Shown one piece after another: positions 1-64,000 of a DNA stretch of 64,000 nt; within the stretch, counting starts at the first letter, position 1; each line of letters starts with the position of its first letter. The position numbers and the translations under genes were made by a program. Where the stretch lies: contig NZ_JACHHK010000003.1 of NCBI RefSeq assembly GCF_014202755.1, forward strand, positions 124,001-188,000. Direction: 5' to 3'. The stretch comes from Catenisphaera adipataccumulans (GTDB taxonomy: Bacteria; Bacillota_I; Bacilli_A; Erysipelotrichales; Erysipelotrichaceae). The notes under the pieces are model-generated. The model was not told where the DNA came from, did not search any database, and was given only the letters and a program-made list of their open reading frames with translations.

Positions 1-1237
1 GATAGTATTTATAACGGTCATCGACATACTCCAATGCGCTGTTGGCAATGGATTTCGCTTTATCACGGTCGATATCATTGAAATAAACATTTGCGTAACG
101 GAAGTAGATATAATCTTTGATCTGGTTCTCACGCAGAATGTAGTTGTAGTTGGCATCGCCCAGGCCGTAGTCTCCGTGCTGGATATACAAATCAGCGACA
201 TCCATCATCGCCTTGTTGCCTAATTTCTTATGCAGGTTTTCGAACTGCGACAAGACTGCGTAAATGAAGTTTTCATAATACTTCACATCATCGTACTTCC
301 ATAATTTCAATACGTTGTAGGCCAGATCCATAAATTTTTCGATCATGTCTGCCGGATCGACCTTGATCACTGCGACCATATCTTCGCTGCTGCTGATATT
401 TTTGCGCTGCGCGATCATCAGGATCCGTTTGACCAAATCAAACTGTGCATTGTATTCATCATTGTTCGCGGTACTGTCATCTTTGATCTCGTAGTTGACG
501 TGTTCCTTGACTTCATCTGCGATCTTCACGAAATCACTGGCTTTGATATCCATCGTGCCGGCGATCCGGTTCAGCAGTACTTCGATCAATTCCGCATCAT
601 AGCCATCATCTTCAAATGTGAAGTTCTTTTTATCCAGTCCATATTTTGCGACGATGTCTTTTGCCAACGCACTCAGATCGGCATTGTCCATCAGTTCGTT
701 GACATATTGGTCATATTCCATATCCACGCCCATGGCTTTTGCCATATCGATACAAGTTTCTAAAGTGAAGCTGTTGTACTGAGCCAGTTTTTCTTCACGA
801 GCAGCATCTTTTTTCGGTGCAGTTTCTGCAGCCGTTTTCTTAGCTGCTGGTTTTGCTGCAGTCTTCTTTGCAGCCGGCTTTTTCGCTGCTGGCTTTTTGG
901 CAGCCGTGGTCTTTGCGGCCGTTTTTGTTTCCGCTTTGGCAGCGGTTGTCTTTTTAGCCGTTGACTTTGTTGTTTTAGCCGTCGTTTTCTTTGCGGCCGG
1001 TTTCTTGGCTGCTGCCTTTGCCGGAGCGGTCTTTACCGCAGATTCAGTTTTGCTTTCAGCGCTTTTTTCAGCAGTCTTTTTAACCTCTGTTTTCTTCGCT
1101 GTTGTTTTAGAATCTGCTTTTTGTACTTTTTTCGTTCCGCTCTTTGCTGTTTGCTTAACTTCTTTCTTTTCAACAGGAGCCTCCGTTTTCTTCACTGTGG
1201 TTTTTTTCACTTGTTTTGTTTGTTTCTTTGCAGGCAT
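1..1237 (-). CDS. Protein with H1/AlgP-like Lys/Ala/Thr tail and uncharacterised helical domain (3' end outside window)
   Basis: The reading frame is open from ATG at 1237 to the left edge (412 codons) and runs out of the window, so the C-terminus is missing. An AGGAGG lies 9 bases before this ATG; another in-frame ATG at 1246 directly abuts the AGGAGG and is a poor start. Residues about 1-150 are low complexity, rich in Lys, Ala, Thr and Pro with repeated AAKKPAAKK-type units, as in histone-H1-like or AlgP tails; this part probably binds nucleic acid or polyanions. From about residue 160 the protein becomes an acidic, helical domain rich in Asp, Tyr and Asn that I do not recognise; a TPR-like fold is possible. 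No signal peptide. Function unknown. Confidence 0.75.
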   Translation of the reverse strand, partial: MPAKKQTKQVKKTTVKKTEAPVEKKEVKQTAKSGTKKVQKADSKTTAKKTEVKKTAEKSAESKTESAVKTAPAKAAAKKPAAKKTTAKTTKSTAKKTTAAKAETKTAAKTTAAKKPAAKKPAAKKTAAKPAAKKTAAETAPKKDAAREEKLAQYNSFTLETCIDMAKAMGVDMEYDQYVNELMDNADLSALAKDIVAKYGLDKKNFTFEDDGYDAELIEVLLNRIAGTMDIKASDFVKIADEVKEHVNYEIKDDSTANNDEYNAQFDLVKRILMIAQRKNISSSEDMVAVIKVDPADMIEKFMDLAYNVLKLWKYDDVKYYENFIYAVLSQFENLHKKLGNKAMMDVADLYIQHGDYGLGDANYNYILRENQIKDYIYFRYANVYFNDIDRDKAKSIANSALEYVDDRYKYY

Positions 1238-1383
1238 AGAATTCATCCTCCTAATCAACCGTAAACATTATACCATAGTTTTCTATTCGTTTCTAAAACG
1301 ATGAAAAGAAAGGCATAAAAAATAATTTTTTCAGTTGTTTTTAAATATTTAATCGTATAGTTTATATATTCGGAGGGATATTT

Positions 1384-2475
1384 ATGGAACAAGATATGGA
1401 TAAAAAGAAAAGGATAAAACGGATCATCGCCGTCATTGCATTAGTAGCTGCCTGCGGCATTTCCGGATTTGCGGGTGCAAAACTGGGCGGCGGAAATTCT
1501 GTGACCATCAACCAAGTGACGGGCAAGGCCAGCAACAGTATCAAATCGAGTTCAGACTATTCGGATGTTGCCAGCAAATGCGGTCCAAGCGTTGTTGAGA
1601 TTTCTACCGAAGGTGTCTCCTACGGAAGCAACCTCCAGCAATATGTCGAAGAAGGTGCTGGTTCAGGGGTCATCATCAGCAGCGATGGCTATATCGTGAC
1701 CAATTATCACGTCATCGAGAATGCTTCGAACATCACAGTTAAAACAACGGACGGAAACAGCTATGATGCCACCATTGTAGGAACGGATTCAGATACAGAT
1801 CTCGCCGTACTGAAGATCGATGCAGACAATTTGACAGCAGCAACCTTAGGTGATTCCGACAGTCTTGAGGTCGGCGACGATGCGATCGCGATCGGCAATC
1901 CGCTGGGGATGTTAGGCGGCACCGTAACGACAGGCATCATTTCAGCCCTGAATCGTGAGATCACCATTGATGATACGACCATGACCTTGCTTCAGACAGA
2001 TGCAGCCATCAACCCGGGCAACTCAGGCGGCGGCCTGTTTGATGCGGACGGCAATTTGATTGGTATCGTCAACGCAAAAGCGTCGTCTTCCGGTATCGAA
2101 GGTTTAGGTTTTGCGATCCCGATCAATGATGCGATCGCCGTTGTGAATGAATTGATCGCCAACGGCAAAGTGACCAGCCGGCCGTCGTTAGGCGCGACAT
2201 TATATGACTACAGTCAGGACTCTAACTATTACTACAGCGACAGTACGGAAAGCGGTGTTTACATCGTTCAGTTAACAAAAGGCGGTGCGGCGGCCGAGGC
2301 TGGTCTGCAGGAAAATGACCGGATCGTTTCGGTGGACGGTGAAAAAGTCTCCAGCGCATCCGAAGTCAAATCAATCATTCAAAAGCATGAGATCGGTGAT
2401 AAAGTGAAGATCGTCGTCGAGCGGGACGGCGAGAAAATCACGAAAACCGTCACGTTGCAGCAGTCTACAGAATAA
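1384..2475 (+). CDS. htrA: HtrA/DegP-family membrane-anchored serine protease with PDZ domain
   Basis: A 363-residue surface quality-control protease. A short basic N-terminus is followed by one membrane segment (about 12-32), then a trypsin-like domain with the full triad: His109 in TNYHV, Asp139 in SDTDLAV and Ser214 in NPGNSGGG. A PDZ domain occupies about residues 255-360 and should recognise unfolded C-termini. Length and order match single-PDZ HtrA proteins of Bacillota. GGAGG at 1372-1376 sits 7 bases before the ATG. It is monocistronic, closed by a strong terminator. Family assignment is secure; the substrate is unknown. Confidence 0.95.
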   Translation: MEQDMDKKKRIKRIIAVIALVAACGISGFAGAKLGGGNSVTINQVTGKASNSIKSSSDYSDVASKCGPSVVEISTEGVSYGSNLQQYVEEGAGSGVIISSDGYIVTNYHVIENASNITVKTTDGNSYDATIVGTDSDTDLAVLKIDADNLTAATLGDSDSLEVGDDAIAIGNPLGMLGGTVTTGIISALNREITIDDTTMTLLQTDAAINPGNSGGGLFDADGNLIGIVNAKASSSGIEGLGFAIPINDAIAVVNELIANGKVTSRPSLGATLYDYSQDSNYYYSDSTESGVYIVQLTKGGAAAEAGLQENDRIVSVDGEKVSSASEVKSIIQKHEIGDKVKIVVERDGEKITKTVTLQQSTE

Positions 2476-2481
2476 TGTCAG

Positions 2482-2515
2482 GACTATGTGCAGAAAATGC
2501 ACATAGTCTTTTTTT
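2482..2515 (+). terminator. Rho-independent terminator of htrA
   Basis: A perfect 10-bp stem (GACTATGTGC with GCACATAGTC) and a 7-base loop are followed by seven T residues. Confidence 0.93.
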
Positions 2516-2544
2516 GTGAATTTGGAAGCGGTTTGATTTTCTGA

Positions 2545-2573
2545 TTGTGAATACTGATAAAATTGTCTATAAT
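2545..2573 (+). promoter_or_regulatory. ldh promoter with Rex-like half site over the -35 box
   Basis: TTGTGA (2545-2550), 17 bases, TATAAT (2568-2573), giving a start near 2580. The -35 hexamer read as TTGTGAA equals the left half of a Rex (NADH-sensing repressor) operator. The right half is degenerate, so Rex control is only a suggestion. Confidence 0.65.
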
Positions 2574-2616
2574 ATTAATGATAGTTATACAATTCAGTAG
2601 GAGGAGAAAGAGAATC

Positions 2617-3591
2617 ATGGCAACTGAAAAAATTTCTAAAAGAAAGATCATGCTGGTCGGTACCGGAATGGTCGGTATGAGTTTTGCTTATTCATTATTA
2701 TCAGAAAAAGGTATTGATGAACTGGTATTGGTCGATGTCAATGCAGATAAAGCAAAAGGTGAAGAGCTCGATATGAGCGGCGGCCTGCTGTATGCCGATA
2801 CGAAAATGAAGATCAGAGCCGGTGACTACAGTGATGCAGCGGATACAAACGTTGTTGTCCTGACGGCCGGCGCACCGCAGAACCCGGGACAGTCCCGTCT
2901 GGAACTGGTAAAGATCAATGCCGGCATCACCCAGAATGTCTGCGAATCATTGAAAGCCAACCACTTCGACGGTATCCTGCTTGTCGCAAACAACCCAGTT
3001 GATATCATGGCTTACGTGGCTTGGAAAGTCAGCGGCCTGCCGAAGAATCATGTCTTTGGTTCCGGTACCGTACTGGATACGGCCCGCCTGCGTCACGCAT
3101 TGAGCGAAAAACTTGGTTTTGCCGACAGCAATATCCACGCTTATATCATGGGTGAGCATGGTGATTCCAGCTTCGTTCCTTGGATCCATTCCTACATCGG
3201 TGTCAAGAATATCCTGGAATATCTGGATGAAGAAGATATGGATCTGTCCGAACTGCAGAACATCTACATCGAAGTACGTGACAAAGCCTATAAGATCATC
3301 GAAAAGAAACGTGCGACCTACTATGGTATCGGTTTGGCGTTGAAGCGAATCGTTACTGCCATCGTCAACAACGAGCGCTGCATCCTGACCGTTTCTTCCT
3401 ACCAGAACGGTGAATACGGCAAGACCGGATACTTCATCGGCACCCCGGCTGTTGTCGGATCCAACGGTGTTGAAAAGATCATCAAACTGAACCTGAATTT
3501 GAACGATCAGGCACGCTTCGATAAATCATTCGATACCTTAGCAGAAACCATCCATCAGAATTTGGATGATATGCTGAAACAATACGAATAA
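2617..3591 (+). CDS. ldh: L-lactate dehydrogenase
   Basis: Reduces pyruvate to L-lactate with NADH, regenerating NAD+ in fermentation. 324 residues. The Rossmann GxGxxG motif is at 15-20. The specificity loop reads AGAPQNPGQSR, with Gln at the position that separates lactate (Gln) from malate (Arg) dehydrogenases. The catalytic His181 is in GEHGDS. The start at 2617 follows AGGAGGAG by about 10 bases; a longer frame from 2563 would overlap the -10 box and is rejected. Monocistronic, between its own promoter and a terminator. Confidence 0.95.
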   Translation: MATEKISKRKIMLVGTGMVGMSFAYSLLSEKGIDELVLVDVNADKAKGEELDMSGGLLYADTKMKIRAGDYSDAADTNVVVLTAGAPQNPGQSRLELVKINAGITQNVCESLKANHFDGILLVANNPVDIMAYVAWKVSGLPKNHVFGSGTVLDTARLRHALSEKLGFADSNIHAYIMGEHGDSSFVPWIHSYIGVKNILEYLDEEDMDLSELQNIYIEVRDKAYKIIEKKRATYYGIGLALKRIVTAIVNNERCILTVSSYQNGEYGKTGYFIGTPAVVGSNGVEKIIKLNLNLNDQARFDKSFDTLAETIHQNLDDMLKQYE

Positions 3592-3600
3592 TCATTGAAA

Positions 3601-3623
3601 GGACGGCAATGCCGTCCTTTTTT
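3601..3623 (+). terminator. Terminator of ldh
   Basis: Stem GGACGGC / GCCGTCC with a 3-base loop and six T residues. It abuts the stop codon of the convergent regulator gene. Confidence 0.9.
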
Positions 3624-5017
3624 CATGCCATGATCTGCCATAAAACCAATAAAGCTGCACTCGCTTTTTCGGCATCCACCGAAGCATAGTTAAGCACGAA
3701 CGTATGGACAGCTTCCGGCGGAACCGGGCCTGTATAGTAATCCGCTAAAGCAGAAATACGAATGCCCTGTTTTGCCGCCTGTTCACAAATTATCCGATCA
3801 TCTCGATTGGTTTTCACTTTTATTAAAAAATGCAGGCCGGCTTCCTGCCGTAAAATTGTCACATTTTTCGCAAACGGCCCCGCCGCAATGGCATGGATGA
3901 TCGCATCGCGCTGACGGCGGTAATCGTTGCGCATCCGCGTGATATGCCGCTCAAAATATCCTTTATTGATAAAAGCGGCTAAAGTATATTGTTCAAAATT
4001 AGAAACCGTGCAAGTATAAAAATCTAACGTATCATAAAACTGTCTGACCAATGGGCGCGGCAGGACCATGTAGCTGATGCGGATCGTGGATGAAAGCGTC
4101 TTTGTAAATGTATTCATATAAATGACTTTTTCCTGGACGTCCATGCTCTGCAAGGTCGGGATCGGCCGGCCTTTCATTCGGAACTCACTGTCATAGTCAT
4201 CTTCAATAATGTAGCGGGAATCGCTTTTGGCTGCCCATCCTAACAATTCATACCGACGGGCAACCGGCATGACGATCCCGGTCGGAAAATGATGAGAAGG
4301 TGAAATGTGGACGACTTGCGCATCAGTTTTTTCCAACTGATCGACCCGGATCCCTGATTCATCCATGGGAATATGACGGCAAGTCACATGATAAGCTTGA
4401 TAAACTTGTTCGATCTTTCGATAGCCAGGATCCTCGATCGCATAACTTCGATCCAGTCCCAGCAGCTGAACCAGCAGACCGTATAGATATTCTGTTCCGG
4501 CACCGATGATGATCTGCTCTGGTTCGGCCTTAAGGCCATGAAACTGCCATAAATGATCTGCGATCGCCTGCCGCAGGATCAAACTGCCGCCGGCCGGTGA
4601 ATTGGACATCAGTTCACTTTGGTGCTCGGATAACTGCTGCCGCATGAAATGAGACCAGATAGAAAACGGAAAATTTTCGGACCGTGTCCGGCTCGTCACG
4701 AAATCAACGCTGTATTCTGCCGGCACGGAAACTTCATAAGTCTTCGATGGCTTTATTGGTTCAGGAACCTGCCGGCTGACATCGCAGACAAAGTATCCTT
4801 TCTTCGGCTTTGAAAAAATATACCCTTCGGTCTGCAGCTGGTTGTATGCATTTTCGATCGTGATGGTGCTGACACCTAGATTTTTCGCAAATCCTCGTTT
4901 TGACGGCAGTTTCTCTCCGGCTTTTAGTTTGCCTTGGAGAATATCGTTTCGAATACATTTATATAAGTAGTCATACAGCGGATCTGACCCTTTTTCAACA
5001 AATGAATATGTCAGCAT
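3623..5017 (-). CDS. pdxR: MocR/PdxR-type regulator (GntR wHTH fused to aminotransferase fold)
   Basis: 464 residues. An N-terminal GntR-type winged helix (about 1-75, with KLPSKRGFAKNLGVS) is joined to a class I aminotransferase-like domain. Lys306 in TFTKTLSS is at the PLP Schiff-base position, and an SDYD-like cofactor region is present. Proteins of this build next to pdxS/pdxT act as PLP-sensing activators of vitamin B6 synthesis. The gene is divergent from pdxS across 114 bp, the usual arrangement. The ATG at 5017 follows GAGGTG. The regulator role is inferred from architecture and neighbourhood. Confidence 0.88.
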   Translation of the reverse strand: MLTYSFVEKGSDPLYDYLYKCIRNDILQGKLKAGEKLPSKRGFAKNLGVSTITIENAYNQLQTEGYIFSKPKKGYFVCDVSRQVPEPIKPSKTYEVSVPAEYSVDFVTSRTRSENFPFSIWSHFMRQQLSEHQSELMSNSPAGGSLILRQAIADHLWQFHGLKAEPEQIIIGAGTEYLYGLLVQLLGLDRSYAIEDPGYRKIEQVYQAYHVTCRHIPMDESGIRVDQLEKTDAQVVHISPSHHFPTGIVMPVARRYELLGWAAKSDSRYIIEDDYDSEFRMKGRPIPTLQSMDVQEKVIYMNTFTKTLSSTIRISYMVLPRPLVRQFYDTLDFYTCTVSNFEQYTLAAFINKGYFERHITRMRNDYRRQRDAIIHAIAAGPFAKNVTILRQEAGLHFLIKVKTNRDDRIICEQAAKQGIRISALADYYTGPVPPEAVHTFVLNYASVDAEKASAALLVLWQIMA

Positions 5018-5062
5018 GTTTTCTTCACCTCTTCCATCTGACCATATAAAATTGTTTCAAAA

Positions 5063-5096
5063 TGAATATTTTCATATGTTCAGATTCAATTATAAT
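5063..5096 (+). promoter_or_regulatory. pdxR-pdxS control region: dyad and pdxS -10
   Basis: TATAAT at 5091-5096 is a good -10 for pdxS. No good -35 lies 16-18 bases upstream; instead there is a small dyad TGAA-TATT-TTCA at 5063-5074. A strong -10 with a poor -35 fits an activator-dependent promoter, as expected for PdxR control. Confidence 0.5.
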
Positions 5097-5131
5097 AAAA
5101 CCTGTATAAAAAGTAAACGGAGGTTTTAGAA

Positions 5132-6007
5132 ATGGAAGAAAATCGATATGAATTAAACAAGAACCTGGCACAGATGTTAAAAGGCGGCGTGATCATGGAT
5201 GTCACCACGCCGGAGCAGGCAAAAATTGCCGAAACTGCCGGTGCCTGCGCCGTGATGGCACTCGAACGCATCCCTGCCGATATCCGGGCAGCCGGAGGCG
5301 TCTCCCGAATGAGCGATCCAAAGATGATCAAAGGCATCCAGAATGCGGTTTCCATTCCGGTCATGGCCAAATGCCGGATCGGCCATTTTGTCGAAGCACA
5401 AGTCCTGGAAGCCATCGATATCGACTACATCGATGAAAGTGAAGTACTCTCTCCGGCAGATGATATCTATCATATTGATAAAACAAAATTTAAAGTTCCT
5501 TTTGTTTGTGGAGCGCGCAATTTAGGCGAAGCCCTGCGCCGGATCGCCGAAGGAGCCGCCATGATCCGGACCAAAGGCGAACCAGGTACCGGTGATGTCA
5601 TTCAAGCCGTGCATCATATGCGTCAGATGAATAAAGAAATTTCCCAGCTGGTCAGTCTGCGGGAAGACGAAGTCTTTGAAGCAGCCAAACAGCTGCAAGT
5701 TCCTTATGACTTGGCGCTCTATGTTCATGAGCATGGCAAGCTGCCGGTGGTCAATTTTGCGGCCGGCGGCATCGCTACACCGGCAGATGCCGCATTGATG
5801 ATGCAGCTGGGCGCGGAAGGCGTCTTCGTCGGTTCCGGGATCTTTAAATCCGGCAATCCGGCCAAACGGGCTGAAGCGATCGTACAAGCCGTGACCAATT
5901 ATACGGATGCGGCCAAGATCGCAGCTTTGTCAGAAGATCTGGGTGAAGCTATGGTCGGCATCAACGAAGAAGAGATCAAGATCTTGATGGCTGAAAGAGG
6001 CCAGTAA
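5132..6007 (+). CDS. pdxS: Pyridoxal 5'-phosphate synthase, synthase subunit
   Basis: Forms PLP from ribose 5-phosphate, glyceraldehyde 3-phosphate and ammonia delivered by PdxT (DXP-independent pathway). 291 residues, the normal length, as a (beta/alpha)8 barrel. Asp23, Lys80 (VMAKCRIGH) and Lys148 ([11 protein letters not shown]) match the residues that carry sugar intermediates in this family. GGAGG lies 8 bases before the ATG. Its stop overlaps the pdxT start by one base, so the two subunits are translationally coupled. Confidence 0.97.
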
Positions 6008-6570
6008 TGAAGGCTGCTGTCTTAGCGGTCCAAGGCGATTTTATTGAACACGAAAACATGCTCCGACGCCTTGGCGTTGAAACCATGGAGATCCGACAGT
6101 CGGCCGATCTTTCTGAACCATTTGATGCTTTGGTCCTGCCGGGCGGCGAAAGTACGGTGCAAGGTAAGCTGCTCAACGAGCTGGATCTGATGAAGCCGCT
6201 GCACGATAAGATCGCAGCCGGTCTGCCGACGTTGGCAACGTGCGCAGGATTAATTCTTCTGGCTGAGCACATTGAAAACGATGGGTCCTATTTGGGAACG
6301 CTGCCGGTCACCGTACGCCGCAATGCCTATGGCAGACAACTGGGCAGTTTTTATACGGAATCCCAATGGCAGGGAATCGGCAAGATTCCCATGACATTTA
6401 TCCGTGCGCCGTTCATCACCGCAGCCGATCCAACCATCGTGCGGGCAACGGTCGACGATCATATCGTCGGTGTGACCTACCGAAATCAAATAGCATTGTC
6501 GTTTCATCCCGAACTCAATGATGATCTTCGCATTTATGAACAGTTTATAAAAATGGCGGATCGTAACTGA
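6007..6570 (+). CDS. pdxT: Pyridoxal 5'-phosphate synthase, glutaminase subunit
   Basis: Class I glutamine amidotransferase that hydrolyses glutamine and channels ammonia to PdxS. 187 residues. The triad is visible: nucleophile Cys79 in ATCAGL, and His167 with Glu169 in SFHPEL. The oxyanion region LPGGEST at 44-50 is intact. The ATG overlaps the pdxS stop (TAATG). Confidence 0.96.
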   Translation: MKAAVLAVQGDFIEHENMLRRLGVETMEIRQSADLSEPFDALVLPGGESTVQGKLLNELDLMKPLHDKIAAGLPTLATCAGLILLAEHIENDGSYLGTLPVTVRRNAYGRQLGSFYTESQWQGIGKIPMTFIRAPFITAADPTIVRATVDDHIVGVTYRNQIALSFHPELNDDLRIYEQFIKMADRN

Positions 6571-6580
6571 TCCGCCTTTA
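6555..6580 (+). terminator. Terminator overlapping the end of pdxT
   Basis: Stem GGCGGATC / GATCCGCC with a 6-base loop containing the pdxT stop, followed by a short TTTA tract. The weak T-run makes it less certain. Confidence 0.55.
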
Positions 6581-6829
6581 ATGTACCACTTTGGAATAAG
6601 CCGTCTTGACGCTGATCCCGGCCAGCCGGCCGATCTTGCCGGATAAAGCAGAGATTTCATCCTGCGGTGCATCCATCGCAATAGAAATAATATGAATATT
6701 TTGTTCCCGGTACGGAATTCCCATTCGGCCGATAATATACGGACCGTATTCATGAAGCAGGTTATTCAGCTGATCCACCGATTCCGTGTTCTCCACGATG
6801 ATCCCCATTACTGCTATTCGTTTTTCCAT
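6578..6829 (-). CDS. Small ACT-like protein, TM1266-type putative hydrogenase-system regulator
   Basis: 83 residues. It begins MEKRIAVMGIIVEN and contains INHLLHEYG-like, IGRMGIPY and GKIGRLAGISVKTAYSK segments. This pattern matches the ACT/NikR-C-like small proteins annotated as iron-only hydrogenase system regulators, although no hydrogenase gene is in this window. The start at 6829 is chosen over ATG 6832 because it overlaps the stop of the upstream gene (TGATG) and is 7 bases from GGAGG. Role in regulation is unproven. Confidence 0.7.
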   Translation of the reverse strand: MEKRIAVMGIIVENTESVDQLNNLLHEYGPYIIGRMGIPYREQNIHIISIAMDAPQDEISALSGKIGRLAGISVKTAYSKVVH

Positions 6830-7578
6830 CATTCCTCCTCCGGCAGACGCTCGATCCAACGATCGACATCATCATATCTGATCACTTGATCATATAAACA
6901 GATGCTTGGGCGCTTCCCTTTTAAATAGACACAATCTCTATGATAATGCCCATGGAACCAATATTTGTAATCGAGGCGCTTTTCGATGCAGTCCAGCACC
7001 TGACGGATATCGCAGTAACCGGCGCCGTAAGGTGCCATGGAAACCGAATGGCTCCGTGACATCGGATCGCGCAGATAAACATCATGAGTGATCACACCGT
7101 CGACCTTCCATCCGACCCGATCCAGATTTGCGAATGCATTTTCGACATCCGCTTTCGTAGCCATCTCGCCGCGCCACCAGCTGATATGCTCGATACGAAA
7201 CATCAGATCATGCGAAAACGCTCCGCCGAACGTGAAAAAGCGTCTGCCGTCAATATCAAAGACTTCGCCGCGCTGTAAATGCACGATATTCGATCGAATG
7301 CGATGCACACGGCCGCCGTGCCAGTCCGCGGTCGGAAACTGCTCGAGCAGCTCAAAATTCTCATGATTGCCGTCCACAAAACACGTGGTCCACGGCAGCG
7401 ACTCGAGCCAGTCCAGCCAAAACGAGTCACCGGAGCCGCCGTCCCAGATACAGCCGAAATCCCCGCATATGATCAGATAATCCTGATCGGTCATCGTTTT
7501 CCCGGCCGCAAAGCGGTCATCCGGATTGATTTTCGCAATATCAATTTCCCGATGTGTATCTCCTGTAATGTAAATCAT
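6829..7578 (-). CDS. Calcineurin-like metallophosphoesterase
   Basis: 249 residues with the metallophosphoesterase metal-binding signature in order: GDTHRE near the N-terminus, GDFG, GNHE, and GHYH near the C-terminus. Together these bind two metal ions. The substrate cannot be inferred. The start at 7578 (MIYITGDTH) follows AGAGGTG; a frame open to 7620 would begin inside the upstream terminator. It is coupled to the small ACT-like gene by a one-base overlap. Confidence 0.88.
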   Translation of the reverse strand: MIYITGDTHREIDIAKINPDDRFAAGKTMTDQDYLIICGDFGCIWDGGSGDSFWLDWLESLPWTTCFVDGNHENFELLEQFPTADWHGGRVHRIRSNIVHLQRGEVFDIDGRRFFTFGGAFSHDLMFRIEHISWWRGEMATKADVENAFANLDRVGWKVDGVITHDVYLRDPMSRSHSVSMAPYGAGYCDIRQVLDCIEKRLDYKYWFHGHYHRDCVYLKGKRPSICLYDQVIRYDDVDRWIERLPEEE

Positions 7579-7592
7579 AAAACACCTCTGAT

Positions 7593-7621
7593 AAAAAAAC
7601 TTGGCAGACGAATCTGCCAAG
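7593..7621 (-). terminator. Terminator of the srtB-murG-murB-divIB-asp23-fakA operon
   Basis: On the minus strand, a 9-bp stem CTTGGCAGA / TCTGCCAAG with a TTCG tetraloop is followed by seven T residues. It lies between fakA and the phosphoesterase gene, which must then use read-through or its own promoter. Confidence 0.93.
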
Positions 7622-7627
7622 TCCGTA

Positions 7628-9262
7628 TTATTCTACACCGATAATGAATGAATAAACTGGCTGCTGGCCTGAAACGACATTGACTTCCGCATCACTGTTT
7701 TCTTCAATATAATCCGAAATTTCCTCTGCCTGTTCCTTTGTCGCATCGGTTCCATAAATCAACGTGACCAGCTCACTGTCCTCATCAAGCATTTTATCAG
7801 CCAAATGTTTGGTGGCAGACATCATATCCGGCTCTGCGACCTCGATGGCTTTGCCGAAAATTCCCATATATTCGCCTTTTTTAATTTCCATTCCTTCATA
7901 CGTTGTATCTTTGATCGCATAGGTAACTTCACCGGATTTTACCGACTCCAATCCATTGTTCATTTCCGTCAGATTGTCTTCCGGTTCTACATCCGGGTTG
8001 AACATCACACAAGCCGTCAGGCCCTGCGGAATGGTCTTGGACGGCAAGACCTGCACATCCTTATCTTCGCAGACCTGCGCTGCCTGTGATGCCGCTAAGA
8101 TGATATTTGAATTGTTCGGCAAAATAAAGATATGATCGGCCGGCAGATCGTTGATCGCGGAAACGAAATCCTCCGTGCTCGGATTCATGGTCTGACCGCC
8201 GCTGATCACAATATCTGCGCGCAGGTCCTTGAACATCTTTTCAATACCTGGGCCTGGTGCTACGGTAATGATGCCGTATTTTTTATGTTCTGCCGGTACT
8301 TCGGCTTTTTCTTCCTGTTCTTTTTCCAGGATGTTGTCGTGCTGCTGCTGCATATTTTCGACCTTGATCTTCATAAAACGGCCGCGGCGGCGTCCCATCT
8401 TCAAAGCCGTATACGGCTCTAACGTATGGACATGCACTTTGACCAGATCTTCATCCTGAACGCAGACCAGTGAATTACCGATCGATGCCAGTTCGTCCCG
8501 GAAATCGCTTTCGGAGAAATTCTTGCGGCCGGTTTCGCTTAGCTGCAGGATGAATTCGGTACAGAAACCATACTCTTCTTCCTGAGATTCGACTTTTGTC
8601 TGCGCTGCTTCCGAAGCTTTTTCGGTTTCTTCTTTAACAATGGCTTTGCCCTGCATAGCTGCAAGGAAACCTTCCAAAATTGTGCATAAACCTTTTCCGC
8701 CGCTGTCGACCACGCCGACCTCAGCTAAAACCGGCAATAATTCTGGTGTTCGTTCCAACGATTCGTTGGCTTCGGTCACCATTTTCTGCATCACTGCCGT
8801 GCAGTCGGTCACTTCCTCAGTCACTGTATACGCATAAGTATAATCAGCCGCTTCCCGGACGACGGTCAGGATCGTTCCTTCCACCGGCCGCATAACAGCT
8901 TTATATGCCACACGGGATCCATTGACAAATGCATAGGCCAGCTGCATGGCATCCATTTCTTTGACCTCTTTCAATGACTGATAAAATCCGCGGAAGATCT
9001 GTGAAGTGATCACACCTGAATTTCCGCGGGCGCCCATCAGCAATCCTCTGGACAAAGTTTTGCAAATTTTCCCAATTTCGTCTGCATCTTCTTCCAATGC
9101 AGCATTGACACCGTTGGATACGGTCAGATACATATTCGTTCCCGTATCACCGTCCGGCACCGGAAACACATTCAGTGAGTCGATCTCACTGGAGTGGTTC
9201 CCCAAATTGTTCATTCCGGAGGCCAGCATCTCTTTAAACATCTTTGCATCGATCTTCTTCAT
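7628..9262 (-). CDS. fakA: DAK2-domain kinase, FakA/YloV family fatty acid kinase
   Basis: 544 residues, the usual length. The N-terminal DhaL-like ATP domain carries the metal-binding FPVPDGDTGTN (about 32-42) and GARGNSGVI. A middle domain and a C-terminal DegV-like domain follow (PAEHKKYGIITVAPG onward). In characterised relatives this kinase phosphorylates fatty acids held by FakB for phospholipid synthesis; no fakB is seen here. It lies 14 bp after the Asp23 gene, the conserved yloU-yloV order. Confidence 0.9.
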   Translation of the reverse strand: MKKIDAKMFKEMLASGMNNLGNHSSEIDSLNVFPVPDGDTGTNMYLTVSNGVNAALEEDADEIGKICKTLSRGLLMGARGNSGVITSQIFRGFYQSLKEVKEMDAMQLAYAFVNGSRVAYKAVMRPVEGTILTVVREAADYTYAYTVTEEVTDCTAVMQKMVTEANESLERTPELLPVLAEVGVVDSGGKGLCTILEGFLAAMQGKAIVKEETEKASEAAQTKVESQEEEYGFCTEFILQLSETGRKNFSESDFRDELASIGNSLVCVQDEDLVKVHVHTLEPYTALKMGRRRGRFMKIKVENMQQQHDNILEKEQEEKAEVPAEHKKYGIITVAPGPGIEKMFKDLRADIVISGGQTMNPSTEDFVSAINDLPADHIFILPNNSNIILAASQAAQVCEDKDVQVLPSKTIPQGLTACVMFNPDVEPEDNLTEMNNGLESVKSGEVTYAIKDTTYEGMEIKKGEYMGIFGKAIEVAEPDMMSATKHLADKMLDEDSELVTLIYGTDATKEQAEEISDYIEENSDAEVNVVSGQQPVYSFIIGVE

Positions 9263-9276
9263 ACTTCAAAAGCCCC

Positions 9277-9636
9277 CTATTTCGATAAACGTACACCCTG
9301 CACAGTGATGTTGACGTTCAGGCAATGGATCTCCAATGTTTTTTCGATCACATACTTCACGCGCTTCTGCGCTTCCTGAACCACTTCCTGCAGACGAATG
9401 CCCTGCATGGCGATAATGTACAAATCTAAAATAATTCCATCATCCTGCTGACGTACGACTACGCCTTTGGAATAGTTTTCTCTCTTCAGCAATTCAGCCC
9501 AGCCGTCACGAACCATTTTCTGACTGGCCATACCGATCACACCGTAACATTCGGTGATCGTTCCGCCGGCTAAACTGGCAATGGCATCCAATGAAATGGA
9601 AATCGTGCCATATTCTGTCGATTTATTAATAGGCAT
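9277..9636 (-). CDS. Asp23/Gls24 (YloU) family envelope-stress protein
   Basis: 119 residues with the Asp23 pattern: GTISISLDAIASLAG, ECYGVIGMASQ, and a hydrophobic VDLYIIAMQGIRL-like strand. Family members are abundant, often membrane-associated proteins linked to cell-wall stress; their biochemistry is unclear. The ATG at 9636 follows AGGAGG by 8 bases. It sits between divIB and fakA and is probably cotranscribed with them. Confidence 0.88.
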   Translation of the reverse strand: MPINKSTEYGTISISLDAIASLAGGTITECYGVIGMASQKMVRDGWAELLKRENYSKGVVVRQQDDGIILDLYIIAMQGIRLQEVVQEAQKRVKYVIEKTLEIHCLNVNITVQGVRLSK

Positions 9637-9695
9637 ACTCCGAACCTCCTGACAACATTTTTTATATTATACCGCATCAATAACGCTAAAACAAA

Positions 9696-10709
9696 CTATT
9701 CAGTCACCGGCTCCAGCTGCTGGGTTTCCTCATTCCAGTAATACTGCGTACCGTCCGAATCCATATACAAACCCGTCGACTCACTATACTGCAGACCGGT
9801 TGATTCATCATAGGTCCAATCCGAAGTCGTATCCGTCGTCTGTGTTTCGTCTGTGACGGCCGAATCGGTTGTCTGGGTCTCATCCGTTGATGTTGTATCC
9901 GTTGATTCCGTGCTGCTGTCGCTTGACGAATCATCGCTGGACGAATCATCCGAACTGCTTTTCTTGGAACTGCTGCTGCTCTTTTTCTTGCTTGATAGCT
10001 CGCTGCAGTCGACCTTATCAATTGCTGAGTTTTCTTCATCCAGCAGCAGGCAGACCGACTCGCCCTGCAGTTTTGTCAGCATTGCTTGATAGTTGGCCAT
10101 CATCGCCAATCCAGAGATACTGGAATAAACCACATTCCCATCGACCATGGTCATCTTGACCATATTTGAGTCAAAGGATGTTTTATAGGGCTGGATCTCC
10201 GCGATCTTTTCGATCACCTTGCGATTCAGATCTTTATTCTTTTTAAACACCTTGCAGATTTCCGAACGTTGCGAGGCACTCAGTCCGCTCAGCAGCGGAA
10301 AATGGATGATCGTCTTCTCATATTCCGCAGGCACTTCGATGGATTCGTTATCTGTCGTCAGCATATATTTTTTTCCTTTGCGGATATAGTAACCAACCAC
10401 CGTTTTTTCTTTGATATGGATCGTCAGCTTCTGTCCGCTTCGTTCAATGTCAACTGATTTTACCAGCGGCATATCATAGATGCGGTTCTCCAACAAATGT
10501 GTCGGCGTTAAATAAAGCCGCGTCTTGGTACTGACACCGGCAAGATCATACACCTGGGCATCGGTCAGATAATAATTTCCTTCACAGGAAAGCACATGTA
10601 CTTGAGAATCGAACGAGAAATAATAGACGAACAACGTAACCAGGACCATGACCAAAACACTTAAACGGCGTACGGAAGCCATACTGCGTTTTTTTCTTTT
10701 TCTTACCAA
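9696..10709 (-). CDS. divIB: Cell division protein DivIB/FtsQ with unusual OCRE-like C-terminal tail
   Basis: 337 residues: a basic cytoplasmic stretch, one membrane segment (about 16-32), then a POTRA domain (VHVLSCEGNYYLTDAQV) and the FtsQ beta domain. Residues about 245-300 are Ser/Asp/Thr/Lys-rich linker. The last 40 residues contain tyrosine/STG repeats (YDESTGLQ, YSESTGLY, then a QYYWNEE unit). Start: TTG at 10709 with GTGGAG 9 bases upstream, overlapping murB by 7 bases; ATG at 10682 has no ribosome site but would keep the membrane segment. Located in the dcw-type order murG-murB-divIB. Confidence 0.88.
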   Translation of the reverse strand: MVRKRKKRSMASVRRLSVLVMVLVTLFVYYFSFDSQVHVLSCEGNYYLTDAQVYDLAGVSTKTRLYLTPTHLLENRIYDMPLVKSVDIERSGQKLTIHIKEKTVVGYYIRKGKKYMLTTDNESIEVPAEYEKTIIHFPLLSGLSASQRSEICKVFKKNKDLNRKVIEKIAEIQPYKTSFDSNMVKMTMVDGNVVYSSISGLAMMANYQAMLTKLQGESVCLLLDEENSAIDKVDCSELSSKKKSSSSSKKSSSDDSSSDDSSSDSSTESTDTTSTDETQTTDSAVTDETQTTDTTSDWTYDESTGLQYSESTGLYMDSDGTQYYWNEETQQLEPVTE

Positions 10710-11602
10710 TGCAGCTGCTCCACTTCCGTGATCAAATCAATGTCATATGTGTTTTTGGCTTTTTCCTTGATCAATGCGATCAAATTCCGGACATCTGCTG
10801 CCGTTGCTTCGTTATTCTCGTTGACGATAAAATTACAATGTTTCTCAGAAACCTGTGCGCCGCCGATGCGGAAACCGCGCAGACCCAAATTCTCGACCAA
10901 TTTCCACGCCGGTATTTGTTCCGGGTTGCGGAACACACTGCCTGCGCAAGGTTTATCCAGCGGCTGCGCTGCCATACGGCGCTGCCGTCGTGAGTCCATC
11001 AGATCCCGGATCTCATCACGGTCAGCCGGCTGCAGCTGCAGCCGGGCAGCGAGGATCGTCCAGTCTTTGTGCTTTTGAAAAATCGAATGACGGTAAGCCA
11101 GTTCCAATTCTGATTTATCCATCCAGACAATTTGATTGTCCCGCATCACGAAAACATCTTTGATGATCTCCGCCATGTTTGACTTATAAGCGCCGGCGTT
11201 CATATAAACCGCCCCGCCGATCGAGCCGGGGATCCCGCTGGCAAATTCCAGCCCGGACAACGAATGTTTCATCGCTTCAGCAGCGAGATTGACGACCGAA
11301 CATCCAGCCTGAGCGACCAGGATACCGCTGGGTTCGATGTAAGCTTCGTTTAAAGTTCGATCCAAATTGATGATCGCACCATGAAAGTCTTCATCGTCGC
11401 ACAGCACATTGGAACCACGTCCCATCACAAAATATGGAATGTGATTTTCATTTAATATATTGACAACACATAACAAAGATGTGCAGTTTTTCGGATATAT
11501 AAAATAATCCACCGTTCCGCCGATATGGAACGTGGTATGTTTTTTCATGGATTCATGTTCTTTGACACGTGCATACGTCTCTAAACGTTCTAAAACCGAC
11601 AT
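10703..11602 (-). CDS. murB: UDP-N-acetylenolpyruvoylglucosamine reductase
   Basis: NADPH- and FAD-dependent reduction of enolpyruvyl-UDP-GlcNAc to UDP-MurNAc in peptidoglycan precursor synthesis. 299 residues. The FAD domain shows HTTFHIGG, the VMGRGSNVL loop and SGLEFASGIPGSIGGAVYMNAGAY. The C-terminal lobe has the catalytic serine in AGSVFRNP. The ATG at 11602 follows GGGGAG. Third gene in the srtB operon. Confidence 0.96.
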   Translation of the reverse strand: MSVLERLETYARVKEHESMKKHTTFHIGGTVDYFIYPKNCTSLLCVVNILNENHIPYFVMGRGSNVLCDDEDFHGAIINLDRTLNEAYIEPSGILVAQAGCSVVNLAAEAMKHSLSGLEFASGIPGSIGGAVYMNAGAYKSNMAEIIKDVFVMRDNQIVWMDKSELELAYRHSIFQKHKDWTILAARLQLQPADRDEIRDLMDSRRQRRMAAQPLDKPCAGSVFRNPEQIPAWKLVENLGLRGFRIGGAQVSEKHCNFIVNENNEATAADVRNLIALIKEKAKNTYDIDLITEVEQLHW

Positions 11603-11621
11603 AAATCTCCCCTACCTGTTT

Positions 11622-12707
11622 TTATTTCGATGCATTTACCAATTGATTACATAAATCGATCATATCATACGCCGCATGCGGCTTGCCCAGCCGCTTCGCA
11701 TTTTTCATCGTCAGCTGACGCTCTGTTTCATCCAGAAACAAAGCATCGATCTGTTCACGCAGCGTCTTTGCGTTCAGATCTTTCTCTTCGATCATCCGGG
11801 CCGCATGTGCCTGCACCAGGACACTGGCGTTGTAAAACTGATGATTGTTGGCGACATACGGGCTTGGGATCAAGATGGCCGGAATACCAAGTGCTGTTAC
11901 TTCGGCGATCGTTGTTGCGCCCGCACGGCAGATGATGCCGCTGATCTTCTTATAGATCTTCAGCGTATCCACATACGGTGTCACAAAGATGTTGCCGGAT
12001 CCGTCAAACAAATGCAGATCCTGGTCATTATCTTTACCGCATGCATACAAAAACTGCAGCGATCGGTCGGCGTCCGGCAGCGCTTCTTTCATCAGTTCAT
12101 TGACACTGCTTGAACCCAGACTGCCCATCATCACTAAGATCGTCTTCTTATCCGGATCCAGTCCGAGCGAGCGGAAATAATCCGGATCAAATTTCGATTC
12201 CTGTGCAACCGTCGCCCGCGGATTGCCCAGCAGATGGATCTTATCCTGCGGAAATACTTCGGAGCATTTCTCGTAACAAGTGACGATCGCGTCTACCTGA
12301 TTCATGACCAGCTGATTGGCTTTGCCGACAATCGAATTCTGCTCATGGATCATCGTCGGAACATGCAGCGAATGCGCGGCTAAGATCACCGGCGCACTGA
12401 CGTACCCGCCGAAACCGATCACGATATCCGGCTTGAATGCTTTCAAGTAATCCTTTGCCTGCCGACGGGCGCGGACCATCTGCCCGACCGCCTTTGCTTT
12501 ATCAAAGACATTACCGACCAGGCCGGATGTATGCAGTGCTTTGAAGGCATAACCGGCCTTGGGCACCACGTCCGATTCCATGCGGTCATCGTTGCCGATG
12601 AATAAAATATCTACACTCGGAAAAAGCGCACGGATCTTATCCGCCAAAGCCAAGGCCGGATAAATATGTCCGCCGGTTCCGCCTGTTACTATACAAACTT
12701 TATCCAT
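11622..12707 (-). CDS. murG: UDP-N-acetylglucosamine transferase MurG
   Basis: Adds GlcNAc to lipid I to form lipid II at the inner face of the membrane. 361 residues, GT-B fold, with the glycine-rich GGTGGHIYPALAL near the start, IGFGGYVSAP, IHEQNSIVGKAN, MGSLGSSSVN and the donor-site CRAGATTIAEV. The start at 12707 follows AGAGGA, which overlaps the srtB stop codon; a longer frame from 12758 would run into srtB and lacks a ribosome site. Confidence 0.96.
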   Translation of the reverse strand: MDKVCIVTGGTGGHIYPALALADKIRALFPSVDILFIGNDDRMESDVVPKAGYAFKALHTSGLVGNVFDKAKAVGQMVRARRQAKDYLKAFKPDIVIGFGGYVSAPVILAAHSLHVPTMIHEQNSIVGKANQLVMNQVDAIVTCYEKCSEVFPQDKIHLLGNPRATVAQESKFDPDYFRSLGLDPDKKTILVMMGSLGSSSVNELMKEALPDADRSLQFLYACGKDNDQDLHLFDGSGNIFVTPYVDTLKIYKKISGIICRAGATTIAEVTALGIPAILIPSPYVANNHQFYNASVLVQAHAARMIEEKDLNAKTLREQIDALFLDETERQLTMKNAKRLGKPHAAYDMIDLCNQLVNASK

Positions 12708-12717
12708 TTTTATTCCT

Positions 12718-13458
12718 CTAATCTGTAATTTCAATTTCATTGACCGGTTCCAGCACACCCGTCAGGATATAACGCTGATTGCTGTTGAATCCATAATCCA
12801 GGTTGCATGTCGAAAGCGTCACGAAATGACCTGTCGTCGTATCTACTTCACGATAGAACGTAGCCTGATCCTGCATGGTCTGCAGGACAGAGTCCTGTTC
12901 TGTCCCGAACTGTGTCGTGTAGTATACGGAACCGTCCGTCGTTTTCGCAAAGACCATGATATTGACACGGTAATTGCCCTGCGGCGTTGACAGATAAAAA
13001 TACGGATGTTTCTTGAAGAATGATTCATCCGCGAAATTCTTCAGATCCGTAAACATGCCGCCGCCGTCGACCGAGTGGCCGTAAATCAATGAGTTGTCGT
13101 TGCCGAACTGTGCATCGGCACCAGCATCCAGGAAGATCGCACCGCGCGGATTCTCTGATCCATCGGCAGAATGCGTCAAGTAATACGAATTGTCGCTGCC
13201 CTGCACGACCGGAAAAGAAATGCCGCAGTCCGGAACATAGATCCAGGCAATAATATTCTGATTTTCCTCTTGGAGCTTCTCCCAATCAGGGTCCAGATAG
13301 CTCTTCTTATTTTTACTCGTTAAAGCACTTTTTTTGTATTTTTCTGTTTCTTGTTCAATTTCTTTTTTATCGCTGTAAATCGTGTACAAATTGTATGCAC
13401 TGTAGCCAAAAACACAAATGCACACGATCAATATGACTCTCTTTATCCACTTTTTCAT
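12718..13458 (-). CDS. srtB: Class B sortase
   Basis: 246 residues. An N-terminal membrane anchor (about 8-28) is followed by a class B-type sortase domain (NIIAWIYVPDCGISFPVVQ, DNSYYLTHS). The triad is His128 (YGHS), Cys218 (TLSTC) and Arg229 (NQRYILTG). Sortases join surface proteins to the wall or assemble pili. It is the only sortase in the window and heads the dcw-type operon, an unusual place. No Shine-Dalgarno precedes the ATG; see the promoter entry. Substrates may be the two surface proteins at 30.8-32.1 and 43.2-45.7 kb. Confidence 0.93.
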   Translation of the reverse strand: MKKWIKRVILIVCICVFGYSAYNLYTIYSDKKEIEQETEKYKKSALTSKNKKSYLDPDWEKLQEENQNIIAWIYVPDCGISFPVVQGSDNSYYLTHSADGSENPRGAIFLDAGADAQFGNDNSLIYGHSVDGGGMFTDLKNFADESFFKKHPYFYLSTPQGNYRVNIMVFAKTTDGSVYYTTQFGTEQDSVLQTMQDQATFYREVDTTTGHFVTLSTCNLDYGFNSNQRYILTGVLEPVNEIEITD

Positions 13459-13469
13459 GACTTCATTTT

Positions 13470-13498
13470 ACTATAAAAACATATAGTCTGCCAGTCAA
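13470..13498 (-). promoter_or_regulatory. srtB operon promoter, very short leader
   Basis: On the minus strand TTGACT (13498-13493), 17 bases, TATAGT (13475-13470). The srtB ATG starts only 11 bases after the -10 box, so the leader would be about 2-6 bases with no room for a ribosome site. Confidence 0.75.
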
Positions 13499-13537
13499 GT
13501 AAAAAATTTCTGTCTGTGCAAGCCTGTGTGTTTATAT

Positions 13538-13543
13538 TAAAAT
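13538..13543 (+). promoter_or_regulatory. Candidate -10 box of the HNH gene, leaderless geometry
   Basis: TAAAAT ends exactly 6 bases before the ATG at 13550, placing the expected transcription start at the A of the start codon. The -35 region is poor, so the call is moderate. Confidence 0.45.
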
Positions 13544-13549
13544 AGAATT

Positions 13550-14491
13550 ATGCATATCCATACCTTTAAACGGATCATCGAACTGATCAACGAAGAAAGT
13601 CTGGAAGTTTTTCACAAAGAACCGCTGGTGCATACGATTTATTTGGAAACGGGCATTCAGCCGACGATCATCGAACATGCCATGAACAACCTGGAAAAAG
13701 TTGGTCTGCTGCGCTGGCCGCACCGGCAGCCCAATATCCTGCCGGCTATCCTGATCTATGCCAAATGCGGACACGGAAGCCGTCTGGAAGCCCTGGCACT
13801 GTATGAAAGCCTGCTGCTGCATTTTCAGAATTTTCTGCACCCGCATCATTTACAGATCGAACGGCTGCCGGTCTTCTGGCAGCGTCTTCTTAATAACACA
13901 GTGCTGACCGAGGATCCGGAACTGCAAAAATTAATGGAGCAGATCTACGAAGAATCGAAGCATGCGATCATCAGCGACACGCTTTGTGTGCTTTATACAA
14001 AACGGATCATGGATTTTTCGGATCAAATCGAATATAAAAACCAAAACCGCAAAATGATTTCCTTTGAACATGCAGATTTTATTCTTGAACAGCTGCCCCA
14101 GCACGGCATTCCGGAAAATCGCGATCTCAGTAAAAACCTGCAGGTCTTTTATAAAGATACGCAGATGCATGAGTTTGCGAAAACGTGCCCGATCTGCGGC
14201 ATCACGCTGCCGCGGATCCTGATTGCCAGTCATATCAAACCGTTCCGTGACTGCGCACATATTTATGAAGCCGCCACTCATGAAAATGGGCTGCTGCTCT
14301 GCCGCAATCATGACTATCTTTTTGATCAAGGTTATATCTCTTTTGAGGATGACGGCACATTAATGGTCAGTCCGCAATTACCGGACAGCCGCCGGGAAAG
14401 CTATTGTCTGCATTCAATTGATGCGCGCTATATGACGGCGCATCGCCGCCAGTTCATGGCTTATCATCGGCAGCATATTTATAAAAAATGA
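13550..14491 (+). CDS. HNH endonuclease-domain protein
   Basis: 313 residues. The C-terminal third is an HNH_2-type nuclease: CPICGITLPRILIASHIKPFRDC, then ENGLLLCRNHDYLFDQGYISFEDDG, with zinc-type CxxC and the catalytic His in SHIKP. The N-terminal 200 residues (opening MHIHTFKRIIELI) are helical and resemble no domain I know; a winged-helix start is possible. Such nucleases occur in restriction or defence genes, but this one stands alone between housekeeping genes, with no methylase beside it. No Shine-Dalgarno is present. Confidence 0.82.
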   Translation: MHIHTFKRIIELINEESLEVFHKEPLVHTIYLETGIQPTIIEHAMNNLEKVGLLRWPHRQPNILPAILIYAKCGHGSRLEALALYESLLLHFQNFLHPHHLQIERLPVFWQRLLNNTVLTEDPELQKLMEQIYEESKHAIISDTLCVLYTKRIMDFSDQIEYKNQNRKMISFEHADFILEQLPQHGIPENRDLSKNLQVFYKDTQMHEFAKTCPICGITLPRILIASHIKPFRDCAHIYEAATHENGLLLCRNHDYLFDQGYISFEDDGTLMVSPQLPDSRRESYCLHSIDARYMTAHRRQFMAYHRQHIYKK

Positions 14492-14515
14492 GCAGACGGT
14501 CAATCTGCTCATTTT
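14485..14515. terminator. Bidirectional terminator shared by the HNH and PTS IIB genes
   Basis: A 12-bp inverted repeat AAAATGAGCAGA / TCTGCTCATTTT with a 7-base loop contains both convergent stop codons. Confidence 0.85.
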
Positions 14516-14973
14516 AATTCTGAGATGGTTTCTTCTTCGTTCATCGGCGTGCGCTGCACTTTCAGATGAGCGCCCATCTCTTTCATCTGACGGAAGGCCT
14601 CCAGGTCTGCATCGTCAACTGCTACACTGACAGCCACCTGTCGTTTTCCGGCCTGCATATGCATATTGCCGATATTCATGACATCGCAGGTGATATGATT
14701 TTGAAGCAATGTCAAAGCGTCCTGGGCATCCTTGCAGAGGATCAGCGTCGTCTTCTGCGGATCCACGGCGCCGGCTGCATCACGAAGCGTGGTATAAACC
14801 GGTTTGATCGCTTTCGGAGCAGCCAGGTTCATCAAGCTTTGATGAAAAGCATCATTGGCGACTTCATCATCGGCAACGATCAAGGCATCTGCCTGCAGCG
14901 CCTGCATCCAAAGGGACGTGATCTGACCGTGAATGAGCCGACTGTCAATACGTATCATTTTCACGTTCGGCAT
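14509..14973 (-). CDS. PTS mannose/fructose/sorbose-family IIB component (orphan)
   Basis: 154 residues, a complete IIB domain of the mannose family. His15 in RIDSRLIHGQ is the phosphoryl acceptor that passes phosphate to sugar in the IIC/IID channel. No IIA, IIC or IID gene is in the window, so it either serves a permease elsewhere or has a regulatory role. The ATG at 14973 follows AGGAGG by 7 bases. Confidence 0.92.
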   Translation of the reverse strand: MPNVKMIRIDSRLIHGQITSLWMQALQADALIVADDEVANDAFHQSLMNLAAPKAIKPVYTTLRDAAGAVDPQKTTLILCKDAQDALTLLQNHITCDVMNIGNMHMQAGKRQVAVSVAVDDADLEAFRQMKEMGAHLKVQRTPMNEEETISELK

Positions 14974-15075
14974 AAGCTACCTCCTGTGTCTCTTTTTATT
15001 CTATCATAAATCCTGCAGAACAAATCATGCGATGTGTCTATTTTGAAATGAATAAAAATATGATAATTATATATT

Positions 15076-16341
15076 ATGCCAAATTTAGAGAAAACAGTCA
15101 GCGACTATATGTACGACAAAACCTATAACGATCCCGATGTCGCCCGGAAACGCTTGCTTCAAGCCTATAAAGCGTATGCCTTCAAACTTCGATACTTTCC
15201 GGACAAGAACCTGCCAAAATCAAGACAGTATCTCGGCCGCATCAGCATGGATCATATCATCCGTGCGTACGATCACCCAGAGCAGTCTGCCCTGACCAGT
15301 TTGTTCATGCCGAATGAAATCAATAAAGCGTTCGGCCTGCACGATCTTTGTGCTGAGCAGTTTGCCGCTTATATCGGCGGAGCCTGGTCGACAAAAGCGT
15401 ATGTGGAAATTGCTGAACGGGCCGGCATTGCCGAAACGTTCTGCTCCTATCATAAGATCCTGATGGGAGCAGCCGTCCAGGGCATTCTGCCGAAACCGAA
15501 AGTCATCGTCAATACATCCTTGGCCTGCGATGCCAACAACCTGAGCTTCCGCGCTATTTCCAATTTATATGGCGTCCCGCAGTATTATGTAGATGTACCA
15601 TATACGCAAAGTCCGGCAGCGGTGGAATATGTTGCCGATCAGCTGCGTAAGCTCGTGCCGTGGCTGGAAGAACATACCGGCCGCAAATTTGATGAACAAG
15701 CATTCCATGAAGCTATTCTGAATTCTAAGCACACCATTGAAAATATGCAGGAAGTACTGCGGCTGAAAAAGGACCACTACCTGCCGACCACTTTGACATG
15801 TGAACTATACGAAACGTTGGCACTGCACGGCGGTCTGGGTTCCAAAGAATCCCTGCGGTATTCTGAAAAACTTCTGCATGATTATCGTCATGCGGAAGCA
15901 AGACCGGGCAAGCGTATATTATGGATGCATACGAATCCATTTGGTCAGAACTGTGTCAAAGAACTGTTCAATGAATCGGAAAAATACCAGTTGATCGCCG
16001 GCGATATTAACTTTGATTCACTGGTGGACATGGATCCGGATCATCCGTTTGAAAGCATGGCCCGCCGTCTGGTCTATGGCATCATCAACGGACCGGTCAC
16101 CAACCGCATCAACGGCGTCAGAAAAACGGCCGATGCGCTCGATATCGACGGCATCATTTGTTTCTGCCACTGGGGCTGCAAAGAAACCTGCGGCGCCAGC
16201 TCGCTGATCAAGGAACAGCTGGAACAAGCCGGTTATCCGACCTTGATCTTAAACGGTGACGGCGTTGATCCAAGCAACCGCAACGACGGTCAGACCCAGA
16301 CACGGGTCGAAGCATTCCTGGAAATGCTGGAAAGGGACTGA
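15076..16341 (+). CDS. 2-hydroxyacyl-CoA dehydratase-family subunit (HgdB/double-cubane reductase type)
   Basis: 421 residues. It shows the family pattern in order: NTSLACDANNLSFRAI, WMHTNPFGQNC, then DGIICFCHWGCKETCGAS and the C-terminal GDGVDPSNRNDGQTQTRVEAF. The cysteines are candidate iron-sulfur ligands. Members reduce or dehydrate acyl-CoA through ketyl radicals, or are double-cubane cluster reductases; the sequence alone does not decide which. The next gene, one base later, supplies a second subunit plus activator. No Shine-Dalgarno is visible before the ATG. Oxygen-sensitive anaerobic chemistry is expected. Confidence 0.85.
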   Translation: MPNLEKTVSDYMYDKTYNDPDVARKRLLQAYKAYAFKLRYFPDKNLPKSRQYLGRISMDHIIRAYDHPEQSALTSLFMPNEINKAFGLHDLCAEQFAAYIGGAWSTKAYVEIAERAGIAETFCSYHKILMGAAVQGILPKPKVIVNTSLACDANNLSFRAISNLYGVPQYYVDVPYTQSPAAVEYVADQLRKLVPWLEEHTGRKFDEQAFHEAILNSKHTIENMQEVLRLKKDHYLPTTLTCELYETLALHGGLGSKESLRYSEKLLHDYRHAEARPGKRILWMHTNPFGQNCVKELFNESEKYQLIAGDINFDSLVDMDPDHPFESMARRLVYGIINGPVTNRINGVRKTADALDIDGIICFCHWGCKETCGASSLIKEQLEQAGYPTLILNGDGVDPSNRNDGQTQTRVEAFLEMLERD

Positions 16342-16342
16342 C

Positions 16343-17971
16343 ATGATTTATTATACGTGTAAATATGCACCGGTCGAAATGATGGCTGGGTTCGGGCAGA
16401 CATGTGAACGGCTGGATCCCAATCCGGCGAATTTTGAATGCGCCGACAGCTGTGCGCACCAAAATTTATGCGGGTTTGCCAAAGCGGTCATCGAAGAGAT
16501 CCATCAAAAAAAGATCAAAGAACTGATCATCACAGATTGCTGCGATTCCATGCGCCGCATCAATGATGTGCTGAAAAACAGCGGCTGGCTGGATTTCCTT
16601 TATTTTCTGCCGTTGCCGCATACCGGCGGTGAAAAGTTCTTTGCCAAAGAACTGGAAAACCTCTGTGAAGCCTACAGCGAATACAGCGGCATCCCCTTTG
16701 ATCTTGACAAAGCGCTGGCAGCCTTTCAGCCGCCGCAGAAAGAACCGTCCGGTCCGTACATTCGGTTTACCGGCGCACACGGCGGCCACATGCTCAAGAA
16801 ACGGGTCGAGGCAACCTTCCCCGGCATCCCGATCGTCGATGATACCTGCACCGGCAACCGGGCCATGGAACGAGTCGCCGATGCCGATAATTTCTTTGAA
16901 GATTATGCAGAAATCCTGCTGCATCAGAAAGCATGCATGCGGATGTGGAATGTCCGCAATCGGACCATGCTCCATCCGCCGATCGGCACGATTTATCATA
17001 CGATTAAATTCTGTGATTATTACGGATTTGAATACATGAACATGAAAGAGGATACGAAAATGCCATTATTGAAGATCGAAACCGATACCACGCCGCAGAG
17101 CAGCGGCCAGATCAAGACCCGTTTGGATGCATTTGCGGAAACAGTTACAAACAATGTGGAAGATCTGCATGTCAATATCGACCGCGATCACTTCCTGGTC
17201 GCCGGCATTGACAGCGGTTCGACCAGTACAGATGTCATCATCATGAATGAAAAACAGGCCATTCTGGCCAGCACGATCGTTCCGACCGGCGCCGGCGCGA
17301 CCCGCACGGCCCGTCAGGCATTGGACCTGGCGCTGAATTCTGCACATAAGACGATCGATGATATCGATCTCGTGGTAACGACTGGATACGGCCGCGAAAA
17401 TATCGCCCCCAATACGATGTCGATCACCGAAATCACCTGCCATGCCAAAGGCGCACATTATTTGGATCCCAAAGCCAAGACCGTGATCGATATCGGCGGT
17501 CAGGATTCCAAGGTCATCCGCATCGATGAAGATGGCCGCGTTGAAAACTTTGTCATGAACGATAAATGTGCAGCGGGCACCGGCCGTTTCCTGGACATGC
17601 AGGCGCGGGCTTTGGAAATTTCCTTGAAAGAGATGAGCGCACTAGGACTCGAATGGAAAAAAGATGTTACCATTTCTAGTATGTGCACCGTCTTTGCGGA
17701 AAGCGAAGTCGTCTCTCTGGTTGCCGAGAACGTCGCAACACCGGATATCATCCATGGCCTGAATAAAGCCGTTGCCTCCAAGACTGCTACCTTAGTGACG
17801 CGGGTCAAAGGTGAACCGGAATACATCATGACCGGCGGCGTCGCCCAAAACAAAGGTGTGGTCACTTGTCTGGAGGAAAAATTGGGAGCCAAGATCTTTA
17901 TCTCCAGTCAGGCACAGTCGTGCGGTGCGATCGGCGCAGCCCTGCTGGGTATTGAAGCAATCCAACGATAA
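16343..17971 (+). CDS. Fusion of 2-hydroxyacyl-CoA dehydratase subunit with its ATP-dependent activator
   Basis: 542 residues in two parts. Residues 1 to about 275 form a dehydratase-like subunit that opens YYTCKYAPVEMMAGFG and is Cys-rich (6, 21, 33, 37, 43, 66, 67). Residues about 283-542 form a complete HgdC/BadF-type ASKHA activator with GIDSGSTSTD, Cys409 (NDKCAAGTGRF) and Cys448 (SSMCTVFAESEV). These two cysteines are 39 apart, the spacing of the cluster ligands in known activators, where an ATP-driven [4Fe-4S] dimer injects electrons. The start at 16343 lies one base after the preceding stop, with AAAGGG upstream; the frame from 16256 is rejected. Confidence 0.87.
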   Translation: MIYYTCKYAPVEMMAGFGQTCERLDPNPANFECADSCAHQNLCGFAKAVIEEIHQKKIKELIITDCCDSMRRINDVLKNSGWLDFLYFLPLPHTGGEKFFAKELENLCEAYSEYSGIPFDLDKALAAFQPPQKEPSGPYIRFTGAHGGHMLKKRVEATFPGIPIVDDTCTGNRAMERVADADNFFEDYAEILLHQKACMRMWNVRNRTMLHPPIGTIYHTIKFCDYYGFEYMNMKEDTKMPLLKIETDTTPQSSGQIKTRLDAFAETVTNNVEDLHVNIDRDHFLVAGIDSGSTSTDVIIMNEKQAILASTIVPTGAGATRTARQALDLALNSAHKTIDDIDLVVTTGYGRENIAPNTMSITEITCHAKGAHYLDPKAKTVIDIGGQDSKVIRIDEDGRVENFVMNDKCAAGTGRFLDMQARALEISLKEMSALGLEWKKDVTISSMCTVFAESEVVSLVAENVATPDIIHGLNKAVASKTATLVTRVKGEPEYIMTGGVAQNKGVVTCLEEKLGAKIFISSQAQSCGAIGAALLGIEAIQR

Positions 17972-17974
17972 AAA

Positions 17975-18005
17975 AATCAGCGAAAAATTTTCGCTGATTA
18001 TTTTT
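17975..18005. terminator. Bidirectional terminator
   Basis: A 12-bp palindrome AATCAGCGAAAA / TTTTCGCTGATT, with A-run before and T-run after, serves the dehydratase operon and the convergent epimerase gene. Confidence 0.9.
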
Positions 18006-18857
18006 TTATAAAATTTCTATCACGTAGCCAATGGACCACGACTGGTTCGGTTCCAGCAGTTGGGTGCCTTCCCGATGATAGAAATCCACATCGACATCAT
18101 CATAATCGGCATGTCCCATCCACGGTTCAATACATAAGAAATCGGACGGTGTCGGATGCGTCCATAAGGCCAGATAACGGAACCCGTCAAAATGAACACG
18201 CAGGCGGGCCTCATCCTGATGGAAAAGGGTCACATATTTTGATTTCAGATTGTCGTAAACAATCGTCGCATATCGATAAATGTCCTGGCGGTCGACTTTC
18301 CATTCATGGAACGTACGATTTTCCCAATGGCTCGGGCCGTTTCCGAAAATACACTGCCGACAGTTTTCTTCCTGCGCAAACCGCAGTGTATACTCTTCGT
18401 ATGTTTCGCCTTCCCGCTGCGGAACGCGGAACGCCGGATGCAGACCGAAGCTGAACGGCATCACTTCATCCCCGGTGTTCTTGATCATATAATCGATGTG
18501 CACCGCATTTCCGTCCAGCGTATATTTCATTTCATAATGAAAATCGAACGGGTACTGTGCTTTGGTCGTTTCATCGGCATCATAAGTAAAAATGATCGCA
18601 TCATCCCTTTGATTTCCTTTTAAATCCAGGTAACGGATCAGACCATGATTTTTCATCGCATACGTCCGGCCGTTGATTTCATAGCTGCCGCTGTAGGTAT
18701 TGCCGACCAGCGGGAACAATGTCGGATTGCGCCCAGACCATCCTTGATCTCCTTGATATAAAATTTCGGTATTGTTTTTCTTGTCGATCAAATGACTCAT
18801 CTGACCGGCGCGCTCGATGCATTCTAATTTGAGCGCATCATTTTCTAATTGATACAT
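18006..18857 (-). CDS. Aldose 1-epimerase-family protein (LacX-like)
   Basis: 283 residues of galactose-mutarotase-like beta-sandwich: GRNPTLFPLVGN, the catalytic-type His in KNHGLIR, FGLHPAFRVP and CIEPWMGHADY. It probably interconverts anomers of a hexose or hexose phosphate; the sugar is unknown. Its ATG overlaps the patatin stop by one base, with GAGG upstream, so it belongs to the malic enzyme-patatin operon. Confidence 0.87.
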   Translation of the reverse strand: MYQLENDALKLECIERAGQMSHLIDKKNNTEILYQGDQGWSGRNPTLFPLVGNTYSGSYEINGRTYAMKNHGLIRYLDLKGNQRDDAIIFTYDADETTKAQYPFDFHYEMKYTLDGNAVHIDYMIKNTGDEVMPFSFGLHPAFRVPQREGETYEEYTLRFAQEENCRQCIFGNGPSHWENRTFHEWKVDRQDIYRYATIVYDNLKSKYVTLFHQDEARLRVHFDGFRYLALWTHPTPSDFLCIEPWMGHADYDDVDVDFYHREGTQLLEPNQSWSIGYVIEIL

Positions 18858-19711
18858 TATTCTACCTCACAGAATTTCTTGATTTCATGGATCCGTTCAT
18901 GCGTCTCATCATATCCCAGCTGGAACCATGGTCCGAGTTTTTTCGGATCGGTCGTATAACGCGTGACGCCTAAGTCTTTATGCGGGCGCAGCACGATCGC
19001 ATTGCCCTTTGCTTCTAAATCGTTGACTTTGTCCCACTGTTCCTGGTAGCGGATGTGTCGATTGCGGAAATCTTCGACGATCCGGTCATCTTTATACACT
19101 TTCTTTGCCAGTTTCAGCTGCCATTCCGGTGCCGGCTTGCGCACATAGCCCAGTTCTTTGGTGGAGATGACAATATGCTTGCGGTTGCCCTGGCGGATGC
19201 TTTGATTGATGCTGATCATATCGACCAATCCGGCATCCATGACTTTGCGGCCGCGGAACTCATATGGATGCGCCAGCAGCAGCAGCGCACAGCTCGCTTT
19301 GACCAAAGTATGATCTTCATCCAAATAGGATTTATTATAATAGCGGACCTGGTGATCGGCTAAATCATACAGTCCGAAATCCATCTGTGTTTCACTGCGC
19401 ATAAACCGATCCATATCCAGCGGGGCATTGGATTCAATAAAGTTTTCCGTCTCTTCCAGTCCATATAAACTGCCTTCCGTCAGCAGCGGGCGTAAGCCAA
19501 AGACACCTTTCTGACACGGTGCCTGAATGCCGGTCAGTTCCAGCCGGTGCATTTGACGGGAAACATACGGTACAAGGATCTCACAGCCGGCTGAGATCCC
19601 GACCGCATACGGCAGGTAGATCTTTTCTTCCAAAAGACACTTCAGCACACCGGCAGAATACGCTGCCTTGGTGCCGCCGCCTTCCACGACCAGTCCAATA
19701 TCTTTCCGCAT
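18857..19711 (-). CDS. Patatin-like phospholipase
   Basis: 284 residues. The patatin dyad is clear: oxyanion loop EGGGTKAAYSAG, nucleophile serine in GISAG, and catalytic aspartate in DAGLVD. Likely a cytosolic acyl hydrolase (no signal peptide). The start is ATG at 19711, 2 bases after the malic enzyme stop; a GTG four codons earlier is possible but overlaps. GGGAG lies 5 bases upstream. Confidence 0.88.
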   Translation of the reverse strand: MRKDIGLVVEGGGTKAAYSAGVLKCLLEEKIYLPYAVGISAGCEILVPYVSRQMHRLELTGIQAPCQKGVFGLRPLLTEGSLYGLEETENFIESNAPLDMDRFMRSETQMDFGLYDLADHQVRYYNKSYLDEDHTLVKASCALLLLAHPYEFRGRKVMDAGLVDMISINQSIRQGNRKHIVISTKELGYVRKPAPEWQLKLAKKVYKDDRIVEDFRNRHIRYQEQWDKVNDLEAKGNAIVLRPHKDLGVTRYTTDPKKLGPWFQLGYDETHERIHEIKKFCEVE

Positions 19712-19713
19712 GG

Positions 19714-20883
19714 TTACTCCCACTTCCGGATCACACCGGTTTTACGTGCGGCGTCGGCAACCGCCTGCGCCACTACATCCGAAACACCCGGCTGCAGTGC
19801 AGATACAATGATATTTGTTTCATTCAATTCATCTTCCGGCACCATCGAAGCGATCGCATAAACGGCAGCGATCTGCATTTCATAATTGATGCAGGTAGCT
19901 TCTGCTTCCAAAGCGCCTTTGAAAATGCCCGGGAATGCCAGTAAGTTGTTGATTTGGTTGGCATGATCGCTGCGGCCGGTACCGACGATCCGAGCACCTG
20001 CCGCTGATGCTTCATCCGGCTCAATCTCCGGTACTGGATTGGCCATCGGGAAGACGATCGCATCTTGATTCATCGAAGCGATCATTGCTTGGGATACGAT
20101 ATGACCGGCGCTGACACCGACAAATACATCGGCGCCTTTCAGCGCATCAGCCAATGTACCGGTTTTATGCTCCGGATTCAGACGGTCGATCAAGTTTCTC
20201 TGGCCGCTGGTCAGATCCATATCCGGCGTCAAAATACCGGCACGGTCCACCAGGATCACTTGACCTAGTTCCATGCGCAGGATCAAATCTGCAATGGCGC
20301 AGCCGGCCGATCCGGCCCCGTTGATCACAATGGTCGGATTGGTTTTATGCACGACGCGCAGTGCATTCACCAGCGCACTGCACACGACAATGGCCGTGCC
20401 GTGCTGATCATCATGGAAGACCGGGATATTCATCCGTTCCTGCAGCCGTTTCTCGACTTCAAAACAGCGCGGAGCCGCAATATCCTCCAGATTGATGCCG
20501 CCGAAGCTTGGCTCCAGGCGGGCAATCGTATCGACCAGTTCATCGGTATCCTGCGTCGCCAGCGCGATCGGTACAGCGTCCAATCCTGCCATGGCTTTAA
20601 ACAGTACGCATTTTCCCTCCATGACCGGCATGCCGGCTTCCGGGCCGATATTGCCTAATCCTAAAATGGCCGAGCCGTCAGTCACGACGGCAACGGTGTG
20701 TTTCCGGCCGGTATATACATAACTCATCTTCGGATCGTTTTTAATTGCCAGACAAGGGGCAGCGACCCCCGGCGTATATGCAACCGATAAATCATCTTTA
20801 TTTTCTATTTTCATTTTTGGGACGGTTTCCAATTTTCCGTTCCACTCTTTATGCAGGCGTAAGGCCTCTTTCGAATAATCCAT
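19714..20883 (-). CDS. NAD(P)-dependent malic enzyme (short form)
   Basis: Oxidative decarboxylation of malate to pyruvate. 389 residues, without the phosphotransacetylase extension. AYTPGVAAPCLAI and the catalytic Lys-containing DLSVAYT region are followed by HDDQHGTAIV and the Rossmann GAGSAGCAIADL. The ATG at 20883 follows GGGAGGT; a longer frame from 20904 has no ribosome site. First gene of a three-gene operon with patatin and the epimerase. Confidence 0.92.
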   Translation of the reverse strand: MDYSKEALRLHKEWNGKLETVPKMKIENKDDLSVAYTPGVAAPCLAIKNDPKMSYVYTGRKHTVAVVTDGSAILGLGNIGPEAGMPVMEGKCVLFKAMAGLDAVPIALATQDTDELVDTIARLEPSFGGINLEDIAAPRCFEVEKRLQERMNIPVFHDDQHGTAIVVCSALVNALRVVHKTNPTIVINGAGSAGCAIADLILRMELGQVILVDRAGILTPDMDLTSGQRNLIDRLNPEHKTGTLADALKGADVFVGVSAGHIVSQAMIASMNQDAIVFPMANPVPEIEPDEASAAGARIVGTGRSDHANQINNLLAFPGIFKGALEAEATCINYEMQIAAVYAIASMVPEDELNETNIIVSALQPGVSDVVAQAVADAARKTGVIRKWE

Positions 20884-20930
20884 AATGACCTCCCATCTCT
20901 CCATATTTTACAAAATCTGCACTAAAAAGA

Positions 20931-20953
20931 AAAGAAGCCGCTCAGACTTCTTT
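20931..20953 (-). terminator. Weak terminator at the end of pepT
   Basis: On the minus strand AAAGAAG / CTTTCTT-type 7-bp arms (AAAGAAG and CTTCTTT) overlap the pepT stop and are followed by a T-rich tract. Confidence 0.4.
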
Positions 20954-22120
20954 CATGATTCTAAGGACAATGCGGACCAGTTTTTCCATCTCATCGACAC
21001 TGGCGTATTCATAACGGCCGTGATGATTGTAGGAGCCGGTGCCTAAATTCGGACAGATCAGGCCTTTTTCCGTCAGCATCGCCCCGTCGGTGCCGCCGCG
21101 TACCGGCGGAGAGACCGGCTGAAGTCCTTCAGCCTGAATGGCCTTTTTCGCTCTTTCAACACTGGTCAGATCGCCGTTCATAAAACGAACCATATTGTGG
21201 TATTGATCATGCATCTCCAAGGTCAGCCGGCCGTCGTATTTTTCATTCATCTGCTGCACGATCGATGTCATGGTCTTTTTACGTTCATCAAATCTTTCTG
21301 TATCGTGATCACGGATGATATAGACCAACTGTGCTTGTTCACACGTTCCTTCGATTTTCAGCAGATGGTAAAAACCTTCAAATCCTTCGGTCGTCGCAGG
21401 TGTCTCATCCGCCGGCAGCTTGCCCGTAAATTCTGCAGCGAGCAGTCCGGCATTGACCATGATGCCTTTGGCATCCCCTGGATGAATGCTTTTTCCTTTG
21501 ATCGTGATCACAGCCTGTGCGGCATTGAAATTCTCATACTCGACCGCATCGATGCGGTCCCCGTCCACTGTATAAGCATAGGCAGTCGGGAACTTCTTCA
21601 AATCAAAGTGATCGGTCCCCTCCCCGATTTCTTCATCGACCGTAAAGGCCAGGAAGATCGGACCATGCGGGGACTGTTCGTCGATCAGGCGGGATGCGGC
21701 TTCCATGATGACAGCGATGCCGGCTTTGTCATCGCCGCCTAACAAGGTATTTCCGTCGGTCGTGATCAAGGTCTCACCGATGTGACCTTCGATCTGCAGC
21801 GTTTCGGTTTCGTTCAGATGGATGATCCTGCCGTCATATTGTTCAATGATCTGCGGCTGAACATCGGCTCCGCTGATTTCGGTTGCGGTATCCATATGTG
21901 CCAGAAAGCCGATCGCCGGCTTTGTTTCATCGCCGTTGATCTTCGCATAGACGATGCCGCAGGGATCCATTTCAACTTCATCGCAGCCGATCGCACGGCA
22001 TTCATCGGCCAGATAGGCACCAAGCTTTTTCTGTTTGGCAGTGCTTGGTGTAGTGTGGGTCGTTTCATCCGATTGGGTATCAAAACGGATGTAATTCAAA
22101 AATCGTTCTTTTACGCTCAT
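20942..22120 (-). CDS. pepT: Peptidase T (tripeptide aminopeptidase)
   Basis: M20-family dizinc enzyme removing the N-terminal residue of tripeptides in the cytoplasm. 392 residues. Metal and active-site motifs are in order: FLAHMDTA, LGGDDKAGIA, VDEEIGEGTDHFD and a C-terminal RGGTDGA. The ATG overlaps the stop of the pyrophosphatase gene (ATGA) and lacks its own ribosome site, so it is translationally coupled. Confidence 0.95.
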   Translation of the reverse strand: MSVKERFLNYIRFDTQSDETTHTTPSTAKQKKLGAYLADECRAIGCDEVEMDPCGIVYAKINGDETKPAIGFLAHMDTATEISGADVQPQIIEQYDGRIIHLNETETLQIEGHIGETLITTDGNTLLGGDDKAGIAVIMEAASRLIDEQSPHGPIFLAFTVDEEIGEGTDHFDLKKFPTAYAYTVDGDRIDAVEYENFNAAQAVITIKGKSIHPGDAKGIMVNAGLLAAEFTGKLPADETPATTEGFEGFYHLLKIEGTCEQAQLVYIIRDHDTERFDERKKTMTSIVQQMNEKYDGRLTLEMHDQYHNMVRFMNGDLTSVERAKKAIQAEGLQPVSPPVRGGTDGAMLTEKGLICPNLGTGSYNHHGRYEYASVDEMEKLVRIVLRIMKEV

Positions 22121-23721
22121 ACCAATGCCTGTGCCAGTCCTGGAACGATTTGTTTCTTACGGGAAACAAAACCGCGGTCGGCGAATTGATCGATCGACGA
22201 TGCCAGCATTTTTGACAAACTGCCAACATATAAGAACCGGCTTCCCTTTCCTTCTACATTCGTGAAAACCATCAGCGTCAGATCATTGCGATGGTTCTTA
22301 TTTTTTTCTTCTTCCTCCATGAATTTGAGGAAGTCATCATGGATCGTATCCACCACGTTCAAATCATACGTGAAGACCTGACTGATGGAAATCCGATAAC
22401 CGCTCAGTACGTACTCTTTCACATCGTTGTATAAAATATCTTTGAACGCACGGCCTTCGATCGTCGCTGTATTCTGGAACAAATCATCGGCCATCGCCTG
22501 GGTATCCAGACCATATTCTTCTTCCAGACGTTTTTTCAGGTTCCGGTCAATATCGGTGCAGGTCGGCGAATGAAAATTCATCGTATCGCTGATGACGCCG
22601 TAGGCGACCAGACGGGCGACAGTATCGCTCATGCGGATGCCGGCTTCCCGGTACATCATTTCTACGATGGTGCACGTGCTGCCCACGGTCATATTGCGGA
22701 ATACGATCGGGCGGTCGGTTTCGATATCACCGATGCGGTGATGATCGACGATTTCCACGATCTCTCCTTGTTCAATATCATCAATGCTTTGTTTCAGTTC
22801 ATTATGATCCACCAGGATCAGTTTCTTTTTTTCCGATTTCAGCAAATTATAGCGGGCCACTGATCCGACCAGCTTGTCCTGGGAAACGACCGGATAACTG
22901 GAGTGTCTTGTCTTCAGCATTTCCCGCTCGACGTCTTCGACAAATTCCGTTTGATTGAATGTGATCAATTTATCTTTCGGCGTCATGATCAGACGGACCG
23001 GAATGGCCCGGTAGATCATCTGGATGATCTTCATCGTATTATATGGTGTGTTGATGAGCGTGACGCCCTCGGATTTTGCCATTTCAATGATATAGTCGGC
23101 CGGCACATAATTTTCGGCGATCACGATGACAGCGCAGCCGCGTCCCATACTTTTGATCATTTCATCTTCATGATCGCTCAGGACCATGATCGCGCCTTCC
23201 AGATCCCGTTCCATCAGGCGTTTGTCGCTGATGCGGACATAGCCGCTGCGTTCGTTGGTGCCTTCATAAAGGATCTTGCCTTTGACGACCTTGGCCAGAT
23301 TCTCCAACGGTGTCTGCTTCAGAAGATCTTTGGTGATGTTTAGATCCTGCATCTGAACTTTGGAAATATCCCCCAGCGTGGCCATGCCGATGTATTTATC
23401 TTCATCGTCGATCACATATAAGGTCTTCACACTTTTTTCCATGCACAGATCCCAGGCTGAACGAATCGTCTCACCGTCGTGGATGGTGACGGCTTCGTCG
23501 ATATCGATTTCCTGCAGCGTGCATTTTGCGGATGTTAAATAAAACGGCAGATCGAGATTTAATTTATTTAATATGAATTTGGTTTCCGGATTGGCATGAC
23601 CCAGACGGGCAGCTACTGCATCGACCCCCAGACGCTGTTTTAACTCTGCCAAAGCCAGCGCGGAACAGATCGAATCAGTATCCGGATTTTTATGTCCAAT
23701 CACATAAATCGGTAATGACAT
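22117..23721 (-). CDS. ppaC: Manganese-dependent inorganic pyrophosphatase with CBS and DRTGG insert
   Basis: 534 residues, much longer than the roughly 310 of plain family II enzymes. The DHH domain opens IGHKNPDTDSICSA and contains VDHHRIGD. Between them (about 70-290) lie a CBS pair and a DRTGG domain, which in relatives bind adenine nucleotides and regulate activity. A DHHA2 domain ends the protein. Hydrolyses PPi to drive biosynthesis. GGAGG lies 8 bases before the ATG. Confidence 0.94.
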   Translation of the reverse strand: MSLPIYVIGHKNPDTDSICSALALAELKQRLGVDAVAARLGHANPETKFILNKLNLDLPFYLTSAKCTLQEIDIDEAVTIHDGETIRSAWDLCMEKSVKTLYVIDDEDKYIGMATLGDISKVQMQDLNITKDLLKQTPLENLAKVVKGKILYEGTNERSGYVRISDKRLMERDLEGAIMVLSDHEDEMIKSMGRGCAVIVIAENYVPADYIIEMAKSEGVTLINTPYNTMKIIQMIYRAIPVRLIMTPKDKLITFNQTEFVEDVEREMLKTRHSSYPVVSQDKLVGSVARYNLLKSEKKKLILVDHNELKQSIDDIEQGEIVEIVDHHRIGDIETDRPIVFRNMTVGSTCTIVEMMYREAGIRMSDTVARLVAYGVISDTMNFHSPTCTDIDRNLKKRLEEEYGLDTQAMADDLFQNTATIEGRAFKDILYNDVKEYVLSGYRISISQVFTYDLNVVDTIHDDFLKFMEEEEKNKNHRNDLTLMVFTNVEGKGSRFLYVGSLSKMLASSIDQFADRGFVSRKKQIVPGLAQALV

Positions 23722-23783
23722 ACTACTTACCTCCGTTAATTTTTATTATAACAGAAAGCCCTTTCTTCATCTCATATAATACA

Positions 23784-23813
23784 CAAAAAAAACAGGTACA
23801 TCATGTACCTGTT
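23784..23813 (-). terminator. Terminator of the HU gene
   Basis: On the minus strand a 10-bp stem AACAGGTACA / TGTACCTGTT with a 3-base loop is followed by eight T residues. Confidence 0.92.
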
Positions 23814-23826
23814 GTGTGCAGTTCTT

Positions 23827-24111
23827 TTACTTTACTGCATCTTTCAAAGCCTTGCTGGCTTTGAATTTTACGGCTTTGGTTGCCGGAATTTCAATTTTTT
23901 CTTTGGTTGCCGGGTTGATGCCGGTGCGGGCACTGCGCTCGGTAACGGTGAACTTACCGAATCCAAATACGTCAACGGTGCCGCCGTCTTTTAATGTTCC
24001 TGCAATCGTATCAAAGATCGTCTGCACATACTGAGTAGCGTCTTTTTTCGAGCAGCCGCTTTCATCTGCGAGCTTTTCAGCTAAATCTTTCTTATTTAAA
24101 ATTTCTGACAC
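23827..24111 (-). CDS. hup: HU-family DNA-binding protein
   Basis: 94 residues. Standard HU: SEILNKKDLAEKLADESG helices, then GFGKFTVTERSARTGINPATKE with the DNA-minor-groove arm and a C-terminal KFKASKALKDAVK. The start is GTG at 24111, with AAGGAGG 8 bases upstream; there is no in-frame ATG nearby. It has its own promoter inside the end of maf and its own terminator, fitting an abundant nucleoid protein. Confidence 0.95.
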   Translation of the reverse strand: MSEILNKKDLAEKLADESGCSKKDATQYVQTIFDTIAGTLKDGGTVDVFGFGKFTVTERSARTGINPATKEKIEIPATKAVKFKASKALKDAVK

Positions 24112-24139
24112 AATAACATCCTCCTTTATAAGTATTCTA

Positions 24140-24168
24140 ATTCTAGCACCCTTTATAACTTCATGCAA
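24140..24168 (-). promoter_or_regulatory. HU promoter (extended -10) inside the 3' end of maf
   Basis: On the minus strand TTGCAT (24168-24163), 17 bases, TAGAAT (24145-24140) preceded by TGC, an extended -10. The -35 box lies within maf coding sequence. Confidence 0.72.
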
Positions 24169-24707
24169 GGAGTTAATATTGGAATGATCCGCTCCATCGG
24201 CAGGCCGATCACATTCGTGACAGAACCATCGACCCACTCAGCAAAATCAGTATCTTGAATGGCATAAGAACCGGCTTTATCCAAACAAGTACCTTGGGCA
24301 ATATAATTTTCGATATCAAAGTCAGAAAGTTCACGGAAGTGAACTTCGGTCGTTTCGGTAAAACTTTCCTGCTTTCCGCCGACCATGATGCATACGCCTG
24401 TCTTGACCAGATGGCTTTCATCACTCAAGGCATGCAGCACCTTCCTGGCTTCTTTGATGTCTTTCGGCTTGCCCAGACGGCGTCCTTCGAACCAGACGAT
24501 CGTATCGGCTGCCAGAACGCAGCAATCCGGATACAGGTCATAGACATCTTGTGCCTTGCGGCAGGCGACTTTTGCCAGTGCGTCATCAACATCCAATGTC
24601 TCATCAAAAATTTCTTCGGTTTTTGACGGGACGACCTCAAAGGTAAATCCTGCTTGTTCCAGCAGTTCTTTACGCCGCGGTGATTGTGAAGCCAAGATCA
24701 GTTTCAT
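24153..24707 (-). CDS. maf: Maf nucleotide pyrophosphatase
   Basis: 184 residues. It opens MKLILASQSPRRKELL and has the VLAADTIVWFEGR and VDGSVTNVIGLPME motifs. Hydrolyses modified or canonical nucleoside triphosphates, and is linked to septum control in relatives. The start at 24707 overlaps the stop of the upstream gene by four bases (ATGA); the frame to 24758 is rejected. Last gene of the threonine operon. Confidence 0.94.
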   Translation of the reverse strand: MKLILASQSPRRKELLEQAGFTFEVVPSKTEEIFDETLDVDDALAKVACRKAQDVYDLYPDCCVLAADTIVWFEGRRLGKPKDIKEARKVLHALSDESHLVKTGVCIMVGGKQESFTETTEVHFRELSDFDIENYIAQGTCLDKAGSYAIQDTDFAEWVDGSVTNVIGLPMERIIPILTPCMKL

Positions 24708-25393
24708 TTTTCTTCCTCCCAAGCAATTGGTGCTTTTCTTCTCTGGTAGTAGATACAATAACCAAATAAGACCGCAAAAACGATCAGATCCGTGATGACA
24801 ATACGTGTAACTAAAGCGTTAAAGACAAATTCCGGCAGCATGTCGATCATGAAATCGACTCCCGGCGTCAGGATCCAATAGTCGTTCTGCGGAAAAAAGA
24901 CATAGTGAAAATGCACCCAGAAATCATTAAAATCGGTCGCCATCCAAATTCCCAGAAAGGCCATGATCGTCACAAAGCACAGTCCTGCCTGCAGGATCCC
25001 TCTTGACAGCCATTCGCGCCAATGATCTTTACGCAAATACAAAAATGCGCACAGCGCAAAGACAAGACAGCCATTCCCCAGTTTCAATACATTCTGATAC
25101 AGATTTTTCACATCGACCATATGCAGACGTTCCCGTTTATCAAAAGCTTCCTGAGATCGACCATCTTTAGTGATCGTACAGTGAATGTCCTGCCGCTCAT
25201 CTTCCAGATACGCAAGCAGCACTTCGATACAGCGGTTCAGATCCTGTTCGGATACATCAAGCTGTTCAGCCAGATGATTTTGTTTATACAAGGTTTCATA
25301 AAAAGACGGACGGAGCGCCCAAAATCGGATACTGCCGATCAATATCACGAGGATGATGCTCCATCCGAACAAAAACGAGATCAGTTTTTTCAT
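24704..25393 (-). CDS. lit: TIGR01906/DUF1461 membrane protein, Lit-type lipoprotein transacylase candidate
   Basis: 229 residues with four membrane segments (about 5-25, 105-120, 133-152, 195-215) and a large outside loop. The family pattern is present: KRERLHMVDVK with His91, and WVHFHYVFFPQNDYW with His161/His163. DUF1461 includes Lit, which moves an acyl chain within the lipid anchor of lipoproteins to give the lyso form. Assignment rests on the histidine motifs and topology. One-base overlap with the preceding gene; coupled to maf. Confidence 0.75.
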   Translation of the reverse strand: MKKLISFLFGWSIILVILIGSIRFWALRPSFYETLYKQNHLAEQLDVSEQDLNRCIEVLLAYLEDERQDIHCTITKDGRSQEAFDKRERLHMVDVKNLYQNVLKLGNGCLVFALCAFLYLRKDHWREWLSRGILQAGLCFVTIMAFLGIWMATDFNDFWVHFHYVFFPQNDYWILTPGVDFMIDMLPEFVFNALVTRIVITDLIVFAVLFGYCIYYQRRKAPIAWEEEK

Positions 25394-25824
25394 TATTCGA
25401 CCGCCACCAAATCGATCTTATCGACAATATCCAGCTCGTCCATCTTGCCGATCAACGATTCGATGCTGCCGTTCAATTCCGTGATATCCAACGTCAAAGA
25501 CAATGTATGAATGCCGTTGATCGGAATGGTCTGATTGATCGCGAGCACGTTTGCGTTTTCATCAGCCACCAGATTCATCACCTGTGAAAGCGAACCGCTC
25601 GCGCTGCTGATGACCATTGTGATGACGGCCTTACGCGTTTGGGAATCATCAAACGTAAACACTGCATCCTTGTATTTATAGTAAGTGCCGCGTGAGATCC
25701 CCACTTGTTTTACGGCTTCGCTGATACGTCGGACTTTCCCCGACTGCAGCAAGGTCCGGGCTTCGATCACTTTCTCCAGAACATCCGGAAGGATGTCGGT
25801 TGATACTACATAAAACTTACTCAT
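25393..25824 (-). CDS. UPF0735 ACT-domain protein (PheB-like)
   Basis: 143 residues. An N-terminal helix-turn-helix-like stretch (VRRISEAVKQVGISRGTYYKYKD, about 31-54) is followed by an ACT domain (about 68-140), which usually binds amino acids. The stop of thrB overlaps its start by 8 bases, so it is cotranscribed with thrC-thrB. A sensor or regulator of amino-acid levels is a fair guess; not proven. The AAGGAG is 12 bases upstream, rather far. Confidence 0.85.
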   Translation of the reverse strand: MSKFYVVSTDILPDVLEKVIEARTLLQSGKVRRISEAVKQVGISRGTYYKYKDAVFTFDDSQTRKAVITMVISSASGSLSQVMNLVADENANVLAINQTIPINGIHTLSLTLDITELNGSIESLIGKMDELDIVDKIDLVAVE

Positions 25825-26683
25825 AAACTGCTGACGCTCCTTTGCGCGCGATCTGCACCGGCCTGCACGTTATGCCGAAACGGGTCTCCACTTCGTTTTT
25901 GATGTGATCAATTTCTGCTGCCGACATCGAGACTGCCAGCATCGTGCTGCCGGAACCGGAGATCCACATCGGTACGCCGGCCGCTGTACAAAGATCATGG
26001 ACCGCATCAAATTCTTTTATTAATTTTTTGCGGTATGGCTGATGCAGATAGTCGACCGCATTCTCCAATAAGATATCCTGCCGGCCGGTCTGCAGCGCCT
26101 GAACGAACATCATCGCATGGGCGACCTGCTTGCTGGCTTGCTGATGCGGGATCGATGCCGGCAGCACTTTTCGCGCTTCCTTGGTACGCACCGGATAATC
26201 CGGCACCATGGCTAATCCTTTCCAATCAGCGCATGGCAGCACCGACGTATGCAGAGTGTCTCCCTGATTGCTGATGCAGAGATTGCCGTAAACTGCCGGT
26301 GCGGCATTGTCCGGATGACCTTCCATTTCGGTTGCCAGCCGTGTGATCGTTTCCCGGTCCAGCTGTGCATGATACCAGAGGTCAGCGGCATAAATGCCGG
26401 CGACCACACACGTGGCACTGGAACCCAGGCCGCGCTGGAACGGAATGGTCGTTTCCAGTTTGACGGATAAGGTCGGCATCGGTTTGCCTAAATACTCAGC
26501 CGCATGCCGAAAGGCACGGACGATCAAATTGTGTTCGTTACGATAGGCCGGCTCCACCCCTTCAATATGGAACGTATCGGATTCTTCAAATGTAAAGAGG
26601 CTCGACCAAGTCAGCGCCAGTCCCATGCAGTCAAAGCCCACACAGCAGTTGGCACTGGTGGCCGGCACGGTCACCTTAATCAT
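25817..26683 (-). CDS. thrB: Homoserine kinase
   Basis: GHMP kinase phosphorylating homoserine before threonine synthase. 288 residues; VPATSANCCVGFDCMGLAL at the start, the ATP loop PFQRGLGSSATCVVAG, and the C-terminal ISGSGSTMLA. The start at 26683 overlaps thrC by 8 bases, with GGAG 10 bases upstream; the frame to 26710 is rejected. Confidence 0.95.
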   Translation of the reverse strand: MIKVTVPATSANCCVGFDCMGLALTWSSLFTFEESDTFHIEGVEPAYRNEHNLIVRAFRHAAEYLGKPMPTLSVKLETTIPFQRGLGSSATCVVAGIYAADLWYHAQLDRETITRLATEMEGHPDNAAPAVYGNLCISNQGDTLHTSVLPCADWKGLAMVPDYPVRTKEARKVLPASIPHQQASKQVAHAMMFVQALQTGRQDILLENAVDYLHQPYRKKLIKEFDAVHDLCTAAGVPMWISGSGSTMLAVSMSAAEIDHIKNEVETRFGITCRPVQIARKGASAVYE

Positions 26684-28148
26684 GGAACAACGTCTCCATA
26701 GCGTTTTCAACGGACTGCTTCATCTCATTCACTTCGATCACATCTTTGTGCAGGATCGGCAGGGTCGGTAATTCTGCCAGTCCTTTCGGAACAGGATCGC
26801 TCCAGACTTTGTGCAGTTCGTTCATGGCCTGCAGTTGATCATCGGCCTTTTTGCCGATGGCATCGAGCACATCGACGCTGAATTTATAAGGTGAAGCCGT
26901 TGCCAACGAGACGACCGGCCGGTCCGCTTTTTCTGCAACTCGATAGCCGATCGCTGTATGTGGATCCAAAACGACGCCATCCTTTTCATATACTTCGCGA
27001 ATGACGGCTTTGGTGCCTTCATCATCAACGTATCCGCAGTCAAACCGTTCGCGGATGCGTTCTAACATCGCCTGCGGAATAGTATATTTACCTTCTGTTT
27101 TCAGCTGTTCCATGCAGGAAGCGACAAATGCATTGTCTTTGCCGCTCATATAATACAGAAGACGTTCCAGGTTGCTGGAAATCAAAATATCCATGCTTGG
27201 GGAAATCGTCTGAATGAACGGACGATTGCGGTCATAGGTGCCTGTCGTCAAAAAATCAGTCAGCACATGGTTGGCATTGCTGGCGACATAGAACTTTTTG
27301 ACCGGCAGACCCATCAAATATCCATAATAACCGGCCAGAACATCACCGAAATTACCGGTCGGCACGCTGAAGGAGATCGGATCACCGACAGTGATGACAT
27401 TCTGTTTGACCAGCTGTTTATAGCTTTCAAAATAGTAGACGATCTGCGGCACTAAGCGGCCGATGTTGATACTGTTGGCACTGGTGAGCATGATCTTTTC
27501 TGCTTGTGCTTTTTGATTCAGTTCCGGATCCAGGAACAGCCGTTTGACTTGGCTTTGCGCATCATCAAAATTGCCTTTGACGGCATAAACTTTGACATTG
27601 CTGCCGCGCTGGGTCGCCATCTGACGATATTGGATCTGCGAAACTTTCTGATGCGGATAGTAGACTACGATACCGATATCGTCGACATCTCTAAATCCTT
27701 CCAGCGCAGCCTTGCCGGTATCGCCGCTGGTCGCTGTCAGGATCAGCGCCTTTTGGCCGGCGGAGCGCAAAGCGACACGCATCAGCTGCGGCAGCAGGGT
27801 CAGAGCAACATCCTTGAAGGCGGAAGTCGGTCCGTGGAATAGTTCGCAGACATAAATATCGCCTACTTTGCGCAGCGGCGTGATCTCTGGTGTATCGAAA
27901 TTATCGGTGTATGCCGCATCGATACATTCTTTCAGTTCTGCTTCCGTATAATCCGGGAGCAGTCTGCTTAAAATATAGAGGGCGTTTTCTTTATAAGACT
28001 GGCGGCAGATCGTATTGAGATCAAGCTGGATCTGATCCAGATCCGGCCGTACATAGAGGCCTCCGCCTTTTGAAATCCCTTCCAAAATAGCTTGTTTACT
28101 ACTGATTTTTCGTTCATTATTACGAGTCGATTCATAGTATGTAGGCAT
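26676..28148 (-). CDS. thrC: Threonine synthase
   Basis: Converts O-phosphohomoserine to threonine with PLP. 490 residues, the long class. It opens with the YYESTRNN motif; the PLP lysine is Lys112 in FHGPTSAFKD, and the phosphate loop appears in ATSGDTGKAAL. GGAGG lies 8 bases before the ATG at 28148; a frame open to 28316 would cross the promoter and is rejected. First gene of thrC-thrB-ACT-lit-maf. No homoserine dehydrogenase gene is in the window. Confidence 0.95.
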   Translation of the reverse strand: MPTYYESTRNNERKISSKQAILEGISKGGGLYVRPDLDQIQLDLNTICRQSYKENALYILSRLLPDYTEAELKECIDAAYTDNFDTPEITPLRKVGDIYVCELFHGPTSAFKDVALTLLPQLMRVALRSAGQKALILTATSGDTGKAALEGFRDVDDIGIVVYYPHQKVSQIQYRQMATQRGSNVKVYAVKGNFDDAQSQVKRLFLDPELNQKAQAEKIMLTSANSINIGRLVPQIVYYFESYKQLVKQNVITVGDPISFSVPTGNFGDVLAGYYGYLMGLPVKKFYVASNANHVLTDFLTTGTYDRNRPFIQTISPSMDILISSNLERLLYYMSGKDNAFVASCMEQLKTEGKYTIPQAMLERIRERFDCGYVDDEGTKAVIREVYEKDGVVLDPHTAIGYRVAEKADRPVVSLATASPYKFSVDVLDAIGKKADDQLQAMNELHKVWSDPVPKGLAELPTLPILHKDVIEVNEMKQSVENAMETLFHD

Positions 28149-28160
28149 CGTAAATCCTCC

Positions 28161-28208
28161 TTGAAAAACTCTATACCTTATGATACAATGTGCACACTGT
28201 AAAAACAA
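28161..28208. promoter_or_regulatory. Overlapping divergent promoters of lysC and thrC with a dyad
   Basis: Plus strand (lysC): TTGAAA 28161-28166, 17 bases, TACAAT 28184-28189, with TGA giving an extended -10. Minus strand (thrC): TTGTTT 28208-28203, 17 bases, TATCAT 28185-28180. The two -10 boxes share two bases and cannot be used at once. A dyad CAATGTGCACACTG (28186-28199, one mismatch pair) is centred on GTGCAC. Confidence 0.72.
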
Positions 28209-28265
28209 GTGTTTTTTATCGGGGCACAGCCCGTAAACACGGCAGGACAGATATGGAGAAAATAT

Positions 28266-29585
28266 ATGCTGAAAATCACAAAATTCGGAGGCAGCAGCGT
28301 CGCAAACGCTGAGCAATTTAAGAAAGTCAAAGCGATCGTGCAGTCCGATCCGGCACGGCGATATGTGGTCGTCAGTGCACCGGGCAAGCGCAATTCGTCC
28401 GACAACAAGATTACCGATTTATTGTATTTACTGGATGCCCATCGTCAGTATCACGTGGATGCCAGCAATGTCACGAAGATCATCCGCAAGCGGTTCTTGG
28501 ATATCAAGACCGAGCTTGGCCTGAAACAGCCGATCGAAAAAGAACTGGATGAATTCTTTGCCAAAGTTCCGCGCATGAGCCAGGCGGAAATCGTCAGCCG
28601 CGGCGAATATTTCTGTGCCAAATTAATGGCTGAATATCTTGGTTTCCCTTTCGTGGATGCCAAAGATACGATTCGCTTTCATTCCGATAAAACCATCGAT
28701 TGGGAAGCGACAACATCCCGGATCCAGGCGAAAACAACACAATATGAAAATTTTGTATTCCCGGGCTTCTACGGTACAACTGCCAATAACCAGGTCCAAG
28801 TATTCTCCCGCGGCGGCGGCGATATCACCGGATCGATCCTGGCCCGCTGTACCAATGCCGATGTTTATGAGAACTGGACCGATGTGTCCGGTTTCCTGAT
28901 GGCCGATCCGAAAATCGTCAAAAATCCGGAAGCCATCACACACATCACCTATTCCGAACTGCGTGAGCTTTCTTACATGGGCGCCAGCGTCCTGCATGAG
29001 GAAGCCATCTTCCCGGTCAAGGAAGCAAACATCCCGATCCACATCCTGAATACCAACCGTCCGCAGGATACCGGAACGATCATTCAGGAACAAAGCAAGC
29101 ATAAGAATCCTTATGCGATTACCGGTATTGCCGGCAAGCCTGGCTTTGCGAGCATTTATGTATATAAAAAGCATATGCCCAACGAAGTCGGCTATATCCG
29201 CAAGGCTTTATCGGTCGTAGAAGACTATAACATCAGCGTGGAGCACATCCCGAGCAGCATCGATTCATTCAGTATCGTCGTTGCGGAGCAGGATATCCGC
29301 GACTGCGAATATGAACTGCTGGCCAAGATGAAAAAAGAACTGAAGCCGGATGAACTGAAGATCACACACGATCTGGCATTGATTTCGACTGTCGGCCGAA
29401 ATATGATGGATAAACCGGGCACCAGCGGCAAGCTGTTCGCAGCGTTAGGCGAAAACAATATTAATATTGTCATGATCGCCCAGGGCAGTGATGAAATCAA
29501 CATCACGGTCGGTGTGAAGGTCGATGATTTCAAAAAGACAATTCGAGTCATTTATGATACATTTGTGAAAAAGGAGAATAAGTAA
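28266..29585 (+). CDS. lysC: Aspartate kinase
   Basis: First step of the aspartate family pathway. 439 residues: the catalytic domain opens ITKFGGSSVANAEQF, has the FSRGGGDITGS loop, and two ACT domains follow (about 300-435) for feedback control. The start at 28266 has GGAG 9 bases upstream; the frame open from 28209 would include the leader and is rejected. One base separates it from asd. Confidence 0.95.
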   Translation: MLKITKFGGSSVANAEQFKKVKAIVQSDPARRYVVVSAPGKRNSSDNKITDLLYLLDAHRQYHVDASNVTKIIRKRFLDIKTELGLKQPIEKELDEFFAKVPRMSQAEIVSRGEYFCAKLMAEYLGFPFVDAKDTIRFHSDKTIDWEATTSRIQAKTTQYENFVFPGFYGTTANNQVQVFSRGGGDITGSILARCTNADVYENWTDVSGFLMADPKIVKNPEAITHITYSELRELSYMGASVLHEEAIFPVKEANIPIHILNTNRPQDTGTIIQEQSKHKNPYAITGIAGKPGFASIYVYKKHMPNEVGYIRKALSVVEDYNISVEHIPSSIDSFSIVVAEQDIRDCEYELLAKMKKELKPDELKITHDLALISTVGRNMMDKPGTSGKLFAALGENNINIVMIAQGSDEINITVGVKVDDFKKTIRVIYDTFVKKENK

Positions 29586-29586
29586 G

Positions 29587-30570
29587 ATGAAAATTGCGAT
29601 TGTAGGGGCGACCGGCGCTGTCGGTCAGCAGATGCTTCAGTGTTTGGAAGAACGTAATTTCGACTGTGATCTGAAGCTGCTGGCAAGTGCCCGGTCAAAA
29701 GGAAAAGTCTTTTCGTACCGCGGCAAAGATGTCGTCGTGGAAGAATTAAATGAACATAGCTTTGATGACGTTGATTACGCTCTGGGCGCGACCGAGAATG
29801 ATCTGACCAAAAAATGGATGCCGTGGGCACAGAAAAACAACGTCATCGTCGTAGATAATTCCAGCGCATTCCGCCTGGATCCGGATGTGCCGCTGGTCAT
29901 TCCGGAAATCAACCCGGAAGATATTGCGAAAAACCACGGCCTGATCGCCAATCCAAACTGTGCGACGATCATCGCCCTGGTCGCATTGAACGGACTGAAC
30001 AAACGGTATAAGATCAAGCGCATCATCTGCTCGACCTATCAAGCCGTTTCCGGTGCCGGTGTCAAAGGCATCAAGGATCTGGAAAACCAGTCCAAAGATC
30101 CAAGCATCCCGTCACAGGCATTCCAGTATCAGATTGCGTACAACCTGATCCCGCAGATCGGCAGTTTCGATGATCTGGGCATCTCAAAAGAAGAGTGGAA
30201 GATGCAGAACGAAGGCCGTAAGATCTGGCACAACGATGATCTGCTGGTCAACTGCACCTGCGTACGCGTGCCGATCTACCGCTCGCATTCCGAATCCATC
30301 ACGATCGAGTGCGAAGAGGAAGTCGATGTCAAGGAAGCACAGGAAATCGTTGCCAAGACGGAAGGCTGCGTTCTGAAGGACGATCCGAAAAATGGTATCT
30401 ATCCAATGCCGCTGGATACCACCAATCAGGATCTGGTTTATGTCGGCCGCATCCGCAAGGACATCAGCGACCTGACCGGCCACAGTCTGATCGTGTTCTG
30501 CTGCGGCGATCAGATCCGCAAAGGTGCTGCAACCAATGCGGTGCAGATCTTAGAAAAATTAGTGAAGTAA
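29587..30570 (+). CDS. asd: Aspartate-semialdehyde dehydrogenase
   Basis: NADPH-dependent reduction of aspartyl phosphate to the semialdehyde. 327 residues, normal length. The Rossmann motif GATGAVGQQM is at 8-17 and nucleophile Cys125 is in NPNCATI. The substrate-binding arginine region is EWKMQNEGRKIW, and a catalytic His lies near HSESIT. An AGGAG site within the end of lysC precedes the ATG. Second gene of lysC-asd. Confidence 0.96.
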   Translation: MKIAIVGATGAVGQQMLQCLEERNFDCDLKLLASARSKGKVFSYRGKDVVVEELNEHSFDDVDYALGATENDLTKKWMPWAQKNNVIVVDNSSAFRLDPDVPLVIPEINPEDIAKNHGLIANPNCATIIALVALNGLNKRYKIKRIICSTYQAVSGAGVKGIKDLENQSKDPSIPSQAFQYQIAYNLIPQIGSFDDLGISKEEWKMQNEGRKIWHNDDLLVNCTCVRVPIYRSHSESITIECEEEVDVKEAQEIVAKTEGCVLKDDPKNGIYPMPLDTTNQDLVYVGRIRKDISDLTGHSLIVFCCGDQIRKGAATNAVQILEKLVK

Positions 30571-30576
30571 AACAAA

Positions 30577-30613
30577 GAGGCAGATGTTCGGCTGACATCT
30601 GCCTCCTTTTTTT
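30577..30613 (+). terminator. Terminator of lysC-asd
   Basis: An 11-bp perfect stem GAGGCAGATGT / ACATCTGCCTC with a 7-base loop is followed by eight T residues. Confidence 0.93.
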
Positions 30614-30626
30614 CTGCTCATCGATT

Positions 30627-30655
30627 AAAAAAGACATCGAATTTTTCGATGTCTT
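30627..30655 (-). terminator. Terminator for the beta-helix surface protein gene
   Basis: On the minus strand a 10-bp stem AAGACATCGA / TCGATGTCTT with a 5-base loop is followed by a T-run. It lies about 120 bases past the stop; the stretch between (30656-30777) is T-rich on the plus strand and holds nothing else I can name. Confidence 0.75.
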
Positions 30656-30777
30656 CTTTATGACGTATTGATGTGCCGAAGCACATTTCCCTTGATCTTT
30701 CGGGATCTTTTTTTCAGAAGATTTAGTTATCTTTTCTTAAATCTTTTTTCTTTTCTAACTCTTTTACTTTTTCTTTT

Positions 30778-32064
30778 TTAAACTGTTTCTTTTTTCATCA
30801 AGAACATTGTGGAAAGTGCCGCCAATACACCAATCATCCACATCATCCAACCGGTATCTGTTCCGGTCTGGACACCGCTTGATGCTGCTTGCTTTGCTTC
30901 TGTTTTTTCTGTTTTCTGTTGTTTTGTTGAATCTTCTGTCGTCGATGTTTCTGTCGATTCGCTGCTATCTTCTGTTTCCTGCGAATCCGTTGTATCTTCT
31001 GAATCTGTATCTTCTTCTGTATCAGAATCATCTTCTGTTGTTGACTGCTCTGTAACAAGATAACGGAAATTTTCAGCATTCATTACTTCATCACTGATCG
31101 ACGTAAAAGTGCCACCAGTTACTGTAAATGATGAAATTCTATTAGCTACGCTATCGTAATCAACCAAATCACCATTAAATGTACCACCAGTAATTACAAC
31201 ACTACTAGATACAGAATCAGTTGTAGTGGTGATAATTGGTGCATCATCTGATGTAAAAGTTCCACCGGTGATAGTTAATGACCCTAAATCAGGTGATTCT
31301 CCAGTACCGTTATTTAAAATCAACGATTTTCCATCAACTGCTGAGAAAGTACCTCCAGTAATTGTGGTTTTATTCCAATTCAGCAATGCGCCTTCACCAC
31401 CACCTGTAAATGTTCCTCCGGTGATGGTCAAATCACCGCCGTCATCATTTTTTAAATAACGACCGCCTTTGAATGTTCCACCGCTGATTATCAGCGTTGG
31501 TTGTGCTGAATTTACACTGGATACATAACCTGTCCGAGAGTTACCATTGCTATTATAACTATAATAGCCGTTCTCAACCAAACTGGAAATCGTGCTTCCT
31601 GTCGCAGAAATTGTTCCGCCGGTAATACTCATTGTACCATGGTTAACAATTGTGTAATACGTATTGTCATCCGTATTTGCACGAGTCACGGTTCCACTTT
31701 CAATCGTCGTTGTACCATTGTTGAATATCGCTGCATAACCATTGGATGTGTTTTCAACCGTTCCGGTCTGAGCAGTAGATGTGTCTTCCAAGGTAAAACT
31801 TGCGCCAGAATTCACTGTAATCGTATCGGTATCAGTAGAATTTGTTAATGTGAAACCATTCAAATCGAGAATCGTATTATTAACGACCGTAATACTTGCC
31901 GTAATATCATTCGTCATCTGAACGGTTCCGCCATTTGCGACTGCAGTTGCCAAACTCGTCGCATCGCCAGCTTGCGTCACACTTGTTTCTTCAGCTTGTA
32001 CACCAGTTGCAAAGAAAAACATTCCGCAAAACAAGAACAATAAGCTGTATATAACCTTTTTCAT
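30778..32064 (-). CDS. Beta-helix surface protein with GV-x-TG sorting-like signal
   Basis: 428 residues. A signal peptide (about 1-24, ending VQAEE) is followed by a repeated TITGGTF-type strand unit, at least six copies between about 110 and 330, that should fold as a right-handed beta-helix. An acidic Thr/Ser/Glu/Asp stalk follows (about 345-395). The end reads SGVQTGTDTG, then a hydrophobic stretch and KKETV, like a sortase signal without LPxTG. G+C is visibly lower than in neighbours. Probably wall-attached; ligand unknown. AGGAGG is 6 bases before the ATG. Confidence 0.82.
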   Translation of the reverse strand: MKKVIYSLLFLFCGMFFFATGVQAEETSVTQAGDATSLATAVANGGTVQMTNDITASITVVNNTILDLNGFTLTNSTDTDTITVNSGASFTLEDTSTAQTGTVENTSNGYAAIFNNGTTTIESGTVTRANTDDNTYYTIVNHGTMSITGGTISATGSTISSLVENGYYSYNSNGNSRTGYVSSVNSAQPTLIISGGTFKGGRYLKNDDGGDLTITGGTFTGGGEGALLNWNKTTITGGTFSAVDGKSLILNNGTGESPDLGSLTITGGTFTSDDAPIITTTTDSVSSSVVITGGTFNGDLVDYDSVANRISSFTVTGGTFTSISDEVMNAENFRYLVTEQSTTEDDSDTEEDTDSEDTTDSQETEDSSESTETSTTEDSTKQQKTEKTEAKQAASSGVQTGTDTGWMMWMIGVLAALSTMFLMKKETV

Positions 32065-32105
32065 GTTTATCCTCCTCTCACTATCCGCTTATTCTTCTTG
32101 GCTGT

Positions 32106-32134
32106 ATCATATCGCACGAAAAAAGGTATTTCAA
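32106..32134 (-). promoter_or_regulatory. Promoter of the beta-helix surface protein gene
   Basis: On the minus strand TTGAAA (32134-32129), 17 bases, TATGAT (32111-32106); start near 32099 and a leader of about 35 bases. The A+T-rich stretch 32135-32324 upstream holds no gene. Confidence 0.72.
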
Positions 32135-32324
32135 ATTAATACATTCAATTGATCAGCTCTGAACAAAACATCACTATCCCAAAATGCAGAAATTATTAAT
32201 GTATAAAATAAACACAAAATAAATTTAGCTACTTAAATGTAACAATTTGTTCAAAAATGAAAAAAAGGAAAAATTTGTATAAATGACCTATTTTTCCACT
32301 TTTTTGACCGACTTTTCCACCCAA

Positions 32325-32351
32325 TAAAAAACCCTGCATGCGCTGCAGGGT
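32325..32351 (-). terminator. Terminator of the DUF815 gene
   Basis: On the minus strand an 8-bp stem ACCCTGCA / TGCAGGGT is followed by a T-run. Confidence 0.88.
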
Positions 32352-32359
32352 CTAAAATT

Positions 32360-33670
32360 CTATTTTGCTTGGTATTGTCCGACAATGTAATCGATAAATT
32401 GCTGAGCGGTCCTTCCGGACAGTCCGCCGTGACGCAGTTCCCACTGATTGGCCTTGGCATGCAGCTCTTCCTGTGAAATCTGCACTTCCGGGTACCGTGC
32501 CATCAAAGTATCGACAATATGGTAGAACTCCTTCGTCGATGGTTTGAAATAACCGATCCGCACTCCGAACCGGTCGACCAGTGAAAGTTTTTCTTGGATC
32601 GTATCGCTGCGATGCAGACCGTCCGTGCTCATATCGCTGCGGTCGCTCCACGTTTCGCGGATCAAATTGCGGCGGTTGCTGGTGGCATAAATCAACATAT
32701 TTTCCGGCTTCGGTTCCAGTCCGCCTTCGATGACTGCCTTTAAATACTTATATTCGGTTTCGAATTCTTCAAACGACAAGTCATCCATATACAGAATAAA
32801 TCGATAATTCCGGTTTTTGATCGTCGCGATGATACGGGTCAGTTCCTTGAATTGGTGCTTATAAATTTCAATCAGGCGCAGGCCCTGATCATAGTACTGA
32901 TTCAGAATAGCTTTGATACTCGTTGATTTACCGGTGCCGGCATCGCCGTACAGCAGCACATTGTTGGCGCGGCGGCCATGCACAAACGCCTCGGTATTGT
33001 CGATCAGCTGCTGCTTCTGGATCTCATAGCCAACCAAATCATCCAGCCGTACTTCACTGGTGTTGGTGATTGGGATGAGCAGTTCTTTCTCCCCTTTCTC
33101 ACCGACCCGGAATGCTTTATTCAAACCGAATTTACCGACGCCGTATGCCTGATAAAAGCGTGTGATCACATCATACAGTTCATCTTCATTCTGTGTTTTT
33201 TCGATTTGTGCACTTAGTTCCTGTACTTTTTCGCTCACGCTTTTATTGTAGATTTGATCTTTCTTGCCGACGGATCGATAATTCGAAATGGTCGAAAAGC
33301 AATGAATACCTAGCTCATTTTCCAACGGGTGGAAATTGTAGTCAAACAATGCCTTGAAGATCTTAAAATCATGCTTGGCAAATTCATTGACCGAACCTTG
33401 GATCGGGCCGACTTTCTCGGAAACCAACGTAAACGGTGTTTCCGTTGTTGCCAGTAAATAAGCCAGATAGTTGTGCCATAGGTTGGTGTTGAACCCGTAT
33501 GTCGTAGCCACATCCAGCAAGCGGTGCACTTGTTCATAAATATCGGAAATCAGTGCTTCGCGCTGATAGTTTCCGGAATCGAAACGGCGGGTGATCTCAC
33601 CCAGTTGATATAAAATACTGTCTTCATCTAAATCACGATAGACAATGAACTGAGAAATTAAACGATACAT
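32360..33670 (-). CDS. DUF815-type AAA ATPase
   Basis: 436 residues. An N-terminal region of about 210 residues of unknown role is followed by an ATPase core (PF05673-like): Walker [11 protein letters not shown], Walker [13 protein letters not shown], and [17 protein letters not shown]. The C-terminal helical part carries [11 protein letters not shown]. Biological function of the family is not known. GGAG lies close before the ATG at 33670. Monocistronic. Confidence 0.88.
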
Positions 33671-33815
33671 ATTTCATCTCCTTTCGTCTATTATACAATA
33701 AATAAAAATGACTGTTATAGCTCAAATATATTATAATAGTTTTGTTATATTATATATTTATAGAGATTGACGAGAAAAGGAATCATCGATATAGTCCTTA
33801 CTTAAGGGGTAGCTT

Positions 33816-35081
33816 ATGAAATTTACAGAATTAACTGAACAAGAATTTGATGCCTTCGCACAGGCATATCCGAAAAACAACTTATGGCAAAGTACCGAAA
33901 TGGCACAGATGCACAAATTACGCGGGAATACGATTTATTATGTCGGCATAAAAGACAATGATACGATCACCGCCGGAGCAATGATCTCCTGCCGGCCGGT
34001 CTTCCGCCAATATTGCATGGCCAGCGCGCCGCGCGGCTTTCTGATTGATTATAAGGATCAGTCTCTGCTGACTTATTTCAACAACGAACTGGTGCGCTTC
34101 CTGAAAAAGCGGCATTGTATCCGTCTGCGCATCGATCCATATATTGGCTATGTGCAGCGCGATCTGGACGGCAATGAAGTACCAGGCGGCTGGCAGAACA
34201 AAGATGTCTATCACACATTGATCTCGCTGGGATACACCCATGAAGGGTTTACACGCGGAATTGACATGGCACAGGAACCGCGTTGGATGTATACGATCCC
34301 CTATCAGGGACAAACGGCCGATCAGCTGCTGCATTCCTTTGAGCGCAAGACCATCCGTTCGATCCAGAAAACTGAAAAATATCAGATCGAAGTCCGGGAG
34401 CTTCCTTATGAAGAACTGGATTTGTTCATGAACGTCATCAAAAGTACGGAGGAACGTCGCCACTTTACCGGCCGTGACAAAACATATTATGAAAATTTAT
34501 ATAAAGTTTACAGTGCACATGATCACATTAAATTCCTTTACACCGAATTGTTTGTCGACCGTTATCTGAATGATCTGGAAAACGATCTTGCGAAGCAGAA
34601 ACAAATTATTGCGGACGTCAAAGCGAAACATGGCGACGCTTTATCCAAAAAAATGCGCACCAAGATCCATTTAGCTGAGGAACAAATAGATGGCTTGAAT
34701 AAAAAGATCGCAGAAGCCAAGCAGCTGCAGGCAGAAAAGGGAAATGCCATCCCGCTGGCAGCGGGTGTATTTTTCACTTATGGACGGGAAACCTTGTGCC
34801 TGATGAGCGGTGTATACGAAGAATATATGAAATTTGCTTCGCCTTATGCGATGCACTGGTACATGATGAAAAAAGACATCGAAGCACATCGGGAGCGCTA
34901 TAATTTGTATGGTATTTCCGGTGAATTTGGCGAACAAGCGGATGACTACGGTGTGTACTTATTTAAAAAAGGATTCAACGGCGAAGTCATCGAACTGATC
35001 GGTGTCTTTGACTATGTGCTGAATCCTTTCATGAATACGATGTATGAGAAGATGCGGCGCATCAAACATCATAACGATTAG
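33816..35081 (+). CDS. FemAB-family aminoacyltransferase (MurM/FemX type), copy 1
   Basis: 421 residues. Two GNAT-like lobes are interrupted by a helical coiled-coil arm (about 248-308, rich in Lys, Glu and Ala), as in Fem proteins. Markers are RGFLIDYKDQ, the RKTIRSIQKTEK region and the C-terminal LYGISGEFGEQADDYGVYLFKKGFNG. Fem proteins add amino acids from aminoacyl-tRNA to the peptidoglycan stem peptide to form cross-bridges. AGGGG is 8 bases before the ATG. Convergent with a paralogue, sharing a terminator. Confidence 0.9.
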   Translation: MKFTELTEQEFDAFAQAYPKNNLWQSTEMAQMHKLRGNTIYYVGIKDNDTITAGAMISCRPVFRQYCMASAPRGFLIDYKDQSLLTYFNNELVRFLKKRHCIRLRIDPYIGYVQRDLDGNEVPGGWQNKDVYHTLISLGYTHEGFTRGIDMAQEPRWMYTIPYQGQTADQLLHSFERKTIRSIQKTEKYQIEVRELPYEELDLFMNVIKSTEERRHFTGRDKTYYENLYKVYSAHDHIKFLYTELFVDRYLNDLENDLAKQKQIIADVKAKHGDALSKKMRTKIHLAEEQIDGLNKKIAEAKQLQAEKGNAIPLAAGVFFTYGRETLCLMSGVYEEYMKFASPYAMHWYMMKKDIEAHRERYNLYGISGEFGEQADDYGVYLFKKGFNGEVIELIGVFDYVLNPFMNTMYEKMRRIKHHND

Positions 35082-35110
35082 CAGGGAAAATTCCCTGCTT
35101 TTATTTTTTT
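35080..35110. terminator. Bidirectional terminator between the Fem paralogues
   Basis: Stem AGCAGGGAA / TTCCCTGCT with a 2-base loop centre and a long T-run on the plus strand. It includes both gene ends. Confidence 0.88.
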
Positions 35111-36342
35111 AACGATTTATACATGGAATAAGCGCCTTTGCGCAGCGGATAAATAAAGTCGCCGACCAGCTGCTCTACGACACCATTAAATCCCTTCTTG
35201 AACATATACACGCCATAATCATCGGCATCTTCTGAGAAATTGCCGCTGATACCGTAGAAATTGTAACGCGGGATGCGGTGTTCCAGCGCATAACGGATCA
35301 TATACCACTGAATCGCATACGGCGCATAATATTTACGGAACTGATCATGCGTTGCACTGAACAAGTAAACAACTTCATTGTCGTAAATTGTAAACACAGC
35401 CGAGGCCATGTAAACAATTTCCCCATATTTATCCATCAGTTCCTGCGCTTCCTTGGTCTTTTTCGCATTCAGATCCAAGGCTTCCTGTGCGACCCGCTGC
35501 CTTTTCAAGAACTTCTTCGACTTCGCAACCTCGGCCAGTTTCGCATCGATTTCCGCCATTTCTTTGTCTAAACGATCTTTTTCCTGTGCCAATTTATTCA
35601 GATAATCACTCACATCCAAATAGGCTGCAACGACTTTGACATGATCGCCGTATATTTCTTTCTGCAGTTTGAAAAAGTTACGATCTCGTGTTTCAAAGTG
35701 ACGGCGTTCGGCGGTCTCGGTCATCATCGTATAGAAGATATCCATCTCGTCATCTGCCAGTTCTCGGACCTGAACGCCTTCTTTGCGCGTACGGTTCACG
35801 GACCAACGTGTCTGCTGGTGCATCTCTTTGAGAAGTGTTTTTTCGTCTTTGCCGTCTAAATACAAAGAAAACATCCATTTCACTTCGCCGCCGTCGTAAG
35901 AACGGATAAATGGCTGATGTTCAAAACCGCAGGCTTCCATATTTTCGATCACATAAGAATTGTCAAAGCCGCCTTCCACCAGCTCACCATTGATGTCACG
36001 TTCTTTATACAGCACGTAAGGATCCGCCAAGATGTACAAGCCTTTCTGATTTTTTGTATACTTCACAAGCTCATCCGTAAAGAATTTCAGCAGTTCCCGA
36101 TCGGAATAATCAATCAAGAAGCCGCGCTGTACATAGAAATATCGATATACTTTCATGACCGGAATCGATGAGATCAATGCGGCGCACAATATACTGCCGT
36201 TTTCTTTTACGCCCACAAATTCCGTCTTCCAATTTTCTTTTTTCTTCAAAGCTGCCGATTCCGGCGAATTTAAAAAGGTACGATTTGGATATTGTTCCCA
36301 AAAGGAACGATATTCTGCTTCAGTCAAATTTACAAACTCCAT
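35101..36342 (-). CDS. FemAB-family aminoacyltransferase, copy 2
   Basis: 413 residues, the same architecture as copy 1: RGFLIDYSD, a coiled-coil arm (about 235-290), and YGISGNFSEDADDYGVYMFKKGFNG. The N-termini align (MEFVNLTEAEYRSF against MKFTELTEQEFDAF), which supports ATG at 36342 rather than the adjacent in-frame ATG at 36345; GGAGG lies 8 bases upstream. Two Fem proteins would fit a two-residue cross-bridge with each adding one amino acid; inference only. It lies downstream of the ABC exporter genes. Confidence 0.9.
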   Translation of the reverse strand: MEFVNLTEAEYRSFWEQYPNRTFLNSPESAALKKKENWKTEFVGVKENGSILCAALISSIPVMKVYRYFYVQRGFLIDYSDRELLKFFTDELVKYTKNQKGLYILADPYVLYKERDINGELVEGGFDNSYVIENMEACGFEHQPFIRSYDGGEVKWMFSLYLDGKDEKTLLKEMHQQTRWSVNRTRKEGVQVRELADDEMDIFYTMMTETAERRHFETRDRNFFKLQKEIYGDHVKVVAAYLDVSDYLNKLAQEKDRLDKEMAEIDAKLAEVAKSKKFLKRQRVAQEALDLNAKKTKEAQELMDKYGEIVYMASAVFTIYDNEVVYLFSATHDQFRKYYAPYAIQWYMIRYALEHRIPRYNFYGISGNFSEDADDYGVYMFKKGFNGVVEQLVGDFIYPLRKGAYSMYKSLKK

Positions 36343-36381
36343 CATTTATCCCTCCGCTCGTCCCTATATTATACTAATTTT

Positions 36382-38211
36382 CTATGACAGTTCAAACATT
36401 CCAGTATACAATTTATGGTAGACTCCGTCCTTAGCCACCAATTCTTCGTGGCTGCCCTGTTCAACGATCCGGCCATGATCAAGGACAATGATCAGATCCG
36501 CATTGCGTACGGTGGAAAGCCGGTGCGCGATCGTAAAGACTGTCCGGCCGTTCATTAAATGATTCATTCCCTTTTCGATCAATTTCTCGGTCCGGGTATC
36601 AATGGAACTTGTCGCCTCATCCAAGATCAGGACCGGCGGATCGGCTACCGCAGCCCTGGCAATGGCCAATAACTGGCGCTGTCCGGCAGACAGATTGGCA
36701 CCATCACTTTTCAGGATCGTTTGATACCCTTTCGGCATACGGCGGATAAATGAATCCGCATTGGCCAGTTTCGCCGCTGCGATGCATTCGGCATCGGTCG
36801 CGTCCAATTTGCCGTAACGAATGTTTTCCATGATCGTGCCCGTAAACAAATGTGTATCCTGCAGCACCATGGCGATCGAACGGCGCAGATCGTCTTTTTT
36901 GATCAGCCGGACATCGATGCCGTCATAGGTGATCGAACCTTGATCGACATCATAGAATCGGTTGATCAGATTGGTGATCGTGGTCTTGCCGGCACCGGTC
37001 GCACCCACGAAGGCAATTTTCTCACCGGCATGTGCATGCACATTGATCCCATGAAGGATCATTTGTTTTTTTGTATATCCAAAATAGACATCGTGCAGCT
37101 GTACATCACCGCGCAGCGGCACCAGTTCAAGGCCATTCTCACGCGGATGGGCCCATGCCCATTTTCCTGTATGTTCAGGGGTCTGCACCAATTTTCCATT
37201 TTCCTCTTTCACATTGACCAAAGTGGCCTGCCCGCTGTCCACTTCCGGTTCGATCGACATGTATTCAAAAATACGTTCTGCACCGGCTAAAGCCGAGAGC
37301 ACAATGGTTCCCTGCTGGGTGAATTGGTTGATCGGCATCGCCGCCTGACGGACAAAAACCAAGTAACTGGCCAGGGAGCCAATGTCACTGGTGTGATTTA
37401 ATACCATATATCCGCCGATTACTGAAACCAAGGCATAATTGACATACGACAGACTGACGACCATCGGGATCATCGACTGCGCATAGCTGACAGCCGTGCG
37501 GCTGCTTTGTTTGAGATGACGGTTCATCGTATCAAATGTTTTCTGATTGGCTTTTTCATGATTAAAGACTTTGACGACTTTCTGGCCGGTCATCATCTCT
37601 TCGATAAAGCCGTTCATCCGTCCTAATTCGTGCTGCTGATCGGAGAAATACTGCTTGCTCTTATGGCTGCTGTACCGAATATATAAAAACATAAAGAAGT
37701 AGAAGATCACCACGATCCATGTCAGACGTGCATTCAAAATGAACAAGATCACCAGTGTACCGATCATTTGGATCAGGCTCTGGATCATCATCGCAAAGGA
37801 GTTGTTCAGCGCATCGCTGATCGTATCCACATCATTGGTAAAGCACGACATCAGCTCCCCATGCGGCCGGGTATCAAACACAGATACCGGAAAACGCTGC
37901 GCCTGCCGGAAAAGATCGCGCCGGATATCCTGCACGACTTTCTGTGCACCTAATGCCATTAACTGTGTATAGCCAAACGCGGCTGCCACACCAATCGCAA
38001 AGATCAATGCCATGGTGCGGATACTGCGCAGGATCTGAGGAATGTTTCTGGTCGGAATTTCGTTGATCACCGGCCGGATCATATACGTTCCCAGCAGGTT
38101 TCCCAAGGCACTGATGGCCACAAGGATACCGATAAGCAAGAACAGAAAACGATGATTGCCCATATAGGATAGGAATTTCTTCAATGTTTCACGCAAATCA
38201 TGCGGCCGCAT
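36382..38211 (-). CDS. ABC exporter half-transporter B (consensus NBD)
   Basis: 609 residues: six membrane helices (about 1-330) and an ATPase domain with Walker A VGATGAGKTT, signature ANLSAGQRQ, Walker B LILDEATSSID with catalytic Glu, and H-loop TIAHRLS. The start at 38211 follows GAGGTGAT, a near-perfect ribosome site, and overlaps the upstream partner by 14 bases; the frame to 38247 is rejected. It pairs with the next gene as a heterodimeric exporter; the substrate (drug, lipid or peptide) is unknown. Confidence 0.92.
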   Translation of the reverse strand: MRPHDLRETLKKFLSYMGNHRFLFLLIGILVAISALGNLLGTYMIRPVINEIPTRNIPQILRSIRTMALIFAIGVAAAFGYTQLMALGAQKVVQDIRRDLFRQAQRFPVSVFDTRPHGELMSCFTNDVDTISDALNNSFAMMIQSLIQMIGTLVILFILNARLTWIVVIFYFFMFLYIRYSSHKSKQYFSDQQHELGRMNGFIEEMMTGQKVVKVFNHEKANQKTFDTMNRHLKQSSRTAVSYAQSMIPMVVSLSYVNYALVSVIGGYMVLNHTSDIGSLASYLVFVRQAAMPINQFTQQGTIVLSALAGAERIFEYMSIEPEVDSGQATLVNVKEENGKLVQTPEHTGKWAWAHPRENGLELVPLRGDVQLHDVYFGYTKKQMILHGINVHAHAGEKIAFVGATGAGKTTITNLINRFYDVDQGSITYDGIDVRLIKKDDLRRSIAMVLQDTHLFTGTIMENIRYGKLDATDAECIAAAKLANADSFIRRMPKGYQTILKSDGANLSAGQRQLLAIARAAVADPPVLILDEATSSIDTRTEKLIEKGMNHLMNGRTVFTIAHRLSTVRNADLIIVLDHGRIVEQGSHEELVAKDGVYHKLYTGMFELS

Positions 38212-39916
38212 CCGGATCACCTCGTTTCTGCGAAAGATATAAATCATGATAGATCGATGAAGACTTCAGCAATTCATCGTGTGTGCCGATATCACGGACC
38301 TTGCCGTCTTCCAGGACCAGGATCTGATCACAGGACGCAATCGAAGAAATGCGCTGGGCGATCATGATCACCGTCATCGGCAGCCGCGACAATCCATCGC
38401 GGATCCGGCGGTCTGTTTTCGTATCCACGGCACTGGTCGAATCATCCAAGATCAGGATCTTGGGCTTTTTCAATAAAGCACGGGCGATGCACAGGCGTTG
38501 TTTCTGGCCGCCTGAGAGATTGCTTCCACTTTGTGAGATCTGCGTCTGGTAGCCATCCGGCAGCCGCTGGATGAACTCATCGGCACAAGCGATGCGGCAA
38601 GCTCGGTCCAAGTCTTTCTGTTCGGCATCCGGATCGCCCCAGCGCAGGTTTTCGGCGATCGTACCGGTAAACAAGACATTGTTCTGCAGCACCATGGCCA
38701 CATCATCCCGCAAAGCATTTAGATTCAGCTCTTTGACATCATAGCCGCCGACTTCTACTGCGCCCTGCGAAGCATCATAAAGACGCGGGATCAACGCGAC
38801 CAGTGTGGATTTGGCACTGCCGGTCGCGCCGATGATGCCGACATTCTGTCCGCTTTTGATCGACCAATTGATATGGCTGAGAACATCTTCTTCGGCCTGC
38901 AGATCGTACTTAAAGGATACATCGTGAAAATTGACCGAACCATCTTTGAGAAATTTTCCATCTTCCGGCGAGGTCAGCGTGACTTTTTCATTGAATACTT
39001 CCTCGATCCGGTTGATACTGGCCATACTTCGGGTCAGCAGCAGGAAAACACTGGAAATCATGACCAGTGAATTCATGATCTGCAGTACATAACTCAGCAG
39101 CCCAGTCAGTTCGCCGACTTGCAGCGTACCGCCGAAGATCATCTGCATGCCGATATAGATCAATGCGACGATCGTTGTATACATCGCTGCCTGAAAAGCA
39201 GGAATGTTCAGCGTCGCCACTTTGAATGTATCACGGGAAATGTCTGCCAGCTGCGAATTCACCGTTTCGAATTTTTCCGCTTCATAATCCTGCCGTACAA
39301 AAGCTTTAACGATACGGATCGCGGTCAGATTTTCTTGTATTCGTTCGTTCACGGCATCCATTGCGGCCTGCAGCCGCGGAAATTTTGGCCGCACATTGCG
39401 CACGATCAAATAGAGCACCAAGCCCAGAAACGGCAGGATCACTAAATAGATCCAGGCCATGCGGGCATCAATTAAAAAAGCCATGACCATGCCCGTGATA
39501 AGCATGACCGGTCCGCGGACCAATGGCCGGATCGCAGAAATGAGCGCATTCTGCACCGTTGTCACATCGTTGGTCAGACGCGTGATCAGGCTGCTGCGTT
39601 CAAAGTGATCCAGGTTTTCAAACGCAAAACGCTGAATGGCCTGGTATTCTTTGCGGCGCAGAACGGCGGCAAGTTCTGATGTAAAGGATGCTGCCATCCG
39701 TGCATAAATGATGCCAAATAGCAAAGAAAGTCCCGCACATATCAACATTTGCAGCCCTTTGGCTAAAAAAATGCTTTCGTCTTGTTTCATGATGCCGTCA
39801 TCGATGATCTGTGCCATCAAAAACGGAATAATGACTTCAAACATCGTTTCCAAAGCGATGAAGATCACCGCTCCGATAAAATAATTACGAATCTTTCCCT
39901 TCGGGATCCGTTTCAT
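38198..39916 (-). CDS. ABC exporter half-transporter A (degenerate catalytic site)
   Basis: 572 residues with six membrane helices (about 12-310) and an ATPase domain. Walker A is IGATGSAKST and the signature is SNLSGGQKQR. The Walker B end reads ILDDSTSAVD, with Asp in place of the catalytic Glu, and the H-loop His is Gln (MIAQRIS). Heterodimeric exporters of the LmrCD/TM287-288 type have exactly such a dead site in one partner. The ATG at 39916 follows GAGGTGAGG. First gene of the pair. Confidence 0.92.
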   Translation of the reverse strand: MKRIPKGKIRNYFIGAVIFIALETMFEVIIPFLMAQIIDDGIMKQDESIFLAKGLQMLICAGLSLLFGIIYARMAASFTSELAAVLRRKEYQAIQRFAFENLDHFERSSLITRLTNDVTTVQNALISAIRPLVRGPVMLITGMVMAFLIDARMAWIYLVILPFLGLVLYLIVRNVRPKFPRLQAAMDAVNERIQENLTAIRIVKAFVRQDYEAEKFETVNSQLADISRDTFKVATLNIPAFQAAMYTTIVALIYIGMQMIFGGTLQVGELTGLLSYVLQIMNSLVMISSVFLLLTRSMASINRIEEVFNEKVTLTSPEDGKFLKDGSVNFHDVSFKYDLQAEEDVLSHINWSIKSGQNVGIIGATGSAKSTLVALIPRLYDASQGAVEVGGYDVKELNLNALRDDVAMVLQNNVLFTGTIAENLRWGDPDAEQKDLDRACRIACADEFIQRLPDGYQTQISQSGSNLSGGQKQRLCIARALLKKPKILILDDSTSAVDTKTDRRIRDGLSRLPMTVIMIAQRISSIASCDQILVLEDGKVRDIGTHDELLKSSSIYHDLYLSQKRGDPDAAA

Positions 39917-39933
39917 GACCTCACCTCTTCAAT

Positions 39934-39962
39934 AAAAAATGGTCCGCCTTCCGGCGAACCCA
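39934..39962 (-). terminator. Terminator after the GYF-domain gene
   Basis: On the minus strand arms of about 9 bases (TGGGTTCGCC and GGCGGACCA, one mismatch) with a GGAA loop are followed by six T residues. Confidence 0.75.
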
Positions 39963-40403
39963 TTAGATTTCCCACATATCGCCGGATCGAATGGACTGTG
40001 AGATTTCATCATAAAAAAAATAAACCAACACAATCAGCACGGCGATGATACAAATGATGACGACCCTGTTAAAAAGAAGATGTCTTTTCGAATCACGCTC
40101 ATCTTCCTGCGGCATCGTATCCGATAGTTCCGATTCCGACAGCCGGATCCACTTCCGTTCCGTTCCCGTTTTCCAAACCAACGAAAAACCATCCAATGTT
40201 CCGTCTGCGATCAATGCGGTCATTTCCGCTTCGCTCAACGGACCGATGGGTTTATTTTTCCGCACATAATACCATTGTTTTATTTCCTGGGACGGTTCCG
40301 GCTGTTCATTTTTTTCAATATCTTCCGTCAGCTGCACCCGGGCATCTTCACCGACGTCATTGGCGTCAAAATCCGAGGCGCTGAATTTTTCTTTTTCTGC
40401 CAT
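39963..40403 (-). CDS. GYF_2-domain protein with C-terminal membrane anchor
   Basis: 146 residues. An acidic N-terminus leads to a GYF_2-like domain (about 43-95: QWYYVRKNKPIGPLSEAEM, then LVWKTGTERKWIRL), which usually binds proline-rich or peptide partners. One membrane segment follows near the C-terminus (about 113-132). The start at 40403 sits exactly 6 bases after a perfect TATAAT, so the mRNA is probably leaderless; the GAGG 2 bases before the ATG is too close to serve. Partner unknown. Confidence 0.78.
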   Translation of the reverse strand: MAEKEKFSASDFDANDVGEDARVQLTEDIEKNEQPEPSQEIKQWYYVRKNKPIGPLSEAEMTALIADGTLDGFSLVWKTGTERKWIRLSESELSDTMPQEDERDSKRHLLFNRVVIICIIAVLIVLVYFFYDEISQSIRSGDMWEI

Positions 40404-40409
40404 AACCTC

Positions 40410-40438
40410 ATTATACACAAATTCCCGCAATTTGGCAG
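40410..40438 (-). promoter_or_regulatory. Promoter of the GYF-domain gene (leaderless geometry)
   Basis: On the minus strand CTGCCA (40438-40433), 17 bases, TATAAT (40415-40410), then 6 bases to the ATG. It lies just after the end of the Rrf2 gene. Confidence 0.7.
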
Positions 40439-40441
40439 ATA

Positions 40442-40894
40442 TTACATCTGTTTTTCCGCCGTCACAGACTGCGCATTTTGAATAACGTTCAAAACTTCCT
40501 GCACCGTACGGCCGGCCAGATCATTGCGGAAATCCTGATCTAATTCTGCCAGCTGCCCATCCAGCGCGCGGTGGATATTTTTTCCGACCGGACACTGCGG
40601 GCTCGGGTTTTCATGAAAATGGAACATTTCATTTTTGCCATTTGTCTCCACGGCTTCATAGACATCCAGAAATGTGATATCATCCAGCGAACGGCACAGC
40701 GTGATACCACCGGGGCCGCGCTTGACTTTGATCAGACCGGCGTCCTGCAGATTGATCATGATATTGCGGACGATCACCGGATTGCTGCCAATACTGGAAG
40801 CCAGAAAAGCACTGGTGATCTTGTAGTCTTTTTCAAAAAATTTTACGGCAGCCAGCAGATGGATGGCAATCGTAAATTTTGTCGACACTTGCAT
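40442..40894 (-). CDS. Rrf2-family transcriptional regulator
   Basis: 150 residues. The N-terminal winged helix (MQVSTKFTIAIHLL, then ITSAFLASSIGSNPVIVRNIMINL and the GPGGITL wing) is typical of Rrf2. Only one cysteine lies in the usual cluster region (SPQCPVG), so it is not an IscR-type 2Fe-2S sensor; a YwnA/SaiR-like redox or small-molecule sensor is more likely. AGGAGG is 9 bases before the ATG at 40894. The neighbouring cupin/CMD genes are possible targets. Confidence 0.88.
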   Translation of the reverse strand: MQVSTKFTIAIHLLAAVKFFEKDYKITSAFLASSIGSNPVIVRNIMINLQDAGLIKVKRGPGGITLCRSLDDITFLDVYEAVETNGKNEMFHFHENPSPQCPVGKNIHRALDGQLAELDQDFRNDLAGRTVQEVLNVIQNAQSVTAEKQM

Positions 40895-40930
40895 AGGACT
40901 CTTCCTCCTGCCTTCATTATACATCCGGTA

Positions 40931-40954
40931 AAAGAAAAAAGTCCCGCAGGACTT
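40931..40954 (-). terminator. Terminator of the CMD-cupin operon
   Basis: On the minus strand AAGTCC / GGACTT with a 4-base loop is followed by a T-rich run. Confidence 0.72.
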
Positions 40955-41003
40955 TTCTTCATATTCATTAACAACTCTTTATTTTCATTCAATATTCAAC
41001 GTT

Positions 41004-41420
41004 TTACTGCTCAACCGCCGCATACTGTTGGTCATCGACTGGTTCACACCACTCATTGGGTGTATTGTCACCAGGCAGTTCAAACGCCAAATGTGAGAAC
41101 CAGGAATCTTTTTTAGCACCATGCCAATGTTTAACACCGGGTGCGATATAGACACTGTCACCTGGCTTCAATGCCTGCGCCGGTTTGCCCCATTCCTGAT
41201 ACCAGCCTTGTCCATCTACACAAAGCAGCACCTGACCTCCGCCTTTGTCTGCATGATGAATGTGCCAGTTGTTCCGGCATCCCGGTTCAAAGGTCACATT
41301 GAAGATATTGATCCCTTCTGTTAATACAGGGTTCAAATAACTCTGTCCTGTAAAATATTGCGCAAATCCATCGTTTGGATCACCCAATCCAAACATACCG
41401 CCATGATTATTCGTTGTCAT
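41004..41420 (-). CDS. Cupin-domain protein
   Basis: 138 residues, a single cupin barrel. Motif 1 (NNWHIHHADKGGGQVLLCVDG) and motif 2 (GDSVYIAPGVKHWHGA) carry the metal-binding histidines. The start at 41420 is 9 bases after GGAGG; ATG at 41426 is only 3 bases away and less likely. It overlaps the CMD gene by 14 bases. Cupin/CMD pairs opposite LysR genes are common in stress and aromatic-compound responses; the reaction is unknown. Confidence 0.87.
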   Translation of the reverse strand: MTTNNHGGMFGLGDPNDGFAQYFTGQSYLNPVLTEGINIFNVTFEPGCRNNWHIHHADKGGGQVLLCVDGQGWYQEWGKPAQALKPGDSVYIAPGVKHWHGAKKDSWFSHLAFELPGDNTPNEWCEPVDDQQYAAVEQ

Positions 41421-41736
41421 CTGCATAAACCTCCTTTGCCATCCGGAATGCCGCCCAGGCATTCGGCCATCCAGCATAGAATGCCGCATGTGTTAATATT
41501 TCTGCCATCTCTTCTGCAGTAATGCCATTGTTTTTCGCATTTAGAATATGATACTTCAACGACTGGTCCAAAATTCCTTTTGACATCAATGCCGTCACCG
41601 TGATCATACAGCGGTCGCGCGTCGACAATTGCGTTTCGCGGGACCACACTTCTCCGAACAATACATCATCATTCAATTCCGCAAATTTAGGAGCAAATTC
41701 CCCTAATGCATCGCGTCCTGCCGTTACTTTTTTCAT
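41407..41736 (-). CDS. Carboxymuconolactone decarboxylase-family protein (AhpD-like fold)
   Basis: 109 residues. It has SRETQLSTRDRCMITVTALMS and the helical NNGITAEEMAEILTHAAFYAGWPNAW stretch. The CxxC redox pair of AhpD is absent, so peroxidase activity is unlikely. AGGAGG is 6 bases before the ATG. Divergent from a LysR gene, which probably controls it. Confidence 0.9.
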   Translation of the reverse strand: MKKVTAGRDALGEFAPKFAELNDDVLFGEVWSRETQLSTRDRCMITVTALMSKGILDQSLKYHILNAKNNGITAEEMAEILTHAAFYAGWPNAWAAFRMAKEVYADDNE

Positions 41737-41793
41737 TTTGATCCTCCTGTCGTTTTTCTTTACAATTTATTTATATCGCATTTTCTGCAAAGA

Positions 41794-41816
41794 CGGAATT
41801 TCCGATGTGTTATAAT
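41794..41816. promoter_or_regulatory. CMD-LysR divergent control region
   Basis: CGGAATTTCCG (41794-41804) is a perfect 11-base palindrome. TATAAT for the LysR gene is at 41811-41816. A TTTATA box for the CMD gene (minus strand) lies near 41769-41774. The palindrome between them is a candidate LysR site. Confidence 0.45.
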
Positions 41817-41855
41817 TGTATAAACTTTATGTTCAAACAATAAGGAGGTGCTCCG

Positions 41856-42758
41856 ATGTACAATCCCTTGCTGGATACCTTTTTGATCACGGTGGACTGC
41901 GGCAGTTTTAACGCCGCCGCCAAGAAACTCTATCTCTCCCCCACTGCCGTCATGAAACAGATCAATACGCTGGAAAATCAACTAGGCCTGTCACTGGTCC
42001 GGCGCACACGCTCGGGAATTCAGCTGACTCCAGGCGGCAAGATCATTTACCAAGGCGCTTTGTTTCTGAAAGATTATTCCGCTAAAACACTGGCAGAAGC
42101 ACGCAGCGCAATGGCAGAAGCGGATCATACATTCTGCGTCGGCACATCCCTGCTCAATCCCGCCAAGCCATTCATGGACCTCTGGTATCAATACAATGCA
42201 CAGTTTGCGGACTATAAACTGCATCTGGTACCATTTGAAGACAACCATGAAGGCATTCTCAGTGAGATCGGTTTACTGGGAAGGAAATTTGATTTCCTGA
42301 TCGGCGTCTGTGATTCCCGTGCCTGGCTGTCCATGTGCGAGTTTCTGCAGCTTGGCTATTATCGAAAGATGATCGCGGTTTCCCGCAGTCATCCGCTGGC
42401 AAAGAAAAAAGTGGTAGAGGTTTCTGATCTGCACGGACAGACATTGATGATGGTGCCGCAAGGCGATTCCGGCACCAATGATTTCATCCGCCATGATTTA
42501 TCGATCAATCATCCAGAGATCCAGATCGAGGATACTTCGCAGTACTTTGATTTATCGGTCTTTAACCGCTGTGCAGAAAGCAATAAAGTGCTGCTTACCA
42601 TTGAATGCTGGAAAGATGTCCATCCGGGGCTGGTAACCATTCCGGTCAACTGGAAATACCGGATCCCCTATGGCTTGTTATATAGTGCGGATGCTCCTGA
42701 AGACGTGAAAGCATTCGTGGAAACGGTGCGGAAAAACCAGCCGGATATGGAAATATAG
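41856..42758 (+). CDS. LysR-family transcriptional regulator
   Basis: 300 residues. The N-terminal helix-turn-helix (FLITVDCGSFNAAAKKLYLSPTAVMKQINTLE) is followed by a periplasmic-binding-like effector domain (about 90-295). AAGGAGGTG is 7 bases before the ATG. Divergent from the CMD-cupin genes, which are its likely targets. The inducer is unknown. Confidence 0.92.
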   Translation: MYNPLLDTFLITVDCGSFNAAAKKLYLSPTAVMKQINTLENQLGLSLVRRTRSGIQLTPGGKIIYQGALFLKDYSAKTLAEARSAMAEADHTFCVGTSLLNPAKPFMDLWYQYNAQFADYKLHLVPFEDNHEGILSEIGLLGRKFDFLIGVCDSRAWLSMCEFLQLGYYRKMIAVSRSHPLAKKKVVEVSDLHGQTLMMVPQGDSGTNDFIRHDLSINHPEIQIEDTSQYFDLSVFNRCAESNKVLLTIECWKDVHPGLVTIPVNWKYRIPYGLLYSADAPEDVKAFVETVRKNQPDMEI

Positions 42759-42774
42759 ATCCACGTTGAAAATA

Positions 42775-42808
42775 AGCGCTTCGATATCTGATATCTGAAG
42801 CGCTTTTT
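42775..42808 (+). terminator. Terminator of the LysR gene
   Basis: Stem AGCGCTTC / GAAGCGCT around a loop that itself contains a GATATC repeat, followed by five T residues. Confidence 0.82.
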
Positions 42809-43091
42809 GTATTTCATGTTTTAAATTTTGATATTTTCATTTTTCCATTATTGAATTTCCCAAAATATTTTTTTACAAAGTTTTAAGATTTTGTAAAAAT
42901 ATGTAAATTTTATTTGCTTATTGATTTTATTAAAATAACCCTTCTCACTATTCAATATTTATATAATAAATTTTTTTGAAATTTTCAGATGAATTTTCAT
43001 TCATTTTTTCATTTTTCCAATGATCCATTTTAAAAAAAATATTTTGTGATTTATATGTACTATTCACTTTGAATTTATTATTATCCTAATT
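42809..43091. other. A+T-rich intergenic stretch before the CnaB adhesin
   Basis: About 280 bases of very A+T-rich sequence with runs of T and A and no coding frame, no RNA gene and no clear hairpin. It is by far the least G+C-rich segment in the window. Confidence 0.7.
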
Positions 43092-43120
43092 TGAATATAA
43101 TATTTTATTACGGTATTATT
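43092..43120 (+). promoter_or_regulatory. Promoter of the CnaB adhesin gene
   Basis: TTGAAT 43092-43097, 17 bases, TATTAT 43115-43120; start near 43127 and a leader of about 73 bases. Confidence 0.72.
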
Positions 43121-43200
43121 TAAGTGGCCAATATTTTATAAACCGTTTTCTTTGGTCTCCATACAAAGAAAAATGGATAGAGAGAGGGTGAAATGGAAAA

Positions 43201-45678
43201 ATGAAACATCGGCTTATAAAATACCTCGCCATGCTCTCAGCTGTGATCGTGATTTTTGGCTTCAGTATCGCATTCACGAGAGCAGAAGAAACAAATACGC
43301 CGGTTTCTGACACGACGGTCCAGGAGGTAACCACTGTACAAACGGATACCACCCAGGAAGCTACGGAACAGGAAACAGATGATCAAAGTACTGCTGCTAA
43401 GCAAACGCAGACAGCGGCAGATCAAGATGCGTCCACGCAGCAGGATCAGTCACAGAAAGCGGCCGTGCAGCCAAAGAAATCGAGTTCTGCACAATTATCA
43501 GCAGCGTCTAGCGGAAGTAGAGATGTAAGCTCAACGGCTGTGGATTCCATCACTATAAATGATTCTACTGAAGACAGCGAAATTTACGCTGGAGAAGATT
43601 TTTTTGTCGAAGTCGCTTTTTCAGAAAAAGACAAAGGAAATTTTAATTTCCAAAGCGGCGATACAATTAAGATCAATTGGGATGCGCCGGATGGTGTAAC
43701 ATGGACAGGATATACAGGAACGATTGAGTTGCATCAAGATAATGAAGACAACAAGCCAATTATGGCAACTGCTGTAGTTAACGAGACGAATGTAATAATC
43801 ACATTTAACGAGAATGTCAATTCGATGCAGCAAGTAAACGGATCCGTTTATTTTACGATCAGAAACGAGGGAACACCAACCACAGATGAGAATAATACTG
43901 GTAAAATTTATACTTCAGATATGTCAAAATCTGTTGCGATCAAGAGATATACAGGCCCAACTTTCACTAGTAAAGGCGGAAATCCAGTTGAGGGTACGAA
44001 TACGATTGAATGGACAATTCAGATCAACAATACTTCTCTCACTAATCTGACTGGTTCTATTACGATTACCGATGAACTTCCGAGTACTGAGACTTTTAAT
44101 GAATCTCAAGGAATTGTGGCTGGGTTATTTATTAAAAATGCCCAAAATGCCCAAGGAGAAACAAAAACAGTATACACCGGATTTCCTGAAAATGATTTTA
44201 ATTTTTCTTATCAACTGAATGGGAAAAAAATTATCATTACAATTCCGGAGGGATATGTTTCGAAGTTAAATAACTACTCTTATACTGATAGTGAAGGGTA
44301 TAGTTACACAGGTCCGATCGGCGTCTTCTTTACTTTTTATACAACGTCGGAGGCTACAGCAGGAAAAACCGTGACAAACAACATAACTACAAGTTATCAA
44401 GTAAGCGGAGAGACAGAAAAAACAGAAGAACAAACTGGCACAGCTACAATCCCTTCCTCAGGAGGAAGCATTACTGGTGCCCCGCAAGGAACGATCTGGG
44501 TCCATAAGGTTGTCAACGGCACGACGGATCCAATTGAAGGTGTACACTTCCGCGTCTACAAAGTAACAGACGAAACTGGCAATACAGTACAAACCGGATG
44601 GTACAATAATCAGGACTATGTCGAAATTGTATCTGATTCAACCGGCTTAGCTTCGCTCGCAAATCTGGATGACGGTTATTATAAGATCGTCGAAATTTCA
44701 GATCAGCTGCCGAACTGGATCGCTTCCAGCAGTTTAAAAACTATCGTGGTTCAATTAGGCGGAACGGCCGGAACCGAAACCACCATAGAAAATGATGTCA
44801 AAACAACAGACATTACAGCCACGAAGAATTGGACGCAGAGTGATGGTCAGACAGCAGATACAAGCGATCATCCAACTGTTTACTTCAAACTGTTCAGAAG
44901 TGTAAACAATGGTACAGCAGAAGCAGTAGATGCAGAAATCAAAGCAGTTCAAACATTAAGCGGACAAAGTACAGCATCTGTCACTTGGGAAGACCTCCCG
45001 CAATATGACAATCAAGGAAATCTGTATACGTATTCTGTCATCGAAGTCGATGCCTCGGGCAATGACTTCACACCGGATGGCTATACCAAGACCGAAGACG
45101 GCCTCATCGTCACCAACATGGCAAAAACCGGAGAACGGGAAGAAAAAGATTCCCTGACGATCATCAAAGTAGATGAAAATGGAAATGAAATTGATGGTGC
45201 TGAATTCACGCTGTATGATGGCAATCAGGCTGTTTTGACCTTTAACGGCGGAACATATGTACTGACTACGGATGAACTGAAAGCTTTGTTAGGTGATGCC
45301 GATCAAAAGACTTTCACACTGAAGGAGACAAAAGCTCCGAACGGTTATCAATTATCTACAAAAGAATATCAAATCACATTGTCAAAAACCACTGCGCAAG
45401 AGTGGGAAGGCGAGGGAGCCGATCGCGCCTATGTCACGATCACGACTTATAAACTCACTTGCGGTGATGCAGAAGACAATGTGCTTCAAGTTGTGAACAC
45501 ACCGGATGTCCCGGCAGAAGAAAAACCAAAGACACCGGAAAGCCCGAAAGCAAAACAATCAGGCGTTCCGACCGGAACCAACAGCAATTCCTTGCTTTGG
45601 ATGTTCACGATGTGTGCCGCAGCGGCTGCTGCAGTGATCTTGCTGAAAAACAGAAAGCACGGTACGGATATTCATTAA
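43201..45678 (+). CDS. Large CnaB-repeat surface adhesin with GV-x-TG sorting-like signal
   Basis: 825 residues. Signal peptide about 1-28; Thr/Gln-rich stretch to about 110; two Ig-like adhesin domains of the collagen-binding type (about 115-425); CnaB-like domains at about 430-520, 537-640 and 650-775. The last has the KETKAPNGY motif whose Glu promotes a Lys-Asn isopeptide bond. It ends SGVPTGTNSN, hydrophobic stretch, KNRKH. Likely wall-anchored adhesin or pilin-like. GAGGGTG is 10 bases upstream; a 3-codon frame (ATG GAA AAA TGA at 43193) overlaps the start. Confidence 0.88.
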   Translation: MKHRLIKYLAMLSAVIVIFGFSIAFTRAEETNTPVSDTTVQEVTTVQTDTTQEATEQETDDQSTAAKQTQTAADQDASTQQDQSQKAAVQPKKSSSAQLSAASSGSRDVSSTAVDSITINDSTEDSEIYAGEDFFVEVAFSEKDKGNFNFQSGDTIKINWDAPDGVTWTGYTGTIELHQDNEDNKPIMATAVVNETNVIITFNENVNSMQQVNGSVYFTIRNEGTPTTDENNTGKIYTSDMSKSVAIKRYTGPTFTSKGGNPVEGTNTIEWTIQINNTSLTNLTGSITITDELPSTETFNESQGIVAGLFIKNAQNAQGETKTVYTGFPENDFNFSYQLNGKKIIITIPEGYVSKLNNYSYTDSEGYSYTGPIGVFFTFYTTSEATAGKTVTNNITTSYQVSGETEKTEEQTGTATIPSSGGSITGAPQGTIWVHKVVNGTTDPIEGVHFRVYKVTDETGNTVQTGWYNNQDYVEIVSDSTGLASLANLDDGYYKIVEISDQLPNWIASSSLKTIVVQLGGTAGTETTIENDVKTTDITATKNWTQSDGQTADTSDHPTVYFKLFRSVNNGTAEAVDAEIKAVQTLSGQSTASVTWEDLPQYDNQGNLYTYSVIEVDASGNDFTPDGYTKTEDGLIVTNMAKTGEREEKDSLTIIKVDENGNEIDGAEFTLYDGNQAVLTFNGGTYVLTTDELKALLGDADQKTFTLKETKAPNGYQLSTKEYQITLSKTTAQEWEGEGADRAYVTITTYKLTCGDAEDNVLQVVNTPDVPAEEKPKTPESPKAKQSGVPTGTNSNSLLWMFTMCAAAAAAVILLKNRKHGTDIH

Positions 45679-45691
45679 TTTATTCAAACAA

Positions 45692-45733
45692 AAAGATGCA
45701 CAGACCTTTGGCCAGGTCCCTGCATCTTTTTAT
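45692..45733 (+). terminator. Terminator of the adhesin gene
   Basis: An outer stem AAAGATGCA / TGCATCTTT, with an inner ACCT/AGGT pairing, is followed by a T-run. Confidence 0.8.
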
Positions 45734-45750
45734 TATTCGATCACGATATG

Positions 45751-45775
45751 AAAAACGGGATACCGAAATATCCCG
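45751..45775 (-). terminator. Terminator of the aldo/keto reductase gene
   Basis: On the minus strand CGGGATA / TATCCCG with a 6-base loop is followed by five T residues. Confidence 0.85.
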
Positions 45776-45793
45776 CTTCAAACAGCCCTGTTC

Positions 45794-46639
45794 TTACTCC
45801 TGTGCATCAAAATCCGGCCGCATTTCTTCATAACGTTTCAGCTGTTCCGGGGTCGCATGGTAATACCGGATGTTTTTATCCACACCTGCAATTTCTTTCA
45901 TTTCCTCGTCGGTCAATTTGAAATCAAAGATATTGAAATTATCGCGGATGTGTTCCGGATTGCGGGAACCTGGGAATACGACATGACCCGACTGCACATG
46001 CCAGCGAAGAATGATCTGTGCATTGGATTTTCCATACTTTTTCGCCAGTTTCGTAAACACCGGTTCCTGCAGCAGGCTCTTATCCCCGTGTCCCAGCGGA
46101 TACCAAGCCATCAGCCCAATATGGTTCGGCTTCAGGATCTTCTTCAGCTCGGTTTCCGGATAATATGGATGGGCTTCGACCTGTACCATCTGCGGTTTGA
46201 TTTCCGCATTGTCCAATACCCACTGCAATTGGTCTTCCGGGAAATTGGAAAGGCCGATGGCTTTGATCTTGCCTTCTTTGTATGCCTTCTCCAACAATTT
46301 GTATCCAGCTTTCCAGTTGCCTGCCGGCTGATGCAGGAACATCAAATCGACATAGTCGGTATCCAGACGGCGCAGAGACTTCTCGACTGCATCCTCATCT
46401 TCATAGACGCTCGGCCAAAGTTTGGTGACCAGGAAAATCTCTTCCCGCGCCACACCGCTGCGCTTGATGCCCCGGCCGACACCGCGCTCATTTAAATAGG
46501 CGTTGGCTGTATCGATCAGACGAACGCCCTCCGTCAGCGCGTGATACACTGCATCTTCTGCTTCCTGCGGGCTCATCATAAATACACCGATGCCGTCCAT
46601 CGGCATTTTGATTCCGTTATTCATTGTAAAATATTCCAT
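45794..46639 (-). CDS. Aldo/keto reductase
   Basis: 281 residues, a (beta/alpha)8 NADPH enzyme that reduces aldehydes and ketones. The tetrad is visible: Asp and Tyr in LIDTANAYLNE, Lys in LVTKLWPS, and His in LMFLHQPAG. The C-terminal cofactor region is GSRNPEHIRDN. AGGAAG lies 9 bases before the ATG. Monocistronic. The substrate cannot be told from sequence. Confidence 0.94.
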   Translation of the reverse strand: MEYFTMNNGIKMPMDGIGVFMMSPQEAEDAVYHALTEGVRLIDTANAYLNERGVGRGIKRSGVAREEIFLVTKLWPSVYEDEDAVEKSLRRLDTDYVDLMFLHQPAGNWKAGYKLLEKAYKEGKIKAIGLSNFPEDQLQWVLDNAEIKPQMVQVEAHPYYPETELKKILKPNHIGLMAWYPLGHGDKSLLQEPVFTKLAKKYGKSNAQIILRWHVQSGHVVFPGSRNPEHIRDNFNIFDFKLTDEEMKEIAGVDKNIRYYHATPEQLKRYEEMRPDFDAQE

Positions 46640-46732
46640 GTTGATTTACTTCCTTTCGCACTTTCAATATAATGCGTTTTCCTCTCGATGTACAATATCA
46701 AATCCGATACCCTGTATTCATTCCATGAATGC

Positions 46733-47365
46733 TTAGCGAATAAAGTTCGTGCTGATCCTTGGCTCCGGTTCCGGCTTTTTGACACCGGCCTTTTCGCCGG
46801 CCTCCAACGATTTCATCAGCCAGGCCAGGTTCTGTCCCAAGACCCGCATGATCTGCACGCCTTCTGTATCCTTCCATACATCTTCAGGCGTCTGACCGTG
46901 CACCATGTTCCAGTAGCGAGATGTGGCAATCGGCATCTGCGCATAAAACAAATACTTATTCAGCACATCCAGCGATGCGGTCGTACCGGCGCGGCGGGCC
47001 GAGACAATGGCGGCACCTGGCTTCTGCGCAAAACAGTGCAGTCTGCCGAACTGATCGGCAAAAAACGCGCGATCCATGAAGCCGGCCATCGATGCCGCAA
47101 TGGAGGCAAAATGCACCGGTGCACCGAACACGAATCCATCTGCTGTCTTTGCCTTTTCTAGAAACGGATTGACCGTATCCTGTACATGACAGGCATGATG
47201 TTCCCGGCACCAGCCGCAGCCGATGCACCCTGTGACCGGCTTGTTGCCGATCCAGAAATCCTCGGTCTCGATGCCGGCTTTATTTAACTCATCACCAACC
47301 AGATGCAAAGCTGTATACGTACAGCCCTTCGGATGCGGACTGCCATTCACAAGCAATACTTTCAT
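46733..47365 (-). CDS. NADPH-dependent FMN reductase / iron-sulfur flavoprotein-like
   Basis: 210 residues of flavodoxin-like fold. FMN loop VNGSPHPKGCTYTAL, a Cys cluster CIGCGWCREHHAC (about 47-59), and FGAPVHFASIAASMAGFMDR. The cysteines resemble the cluster ligands of iron-sulfur flavoproteins, though spacing differs and a cluster is not certain. The ATG overlaps the esterase stop by four bases. Last gene of the Fe-ADH operon. Confidence 0.85.
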   Translation of the reverse strand: MKVLLVNGSPHPKGCTYTALHLVGDELNKAGIETEDFWIGNKPVTGCIGCGWCREHHACHVQDTVNPFLEKAKTADGFVFGAPVHFASIAASMAGFMDRAFFADQFGRLHCFAQKPGAAIVSARRAGTTASLDVLNKYLFYAQMPIATSRYWNMVHGQTPEDVWKDTEGVQIMRVLGQNLAWLMKSLEAGEKAGVKKPEPEPRISTNFIR

Positions 47366-48177
47366 ACTTCCTCCTTTGCCGTAAATATCTTCGGCAGTGC
47401 ATGCCGCAGTTCAGCACGCATCGATGCAAAACTGTGGCTGCCATCGTTATTTTCCCAATACTCCAGATTTTCTTCGTTGAACAAGCCCGAATCATCGGCA
47501 CGCAATGCATCGATCTGCGGGATCATATCCTGCTTGGTGCCGTCGTTTTCACCAACCATTGCCTGAATATGCAGATCCTCTGCCTGCAGACCGGCCTTCT
47601 GAACCCCTTGGATCACATCGGCGGTGCCATTTTTTGACCAACAGTCCCCTGCCATCGGCAGATATTCCGAAAACCAATCCGCATGATGAATGATCACTTC
47701 CCATGTCGTAACGCCGCCCATGGAATAACCGCCGAACGCGCGATGTTCCCGATCCGAATACACATTGAAGTTTGATTCGGTTTTACGAATAACTTTTTTC
47801 AATTCTCTGCGCGCAAAGAACCGGTTCAGCGGATAATCTTCACTGTAATCATCCTGCACGAAATCCCGGGACGGATAATAGGTCGGAAATACGACAGCCA
47901 TCGGCGGTATTCTTCCTTGTTTGATCCAGCGGTCCAACAAAGGCTGCATCTGCTTTGCCAAGGATCCTGCATCACCGGTCGATCCATGCATCAAATACAG
48001 TACCGGCAGTTTCTCATCAGTATCCGGCAGATACACATAGGCCGTCTTATGATATGTTTTATTTTTATATTGGATCGTATAGTCAAAATGTGAAAGTGAA
48101 GAAGCAGCCTGCACCGGCCGGCCTGTCAGACCAAAGCCGATACAAAATACTGCGAAGATCTTGATCCATCTTCTCAT
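47362..48177 (-). CDS. Secreted alpha/beta-hydrolase (esterase D-like)
   Basis: 271 residues with a signal peptide (about 1-24, ending VQAA). The hydrolase core shows LYLMHGSTGDAGS, and the nucleophile serine is in GGYSMGG. The His in the C-terminal NDGSHSF completes the triad. The start at 48177 overlaps the alcohol dehydrogenase stop (ATGA); ATG at 48186 is an alternative. An exported esterase between two cytosolic oxidoreductases is odd but the overlaps leave little doubt of cotranscription. Confidence 0.87.
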   Translation of the reverse strand: MRRWIKIFAVFCIGFGLTGRPVQAASSLSHFDYTIQYKNKTYHKTAYVYLPDTDEKLPVLYLMHGSTGDAGSLAKQMQPLLDRWIKQGRIPPMAVVFPTYYPSRDFVQDDYSEDYPLNRFFARRELKKVIRKTESNFNVYSDREHRAFGGYSMGGVTTWEVIIHHADWFSEYLPMAGDCWSKNGTADVIQGVQKAGLQAEDLHIQAMVGENDGTKQDMIPQIDALRADDSGLFNEENLEYWENNDGSHSFASMRAELRHALPKIFTAKEEV

Positions 48178-49364
48178 GCGATGCATTCTGTCAGGATCGT
48201 ATAAATCTCATCAGCATCCATCTGACGGGCACAGCCTTTCGTGATGATCGTCGAATCTGCAATTTTCCGCAGAAGTTCCGGATCCGTCGGATCACCAGTG
48301 CCATGACGCATATTGTTTTTCAGTTCCGTCAGCGTACACGGCAGTCCAATTTCGCGGATGAACGCCTGCAGTGCATCAATTCCTTCACTTGCTGCTTGTT
48401 CCTCCGACTTTCCTTCGGTATCAACGCCGAAGACTTCTTTGGCAAAGCGGGCAAATCGTGCCGTGTTATCTTTCAGCAAGTGGCGGTAAACCGTCGGATG
48501 AATGACCGCTAAGCCCTGACCGTGGTTACAGTCGGTATAAGCTCCAAGTTGATGTTCCAGCATATGATTCTGGAAATCGGTGATCTTTCCAATTTTCAAG
48601 ATCCCGTTTTCCGCCATGGAAGCATCCCACATCAATTCCGAACGGACTTTCACATCCTTCGGATCTTTGATCATGGCCCGGATATTGCGGATCACATTGC
48701 GCATCACGGATTCATTCATTTCATCGGATACATTGATCTCAGCCGGTTTGCCGAAGTACGTTTCCATACAGTGGGACAGTGTATCAAATGCACCGGAAAC
48801 TGCCTGCATCATCGGTACGGTCAATGTATACGACGGATCTAAGACCACAAAGTCGGCCATCGCCCCTAACATGCCGTTTTTCTGCAGGGTCGATTCATTC
48901 GTGATGACCGCACCGTTGTTCATTTCTGAACCGGTTCCCGAAACGGTCGTGACGGCTGCTAACGGAATGTGATCGGTCGGATAGATGTGATCGACAAATT
49001 CGGACTGCCAAAGATCTTTATCCGTTTTTGCCTGCACGGCAATGACCTTGCAGCAGTCGATCACCGATCCGCCGCCGACTGCCAGGATCAGATCGACCTG
49101 TGCATCAACAGCAAGTTTGGCGCCTTCCTGTACTTTCGCATACGTCGGATTGGGCATGATGCCTGAAAATTCTACATACTTCATATTGCGGCTGGACAAA
49201 TAATCAACGATTGAATCAAAGATCCCCGTCCGCTTGATACTGCCGCCGCCGTACGCGATCATTACTGTATGGACCGTTTCCGGAATTTCGGCATCCAGCG
49301 CCGTTTTTAAAATACCTTGGCCGAAATAGACTTTCGGCATCCCCATATACTGAAATGTCTCCAT
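48174..49364 (-). CDS. Iron-containing alcohol dehydrogenase (YqhD/butanol dehydrogenase type)
   Basis: 396 residues. NAD(P) motif AVGGGSVIDCCK, and metal ligands in FDTLSHCMETYF, HMLEHQLGAYTDCNHGQGLAV. Likely reduces aldehydes. It heads the operon with the esterase and the flavin reductase, and is divergent from a LysR gene across 123 bp. The segment shortly upstream has a perfect dyad, probably the control site. Confidence 0.94.
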   Translation of the reverse strand: METFQYMGMPKVYFGQGILKTALDAEIPETVHTVMIAYGGGSIKRTGIFDSIVDYLSSRNMKYVEFSGIMPNPTYAKVQEGAKLAVDAQVDLILAVGGGSVIDCCKVIAVQAKTDKDLWQSEFVDHIYPTDHIPLAAVTTVSGTGSEMNNGAVITNESTLQKNGMLGAMADFVVLDPSYTLTVPMMQAVSGAFDTLSHCMETYFGKPAEINVSDEMNESVMRNVIRNIRAMIKDPKDVKVRSELMWDASMAENGILKIGKITDFQNHMLEHQLGAYTDCNHGQGLAVIHPTVYRHLLKDNTARFARFAKEVFGVDTEGKSEEQAASEGIDALQAFIREIGLPCTLTELKNNMRHGTGDPTDPELLRKIADSTIITKGCARQMDADEIYTILTECIA

Positions 49365-49444
49365 GATTGGTTCCGTCCTTTCTACAATTCACTTTACAAA
49401 TGAATTTGTTTCGAATATATTTTTATTTATAGAAGATCATAAAC

Positions 49445-49466
49445 ATTCATTATTCTAATAATGAAT
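49445..49466. promoter_or_regulatory. 22-bp perfect palindrome between Fe-ADH operon and LysR gene
   Basis: Arms ATTCATTATT and AATAATGAAT are separated by CT. It ends 21 bases before the LysR start codon and about 80 bases from the ADH start. Strong candidate LysR operator or autoregulatory site. Confidence 0.65.
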
Positions 49467-49487
49467 ACAAAGAAAGTGAGGCCGCCG

Positions 49488-50312
49488 ATGCTTACATACG
49501 AAGAAATGCAATATTTTGTCGCCTTTGCGCAGGACGGCACATTGACCAAAGTCGCTGAACAATTCACGATCTCCCAGCCGACGATCACACGGGCAATGAA
49601 GAAAGCCGAAGAAACCTTCGGCGTCCCGTTGTTTGACCGCACCAAGAACAGTATTTCCTTGAACGAATGCGGCAAACTTGCTGCCCGGGAACTCTCGATC
49701 CTGCTGAAGCAGACCGATGACGTGCTCTTTCGGGTGCGTGCCTATGATAAAGCGAACCGAACCATTGCGATCGGCTCAGCAGCCGCCGTGGAAATTCCCG
49801 GTCTGATCCAGGCACTGACCCGCCGTTTTCCGGAAAAATCCATCAGCACCGAGCTGAAAATGCCGGATGAGTTGATACAAGGCCTGGAACAAAACACCTA
49901 TCAGCTGATCATCCTGCCCTACGTGCCGGAAAGCAACAGCTACAGCGTCCGCAAGATCGGCGAAGAACATTTAATGTTCCTGCTACCCAAATCTCATAAG
50001 TACGCCCATCGCAAATCATTATCCTTGGCGGAAATGAACGGCGAAAACTTGCTTCTGTATTCCGAAATCGGCTTCTGGGCAGATCTTGTCCGCAAAGCCA
50101 TGCCGGATTCTCGTTTCCTGGTCCAAAATGAACGTTACTCCTTCAGCGAACTGATTGAAAACTCGATCCTGCCCTGCTTTGTCACTGATCTGACCAATAC
50201 TCAATATAAAGATCGTGTGGCAGTGCCGATCTCGGACGAAGCGGTCAATGTGACCTATTATCTCGTTTGTAAAAAATCGATGCGGCGGGAATACGCAGCT
50301 GTTTTTGATTAA
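49488..50312 (+). CDS. LysR-family transcriptional regulator
   Basis: 274 residues. HTH at the N-terminus (FAQDGTLTKVAEQFTISQPTITRAMKKAEE), effector domain after about residue 85. The start at 49488 has GTGAGG 6 bases upstream; the frame open from 49461 has no ribosome site and overlaps the palindrome. Divergent from the Fe-ADH operon, its probable target. The gene end overlaps the convergent flavoprotein gene by four bases. Confidence 0.9.
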   Translation: MLTYEEMQYFVAFAQDGTLTKVAEQFTISQPTITRAMKKAEETFGVPLFDRTKNSISLNECGKLAARELSILLKQTDDVLFRVRAYDKANRTIAIGSAAAVEIPGLIQALTRRFPEKSISTELKMPDELIQGLEQNTYQLIILPYVPESNSYSVRKIGEEHLMFLLPKSHKYAHRKSLSLAEMNGENLLLYSEIGFWADLVRKAMPDSRFLVQNERYSFSELIENSILPCFVTDLTNTQYKDRVAVPISDEAVNVTYYLVCKKSMRREYAAVFD

Positions 50313-50752
50313 ATACGGACTTTGCGCGCTGATTTCCGGTCGGTGATCATACCGCCCCATTGAAAACCATACATGGCCGCAAAGCGCGACATTGTATATT
50401 CCCCGGCCTCCAACATCCATTGTTCCGGTGCTGCTCCCTGAAACAGGAAATACAACGTCTTGCCGCGCATGCTTCCCGAAGCGACCGGACCGTAAAAACG
50501 ATCCAGCACATTCCGCACGCTGCCGCAGATATTATGCCAGTAGACCGGTGAACCGATCACAACGACATCCGCCTGCTGCATTGCTTTGACGACCTCGTCA
50601 AATTGATCGCCCGGCAATGTCTGACCATATGCGTTGATCCGATAATCCGTCAAATTCAATGTTTCATACGGTGTATCTTTCAATAAAGCGTCTGCCAAGG
50701 CAGCCGTATTTCCGTTCGGGTTCGGACTGCCGTTGATAAATAATGCTTTCAT
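50309..50752 (-). CDS. Flavodoxin-fold NAD(P)H-dependent oxidoreductase
   Basis: 147 residues. FMN loop INGSPNPNGNTAAL, then IGSPVYWHNICGSVRNVLDRFYG, as in NADPH-dependent FMN reductase proteins. AAGGAGG is 4-6 bases before the ATG. It lies 15 bp downstream of the lipoprotein flavodoxin gene and is probably cotranscribed. Confidence 0.88.
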   Translation of the reverse strand: MKALFINGSPNPNGNTAALADALLKDTPYETLNLTDYRINAYGQTLPGDQFDEVVKAMQQADVVVIGSPVYWHNICGSVRNVLDRFYGPVASGSMRGKTLYFLFQGAAPEQWMLEAGEYTMSRFAAMYGFQWGGMITDRKSARKVRI

Positions 50753-50767
50753 AAAATCCTCCTTGAT

Positions 50768-51376
50768 TTAGTCTTCTTCGATCGAGTCGATCCATTCTTC
50801 GACATCTTCTTCTGATACATCAGAAGCAAATCGATGGCCTTTCTGCCAATCGCCGGTACCAGCCATCTCAGCCAGGTGATCGCCGCTGTCCCCGATGCCA
50901 GATTCCGAAGACGTACAGAATGGAATCACGGTCTTACCGGAAAAGTCGTTGTTTTTCACAAAGTTATTGACCGGCCAGGCAGCATCGCCCCACCAGATCG
51001 GATAGCCAATCAGTACAACATCATACGAATCCCAGTTCTCGACCTCTGTCGTCGTCAGCTCGATATCCTGCAGGTCTTCATTTTCATGTTCCTGCACCAC
51101 ACGGCTGTTGTCATTGGTCCAGTCAAGATCGTCATCCGTATATGGATCGGTCGGAGTAATTTCAAAAAGATCCGCATCCAGTTCATCGGCAATCATCTGT
51201 GCCGCTGACTTTGTATTGCCCGTTGCAGAAAAATAAGCAACCAGTACCTTCGCATCTTCCGGAATTAAAGCCGATGACCGATCAGAAGAGCCAGAAGATG
51301 CTGACCCAGATGAACATCCCGTCAATAATAGAGCTGCGGTCAGTAAAGCCGCAAACCATTTTTTCCTTGTTTTCAT
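50768..51376 (-). CDS. Flavodoxin-domain lipoprotein (extracellular)
   Basis: 202 residues. A lipoprotein signal peptide ends in the lipobox LLTGC (Cys about 21). A Ser/Gly linker leads to a flavodoxin domain: FMN loop FSATGNTK, IGYPIWWGDAA, TSSESGIGDSG. The predicted place is the outer face of the membrane, unusual for flavodoxin. AGGAGG is 6 bases before the ATG at 51376. A role in extracellular electron transfer is possible. Followed by another flavin protein. Confidence 0.9.
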   Translation of the reverse strand: MKTRKKWFAALLTAALLLTGCSSGSASSGSSDRSSALIPEDAKVLVAYFSATGNTKSAAQMIADELDADLFEITPTDPYTDDDLDWTNDNSRVVQEHENEDLQDIELTTTEVENWDSYDVVLIGYPIWWGDAAWPVNNFVKNNDFSGKTVIPFCTSSESGIGDSGDHLAEMAGTGDWQKGHRFASDVSEEDVEEWIDSIEED

Positions 51377-51445
51377 ATTGATCCTCCTTGATCTCATCCT
51401 ATACGAATAGTGCTGATCCGTACAGAATCGATTCTGTAACCTGCT

Positions 51446-52339
51446 TTACAAATTTTGAATCGTCATTCGTTCCCAAAACGCCAAAGCATCCTCGATCCAG
51501 CCTTCTGCATTGGTATGCAGACCCAAACCAAAGCCATGCCGCCTTCCGGGATACATGTGAAATTCGGTCGGGACCCCTGATCGATCCAAACGGGCCAGGC
51601 GATCTTTCATGCCTTGCCACCAGGCGATCCCATCTCGGTCTCCGACACACGCATAGGTCGGCGCATCGTCTTTTGAAACCGTATCATATCCCGTATACTG
51701 CATGATCACGGCTGCAGCCGCCGGCAAGTCCGTGCGGCCGGTGATCTGCCGCAGGCCTTTGCGATTGCCGCCGATAGCTGCCATCCGCGCGCCGGCCGAT
51801 CCGCCCCAAAGTGAATACCCGGTGCGTTTTACACCAAGCGTTTCGGCATGATCTTCAATAAAGGATAGCGCACGTCCCAGATCTTCAAACGGATGATCCG
51901 GCCGATAGATCAACGCAAACGCCGGATGGCCGTGCCGGCTGATGGTCAGCGCCTGCGGAAAACTGTCGTGCAGAGCCGCTACATACATGAACCCGCCGCC
52001 CGCATTGACCAACGCAAACTCCTTTTCAGGCTGGCCGCGAAAGAAAAACAAACCCGTATTCCTGCGGGAAGGATCCTGTCTTTGTTCCACTGCTGAATAA
52101 ATCGGATAAAAAATCTGTTCACCGGCACTGGCCCGTGCCTGCAGATCATTGAGCACATCCACGGTTGTATCCGCATTGATTTCCGAATACCAAATAAATG
52201 TTCTTTCGTTCGAAATGGCAGCCAGACTTTGATCCGGATCGATCGGTCGGTCCACTGGAAACAAGAGCCGGCCAAAATCACCGAATGCCGGATCATTGAT
52301 GACCTGACGGACCGTCGTTTGTCTGGTAAATTTATTCAA
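51446..52339 (-). CDS. Alpha/beta-hydrolase (BD-FAE/esterase-like), TTG start
   Basis: 297 residues. Nucleophile serine in WGGSAGARMAA, Asp in CVGDRDGI, His in GRRHGFGLG; FFFRGQPEKEFALVNAGGGF resembles the oxyanion region. No signal peptide. No ATG lies near the start; TTG at 52339 has AGGAGG 6 bases upstream and overlaps the SDR gene's stop. The longer frame to 52627 lies inside the SDR gene and is rejected. Coupled to the SDR. Confidence 0.85.
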   Translation of the reverse strand: MNKFTRQTTVRQVINDPAFGDFGRLLFPVDRPIDPDQSLAAISNERTFIWYSEINADTTVDVLNDLQARASAGEQIFYPIYSAVEQRQDPSRRNTGLFFFRGQPEKEFALVNAGGGFMYVAALHDSFPQALTISRHGHPAFALIYRPDHPFEDLGRALSFIEDHAETLGVKRTGYSLWGGSAGARMAAIGGNRKGLRQITGRTDLPAAAAVIMQYTGYDTVSKDDAPTYACVGDRDGIAWWQGMKDRLARLDRSGVPTEFHMYPGRRHGFGLGLHTNAEGWIEDALAFWERMTIQNL

Positions 52340-53156
52340 AGTCGGCCTCCTCACTGACTGTCTTCCAGGCGCCGATCTCGTGCAGACGATTCGTATAATA
52401 GTTCTCGGCCACGCGGACCGCATCGCTGCCCAATAAGAGATGATGCACATCAGCACCGCTCTTTGCGATTTCATAGATGATCCGGCCGCATCGCATGGGA
52501 TCATCCGGCTGCTTTGCGGAACCATCGATTTCTTCCTTACGGTAACGTTTTGCCAACGGGTCATAATCGGCGATCGTATGGTGCGTGCCGCCCATGCGGG
52601 AACCATAGAACCCCGTGCGCATCGCACCCGGCTCCACGCACATGGTCCGAATTCCTAAATGCCGGACTTCCAGACCCAGTGCTTCCGTTGCTAGTTCCAT
52701 CGCGCCTTTGGACGCGGAATAATACCCGTTGCCTAAAGCACCGCGCAGCGCGCCGATCGATGTCACATTGATGATCAGACCGCTGTGTGCCTGCCGCATC
52801 GAAGGCAAAAGCGCATGGATCAGATGCATCGGACCGAAAAAATTGGTCTCAAATAATTCCCGGACGGCTTCCGGTTCACTTTCTTCAATGGCTGCCCGAT
52901 AACCATGACCGGCGTTGTTGACCAGCACGTCGATCGGGCCGAACTGCTGGGCGGCATCTACGGCTTCTTCAATGCTTTCCGCCCGGGACAGATCCAGCGC
53001 CAATGCCAATGCCTGCTGCGGATATTCGGTTTCAAAATGTCGCACATGTTCCGCATCCCGTGCTGTCACAACAGCACGGTCGCCGTTTTCCAGCACAGCT
53101 TGTGCGATCCCTTTTCCCAGCCCGTCTGAGCATCCAGTGATCAACCAAGTTTTCAT
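52332..53156 (-). CDS. Short-chain dehydrogenase/reductase
   Basis: 274 residues. Cofactor motif TGCSDGLGKG, NNAG in VLVNNAGHG, and the catalytic Tyr-Lys in YYSASKGA. NAD(P)-dependent; substrate unknown. AAGGAGG precedes ATG 53156 by 6 bases; the frame to 53261 is rejected. It forms a two-gene operon with the downstream hydrolase. Confidence 0.92.
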   Translation of the reverse strand: MKTWLITGCSDGLGKGIAQAVLENGDRAVVTARDAEHVRHFETEYPQQALALALDLSRAESIEEAVDAAQQFGPIDVLVNNAGHGYRAAIEESEPEAVRELFETNFFGPMHLIHALLPSMRQAHSGLIINVTSIGALRGALGNGYYSASKGAMELATEALGLEVRHLGIRTMCVEPGAMRTGFYGSRMGGTHHTIADYDPLAKRYRKEEIDGSAKQPDDPMRCGRIIYEIAKSGADVHHLLLGSDAVRVAENYYTNRLHEIGAWKTVSEEADFE

Positions 53157-53244
53157 CAGATTCCTCCTTTTCTTTGCATTATAAAGATAGGATCTTTCTA
53201 TGAACAGAATCAATTCTGCACACATGTTTTCAAAATTTGAATAG

Positions 53245-53271
53245 AAAAAAAAGACTGACAACGTCAGTCTT
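53245..53271 (-). terminator. Terminator overlapping the ATP-grasp gene stop
   Basis: On the minus strand AAGACTGAC / GTCAGTCTT with a 3-base loop is followed by eight T residues. The stop codon lies in the stem. Confidence 0.9.
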
Positions 53272-54580
53272 TGGTAAACAATGTCGGTACCGTCCGCTCA
53301 TTATATTGTGTGGATATGATGCCGCCGTCGCTCATCCTTGAGTAGACGCCCGCAAATTCTCCCGCAAAAACATAGAGACCCGTCATATTGCTGAAGGTGC
53401 GGAACGCATCGCTTTCCACCAAATCAATATTCTCCGTTTTATACGGCACAATGTATTCCTGCACGATATAGTCTGCATCGGCAGCATCGTTCAGGATCTC
53501 ATTCCACTTCTCTGCCGGCACATCGATCCCGGCCCAGACCCCTTTCGAGGCAAAGCCGTCCTTCGGTTTGATGATCCACCGATCCTTTTCCTGTAGTTTT
53601 CCGATGATCTCCGGACGCAGATCGTATGTCTTCGGCAGATGGGCATCGATAAACTGCTTTTGTTTCTCAGTGAAATATTTCTGCATGACTGGGTTGACCA
53701 GCACCTTGGAAATTTCCTTGTGATGGATCAGCTGGGTCTGAAACGCACCGATCAGGCAGACATGGTCATCCTTGACCGCCTGGATAAATGGCTGGATCTC
53801 ATCATAGTGTTCCATGATATCCCGCGTCACGGCCCTTCGATAAACAACATCGATGGTCCGGTGCGTATACTTTGAGATCAGTTTTCCGTCTTCATACAGC
53901 AGATCCCGCAGATCCAGCACTTCTGCCTGATAACCACGATGGGAAAACAGACTCTGATACACGTAAAGCTCATTTAAATACGCATTTTCCAAAATGTCCA
54001 CAATAGCAATGGTCGGCCGTTCCGGAACGTTCGGATCCTGCTGAAAGATCGTCACAAAATCGGATGCCCAGCGTTCCATGATCTCCATGATCTCATACGA
54101 ACGCGGATCCCGGGCAAATACATTGTTTTGATCCAGCAGCACGTTCAGCCGGTTGTTTTCCATCATGGCACTGGTACCATCCGTATTGAACTCGCAGACA
54201 TGGAAATCTTTGGTTTCTTCATCATAGAAAATATCGATCCGACAAATGGGGATCGGCGTCTGATAGTGCGGTTCCAGCAGGATCAATTCTTCCAATTCGT
54301 TTGAAAACGGAAATAAAGCCCGTACCGCCGGATCGATCCGGTAAGCTTCTATGACCCGCGTAAAAATGGCATAAAACGTATCAACGATGGTTTGAAAATT
54401 TCGTTTGTCTTCCTGACAGAAAAATTTGGGGATGTGCAGCGTCCGGGTATAATACCGTCCGCCGGCATTCAGTTCGCTGTTTTGGATGGCCATCGTCATC
54501 TGCAGCGCACTTTTCTTACTTTCAATGGGATGTTCTTTGATATATTGAATATATTCGTCGTTAATTTCTAAACAATTCAC
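53264..54580 (-). CDS. Circularly permuted ATP-grasp / glutathionylspermidine synthase-like protein
   Basis: 438 residues. It resembles the ATP-grasp ligases with DIFYDEETKDFHVCEFNTDGTS, then the nucleotide-binding KPKDGFASKGVWAG and VQEYIVPY. Likely forms an amide bond with ATP; the substrate is unknown and the name is by fold only. The start is GTG at 54580, only 4 bases after the DJ-1 stop and without a Shine-Dalgarno. It may be translated by reinitiation or from a leaderless mRNA (TACAAT ends 6 bases before the GTG). Confidence 0.8.
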   Translation of the reverse strand: MNCLEINDEYIQYIKEHPIESKKSALQMTMAIQNSELNAGGRYYTRTLHIPKFFCQEDKRNFQTIVDTFYAIFTRVIEAYRIDPAVRALFPFSNELEELILLEPHYQTPIPICRIDIFYDEETKDFHVCEFNTDGTSAMMENNRLNVLLDQNNVFARDPRSYEIMEIMERWASDFVTIFQQDPNVPERPTIAIVDILENAYLNELYVYQSLFSHRGYQAEVLDLRDLLYEDGKLISKYTHRTIDVVYRRAVTRDIMEHYDEIQPFIQAVKDDHVCLIGAFQTQLIHHKEISKVLVNPVMQKYFTEKQKQFIDAHLPKTYDLRPEIIGKLQEKDRWIIKPKDGFASKGVWAGIDVPAEKWNEILNDAADADYIVQEYIVPYKTENIDLVESDAFRTFSNMTGLYVFAGEFAGVYSRMSDGGIISTQYNERTVPTLFTKD

Positions 54581-54584
54581 AAAA

Positions 54585-55136
54585 CTATTGTACGACCGGT
54601 TTATAGTAAACAGATGCTTTTACTTGATCGCAGTGCTCCTTTCCGCATAATTTTTCCATAATTGCCCAGGCAAACTCAATACTGGCAGCCGCTGACCGGC
54701 CAGTGATCAGATTGCCGTCGGTGACGGCATACGCATCGACATACGTACCGCCGAAATCCTGATTCAGTGCAGTAAAGCAAGTGTAGCGCTTACCTTTCAA
54801 AAGACCTTCCTGTCCTAAGATCGTCGGGGAAGCACAGATTGCCGCAAGAACTTTTTGATCATCTTCGGCAAAGCGATGCAGTAATTTTAATACAGCTTCA
54901 TTCCGGCGAAGCGTTTCGTGCTGCGGGCCGCCCGGCAGGATCAAACAGTCGGCTTGATCAAAATCATAGGATGAAAACGGCAGGGTCGGCTGGTACGCGA
55001 TCCCAAAACGTCCGACCACCGGTCCGTCCTTCACGCTGACCAGATCCACATCCACACCTGCCCGCTTCAATAAGGCTGTCGGTCCCATGGCTTCCAGCTC
55101 TTCAAATCCGTTATCGAGTAGTACAGCTGCTTTCAT
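54585..55136 (-). CDS. DJ-1/PfpI-family protein
   Basis: 183 residues. Nucleophile-elbow Cys101 in AAICASP, and the N-terminal FEELEA with the acidic partner residue. Members include glyoxalase III, chaperones and oxidative-stress sensors. AGGAGG precedes the ATG. It lies just upstream of the ATP-grasp gene. Confidence 0.92.
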   Translation of the reverse strand: MKAAVLLDNGFEELEAMGPTALLKRAGVDVDLVSVKDGPVVGRFGIAYQPTLPFSSYDFDQADCLILPGGPQHETLRRNEAVLKLLHRFAEDDQKVLAAICASPTILGQEGLLKGKRYTCFTALNQDFGGTYVDAYAVTDGNLITGRSAAASIEFAWAIMEKLCGKEHCDQVKASVYYKPVVQ

Positions 55137-55232
55137 TCTGTTTCCTCCTTATCTGGTTTTAGTATACTCTTTAAAAAAAAGAAGGGCAATTTAACAGCCT
55201 CTGGCGTATAATAGACGAAGAAAGGAAATATT

Positions 55233-55823
55233 ATGAAATCACTATTAAAACAAGAAAGCAAAGAAGTCATCGGTTTAGCGATCTTCTTGATCGCGGCCGG
55301 CTGTCTGCTGCTGTTTCTGGGCATGGAAACGCTGCAGTTCGTGCTCGGCATCGTAGGCTGGGTGCTGATCGTAGCAGGCATCATTCAGTTATACATTTTC
55401 TTTATCAGCCGTGTTTCCGTCAGCGCCATTCCGCTGCTGCTGGGGATCATCAGTTTGATCTTCGGTTATTTCTTCGTCCGGGAACCGCGGCAGGTCTTGA
55501 ACTTTATCACGACCATTGTCGGAGTGATCTTGATCATCAACGCGGTCCTGCACATTCAGCAGTCGTTTGTCTTCAAGGACTTTGGCTTTGAAAAGTGGCC
55601 CCGCCTGTTGGTCTATCCGATCATCATGCTTGTGATCGGTATCTTCCTGGTCAGCCGTCCGGATCAATCTTTGGATCAGATCATGAAGATCTGCGGCATC
55701 CTGCTGATCGCTGAAGGAATCGTCACTCTATGGAGCCAGCGTAAGCTGCATACGTTCACGAAACAAACCGATGACAACATCTATGATGTAGACGCGGTTG
55801 AAACCGAATCAAAAGATGATTAA
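55233..55823 (+). CDS. DUF308/HdeD-family membrane protein
   Basis: 196 residues, hydrophobic, about six membrane segments between residues 12 and 165, ending in an acidic tail. The repeated GIVGWVLIVAGI and IIGVILIINAVLHI helices are typical of the HdeD/DUF308 family, of unknown function (acid stress in E. coli). AAAGGA lies before the ATG. Confidence 0.85.
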   Translation: MKSLLKQESKEVIGLAIFLIAAGCLLLFLGMETLQFVLGIVGWVLIVAGIIQLYIFFISRVSVSAIPLLLGIISLIFGYFFVREPRQVLNFITTIVGVILIINAVLHIQQSFVFKDFGFEKWPRLLVYPIIMLVIGIFLVSRPDQSLDQIMKICGILLIAEGIVTLWSQRKLHTFTKQTDDNIYDVDAVETESKDD

Positions 55824-55850
55824 AAAAGTTCGGCATTGCCGAACTTTTAT
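55824..55850. terminator. Bidirectional terminator between DUF308 gene and prfB
   Basis: An inverted repeat AAAAGTTCGGCA / TGCCGAACTTTT (12 bp, tight loop) overlaps the prfB stop. Confidence 0.88.
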
Positions 55851-56948
55851 TGTACCTGACTTTTTAAATAGGCGAAGATGAACTCATCCAGATTGCCGTC
55901 CAGGACCGATTGGACCTGTGTTGTTTCATATCCGGTGCGCACATCTTTGACAAGATTGTATGGATGCAGCACATAGCTGCGGATCTGGCTGCCCCATTCA
56001 TTGGCTGCCTGTTTGCCTTTGATCGCCGCCATCTTTTTTTCCTGCTCTTCGATCTCACGCTGATACAAGCGGGATTTCAGTACGCGCATTGCCTCTTCAC
56101 GGTTCTCGTGCTGGCTGCGCCCGTTCTGGCACGTTGCCACGATTCCGGTCGGTTTATGGACGATGCGTACGGCAGAATCGGTTTTATTGATGTGCTGGCC
56201 GCCGGCACCGCTGGCCCGCTTGGTCTCGATTTCGAGATCTTCCGGTTTGATGTCAATTTCAATTTCATTGTTGAACTGCGGCATCACATCCAAAGACGCA
56301 AACGACGTATGGCGCCGTGCCCCGGCATCGAACGGACTGATGCGCACCAGCCGGTGCACGCCTTTTTCCGACTTCAGATAGCCATATGCCTTATCGCCTT
56401 CTACCAGGAAGGTCACGCTCTTGATGCCGGCTTCTTCGCCCGGCAGATAATCTAAGACCTTGACTTTAAACCCCTTCTTCTGGGCGTAGTGCGTATACAT
56501 GCGGTAAAGCATGGCACACCAGTCGCATGACTCGGTGCCGCCGGCGCCCGGATGCAGTTCCAGGATGGCATTGTTCTGGTCATATTCATGGCTCAGAAGC
56601 ACCTGGATCTCAAAGTCTTCAAATTTCTTTGCGGTTTCTTGATATTCTTCTTCGGCAATTTCCATCAGCTCGTCATCAAATTCTGCTTTCAGTTCATCGG
56701 CGGTTTCATCCAATGAATTCAGCCCGGCATCCAGGGCTTGATAGTCATCGATGATCTGCTTGATACTGTTGCGCTTGCGGATGACGGCTTGTGCCTTCTG
56801 CGGATCATTCCAGAAATCTTCCTTCATGGTCTGCTGATCTAAATCATCTACTTGTTTTTGTTTATCATCCAAGTCAAAGCGACTCACCCAGAGCCCTTAA
56901 CTTCTCCAGGTGAGTACGAATGCCTTGTTTCAGTTCATAAACTTCCAT
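55847..56948 (-). CDS. prfB: Peptide chain release factor 2 with programmed +1 frameshift
   Basis: Recognises UGA/UAA and releases the polypeptide. Frame 0 runs from ATG 56948 for 24 codons to CTT (56879-56877), then in-frame TGA (56876-56874). The ribosome slips +1 to continue GAC TTG GAT from 56875 down to 55847; joined length 366 residues. CTT TGA C is the classic autoregulatory site. GGTGAG lies 3 bases before CTT as the slippage Shine-Dalgarno. The SPF specificity motif and GGQ (GAGGQHIN) are intact. Not a pseudogene. It starts 10 bases after the secA stop. Confidence 0.96.
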
Positions 56949-56957
56949 GGCGTTCTC

Positions 56958-59453
56958 CTAACGTTTCTTTTTCTTTTTCTTCGCCGAACGTTTCGGTTTC
57001 CGATGATCGGCTGCCTTTTTGGCTGCCCGGCGTTTGGCCTCATCGCTTGCCGATTCCGGCTCTTCCTGACGGATGCGGACTTTCAGTAAGAAGAACGTGA
57101 TCTCACGCACGATTCGTTTATTCATTTGATCGAACATGTCGAAGCCTTCTTCGACATACTGCTGCAGCGGGTTGTTCTGCGCATAAGAACGCAGATAAAT
57201 GCTGCCGCGCAGTTTATCCATCATATCAATGTGCTGCACCCAGTTGCGGTCGATGTTGCGCAGCACGACGGTTTTTTCAAACGGATAGAACTGCTCTTTG
57301 ACCAGTTTGATCTCCTCTTCATATCCGTTCCACATATGATCCAGACAGAAATCATGGATCTCATCATATGACTTTCCTTCCAATTCACTTGGATGAATGG
57401 CTTTCTCCTCCTGCATGCCCATCATTTCCAATGATTTGCATAAGCCGGTAATATCGATCGGTGCTTTCTTATTGTCCGTCGCATTGGCTTCCAAGGTCTG
57501 GTTCAGCGTCTGATCAAAGATGTCATGAACCGTTTCATGGATCTCCTTGCTTTCCAGGATCTTATTGCGCTGTGCATAGATGATCTCACGCTGACGGCGC
57601 AGAACATCATCATAATCCAGCAGCTGTTTACGCATATCGTAGTTATAGCCTTCGACCCGTTTCTGTGCCATCGCGATCGAACGCGTCACAGTTTTGGACT
57701 CTATTTTCTCATCACCGACTTTTTCGAACAGCTTCTTCAATTTATCGCCGCCGAAACGAACCATCAGATCGTCTTCCAGGGAAACATAGAAACGGGAGAA
57801 GCCCGGATCGCCTTGTCGGCCGCTTCGTCCGCGCAGCTGATTGTCGATACGGCGCGCTTCGTGCCGCTCACTGCCTAAGACCGCCAGCCCGCCTAAGGAA
57901 CGCGATTCTTTGGTCAGCTTGATATCCGTACCACGGCCGGCCATGTTCGTGGCAATCGTCACCATTTTCGGACGTCCTGCCGTCGCCACAATTTCCGCCT
58001 CTTTGGCATGGTTCTTCGCATTCAGCAGGTTATGCGGAATGCCTTCTTTCTTCAGCATATTACTGAGCAGTTCGGATGTTTCCACCGCAATGGTTCCGAC
58101 CAGTACCGGCTGGCCTTTTTCATATAAACGTTTGATTTCACGGACCAATGCGGCATATTTATCTTTCTTATATCCATACACCTCATCCGGCAGATCCTTA
58201 CGGATGACCGGCTTGTTGGTCGGAATACAAATGACCTTCATGTTATAGGTGTTCAGGAACTCTTCCTCTTCGGTCTTAGCCGTACCGGTCATGCCGGCCA
58301 GCTTTTCATATAAACGGAAGAAGTTCTGATATGTGATGGTTGCCAAAGTGCTGGTTTCCTCGCGGATCTCCACACCTTCCTTGGCTTCGATGGCCTGATG
58401 CAGACCGTCGGAATACGCACGGCCCGGCATCAAACGGCCGGTAAATTGATCGACAATGATGATGCCCGGACGGCCGTCGACATCGCCGACCACGTATTCG
58501 ACCTCGTTGGTCATGATGTAATTGGCACGCAGGGCCTGATTGATGTGATGGACCAATTGAGTATGATCCACATCATATAAGTTATCGATCTTAAAGTACG
58601 CTTCTGCCTTGCGCACACCTTCCTCACTCAGCATGATCTGACGGGTCTTTTCGTCGATGTCATAATCCCCGCTGATCAAATGTTTCTCATGCGTGAAGGA
58701 ATCCGTTTCATACTCCGGTGCTTCCAGCGTCTTCACAAAGTTGTCGGCCTGAATATATAAATTTGCGGTATTCTTTTTGCCGCCGGAAATGATCAGCGGC
58801 GTACGGCTCTCATCGATCAAAATGGAATCGACCTCATCGACGATGGCCATATGCAGACCGCGCATGACTCGATCTTCGACGCGTGTGACCATATTGTCAC
58901 GCAGGTAATCGAAACCCAGCTCGGAGTTGGTCGTATACGTGATATCGCATGCATAGGCATCACGCTTCTGACGCGGCGAAAGCTCGCGCTTGTTGACGCC
59001 GACGCTCATGCCCAGGAAGCGATAAATTTCTCCCATCCAGGCCGCATCACGTCCAGCCAGATATTCATTGACCGTAATGACGTGCACGCCTTGTCCGGCC
59101 AACGCATTTAAATAAACACACATGGTTGCGGTCAGGGTCTTACCTTCACCGGTCTTCATCTCGGCAATATCGCCGCGATGCATGGCAATGGCACCCATGA
59201 CCTGTACTTTAAATGGTTTTTCGTGGATCACACGGTAGGCAGCTTCCCGTGCCGTCGCAAATGCTTCCGGCAGTAAACTGTCCAGCGACTCGCCGTTTTT
59301 GATCCGTTCACGATATTCATCCGTTTTATTTCTCAGTTCTTCATCGGTCAGCTCTTCCATCTGCGGTTCCAATTTCAGAACTTTTTTGGCCTCTTTTTCC
59401 AGTGCGGAGATCTCTCTTTGCTCCTCGGAAAATACATTCTTGATTAAACCCAC
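56958..59453 (-). CDS. secA: Preprotein translocase ATPase SecA
   Basis: 831 residues. Walker A MKTGEGKTLTA, Walker B VDEVDSILIDE, the preprotein cross-linking domain, and HGRRID-like ERHEARRIDNQLRGRSGRQGD. The C-terminus lacks the usual Cys/His zinc finger and ends in a Lys/Arg-rich run with no cysteine. Drives export through SecYEG; substrates here include the lipoprotein and surface proteins. Upstream of prfB, whose ribosome site overlaps the secA stop. Confidence 0.96.
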   Translation of the reverse strand: MGLIKNVFSEEQREISALEKEAKKVLKLEPQMEELTDEELRNKTDEYRERIKNGESLDSLLPEAFATAREAAYRVIHEKPFKVQVMGAIAMHRGDIAEMKTGEGKTLTATMCVYLNALAGQGVHVITVNEYLAGRDAAWMGEIYRFLGMSVGVNKRELSPRQKRDAYACDITYTTNSELGFDYLRDNMVTRVEDRVMRGLHMAIVDEVDSILIDESRTPLIISGGKKNTANLYIQADNFVKTLEAPEYETDSFTHEKHLISGDYDIDEKTRQIMLSEEGVRKAEAYFKIDNLYDVDHTQLVHHINQALRANYIMTNEVEYVVGDVDGRPGIIIVDQFTGRLMPGRAYSDGLHQAIEAKEGVEIREETSTLATITYQNFFRLYEKLAGMTGTAKTEEEEFLNTYNMKVICIPTNKPVIRKDLPDEVYGYKKDKYAALVREIKRLYEKGQPVLVGTIAVETSELLSNMLKKEGIPHNLLNAKNHAKEAEIVATAGRPKMVTIATNMAGRGTDIKLTKESRSLGGLAVLGSERHEARRIDNQLRGRSGRQGDPGFSRFYVSLEDDLMVRFGGDKLKKLFEKVGDEKIESKTVTRSIAMAQKRVEGYNYDMRKQLLDYDDVLRRQREIIYAQRNKILESKEIHETVHDIFDQTLNQTLEANATDNKKAPIDITGLCKSLEMMGMQEEKAIHPSELEGKSYDEIHDFCLDHMWNGYEEEIKLVKEQFYPFEKTVVLRNIDRNWVQHIDMMDKLRGSIYLRSYAQNNPLQQYVEEGFDMFDQMNKRIVREITFFLLKVRIRQEEPESASDEAKRRAAKKAADHRKPKRSAKKKKKKR

Positions 59454-59527
59454 TCAGTAATTCCTCCTTTATAGGTATATTACGACTTATATATATTATC
59501 ACAAGTGAAAAAAAAGTTGCAGTCTTA

Positions 59528-59556
59528 TTGAAAATTTAACCATATTTTAATATTAT
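59528..59556 (+). promoter_or_regulatory. Promoter of the NSS transporter gene
   Basis: TTGAAA 59528-59533, 17 bases, TATTAT 59551-59556; leader of about 23 bases. Confidence 0.72.
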
Positions 59557-59584
59557 TAGTTCGTATGCGTTAGGAGAGGATCAT

Positions 59585-60946
59585 ATGGAGAAGAAAAGGA
59601 ATACATTTTCTGGACGCCTCGCTTTCGTATTGGCTGCCGCGGGTTCAGCCGTCGGATTGGGAAATATCTGGCGCTTTCCGTACCTGGCAGCAGAATATGG
59701 CGGCGGTGTCTTTTTATTTATTTATTTGATTTTAGTAGCGACTTTCGGTTATACGATGATCATGTCCGAGTCGGCTTTGGGACGAATGACCCAGAAAAGT
59801 CCGGTCGGTGCATTCGGGCATTTTGGTTCATCGTTTGCGTATAAATTCGGCGGCTGGATCAATGCGGTCGTGCCGATGTTGATCGTACCGTATTATTCCG
59901 TCATCGGCGGCTGGGTCTCAAAATATTTGTTTGAATACATCTGCGGTCATGTCGACCAGCTGGCAACGGACACATATTTTTCGTCCTTTTTGGCAGACGG
60001 CACGAGCGTAGAATTATGGTTTGTCTTCTTTGCCCTGCTGACCATCGGCATTATCTACATGGGCGTACAGAACGGCATTGAACGGGTATCCAGCATCATG
60101 GTGCCGATCTTGGTCGTATTAGCCGTGATCGTCACCATTTATTCTGTCACTCGTCCGGGCGCATTTGCCGGTGTGAAGTATTTTCTGATCCCGAATATGA
60201 AGCACTTCACATGGATGACGGTCGTCTCGGCCATGGGACAGATGTTCTATTCCCTTTCGATCGCGATGGGTATTCTCTACACGTTCGGTTCTTACATGAA
60301 AAAAGAAGTCGATATGGAGAAAGCAACGACCCAGGTCGAATGGTTCGATACTGCGATCGCCCTGCTGGCCGGTCTGATGATCATTCCGGCCGTGTTCGCC
60401 TTTTCCGGCGGCACCCAAGCCAAATTATCAGCCGGTCCGTCGCTGATGTTTATCACGATCCCGAAAGTGTTCGCAAGCATGGGCATGGGCCAGTTCGGCG
60501 GCATCATGTTCTTCCTGCTGGTTTTCTTCGCCGCCCTTACCAGCTCCATTGCCTTGCTCGAAAGTGCGGTATCCACCCTGGAAGATGAAATGGGCTGGAG
60601 CCGGAAAAAATCCGATACCATTGCCGGGATCATTGTCATTGCGTTGGGTACGTTATCATCGCTCGGTTTCAATGTGTTAAGCAATGTCACACCGCTGGGC
60701 ATGGACTTCTTGTCCTTCTTTGACTTTATCACCAATTCGATCATGATGCCGATTGGTGCCATTGCCACCTGTCTGCTGATCCTGCGCAAAGTCACGATCC
60801 AGAAAATCTACGACGAAGTGCTGCCGACTTCAAAATTCAAACGTCGGAAAGTCTATGTCTTCGTCTTGAAATACTTGGCCATTCCGTTTCTGATCATCAT
60901 TCTGCTCAGTTCGGTTGCCAACGTTTTAGGCATCATTCATATGTAA
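59585..60946 (+). CDS. Neurotransmitter:sodium symporter (NSS) family transporter
   Basis: 453 residues, about 11 membrane helices with the unwound TM1 motif GSAVGLGNIWRFPYLAAEYGG and TM6-like FYSLSIAMGILYTFGSY. Such LeuT-fold carriers import amino acids with Na+; the substrate is not predictable. AGGAGAGG is 5 bases before the ATG. Monocistronic, closed by the downstream convergent operon. Confidence 0.94.
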   Translation: MEKKRNTFSGRLAFVLAAAGSAVGLGNIWRFPYLAAEYGGGVFLFIYLILVATFGYTMIMSESALGRMTQKSPVGAFGHFGSSFAYKFGGWINAVVPMLIVPYYSVIGGWVSKYLFEYICGHVDQLATDTYFSSFLADGTSVELWFVFFALLTIGIIYMGVQNGIERVSSIMVPILVVLAVIVTIYSVTRPGAFAGVKYFLIPNMKHFTWMTVVSAMGQMFYSLSIAMGILYTFGSYMKKEVDMEKATTQVEWFDTAIALLAGLMIIPAVFAFSGGTQAKLSAGPSLMFITIPKVFASMGMGQFGGIMFFLLVFFAALTSSIALLESAVSTLEDEMGWSRKKSDTIAGIIVIALGTLSSLGFNVLSNVTPLGMDFLSFFDFITNSIMMPIGAIATCLLILRKVTIQKIYDEVLPTSKFKRRKVYVFVLKYLAIPFLIIILLSSVANVLGIIHM

Positions 60947-60972
60947 AAAAGAAGCAATCAACGGATTGCTTC
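60945..60972 (-). terminator. Terminator of mutY-luxS-pfkB
   Basis: On the minus strand GAAGCAATC / GATTGCTTC with a 4-base loop is followed by six T residues. The kinase stop lies within the stem. Confidence 0.9.
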
Positions 60973-61773
60973 GGCAGCGGCCGCATTGGCCGCTTTTATT
61001 ATGGGACGAAGATCACGATCTTCGGCCAGCAGTTTCAAACAGATCCCCGCATGGGTATCACCGGCTCCTGTTACATCCTTGCTTTTTATCGGTATGCTCG
61101 GCTCTTTGATCAAACAACCATCATACGCATAAGCGCCTTTATCGCCGTCGGTCACGATCACCGGCCGGCCGGTCTTTTCCCACAGGTCCTTCATAGCCTC
61201 ATCGCTTGGCCGTCCGGTCATTGCCTCTGCTTCCTCGCGGTTCATATGCAGGACCGGTCTTAATGCCAGGAGGCGCTTGACGAGCGTCGGATCCAGATGC
61301 GCAACTCGCGGTCCGGGCGCAAAAAAGATCTGCGCCGAACTGTCTTCCAATACATCGACCAAGCAGGCATTCTGCTTTTCTTCCAGATCGATGCCGCAGA
61401 TATAGATCCAGTCCGCTTCCAGCTTGTCAAACCATTCCGGCCGGAAATGATACTCTGCCCCATGTGCGGGTAAAAAGGTCCGCTGGCCGTCCGGTTCGAT
61501 CAGACAGACACAGATCCCGTTTTCCTCTTCGACCGTTGGACTGATCAGTCCAAACGGAGCAGAAAATAGATGTTCTTTGACGAAATTCCCGAACAAGCCA
61601 GTGCCGATCGGTGAAAACAACGTACAGTCTTCAATTACGGAAGCAACATTGTAGGCGCAGCCGCCCAGCTGGATCGTCCGTTTCCGGACCGCCTGATCGC
61701 CGGCGCGCTGCGGCAGAGCGTCCACATGCAGACGCAAGTCGACGCATGTCGAACCGATGACTAAAATACTCAT
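60958..61773 (-). CDS. PfkB-family carbohydrate/nucleoside kinase
   Basis: 271 residues, a little short for the family. N-terminal GSTCVDL and GGCAYNVA; C-terminal [10 protein letters not shown] and [11 protein letters not shown] with the catalytic Asp. Substrate not certain: in the luxS operon a kinase acting on ribose or a nucleoside released during SAM recycling is a reasonable guess. Its ATG overlaps the luxS stop (ATGA). Confidence 0.86.
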
Positions 61774-62252
61774 ACGATCTTTCTTTCATACGGATCGTCG
61801 GAAATGCCCTGTTCCAGGACCTGCTTGGCCCATTCTTTCGCACAGAACAAACTGTGATCGCGGTAATTGCCGCATTCTTTTTCTTTGGTGCCCGGTACAT
61901 CTTCCCATTCGACATGATCCACAAAATCCTGCAGCGATTCTTTCAGCGCCAGCGCAATTTCATGCGGCGTATGTTCGCCCCAGGTCAATAAGTGGAAGCC
62001 GGTCCGGCAGCCAAACGGGGAACAATCAATATAGCCCTCGACCTTCGGGCGCAGTTCCATTGCCAGGATATGCTCCAACGTATGCATGCCGGCAGTCGGG
62101 ATCGCCTGCACATTCGGCTGGGTCAGACGGACATCAAAGTTGGAAATCACATCGCCTTTCGGTCCTTTCGACGTATCGATCAAACGGACATACGGTGCTT
62201 TGACTTTTGTGTGGTCTAAGGTAAAACTTTCAATTTCTACATGTTCTTTCAT
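61770..62252 (-). CDS. luxS: S-ribosylhomocysteine lyase
   Basis: Cleaves S-ribosylhomocysteine to homocysteine and DPD, the precursor of autoinducer-2; also part of methyl-cycle recycling. 160 residues. Metal ligands His57 and His61 (HTLEH) and Cys127, with catalytic Cys82 in GCRTGF. AAGGAG lies 8 bases before the ATG at 62252, overlapping the mutY stop by four bases. The frame to 62387 is rejected. Confidence 0.97.
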
Positions 62253-63232
62253 TTTAAGATCTCCTTTACTTGTTGGTAAAACGGCTGGAATGCGCCGGGG
62301 ATCGCATAATCCCGGTCGATTTCTGCCGTACTTTTGTAATCTGCATCCCATTGATCGGTAAAGACCGCATAGGCATCCATGTGCCATTCAACGTGGGAAA
62401 AAATATGGGTATATGGTTTCAGCGGCAGCAGATCCTCATATTGATCCGGCAGAGCAGCATCAAATTCGTACAAGCCTGCCAGCAGACCGGTTTCCGGCCG
62501 CTTGTGCAGATGGATCCGGCGGCCGCTGATCCAGATGTATATCTTCTTCTTTACGATCTTCCGCGGTTTATTTGCCGATTTCACCGGCAGCGTTTCTGCA
62601 TCCTGATAATGATACGCCTGACAGTCTTTGCGGATCGGGCATTGTTCACAGTGCGGATGTTTCGGCAGACAGATCAGCGCACCCAGTTCCATGATCGCCT
62701 GATTGTACGCACTGATCCGATCGGTGTCCGGCAGGCTTTCATCCACCTTGGCCGTGATTGCCTTCCGGCCGGCACTGGTCTTGATGTCCTGGGTCATATG
62801 AAACAGTCGGCTGAACACGCGCAGCACATTGCCGTCCACGGCACTGACCCGTTCATCAAAAGCAATCGAAGCAATGGCTCCGGCCGTATACGGACCGATG
62901 CCCGGCAGTTTGACCAATTCAGCTTTTGTGCATGGCAGCTTGCCACCGTATTCTTTCATGCAGACTTGCGCGCATTTTTTCAAATTCCGACAGCGGGAAT
63001 AGTAACCCAGCCCCTGCCAAAGTTTCTGCAGCCGCTCATCGTCGATCGAAGCAAGTGTTTCGATATCCGGTATCTCTGCCAGAAAGCGGGTATAATACGG
63101 CAGCATCGCTTCGATCCGGGTCTGCTGCGCCATGATCTCACTGATCCAGATTTTATAAGGATCTTTGTCTTTGCGGAAGATCAAGTCGCGCTTATGTATG
63201 TTGTACCAATTGATCAAATCATCCTGAAACAT
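62249..63232 (-). CDS. mutY: A/G-specific adenine DNA glycosylase
   Basis: Removes adenine mispaired with 8-oxoG. 327 residues from ATG 63232. N-terminal WYNIHKRDL and the [10 protein letters not shown] catalytic-type region; helix-hairpin-helix [17 protein letters not shown]; catalytic Asp in AVDGNVLRV; and a [4Fe-4S] loop CX6CX2CX5C ([17 protein letters not shown]). The C-terminal NUDIX-like 8-oxoG domain is present. Start: TATCAT ends 6 bases before this ATG, so a leaderless mRNA; the ATG at 63250 has only a poor ribosome site. First gene of mutY-luxS-pfkB. Confidence 0.93.
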
Positions 63233-63238
63233 AAATTC

Positions 63239-63268
63239 ATGATAAAACATCCTACCGCTTCTTTTCAA
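63239..63268 (-). promoter_or_regulatory. mutY promoter, leaderless geometry
   Basis: On the minus strand TTGAAA (63268-63263), 18 bases, TATCAT (63244-63239), then GAATTT and the ATG at 63232. Confidence 0.75.
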
Positions 63269-63305
63269 GCTATGCGATAATGAAAAAAGCCCAGGAGGTG
63301 TTTTT

Positions 63306-64000
63306 ATGAACATTACCATGATCCAAGTGCCGGTGACCCCATCGGCTGAACAAAATATTCTTTATCTGCAGTCCATGACGGATGCCTGTAAAAACTCCGA
63401 CATCGTCGTACTGCCCGAAATGTGGAATGCGCCCTATGACAACGAAGCCATGAAAAAAGCCGCCGATTCGCAGGAAAAATGCATGGAAGCGATGCGCTGC
63501 TTTTCCAAGCAGACGCATACGTGGCTTGTCGGCGGTTCGATTCCTTATAAGCAAGGTTCGTCTTATTATAATATGTGTCTGATCTACAATGACGGCCAGC
63601 TGATTTCTTCATATGCTAAGATGCATCTGATGGAATTCCACGGCCGCAGCGATTACCAGGAAAAAGATCTGTTCCGCGCCGGCAGCCGGCTGTGCCTGTT
63701 CGATACGCCTTGGGGCAAGATGGGCGTCATCATCTGTTACGATATCCGTTTTCCTGAAGAAGCCCGGCTTTTGGCAATGAACGGCGCTAAGATCATCTTC
63801 GCGCCGGCCGCTTTCAATGAAAAAGTCGGCAAAGCCCATTGGCAGCCGCTGTTTCAGACCCGTGCGATGGAAAATCAGGTCTTTATGGTCGGAGTCAATC
63901 CTTCCAACTATACCTACGGCAATTATACCGCCTACGGTCATTCGATCATCACGGATCCATACGGATATGTCCTTTGCCAAATGGATGAAAAACCAGGTTC
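63306..64000 (+). CDS. Carbon-nitrogen hydrolase (nitrilase/omega-amidase family), 3' end outside window
   Basis: The gene runs off the right edge; 231 residues are seen. The Glu-Lys-Cys triad is present: Glu38 (LPEMW), Lys105 (YAKMHLM), Cys144 (ICYDIRFPE). The RFPEEARLLA and the KMH segment are close to omega-amidase/Nit2-like enzymes, but substrate is not proven. AGGAGGTG is 6 bases before the ATG. Divergent from mutY with only 73 bp between start codons. Confidence 0.88.
   Translation, partial: MNITMIQVPVTPSAEQNILYLQSMTDACKNSDIVVLPEMWNAPYDNEAMKKAADSQEKCMEAMRCFSKQTHTWLVGGSIPYKQGSSYYNMCLIYNDGQLISSYAKMHLMEFHGRSDYQEKDLFRAGSRLCLFDTPWGKMGVIICYDIRFPEEARLLAMNGAKIIFAPAAFNEKVGKAHWQPLFQTRAMENQVFMVGVNPSNYTYGNYTAYGHSIITDPYGYVLCQMDEKPG

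What the first reader, a model, noticed from the sequence alone, without database searches (positions are those of the whole stretch)
15076..17971. Dehydratase subunit fused to its own ATP-dependent activator
One chain joins a Cys-rich dehydratase-like subunit to a complete HgdC/BadF-type activator, with its two cluster cysteines 39 apart. In known systems these are separate proteins that meet transiently. Fusion would keep the electron donor at hand. There is no CoA transferase or ETF nearby, so the substrate may not be a CoA ester; a double-cubane reductase is an alternative.
Basis: partly seen in the sequence, partly recalled or inferred. Interest (0 to 1): 0.52.

Follow-up and report, generated by a model that had tools for sequence, protein, structure and literature searches.

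The report
Cluster-bearing reductase subunit fused to activator
A gut-type anaerobe carries a compact two-gene enzyme, related to those that break aromatic rings or remove water from amino-acid derivatives, in which the part predicted to hold an unusual double iron-sulfur cluster is permanently joined to the ATP-driven motor that charges it; the fusion is real and shared by many anaerobes, but what the enzyme reduces is unknown.

Summary
Confirmed. Window 16343-17971(+) encodes one 542-aa chain: a short HGD-D-type beta subunit (1-268) fused to a complete HgdC/BadF-type activase (286-541; C409/C448, 39 apart). The partner alpha subunit (421 aa, 15076-16341) lies one base upstream. It is neither an artefact nor unique: a public-genome scan with the beta domain alone found 38 loci; all 38 have alpha directly upstream, 36 have the activase in the same frame, and two are cut by contig ends. 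Six invariant beta cysteines align one-to-one with the six published [8Fe-9S] double-cubane ligands of BzdN; HadC of a true dehydratase lacks two. Alpha keeps the three [4Fe-4S] ligands and catalytic Glu of BzdO, but has Asn for His131 and a CHWGCK motif. Best reading: a self-contained two-polypeptide relative of ATP-dependent benzoyl-CoA reductase, with electron gun and double-cubane capacitor on one chain. The same genes occur unfused in a sister family. No conserved neighbours reveal the substrate. It passes no NCBIfam equivalog cut-off for known dehydratases, reductases or DCCP. My literature searches found no description. New variant of a known kind; substrate and cofactors untested.

The parts
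15076..16341 (+). alpha subunit gene, 421 aa, HGD-D family, predicted catalytic [4Fe-4S] subunit
   Evidence: Pfam HGD-D 221 bits; AF2 model pLDDT 90, nearest solved folds HadB Z 38.1 and BzdO Z 36.6
15355..15357 (+). alpha Glu94, equivalent of BzdO Glu65 (catalytic acid/base)
   Evidence: HMMER alignment to BzdO, invariant 22 of 22; role from PMC11971306 section 8
15442..15444 (+). alpha Cys123, equivalent of BzdO Cys95, predicted [4Fe-4S] ligand
   Evidence: 22 of 22
15526..15528 (+). alpha Cys151, equivalent of BzdO Cys128, predicted [4Fe-4S] ligand
   Evidence: HadB alignment direct; BzdO alignment after moving a one-residue gap; 22 of 22
15535..15537 (+). alpha Asn154, at the place of BzdO His131; family-specific
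   Evidence: N in 22 of 22 fused-family alphas, A in 10 of 10 unfused sisters
16165..16182 (+). alpha C364-H-W-G-C368-K motif; Cys368 = BzdO Cys380, predicted [4Fe-4S] ligand
16343..17971 (+). fused beta-activase gene, 542 aa
16343..17146 (+). beta domain (residues 1-268), predicted double-cubane [8Fe-9S] electron-storage domain, lacking most of the helical middle domain of BzdN
   Evidence: VIA-align Z 22.3 to BzdN, 22.0 DCCP, 21.6 HadC (tied); profile hits to DCCP, HadC, BzdN
16358..16360 (+). beta Cys6 = BzdN Cys36 (ligand; Pro in HadC)
16469..16471 (+). beta Cys43 = BzdN Cys73 (ligand)
16538..16543 (+). beta Cys66-Cys67; Cys67 = BzdN Cys100 (ligand); Cys66 is a seventh, fused-family-specific cysteine
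16847..16849 (+). beta Cys169 = BzdN Cys263 (ligand; Ala in HadC)
16934..16936 (+). beta Cys198 = BzdN Cys293 (ligand)
17012..17014 (+). beta Cys224 = BzdN Cys327 (ligand)
17147..17197 (+). linker, residues 269-285
   Evidence: gap between domain matches
17198..17965 (+). activase (ASKHA ATPase / archerase) domain, residues 286-541
   Evidence: TIGR00241; 1hux Z 36.5, rmsd 1.5 over 258, 44% identity
17567..17569 (+). activase Cys409, predicted bridging [4Fe-4S] ligand
   Evidence: aligned to Cys in 1hux and 4eht; invariant 28 of 28
17684..17686 (+). activase Cys448, predicted bridging [4Fe-4S] ligand
   Evidence: aligned to Cys in 1hux and 4eht; invariant 28 of 28
17975..17999 (.). terminator-like hairpin, 11 pairs with T runs on both sides, ending the two-gene unit

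Best explanation
The two genes encode a self-contained, two-polypeptide, ATP-driven low-potential reductase of the benzoyl-CoA reductase / 2-hydroxyacyl-CoA dehydratase superfamily. Shown here: the fusion, the operon, the fold assignments, and conservation of ligand positions. Inferred: two fused chains pair through their activase domains, which share one [4Fe-4S] cluster held by C409 and C448 of each chain; this cluster takes an electron from ferredoxin or flavodoxin; ATP hydrolysis fires it into a double-cubane [8Fe-9S] cluster in the beta domain; the double cubane stores two or more electrons; they pass to a water-ligated [4Fe-4S] cluster in alpha (C123, C151, C368, with Glu94 as acid/base), where the substrate is reduced. 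The fusion fixes motor and capacitor in 1:1 ratio. The substrate is unknown; Asn154 and the CHWGCK motif suggest that it differs from benzoyl-CoA and from 2-hydroxyacyl-CoA.
For: Six invariant beta Cys (C6, C43, C67, C169, C198, C224; 38 of 38 fused betas) align with BzdN Cys36/73/100/263/293/327, named as the [8Fe-9S] ligands; all six are Cys in DCCP, only four in HadC. Alpha C123/C151/C368 match BzdO Cys95/128/380 and Glu94 matches Glu65. Alpha has Ser or Asn, not Cys, at the place of beta C6, so it is a single-cubane subunit like BzdO. The activase is complete and closest to HgdC, MbdQ and HadI. Alpha adjoins beta in 38 of 38 loci and the activase is in frame in 36 of 36 assessable. The sister family has the same three parts unfused, and one member of the fused clade has them as three ORFs. 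The window's genome and four of seven other carriers checked have no HGD-D protein besides this pair, so the pair can work without another one.
Against: No cofactor, activity or complex was measured. Beta sits equally close by fold to BzdN, DCCP and HadC (Z 22.3, 22.0, 21.6: tied), so only the ligand pattern separates them. The alpha fold scores slightly nearer HadB than BzdO (38.1 against 36.6), and His131 of BzdO is not conserved. A functional activase dimer would tie two alpha-beta pairs together, and whether both can be served is not modelled. The C151/Cys128 equivalence to BzdO needs a one-residue gap shift.
Confidence: 0.62

Rival explanations
1. It is a 2-hydroxyacyl-CoA dehydratase: the activase injects one electron that is recycled, and alpha removes water from an amino-acid-derived CoA ester.
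For: Alpha fold is nearest HadB (Z 38.1) and HadB is the best PDB profile match of alpha (94.6 bits); Glu94 and the three alpha ligands are shared with a HadB-like protein (L012).
Against: Beta has the two extra cysteines that HadC lacks. HadB and HadC equivalog cut-offs are not reached (64.8 of 750; 23.8 of 700). No PF01144 CoA transferase in the genome; the family III one and the ETF lie on other contigs, the ETF in a stretch whose gene order looks like a butyrate cluster. No conserved neighbours in relatives.
Confidence: 0.2
2. It is a DCCP-like small-molecule reductase, acting on acetylene-, azide- or hydrazine-like substrates at a double cubane.
For: Beta retains all six double-cubane ligands and DCCP is its best PDB profile hit (96.6 bits); like DCCP/DCCP-R it stands alone without a pathway around it.
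Against: Alpha lacks three of the six ligands, so a pair of double cubanes as in the DCCP homodimer is not expected; NF040772 cut-off 350 not reached (65.3 and 49.7); alpha keeps the BzdO/HadB-type active-site Glu.
Confidence: 0.13
3. The fused chain is an activation module for another protein, not an enzyme with alpha.
For: Related ATPases are thought to serve other and unknown targets (recalled, no call).
Against: Alpha is directly upstream in 38 of 38 loci, and no other HGD-D gene exists in the window genome.
Confidence: 0.05

Closest known systems
Class I benzoyl-CoA reductase BzdNOPQ (PDB 8s02; PMC11971306)
   Same: One subunit with six double-cubane ligands, one with three [4Fe-4S] ligands plus catalytic Glu, ATP-dependent activase
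   Different: Four polypeptides with two different ATPase subunits; His131 in BzdO; beta here is about 100 residues shorter and fused to a single activase; no benzoate pathway nearby
2-hydroxyisocaproyl-CoA dehydratase HadBC with HadI (3o3m, 4eht)
   Same: HGD-D heterodimer plus homodimer-type activase; alpha fold and ligands
   Different: HadC lacks two of the six cysteines; HadI is a separate protein; equivalog cut-offs not reached
DCCP with DCCP-R (6eno, 7yyl); YjiM-YjiL of enterobacteria
   Same: Six double-cubane ligands in beta; stand-alone gene pair; activase encoded next to the HGD-D gene
   Different: DCCP is described as a homodimer with a double cubane in each monomer (PMC11971306); here alpha has a single-cubane pattern and the activase is fused
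Activase-DUF2229 proteins of about 990-1440 aa
   Same: Activase covalently joined to another domain of the wider system
   Different: Activase domains come first, DUF2229 after; no HGD-D match
Unfused sister family found here (beta-alpha-activase, e.g. L117, L125, L133)
   Same: Six beta cysteines, alpha Glu94 and HxGC(K/R) motif, adjacent activase
   Different: Three separate genes in another order; Ser at beta 66; Ala at alpha 154

Membership tests
Acyl-CoA dehydratase activase (TIGR00241 / PF01869) | Profile match over the curated cut-off with two cluster cysteines | tested here: met
   255.7 bits against 125.4; C409 and C448 invariant 28 of 28
HGD-D superfamily (PF06050) | Profile match over the curated cut-off | tested here: met
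   alpha 221.4, fused chain 98 against 28.4
Class I benzoyl-CoA reductase, Bzd type | Six [8Fe-9S] ligand cysteines in one subunit | tested here: met
   All six columns Cys in 38 of 38; the cluster itself was not observed
Class I benzoyl-CoA reductase, Bzd type | Three [4Fe-4S] ligands and Glu65 in the catalytic subunit | tested here: met
   C123, C151, C368, Glu94
Class I benzoyl-CoA reductase, Bzd type | His131 next to the water ligand | tested here: not met
   Asn154 in 22 of 22
Class I benzoyl-CoA reductase, Bzd type | NCBIfam equivalog bzdO cut-off | tested here: not met
   57.9 against 448.6
Class I benzoyl-CoA reductase, Bzd type | Reduces benzoyl-CoA | not testable with these tools
   needs assay
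2-hydroxyacyl-CoA dehydratase (HadBC) | HadB and HadC equivalog cut-offs | tested here: not met
   64.8 of 750; 23.8 of 700
2-hydroxyacyl-CoA dehydratase (HadBC) | Beta subunit with the reduced (single-cubane) ligand set | tested here: not met
   beta has Cys at the two positions where HadC has Pro and Ala
2-hydroxyacyl-CoA dehydratase (HadBC) | Dehydrates a 2-hydroxyacyl-CoA | not testable with these tools
   needs assay
DCCP (NF040772) | Equivalog cut-off 350 bits | tested here: not met
   65.3 alpha, 49.7 fused chain
DCCP (NF040772) | Double cubane in both subunits of the dimer | tested here: not met
   alpha has 3 of 6 ligand columns
Activase-DUF2229 fusion | DUF2229 domain in the chain | tested here: not met
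   no PF09989 hit in the fused chain; present in L145-L147 proteins

The most novel reading that the evidence does not exclude
A widespread but undescribed class of minimal super-reductase in gut and sediment anaerobes: double-cubane capacitor and ATP motor on one chain, with a catalytic subunit whose Asn154/CHWGCK cluster site reduces a substrate that is not a known CoA ester. The unfused sister family shows how such a machine may have been assembled from separate genes.
Probability: 0.3. Interest if true: 0.78.

Novelty: new variant of a known kind. Interest (0 to 1): 0.56.

Why it matters
Double-cubane [8Fe-9S] enzymes reach very low potentials; PMC11971306 (2025) calls BzdNO the first with a defined catabolic function and leaves the role of DCCP open. 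A natural fusion of double-cubane domain and motor would give a stoichiometric, two-gene system for studying ATP-gated electron transfer, which normally depends on transient docking, and points to an unassigned low-potential reduction in anaerobes that include the gut bacterium Flavonifractor plautii.

Tried and rejected
Substrate from gene context: clustering of neighbours around the loci gave no family in more than 3 loci apart from the two genes, and the 10 representative neighbours scanned were unrelated (DNA ligase, nuclease, regulator, ROK kinase, phosphorylase, aconitase, Tex and others). The unfused sisters lie near transporter genes in 3 of 7 neighbourhoods (L137, L139, L142, by sequence clusters; of these, three L142 genes were profile-scanned: LivF-type ATPase, binding protein, CBS-ACT protein) and near a radical SAM gene in 2 of 7 (L136, L138, same cluster, L138 scanned); too varied to name a substrate.

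A three-way fusion in L050 (923-aa frame) was rejected: its first part is an out-of-frame reading of the alpha gene.

Rfam search of the window: no match. A promoter-like site at 15043-15070 is no better than chance (6 found, 4.8 expected). Only an alpha tree was built; beta and activase trees were not. In it the outgroups sit on very long branches, so the root of the fused clade is uncertain. Whether the split in G997 is real, or a base error in its short A run at the junction, is undecided. The complex was not modelled; interdomain geometry of the fused model was not judged.

Papers: PMC11971306 outline with abstract, sections 7, 8, 12 and one passage of section 10; PMC11574389, PMC5322559 and PMC10418091 passages only. 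The DCCP paper of 2018 (PMC5866592) is not held; what I say of DCCP comes from PMC11971306, from PDB titles, or from recall. 'Not described in print' rests on the search listings, in open-access papers only.

Full report
What is there. Two genes run in the same direction. The first (15076-16341) encodes a 421-aa HGD-D protein, alpha. One base after its stop, ATG 16343 opens a 542-aa chain ending at 17971. HGD-D (98 bits) and BcrAD_BadFG (209.7 bits) both match that chain over their cut-offs, and TIGR00241 matches at 255.7 against 125.4. A terminator-like hairpin with 11 pairs follows at 17975-17999. No Rfam family matches anywhere in the window.

Fold. AlphaFold2 with an alignment of 28 rows gave the fused chain at mean pLDDT 87.2 and pTM 0.78; alpha with 22 rows gave pLDDT 90.2 and pTM 0.90. 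By VIA-align the activase half matches 1hux (Z 36.5, rmsd 1.5 over 258 residues). The first half matches BzdN (Z 22.3, rmsd 2.5, 268 aligned), DCCP (22.0) and HadC (21.6), which are tied. Alpha matches HadB (38.1, rmsd 2.6, 372 aligned) and BzdO (36.6).

Chance, artefact, or family? A scan of one genome for each of 84,980 species, with peptide patterns from the beta domain only (the activase was not part of the query), returned 38 loci. In all 38 an alpha gene lies directly upstream, mostly with a 4-base overlap. In 36 the activase is in the same open frame as beta; in the other two, L066 and L068, the frame runs off the contig. Record titles name Flavonifractor plautii, Aminicella, Eubacterium oxidoreducens, Clostridium, Spirochaetaceae, Coriobacteriaceae and Erysipelotrichaceae, among others. 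In the phylum of F. plautii 24 of 398 sampled genomes have a match over the whole fused length (counted by me from the rows). In the window's order 8 of 315 genomes have strong beta matches (E below 1e-80), one of them ending at position 219 of 279 and one with an in-frame stop. In the window's phylum sample three of 392 (own, G061, G066) have full-length beta matches, and two more are weak.

Which cluster? PMC11971306 names Cys36/73/100/263/293/327 of BzdN as the ligands of the [8Fe-9S] cluster, and Cys95/128/380 of BzdO as those of the [4Fe-4S]-OH2 cluster (passage read). In the profile alignments (residue numbers counted by me from the printed alignment, and in agreement with the Arg53, Ser239, Arg267, Arg290, Gln324 and His330 that the paper names) beta C6, C43, C67, C169, C198 and C224 fall on exactly those six. 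All six are Cys in DCCP; HadC has Pro and Ala in place of the first and fourth. All six, plus C66, are Cys in 38 of 38 fused betas (28 of A4 and 10 more). In alpha, C123, C151 and C368 fall on the three BzdO ligands and Glu94 on the catalytic Glu65. HMMER's own BzdO alignment puts C151 one residue off Cys128; the HadB alignment and a one-residue gap shift support the match. Asn154 takes the place of His131 in 22 of 22, and C364-H-W-G-C-K surrounds the last ligand, with a few exceptions at C364, H365, W366 and K369. So beta has the double-cubane pattern and alpha the single-cubane catalytic pattern, as in the Bzd-type benzoyl-CoA reductase and unlike both HadBC and DCCP.

Where it came from. 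The activase part also picks up systems in which the same three parts are separate genes, beta-alpha-activase (ten of the 20 loci fetched: L117-L119, L121, L123, L125-L127, L133, L134). Their betas have the six cysteines (8 of 10 complete at every position; the other two lack one or more N-terminal positions in the alignment) with Ser at 66; their alphas have Ala at 154. An alpha tree puts the 30 fused-family rows in one clade (99/99), on a long branch. G997 (L110), inside that clade, has alpha, beta and activase as three ORFs, with a 10-base overlap of the last two; this is either a secondary split or a base error in a short A run. In plasmid-collection records the fused chain aligns from residue 128 or so to 525 as one stretch over enterobacterial yjiL and its double-cubane neighbour gene, so beta and activase genes already stand next to each other there. 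In the tree the window alpha groups with one of its own family (L115) inside an Oscillospiraceae-rich clade (100/99), while other members of its order (L010, L011) group elsewhere, which suggests transfer between lineages.

Function. No neighbour is conserved across the loci, so the substrate cannot be read from context. In the window's genome the pair is the only HGD-D system. The ETF genes lie on contig C4 in a run of genes whose order looks like a butyrate cluster (from gene order and opening residues, not scanned), and the one family III CoA transferase is on C1. Of seven named carriers checked, four (G650, G651, G655, G656) have HGD-D hits only in this pair and three have more.

Mechanism proposed. 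Shown: fusion, operon, folds, ligand positions. Inferred from the known families: two fused chains share one [4Fe-4S] cluster between their activase domains; ATP hydrolysis drives electrons into the double cubane of the beta domain; they collect there and pass to the alpha cluster, which reduces the substrate. That double cubanes store two or more electrons, and that activase clusters bridge a homodimer, comes from PMC11971306 and PMC11574389, not from tests here.

Comparison and verdict. The activase is a member of its family. The pair fails the NCBIfam equivalog cut-offs for HadB, HadC, BzdO and DCCP, so it is filed as none of these; it most likely works like a Bzd-type reductase with motor and capacitor fused. 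Covalent activase fusions as such are not new: activase-DUF2229 chains of 988-1442 aa are in this genome and its relatives. The combination of double-cubane beta domain, C-terminal activase and separate alpha was not found described in nine searches of open papers.

Noticed in passing
L110:2822-4446 (G997): The fused chain is split into beta (279 aa) and activase (264 aa, GTG start) overlapping by 10 bases, inside the otherwise fused clade.
   Followed up: partly
L115:835-2640 (G515): The nearest relative of the window system by alpha has an in-frame TAG within the beta domain, so it looks broken or mis-sequenced.
   Followed up: no
L078 (G623): Only fragments of beta (131-aa frame) and activase (280-aa frame) were seen: apparently a decaying copy.
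   Followed up: no
L137, L139, L142: Unfused sister systems lie beside a branched-chain-type ABC transporter and, in L142, a CBS-ACT protein; a possible hint to an amino-acid-like substrate.
   Followed up: partly
L136, L138: Unfused sister systems follow a gene with an iron-dependent-repressor-type N-terminus and a radical SAM/SPASM gene (profiles run on L138).
   Followed up: partly
L146:938-3904: The window's genome also encodes a 988-aa activase-DUF2229 protein next to a frame with a weak DUF2229 match.
   Followed up: partly
window 13550-14491: HNH endonuclease-type gene with a weak match to a phosphorothioate-DNA-binding restriction endonuclease model (29.2 bits, cut-off 180).
   Followed up: no
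PDB 9g87_B (MbdN): MbdN of 3-methylbenzoyl-CoA reductase has Gln at the first double-cubane ligand position, so not all class I reductases may carry that cluster.
   Followed up: no
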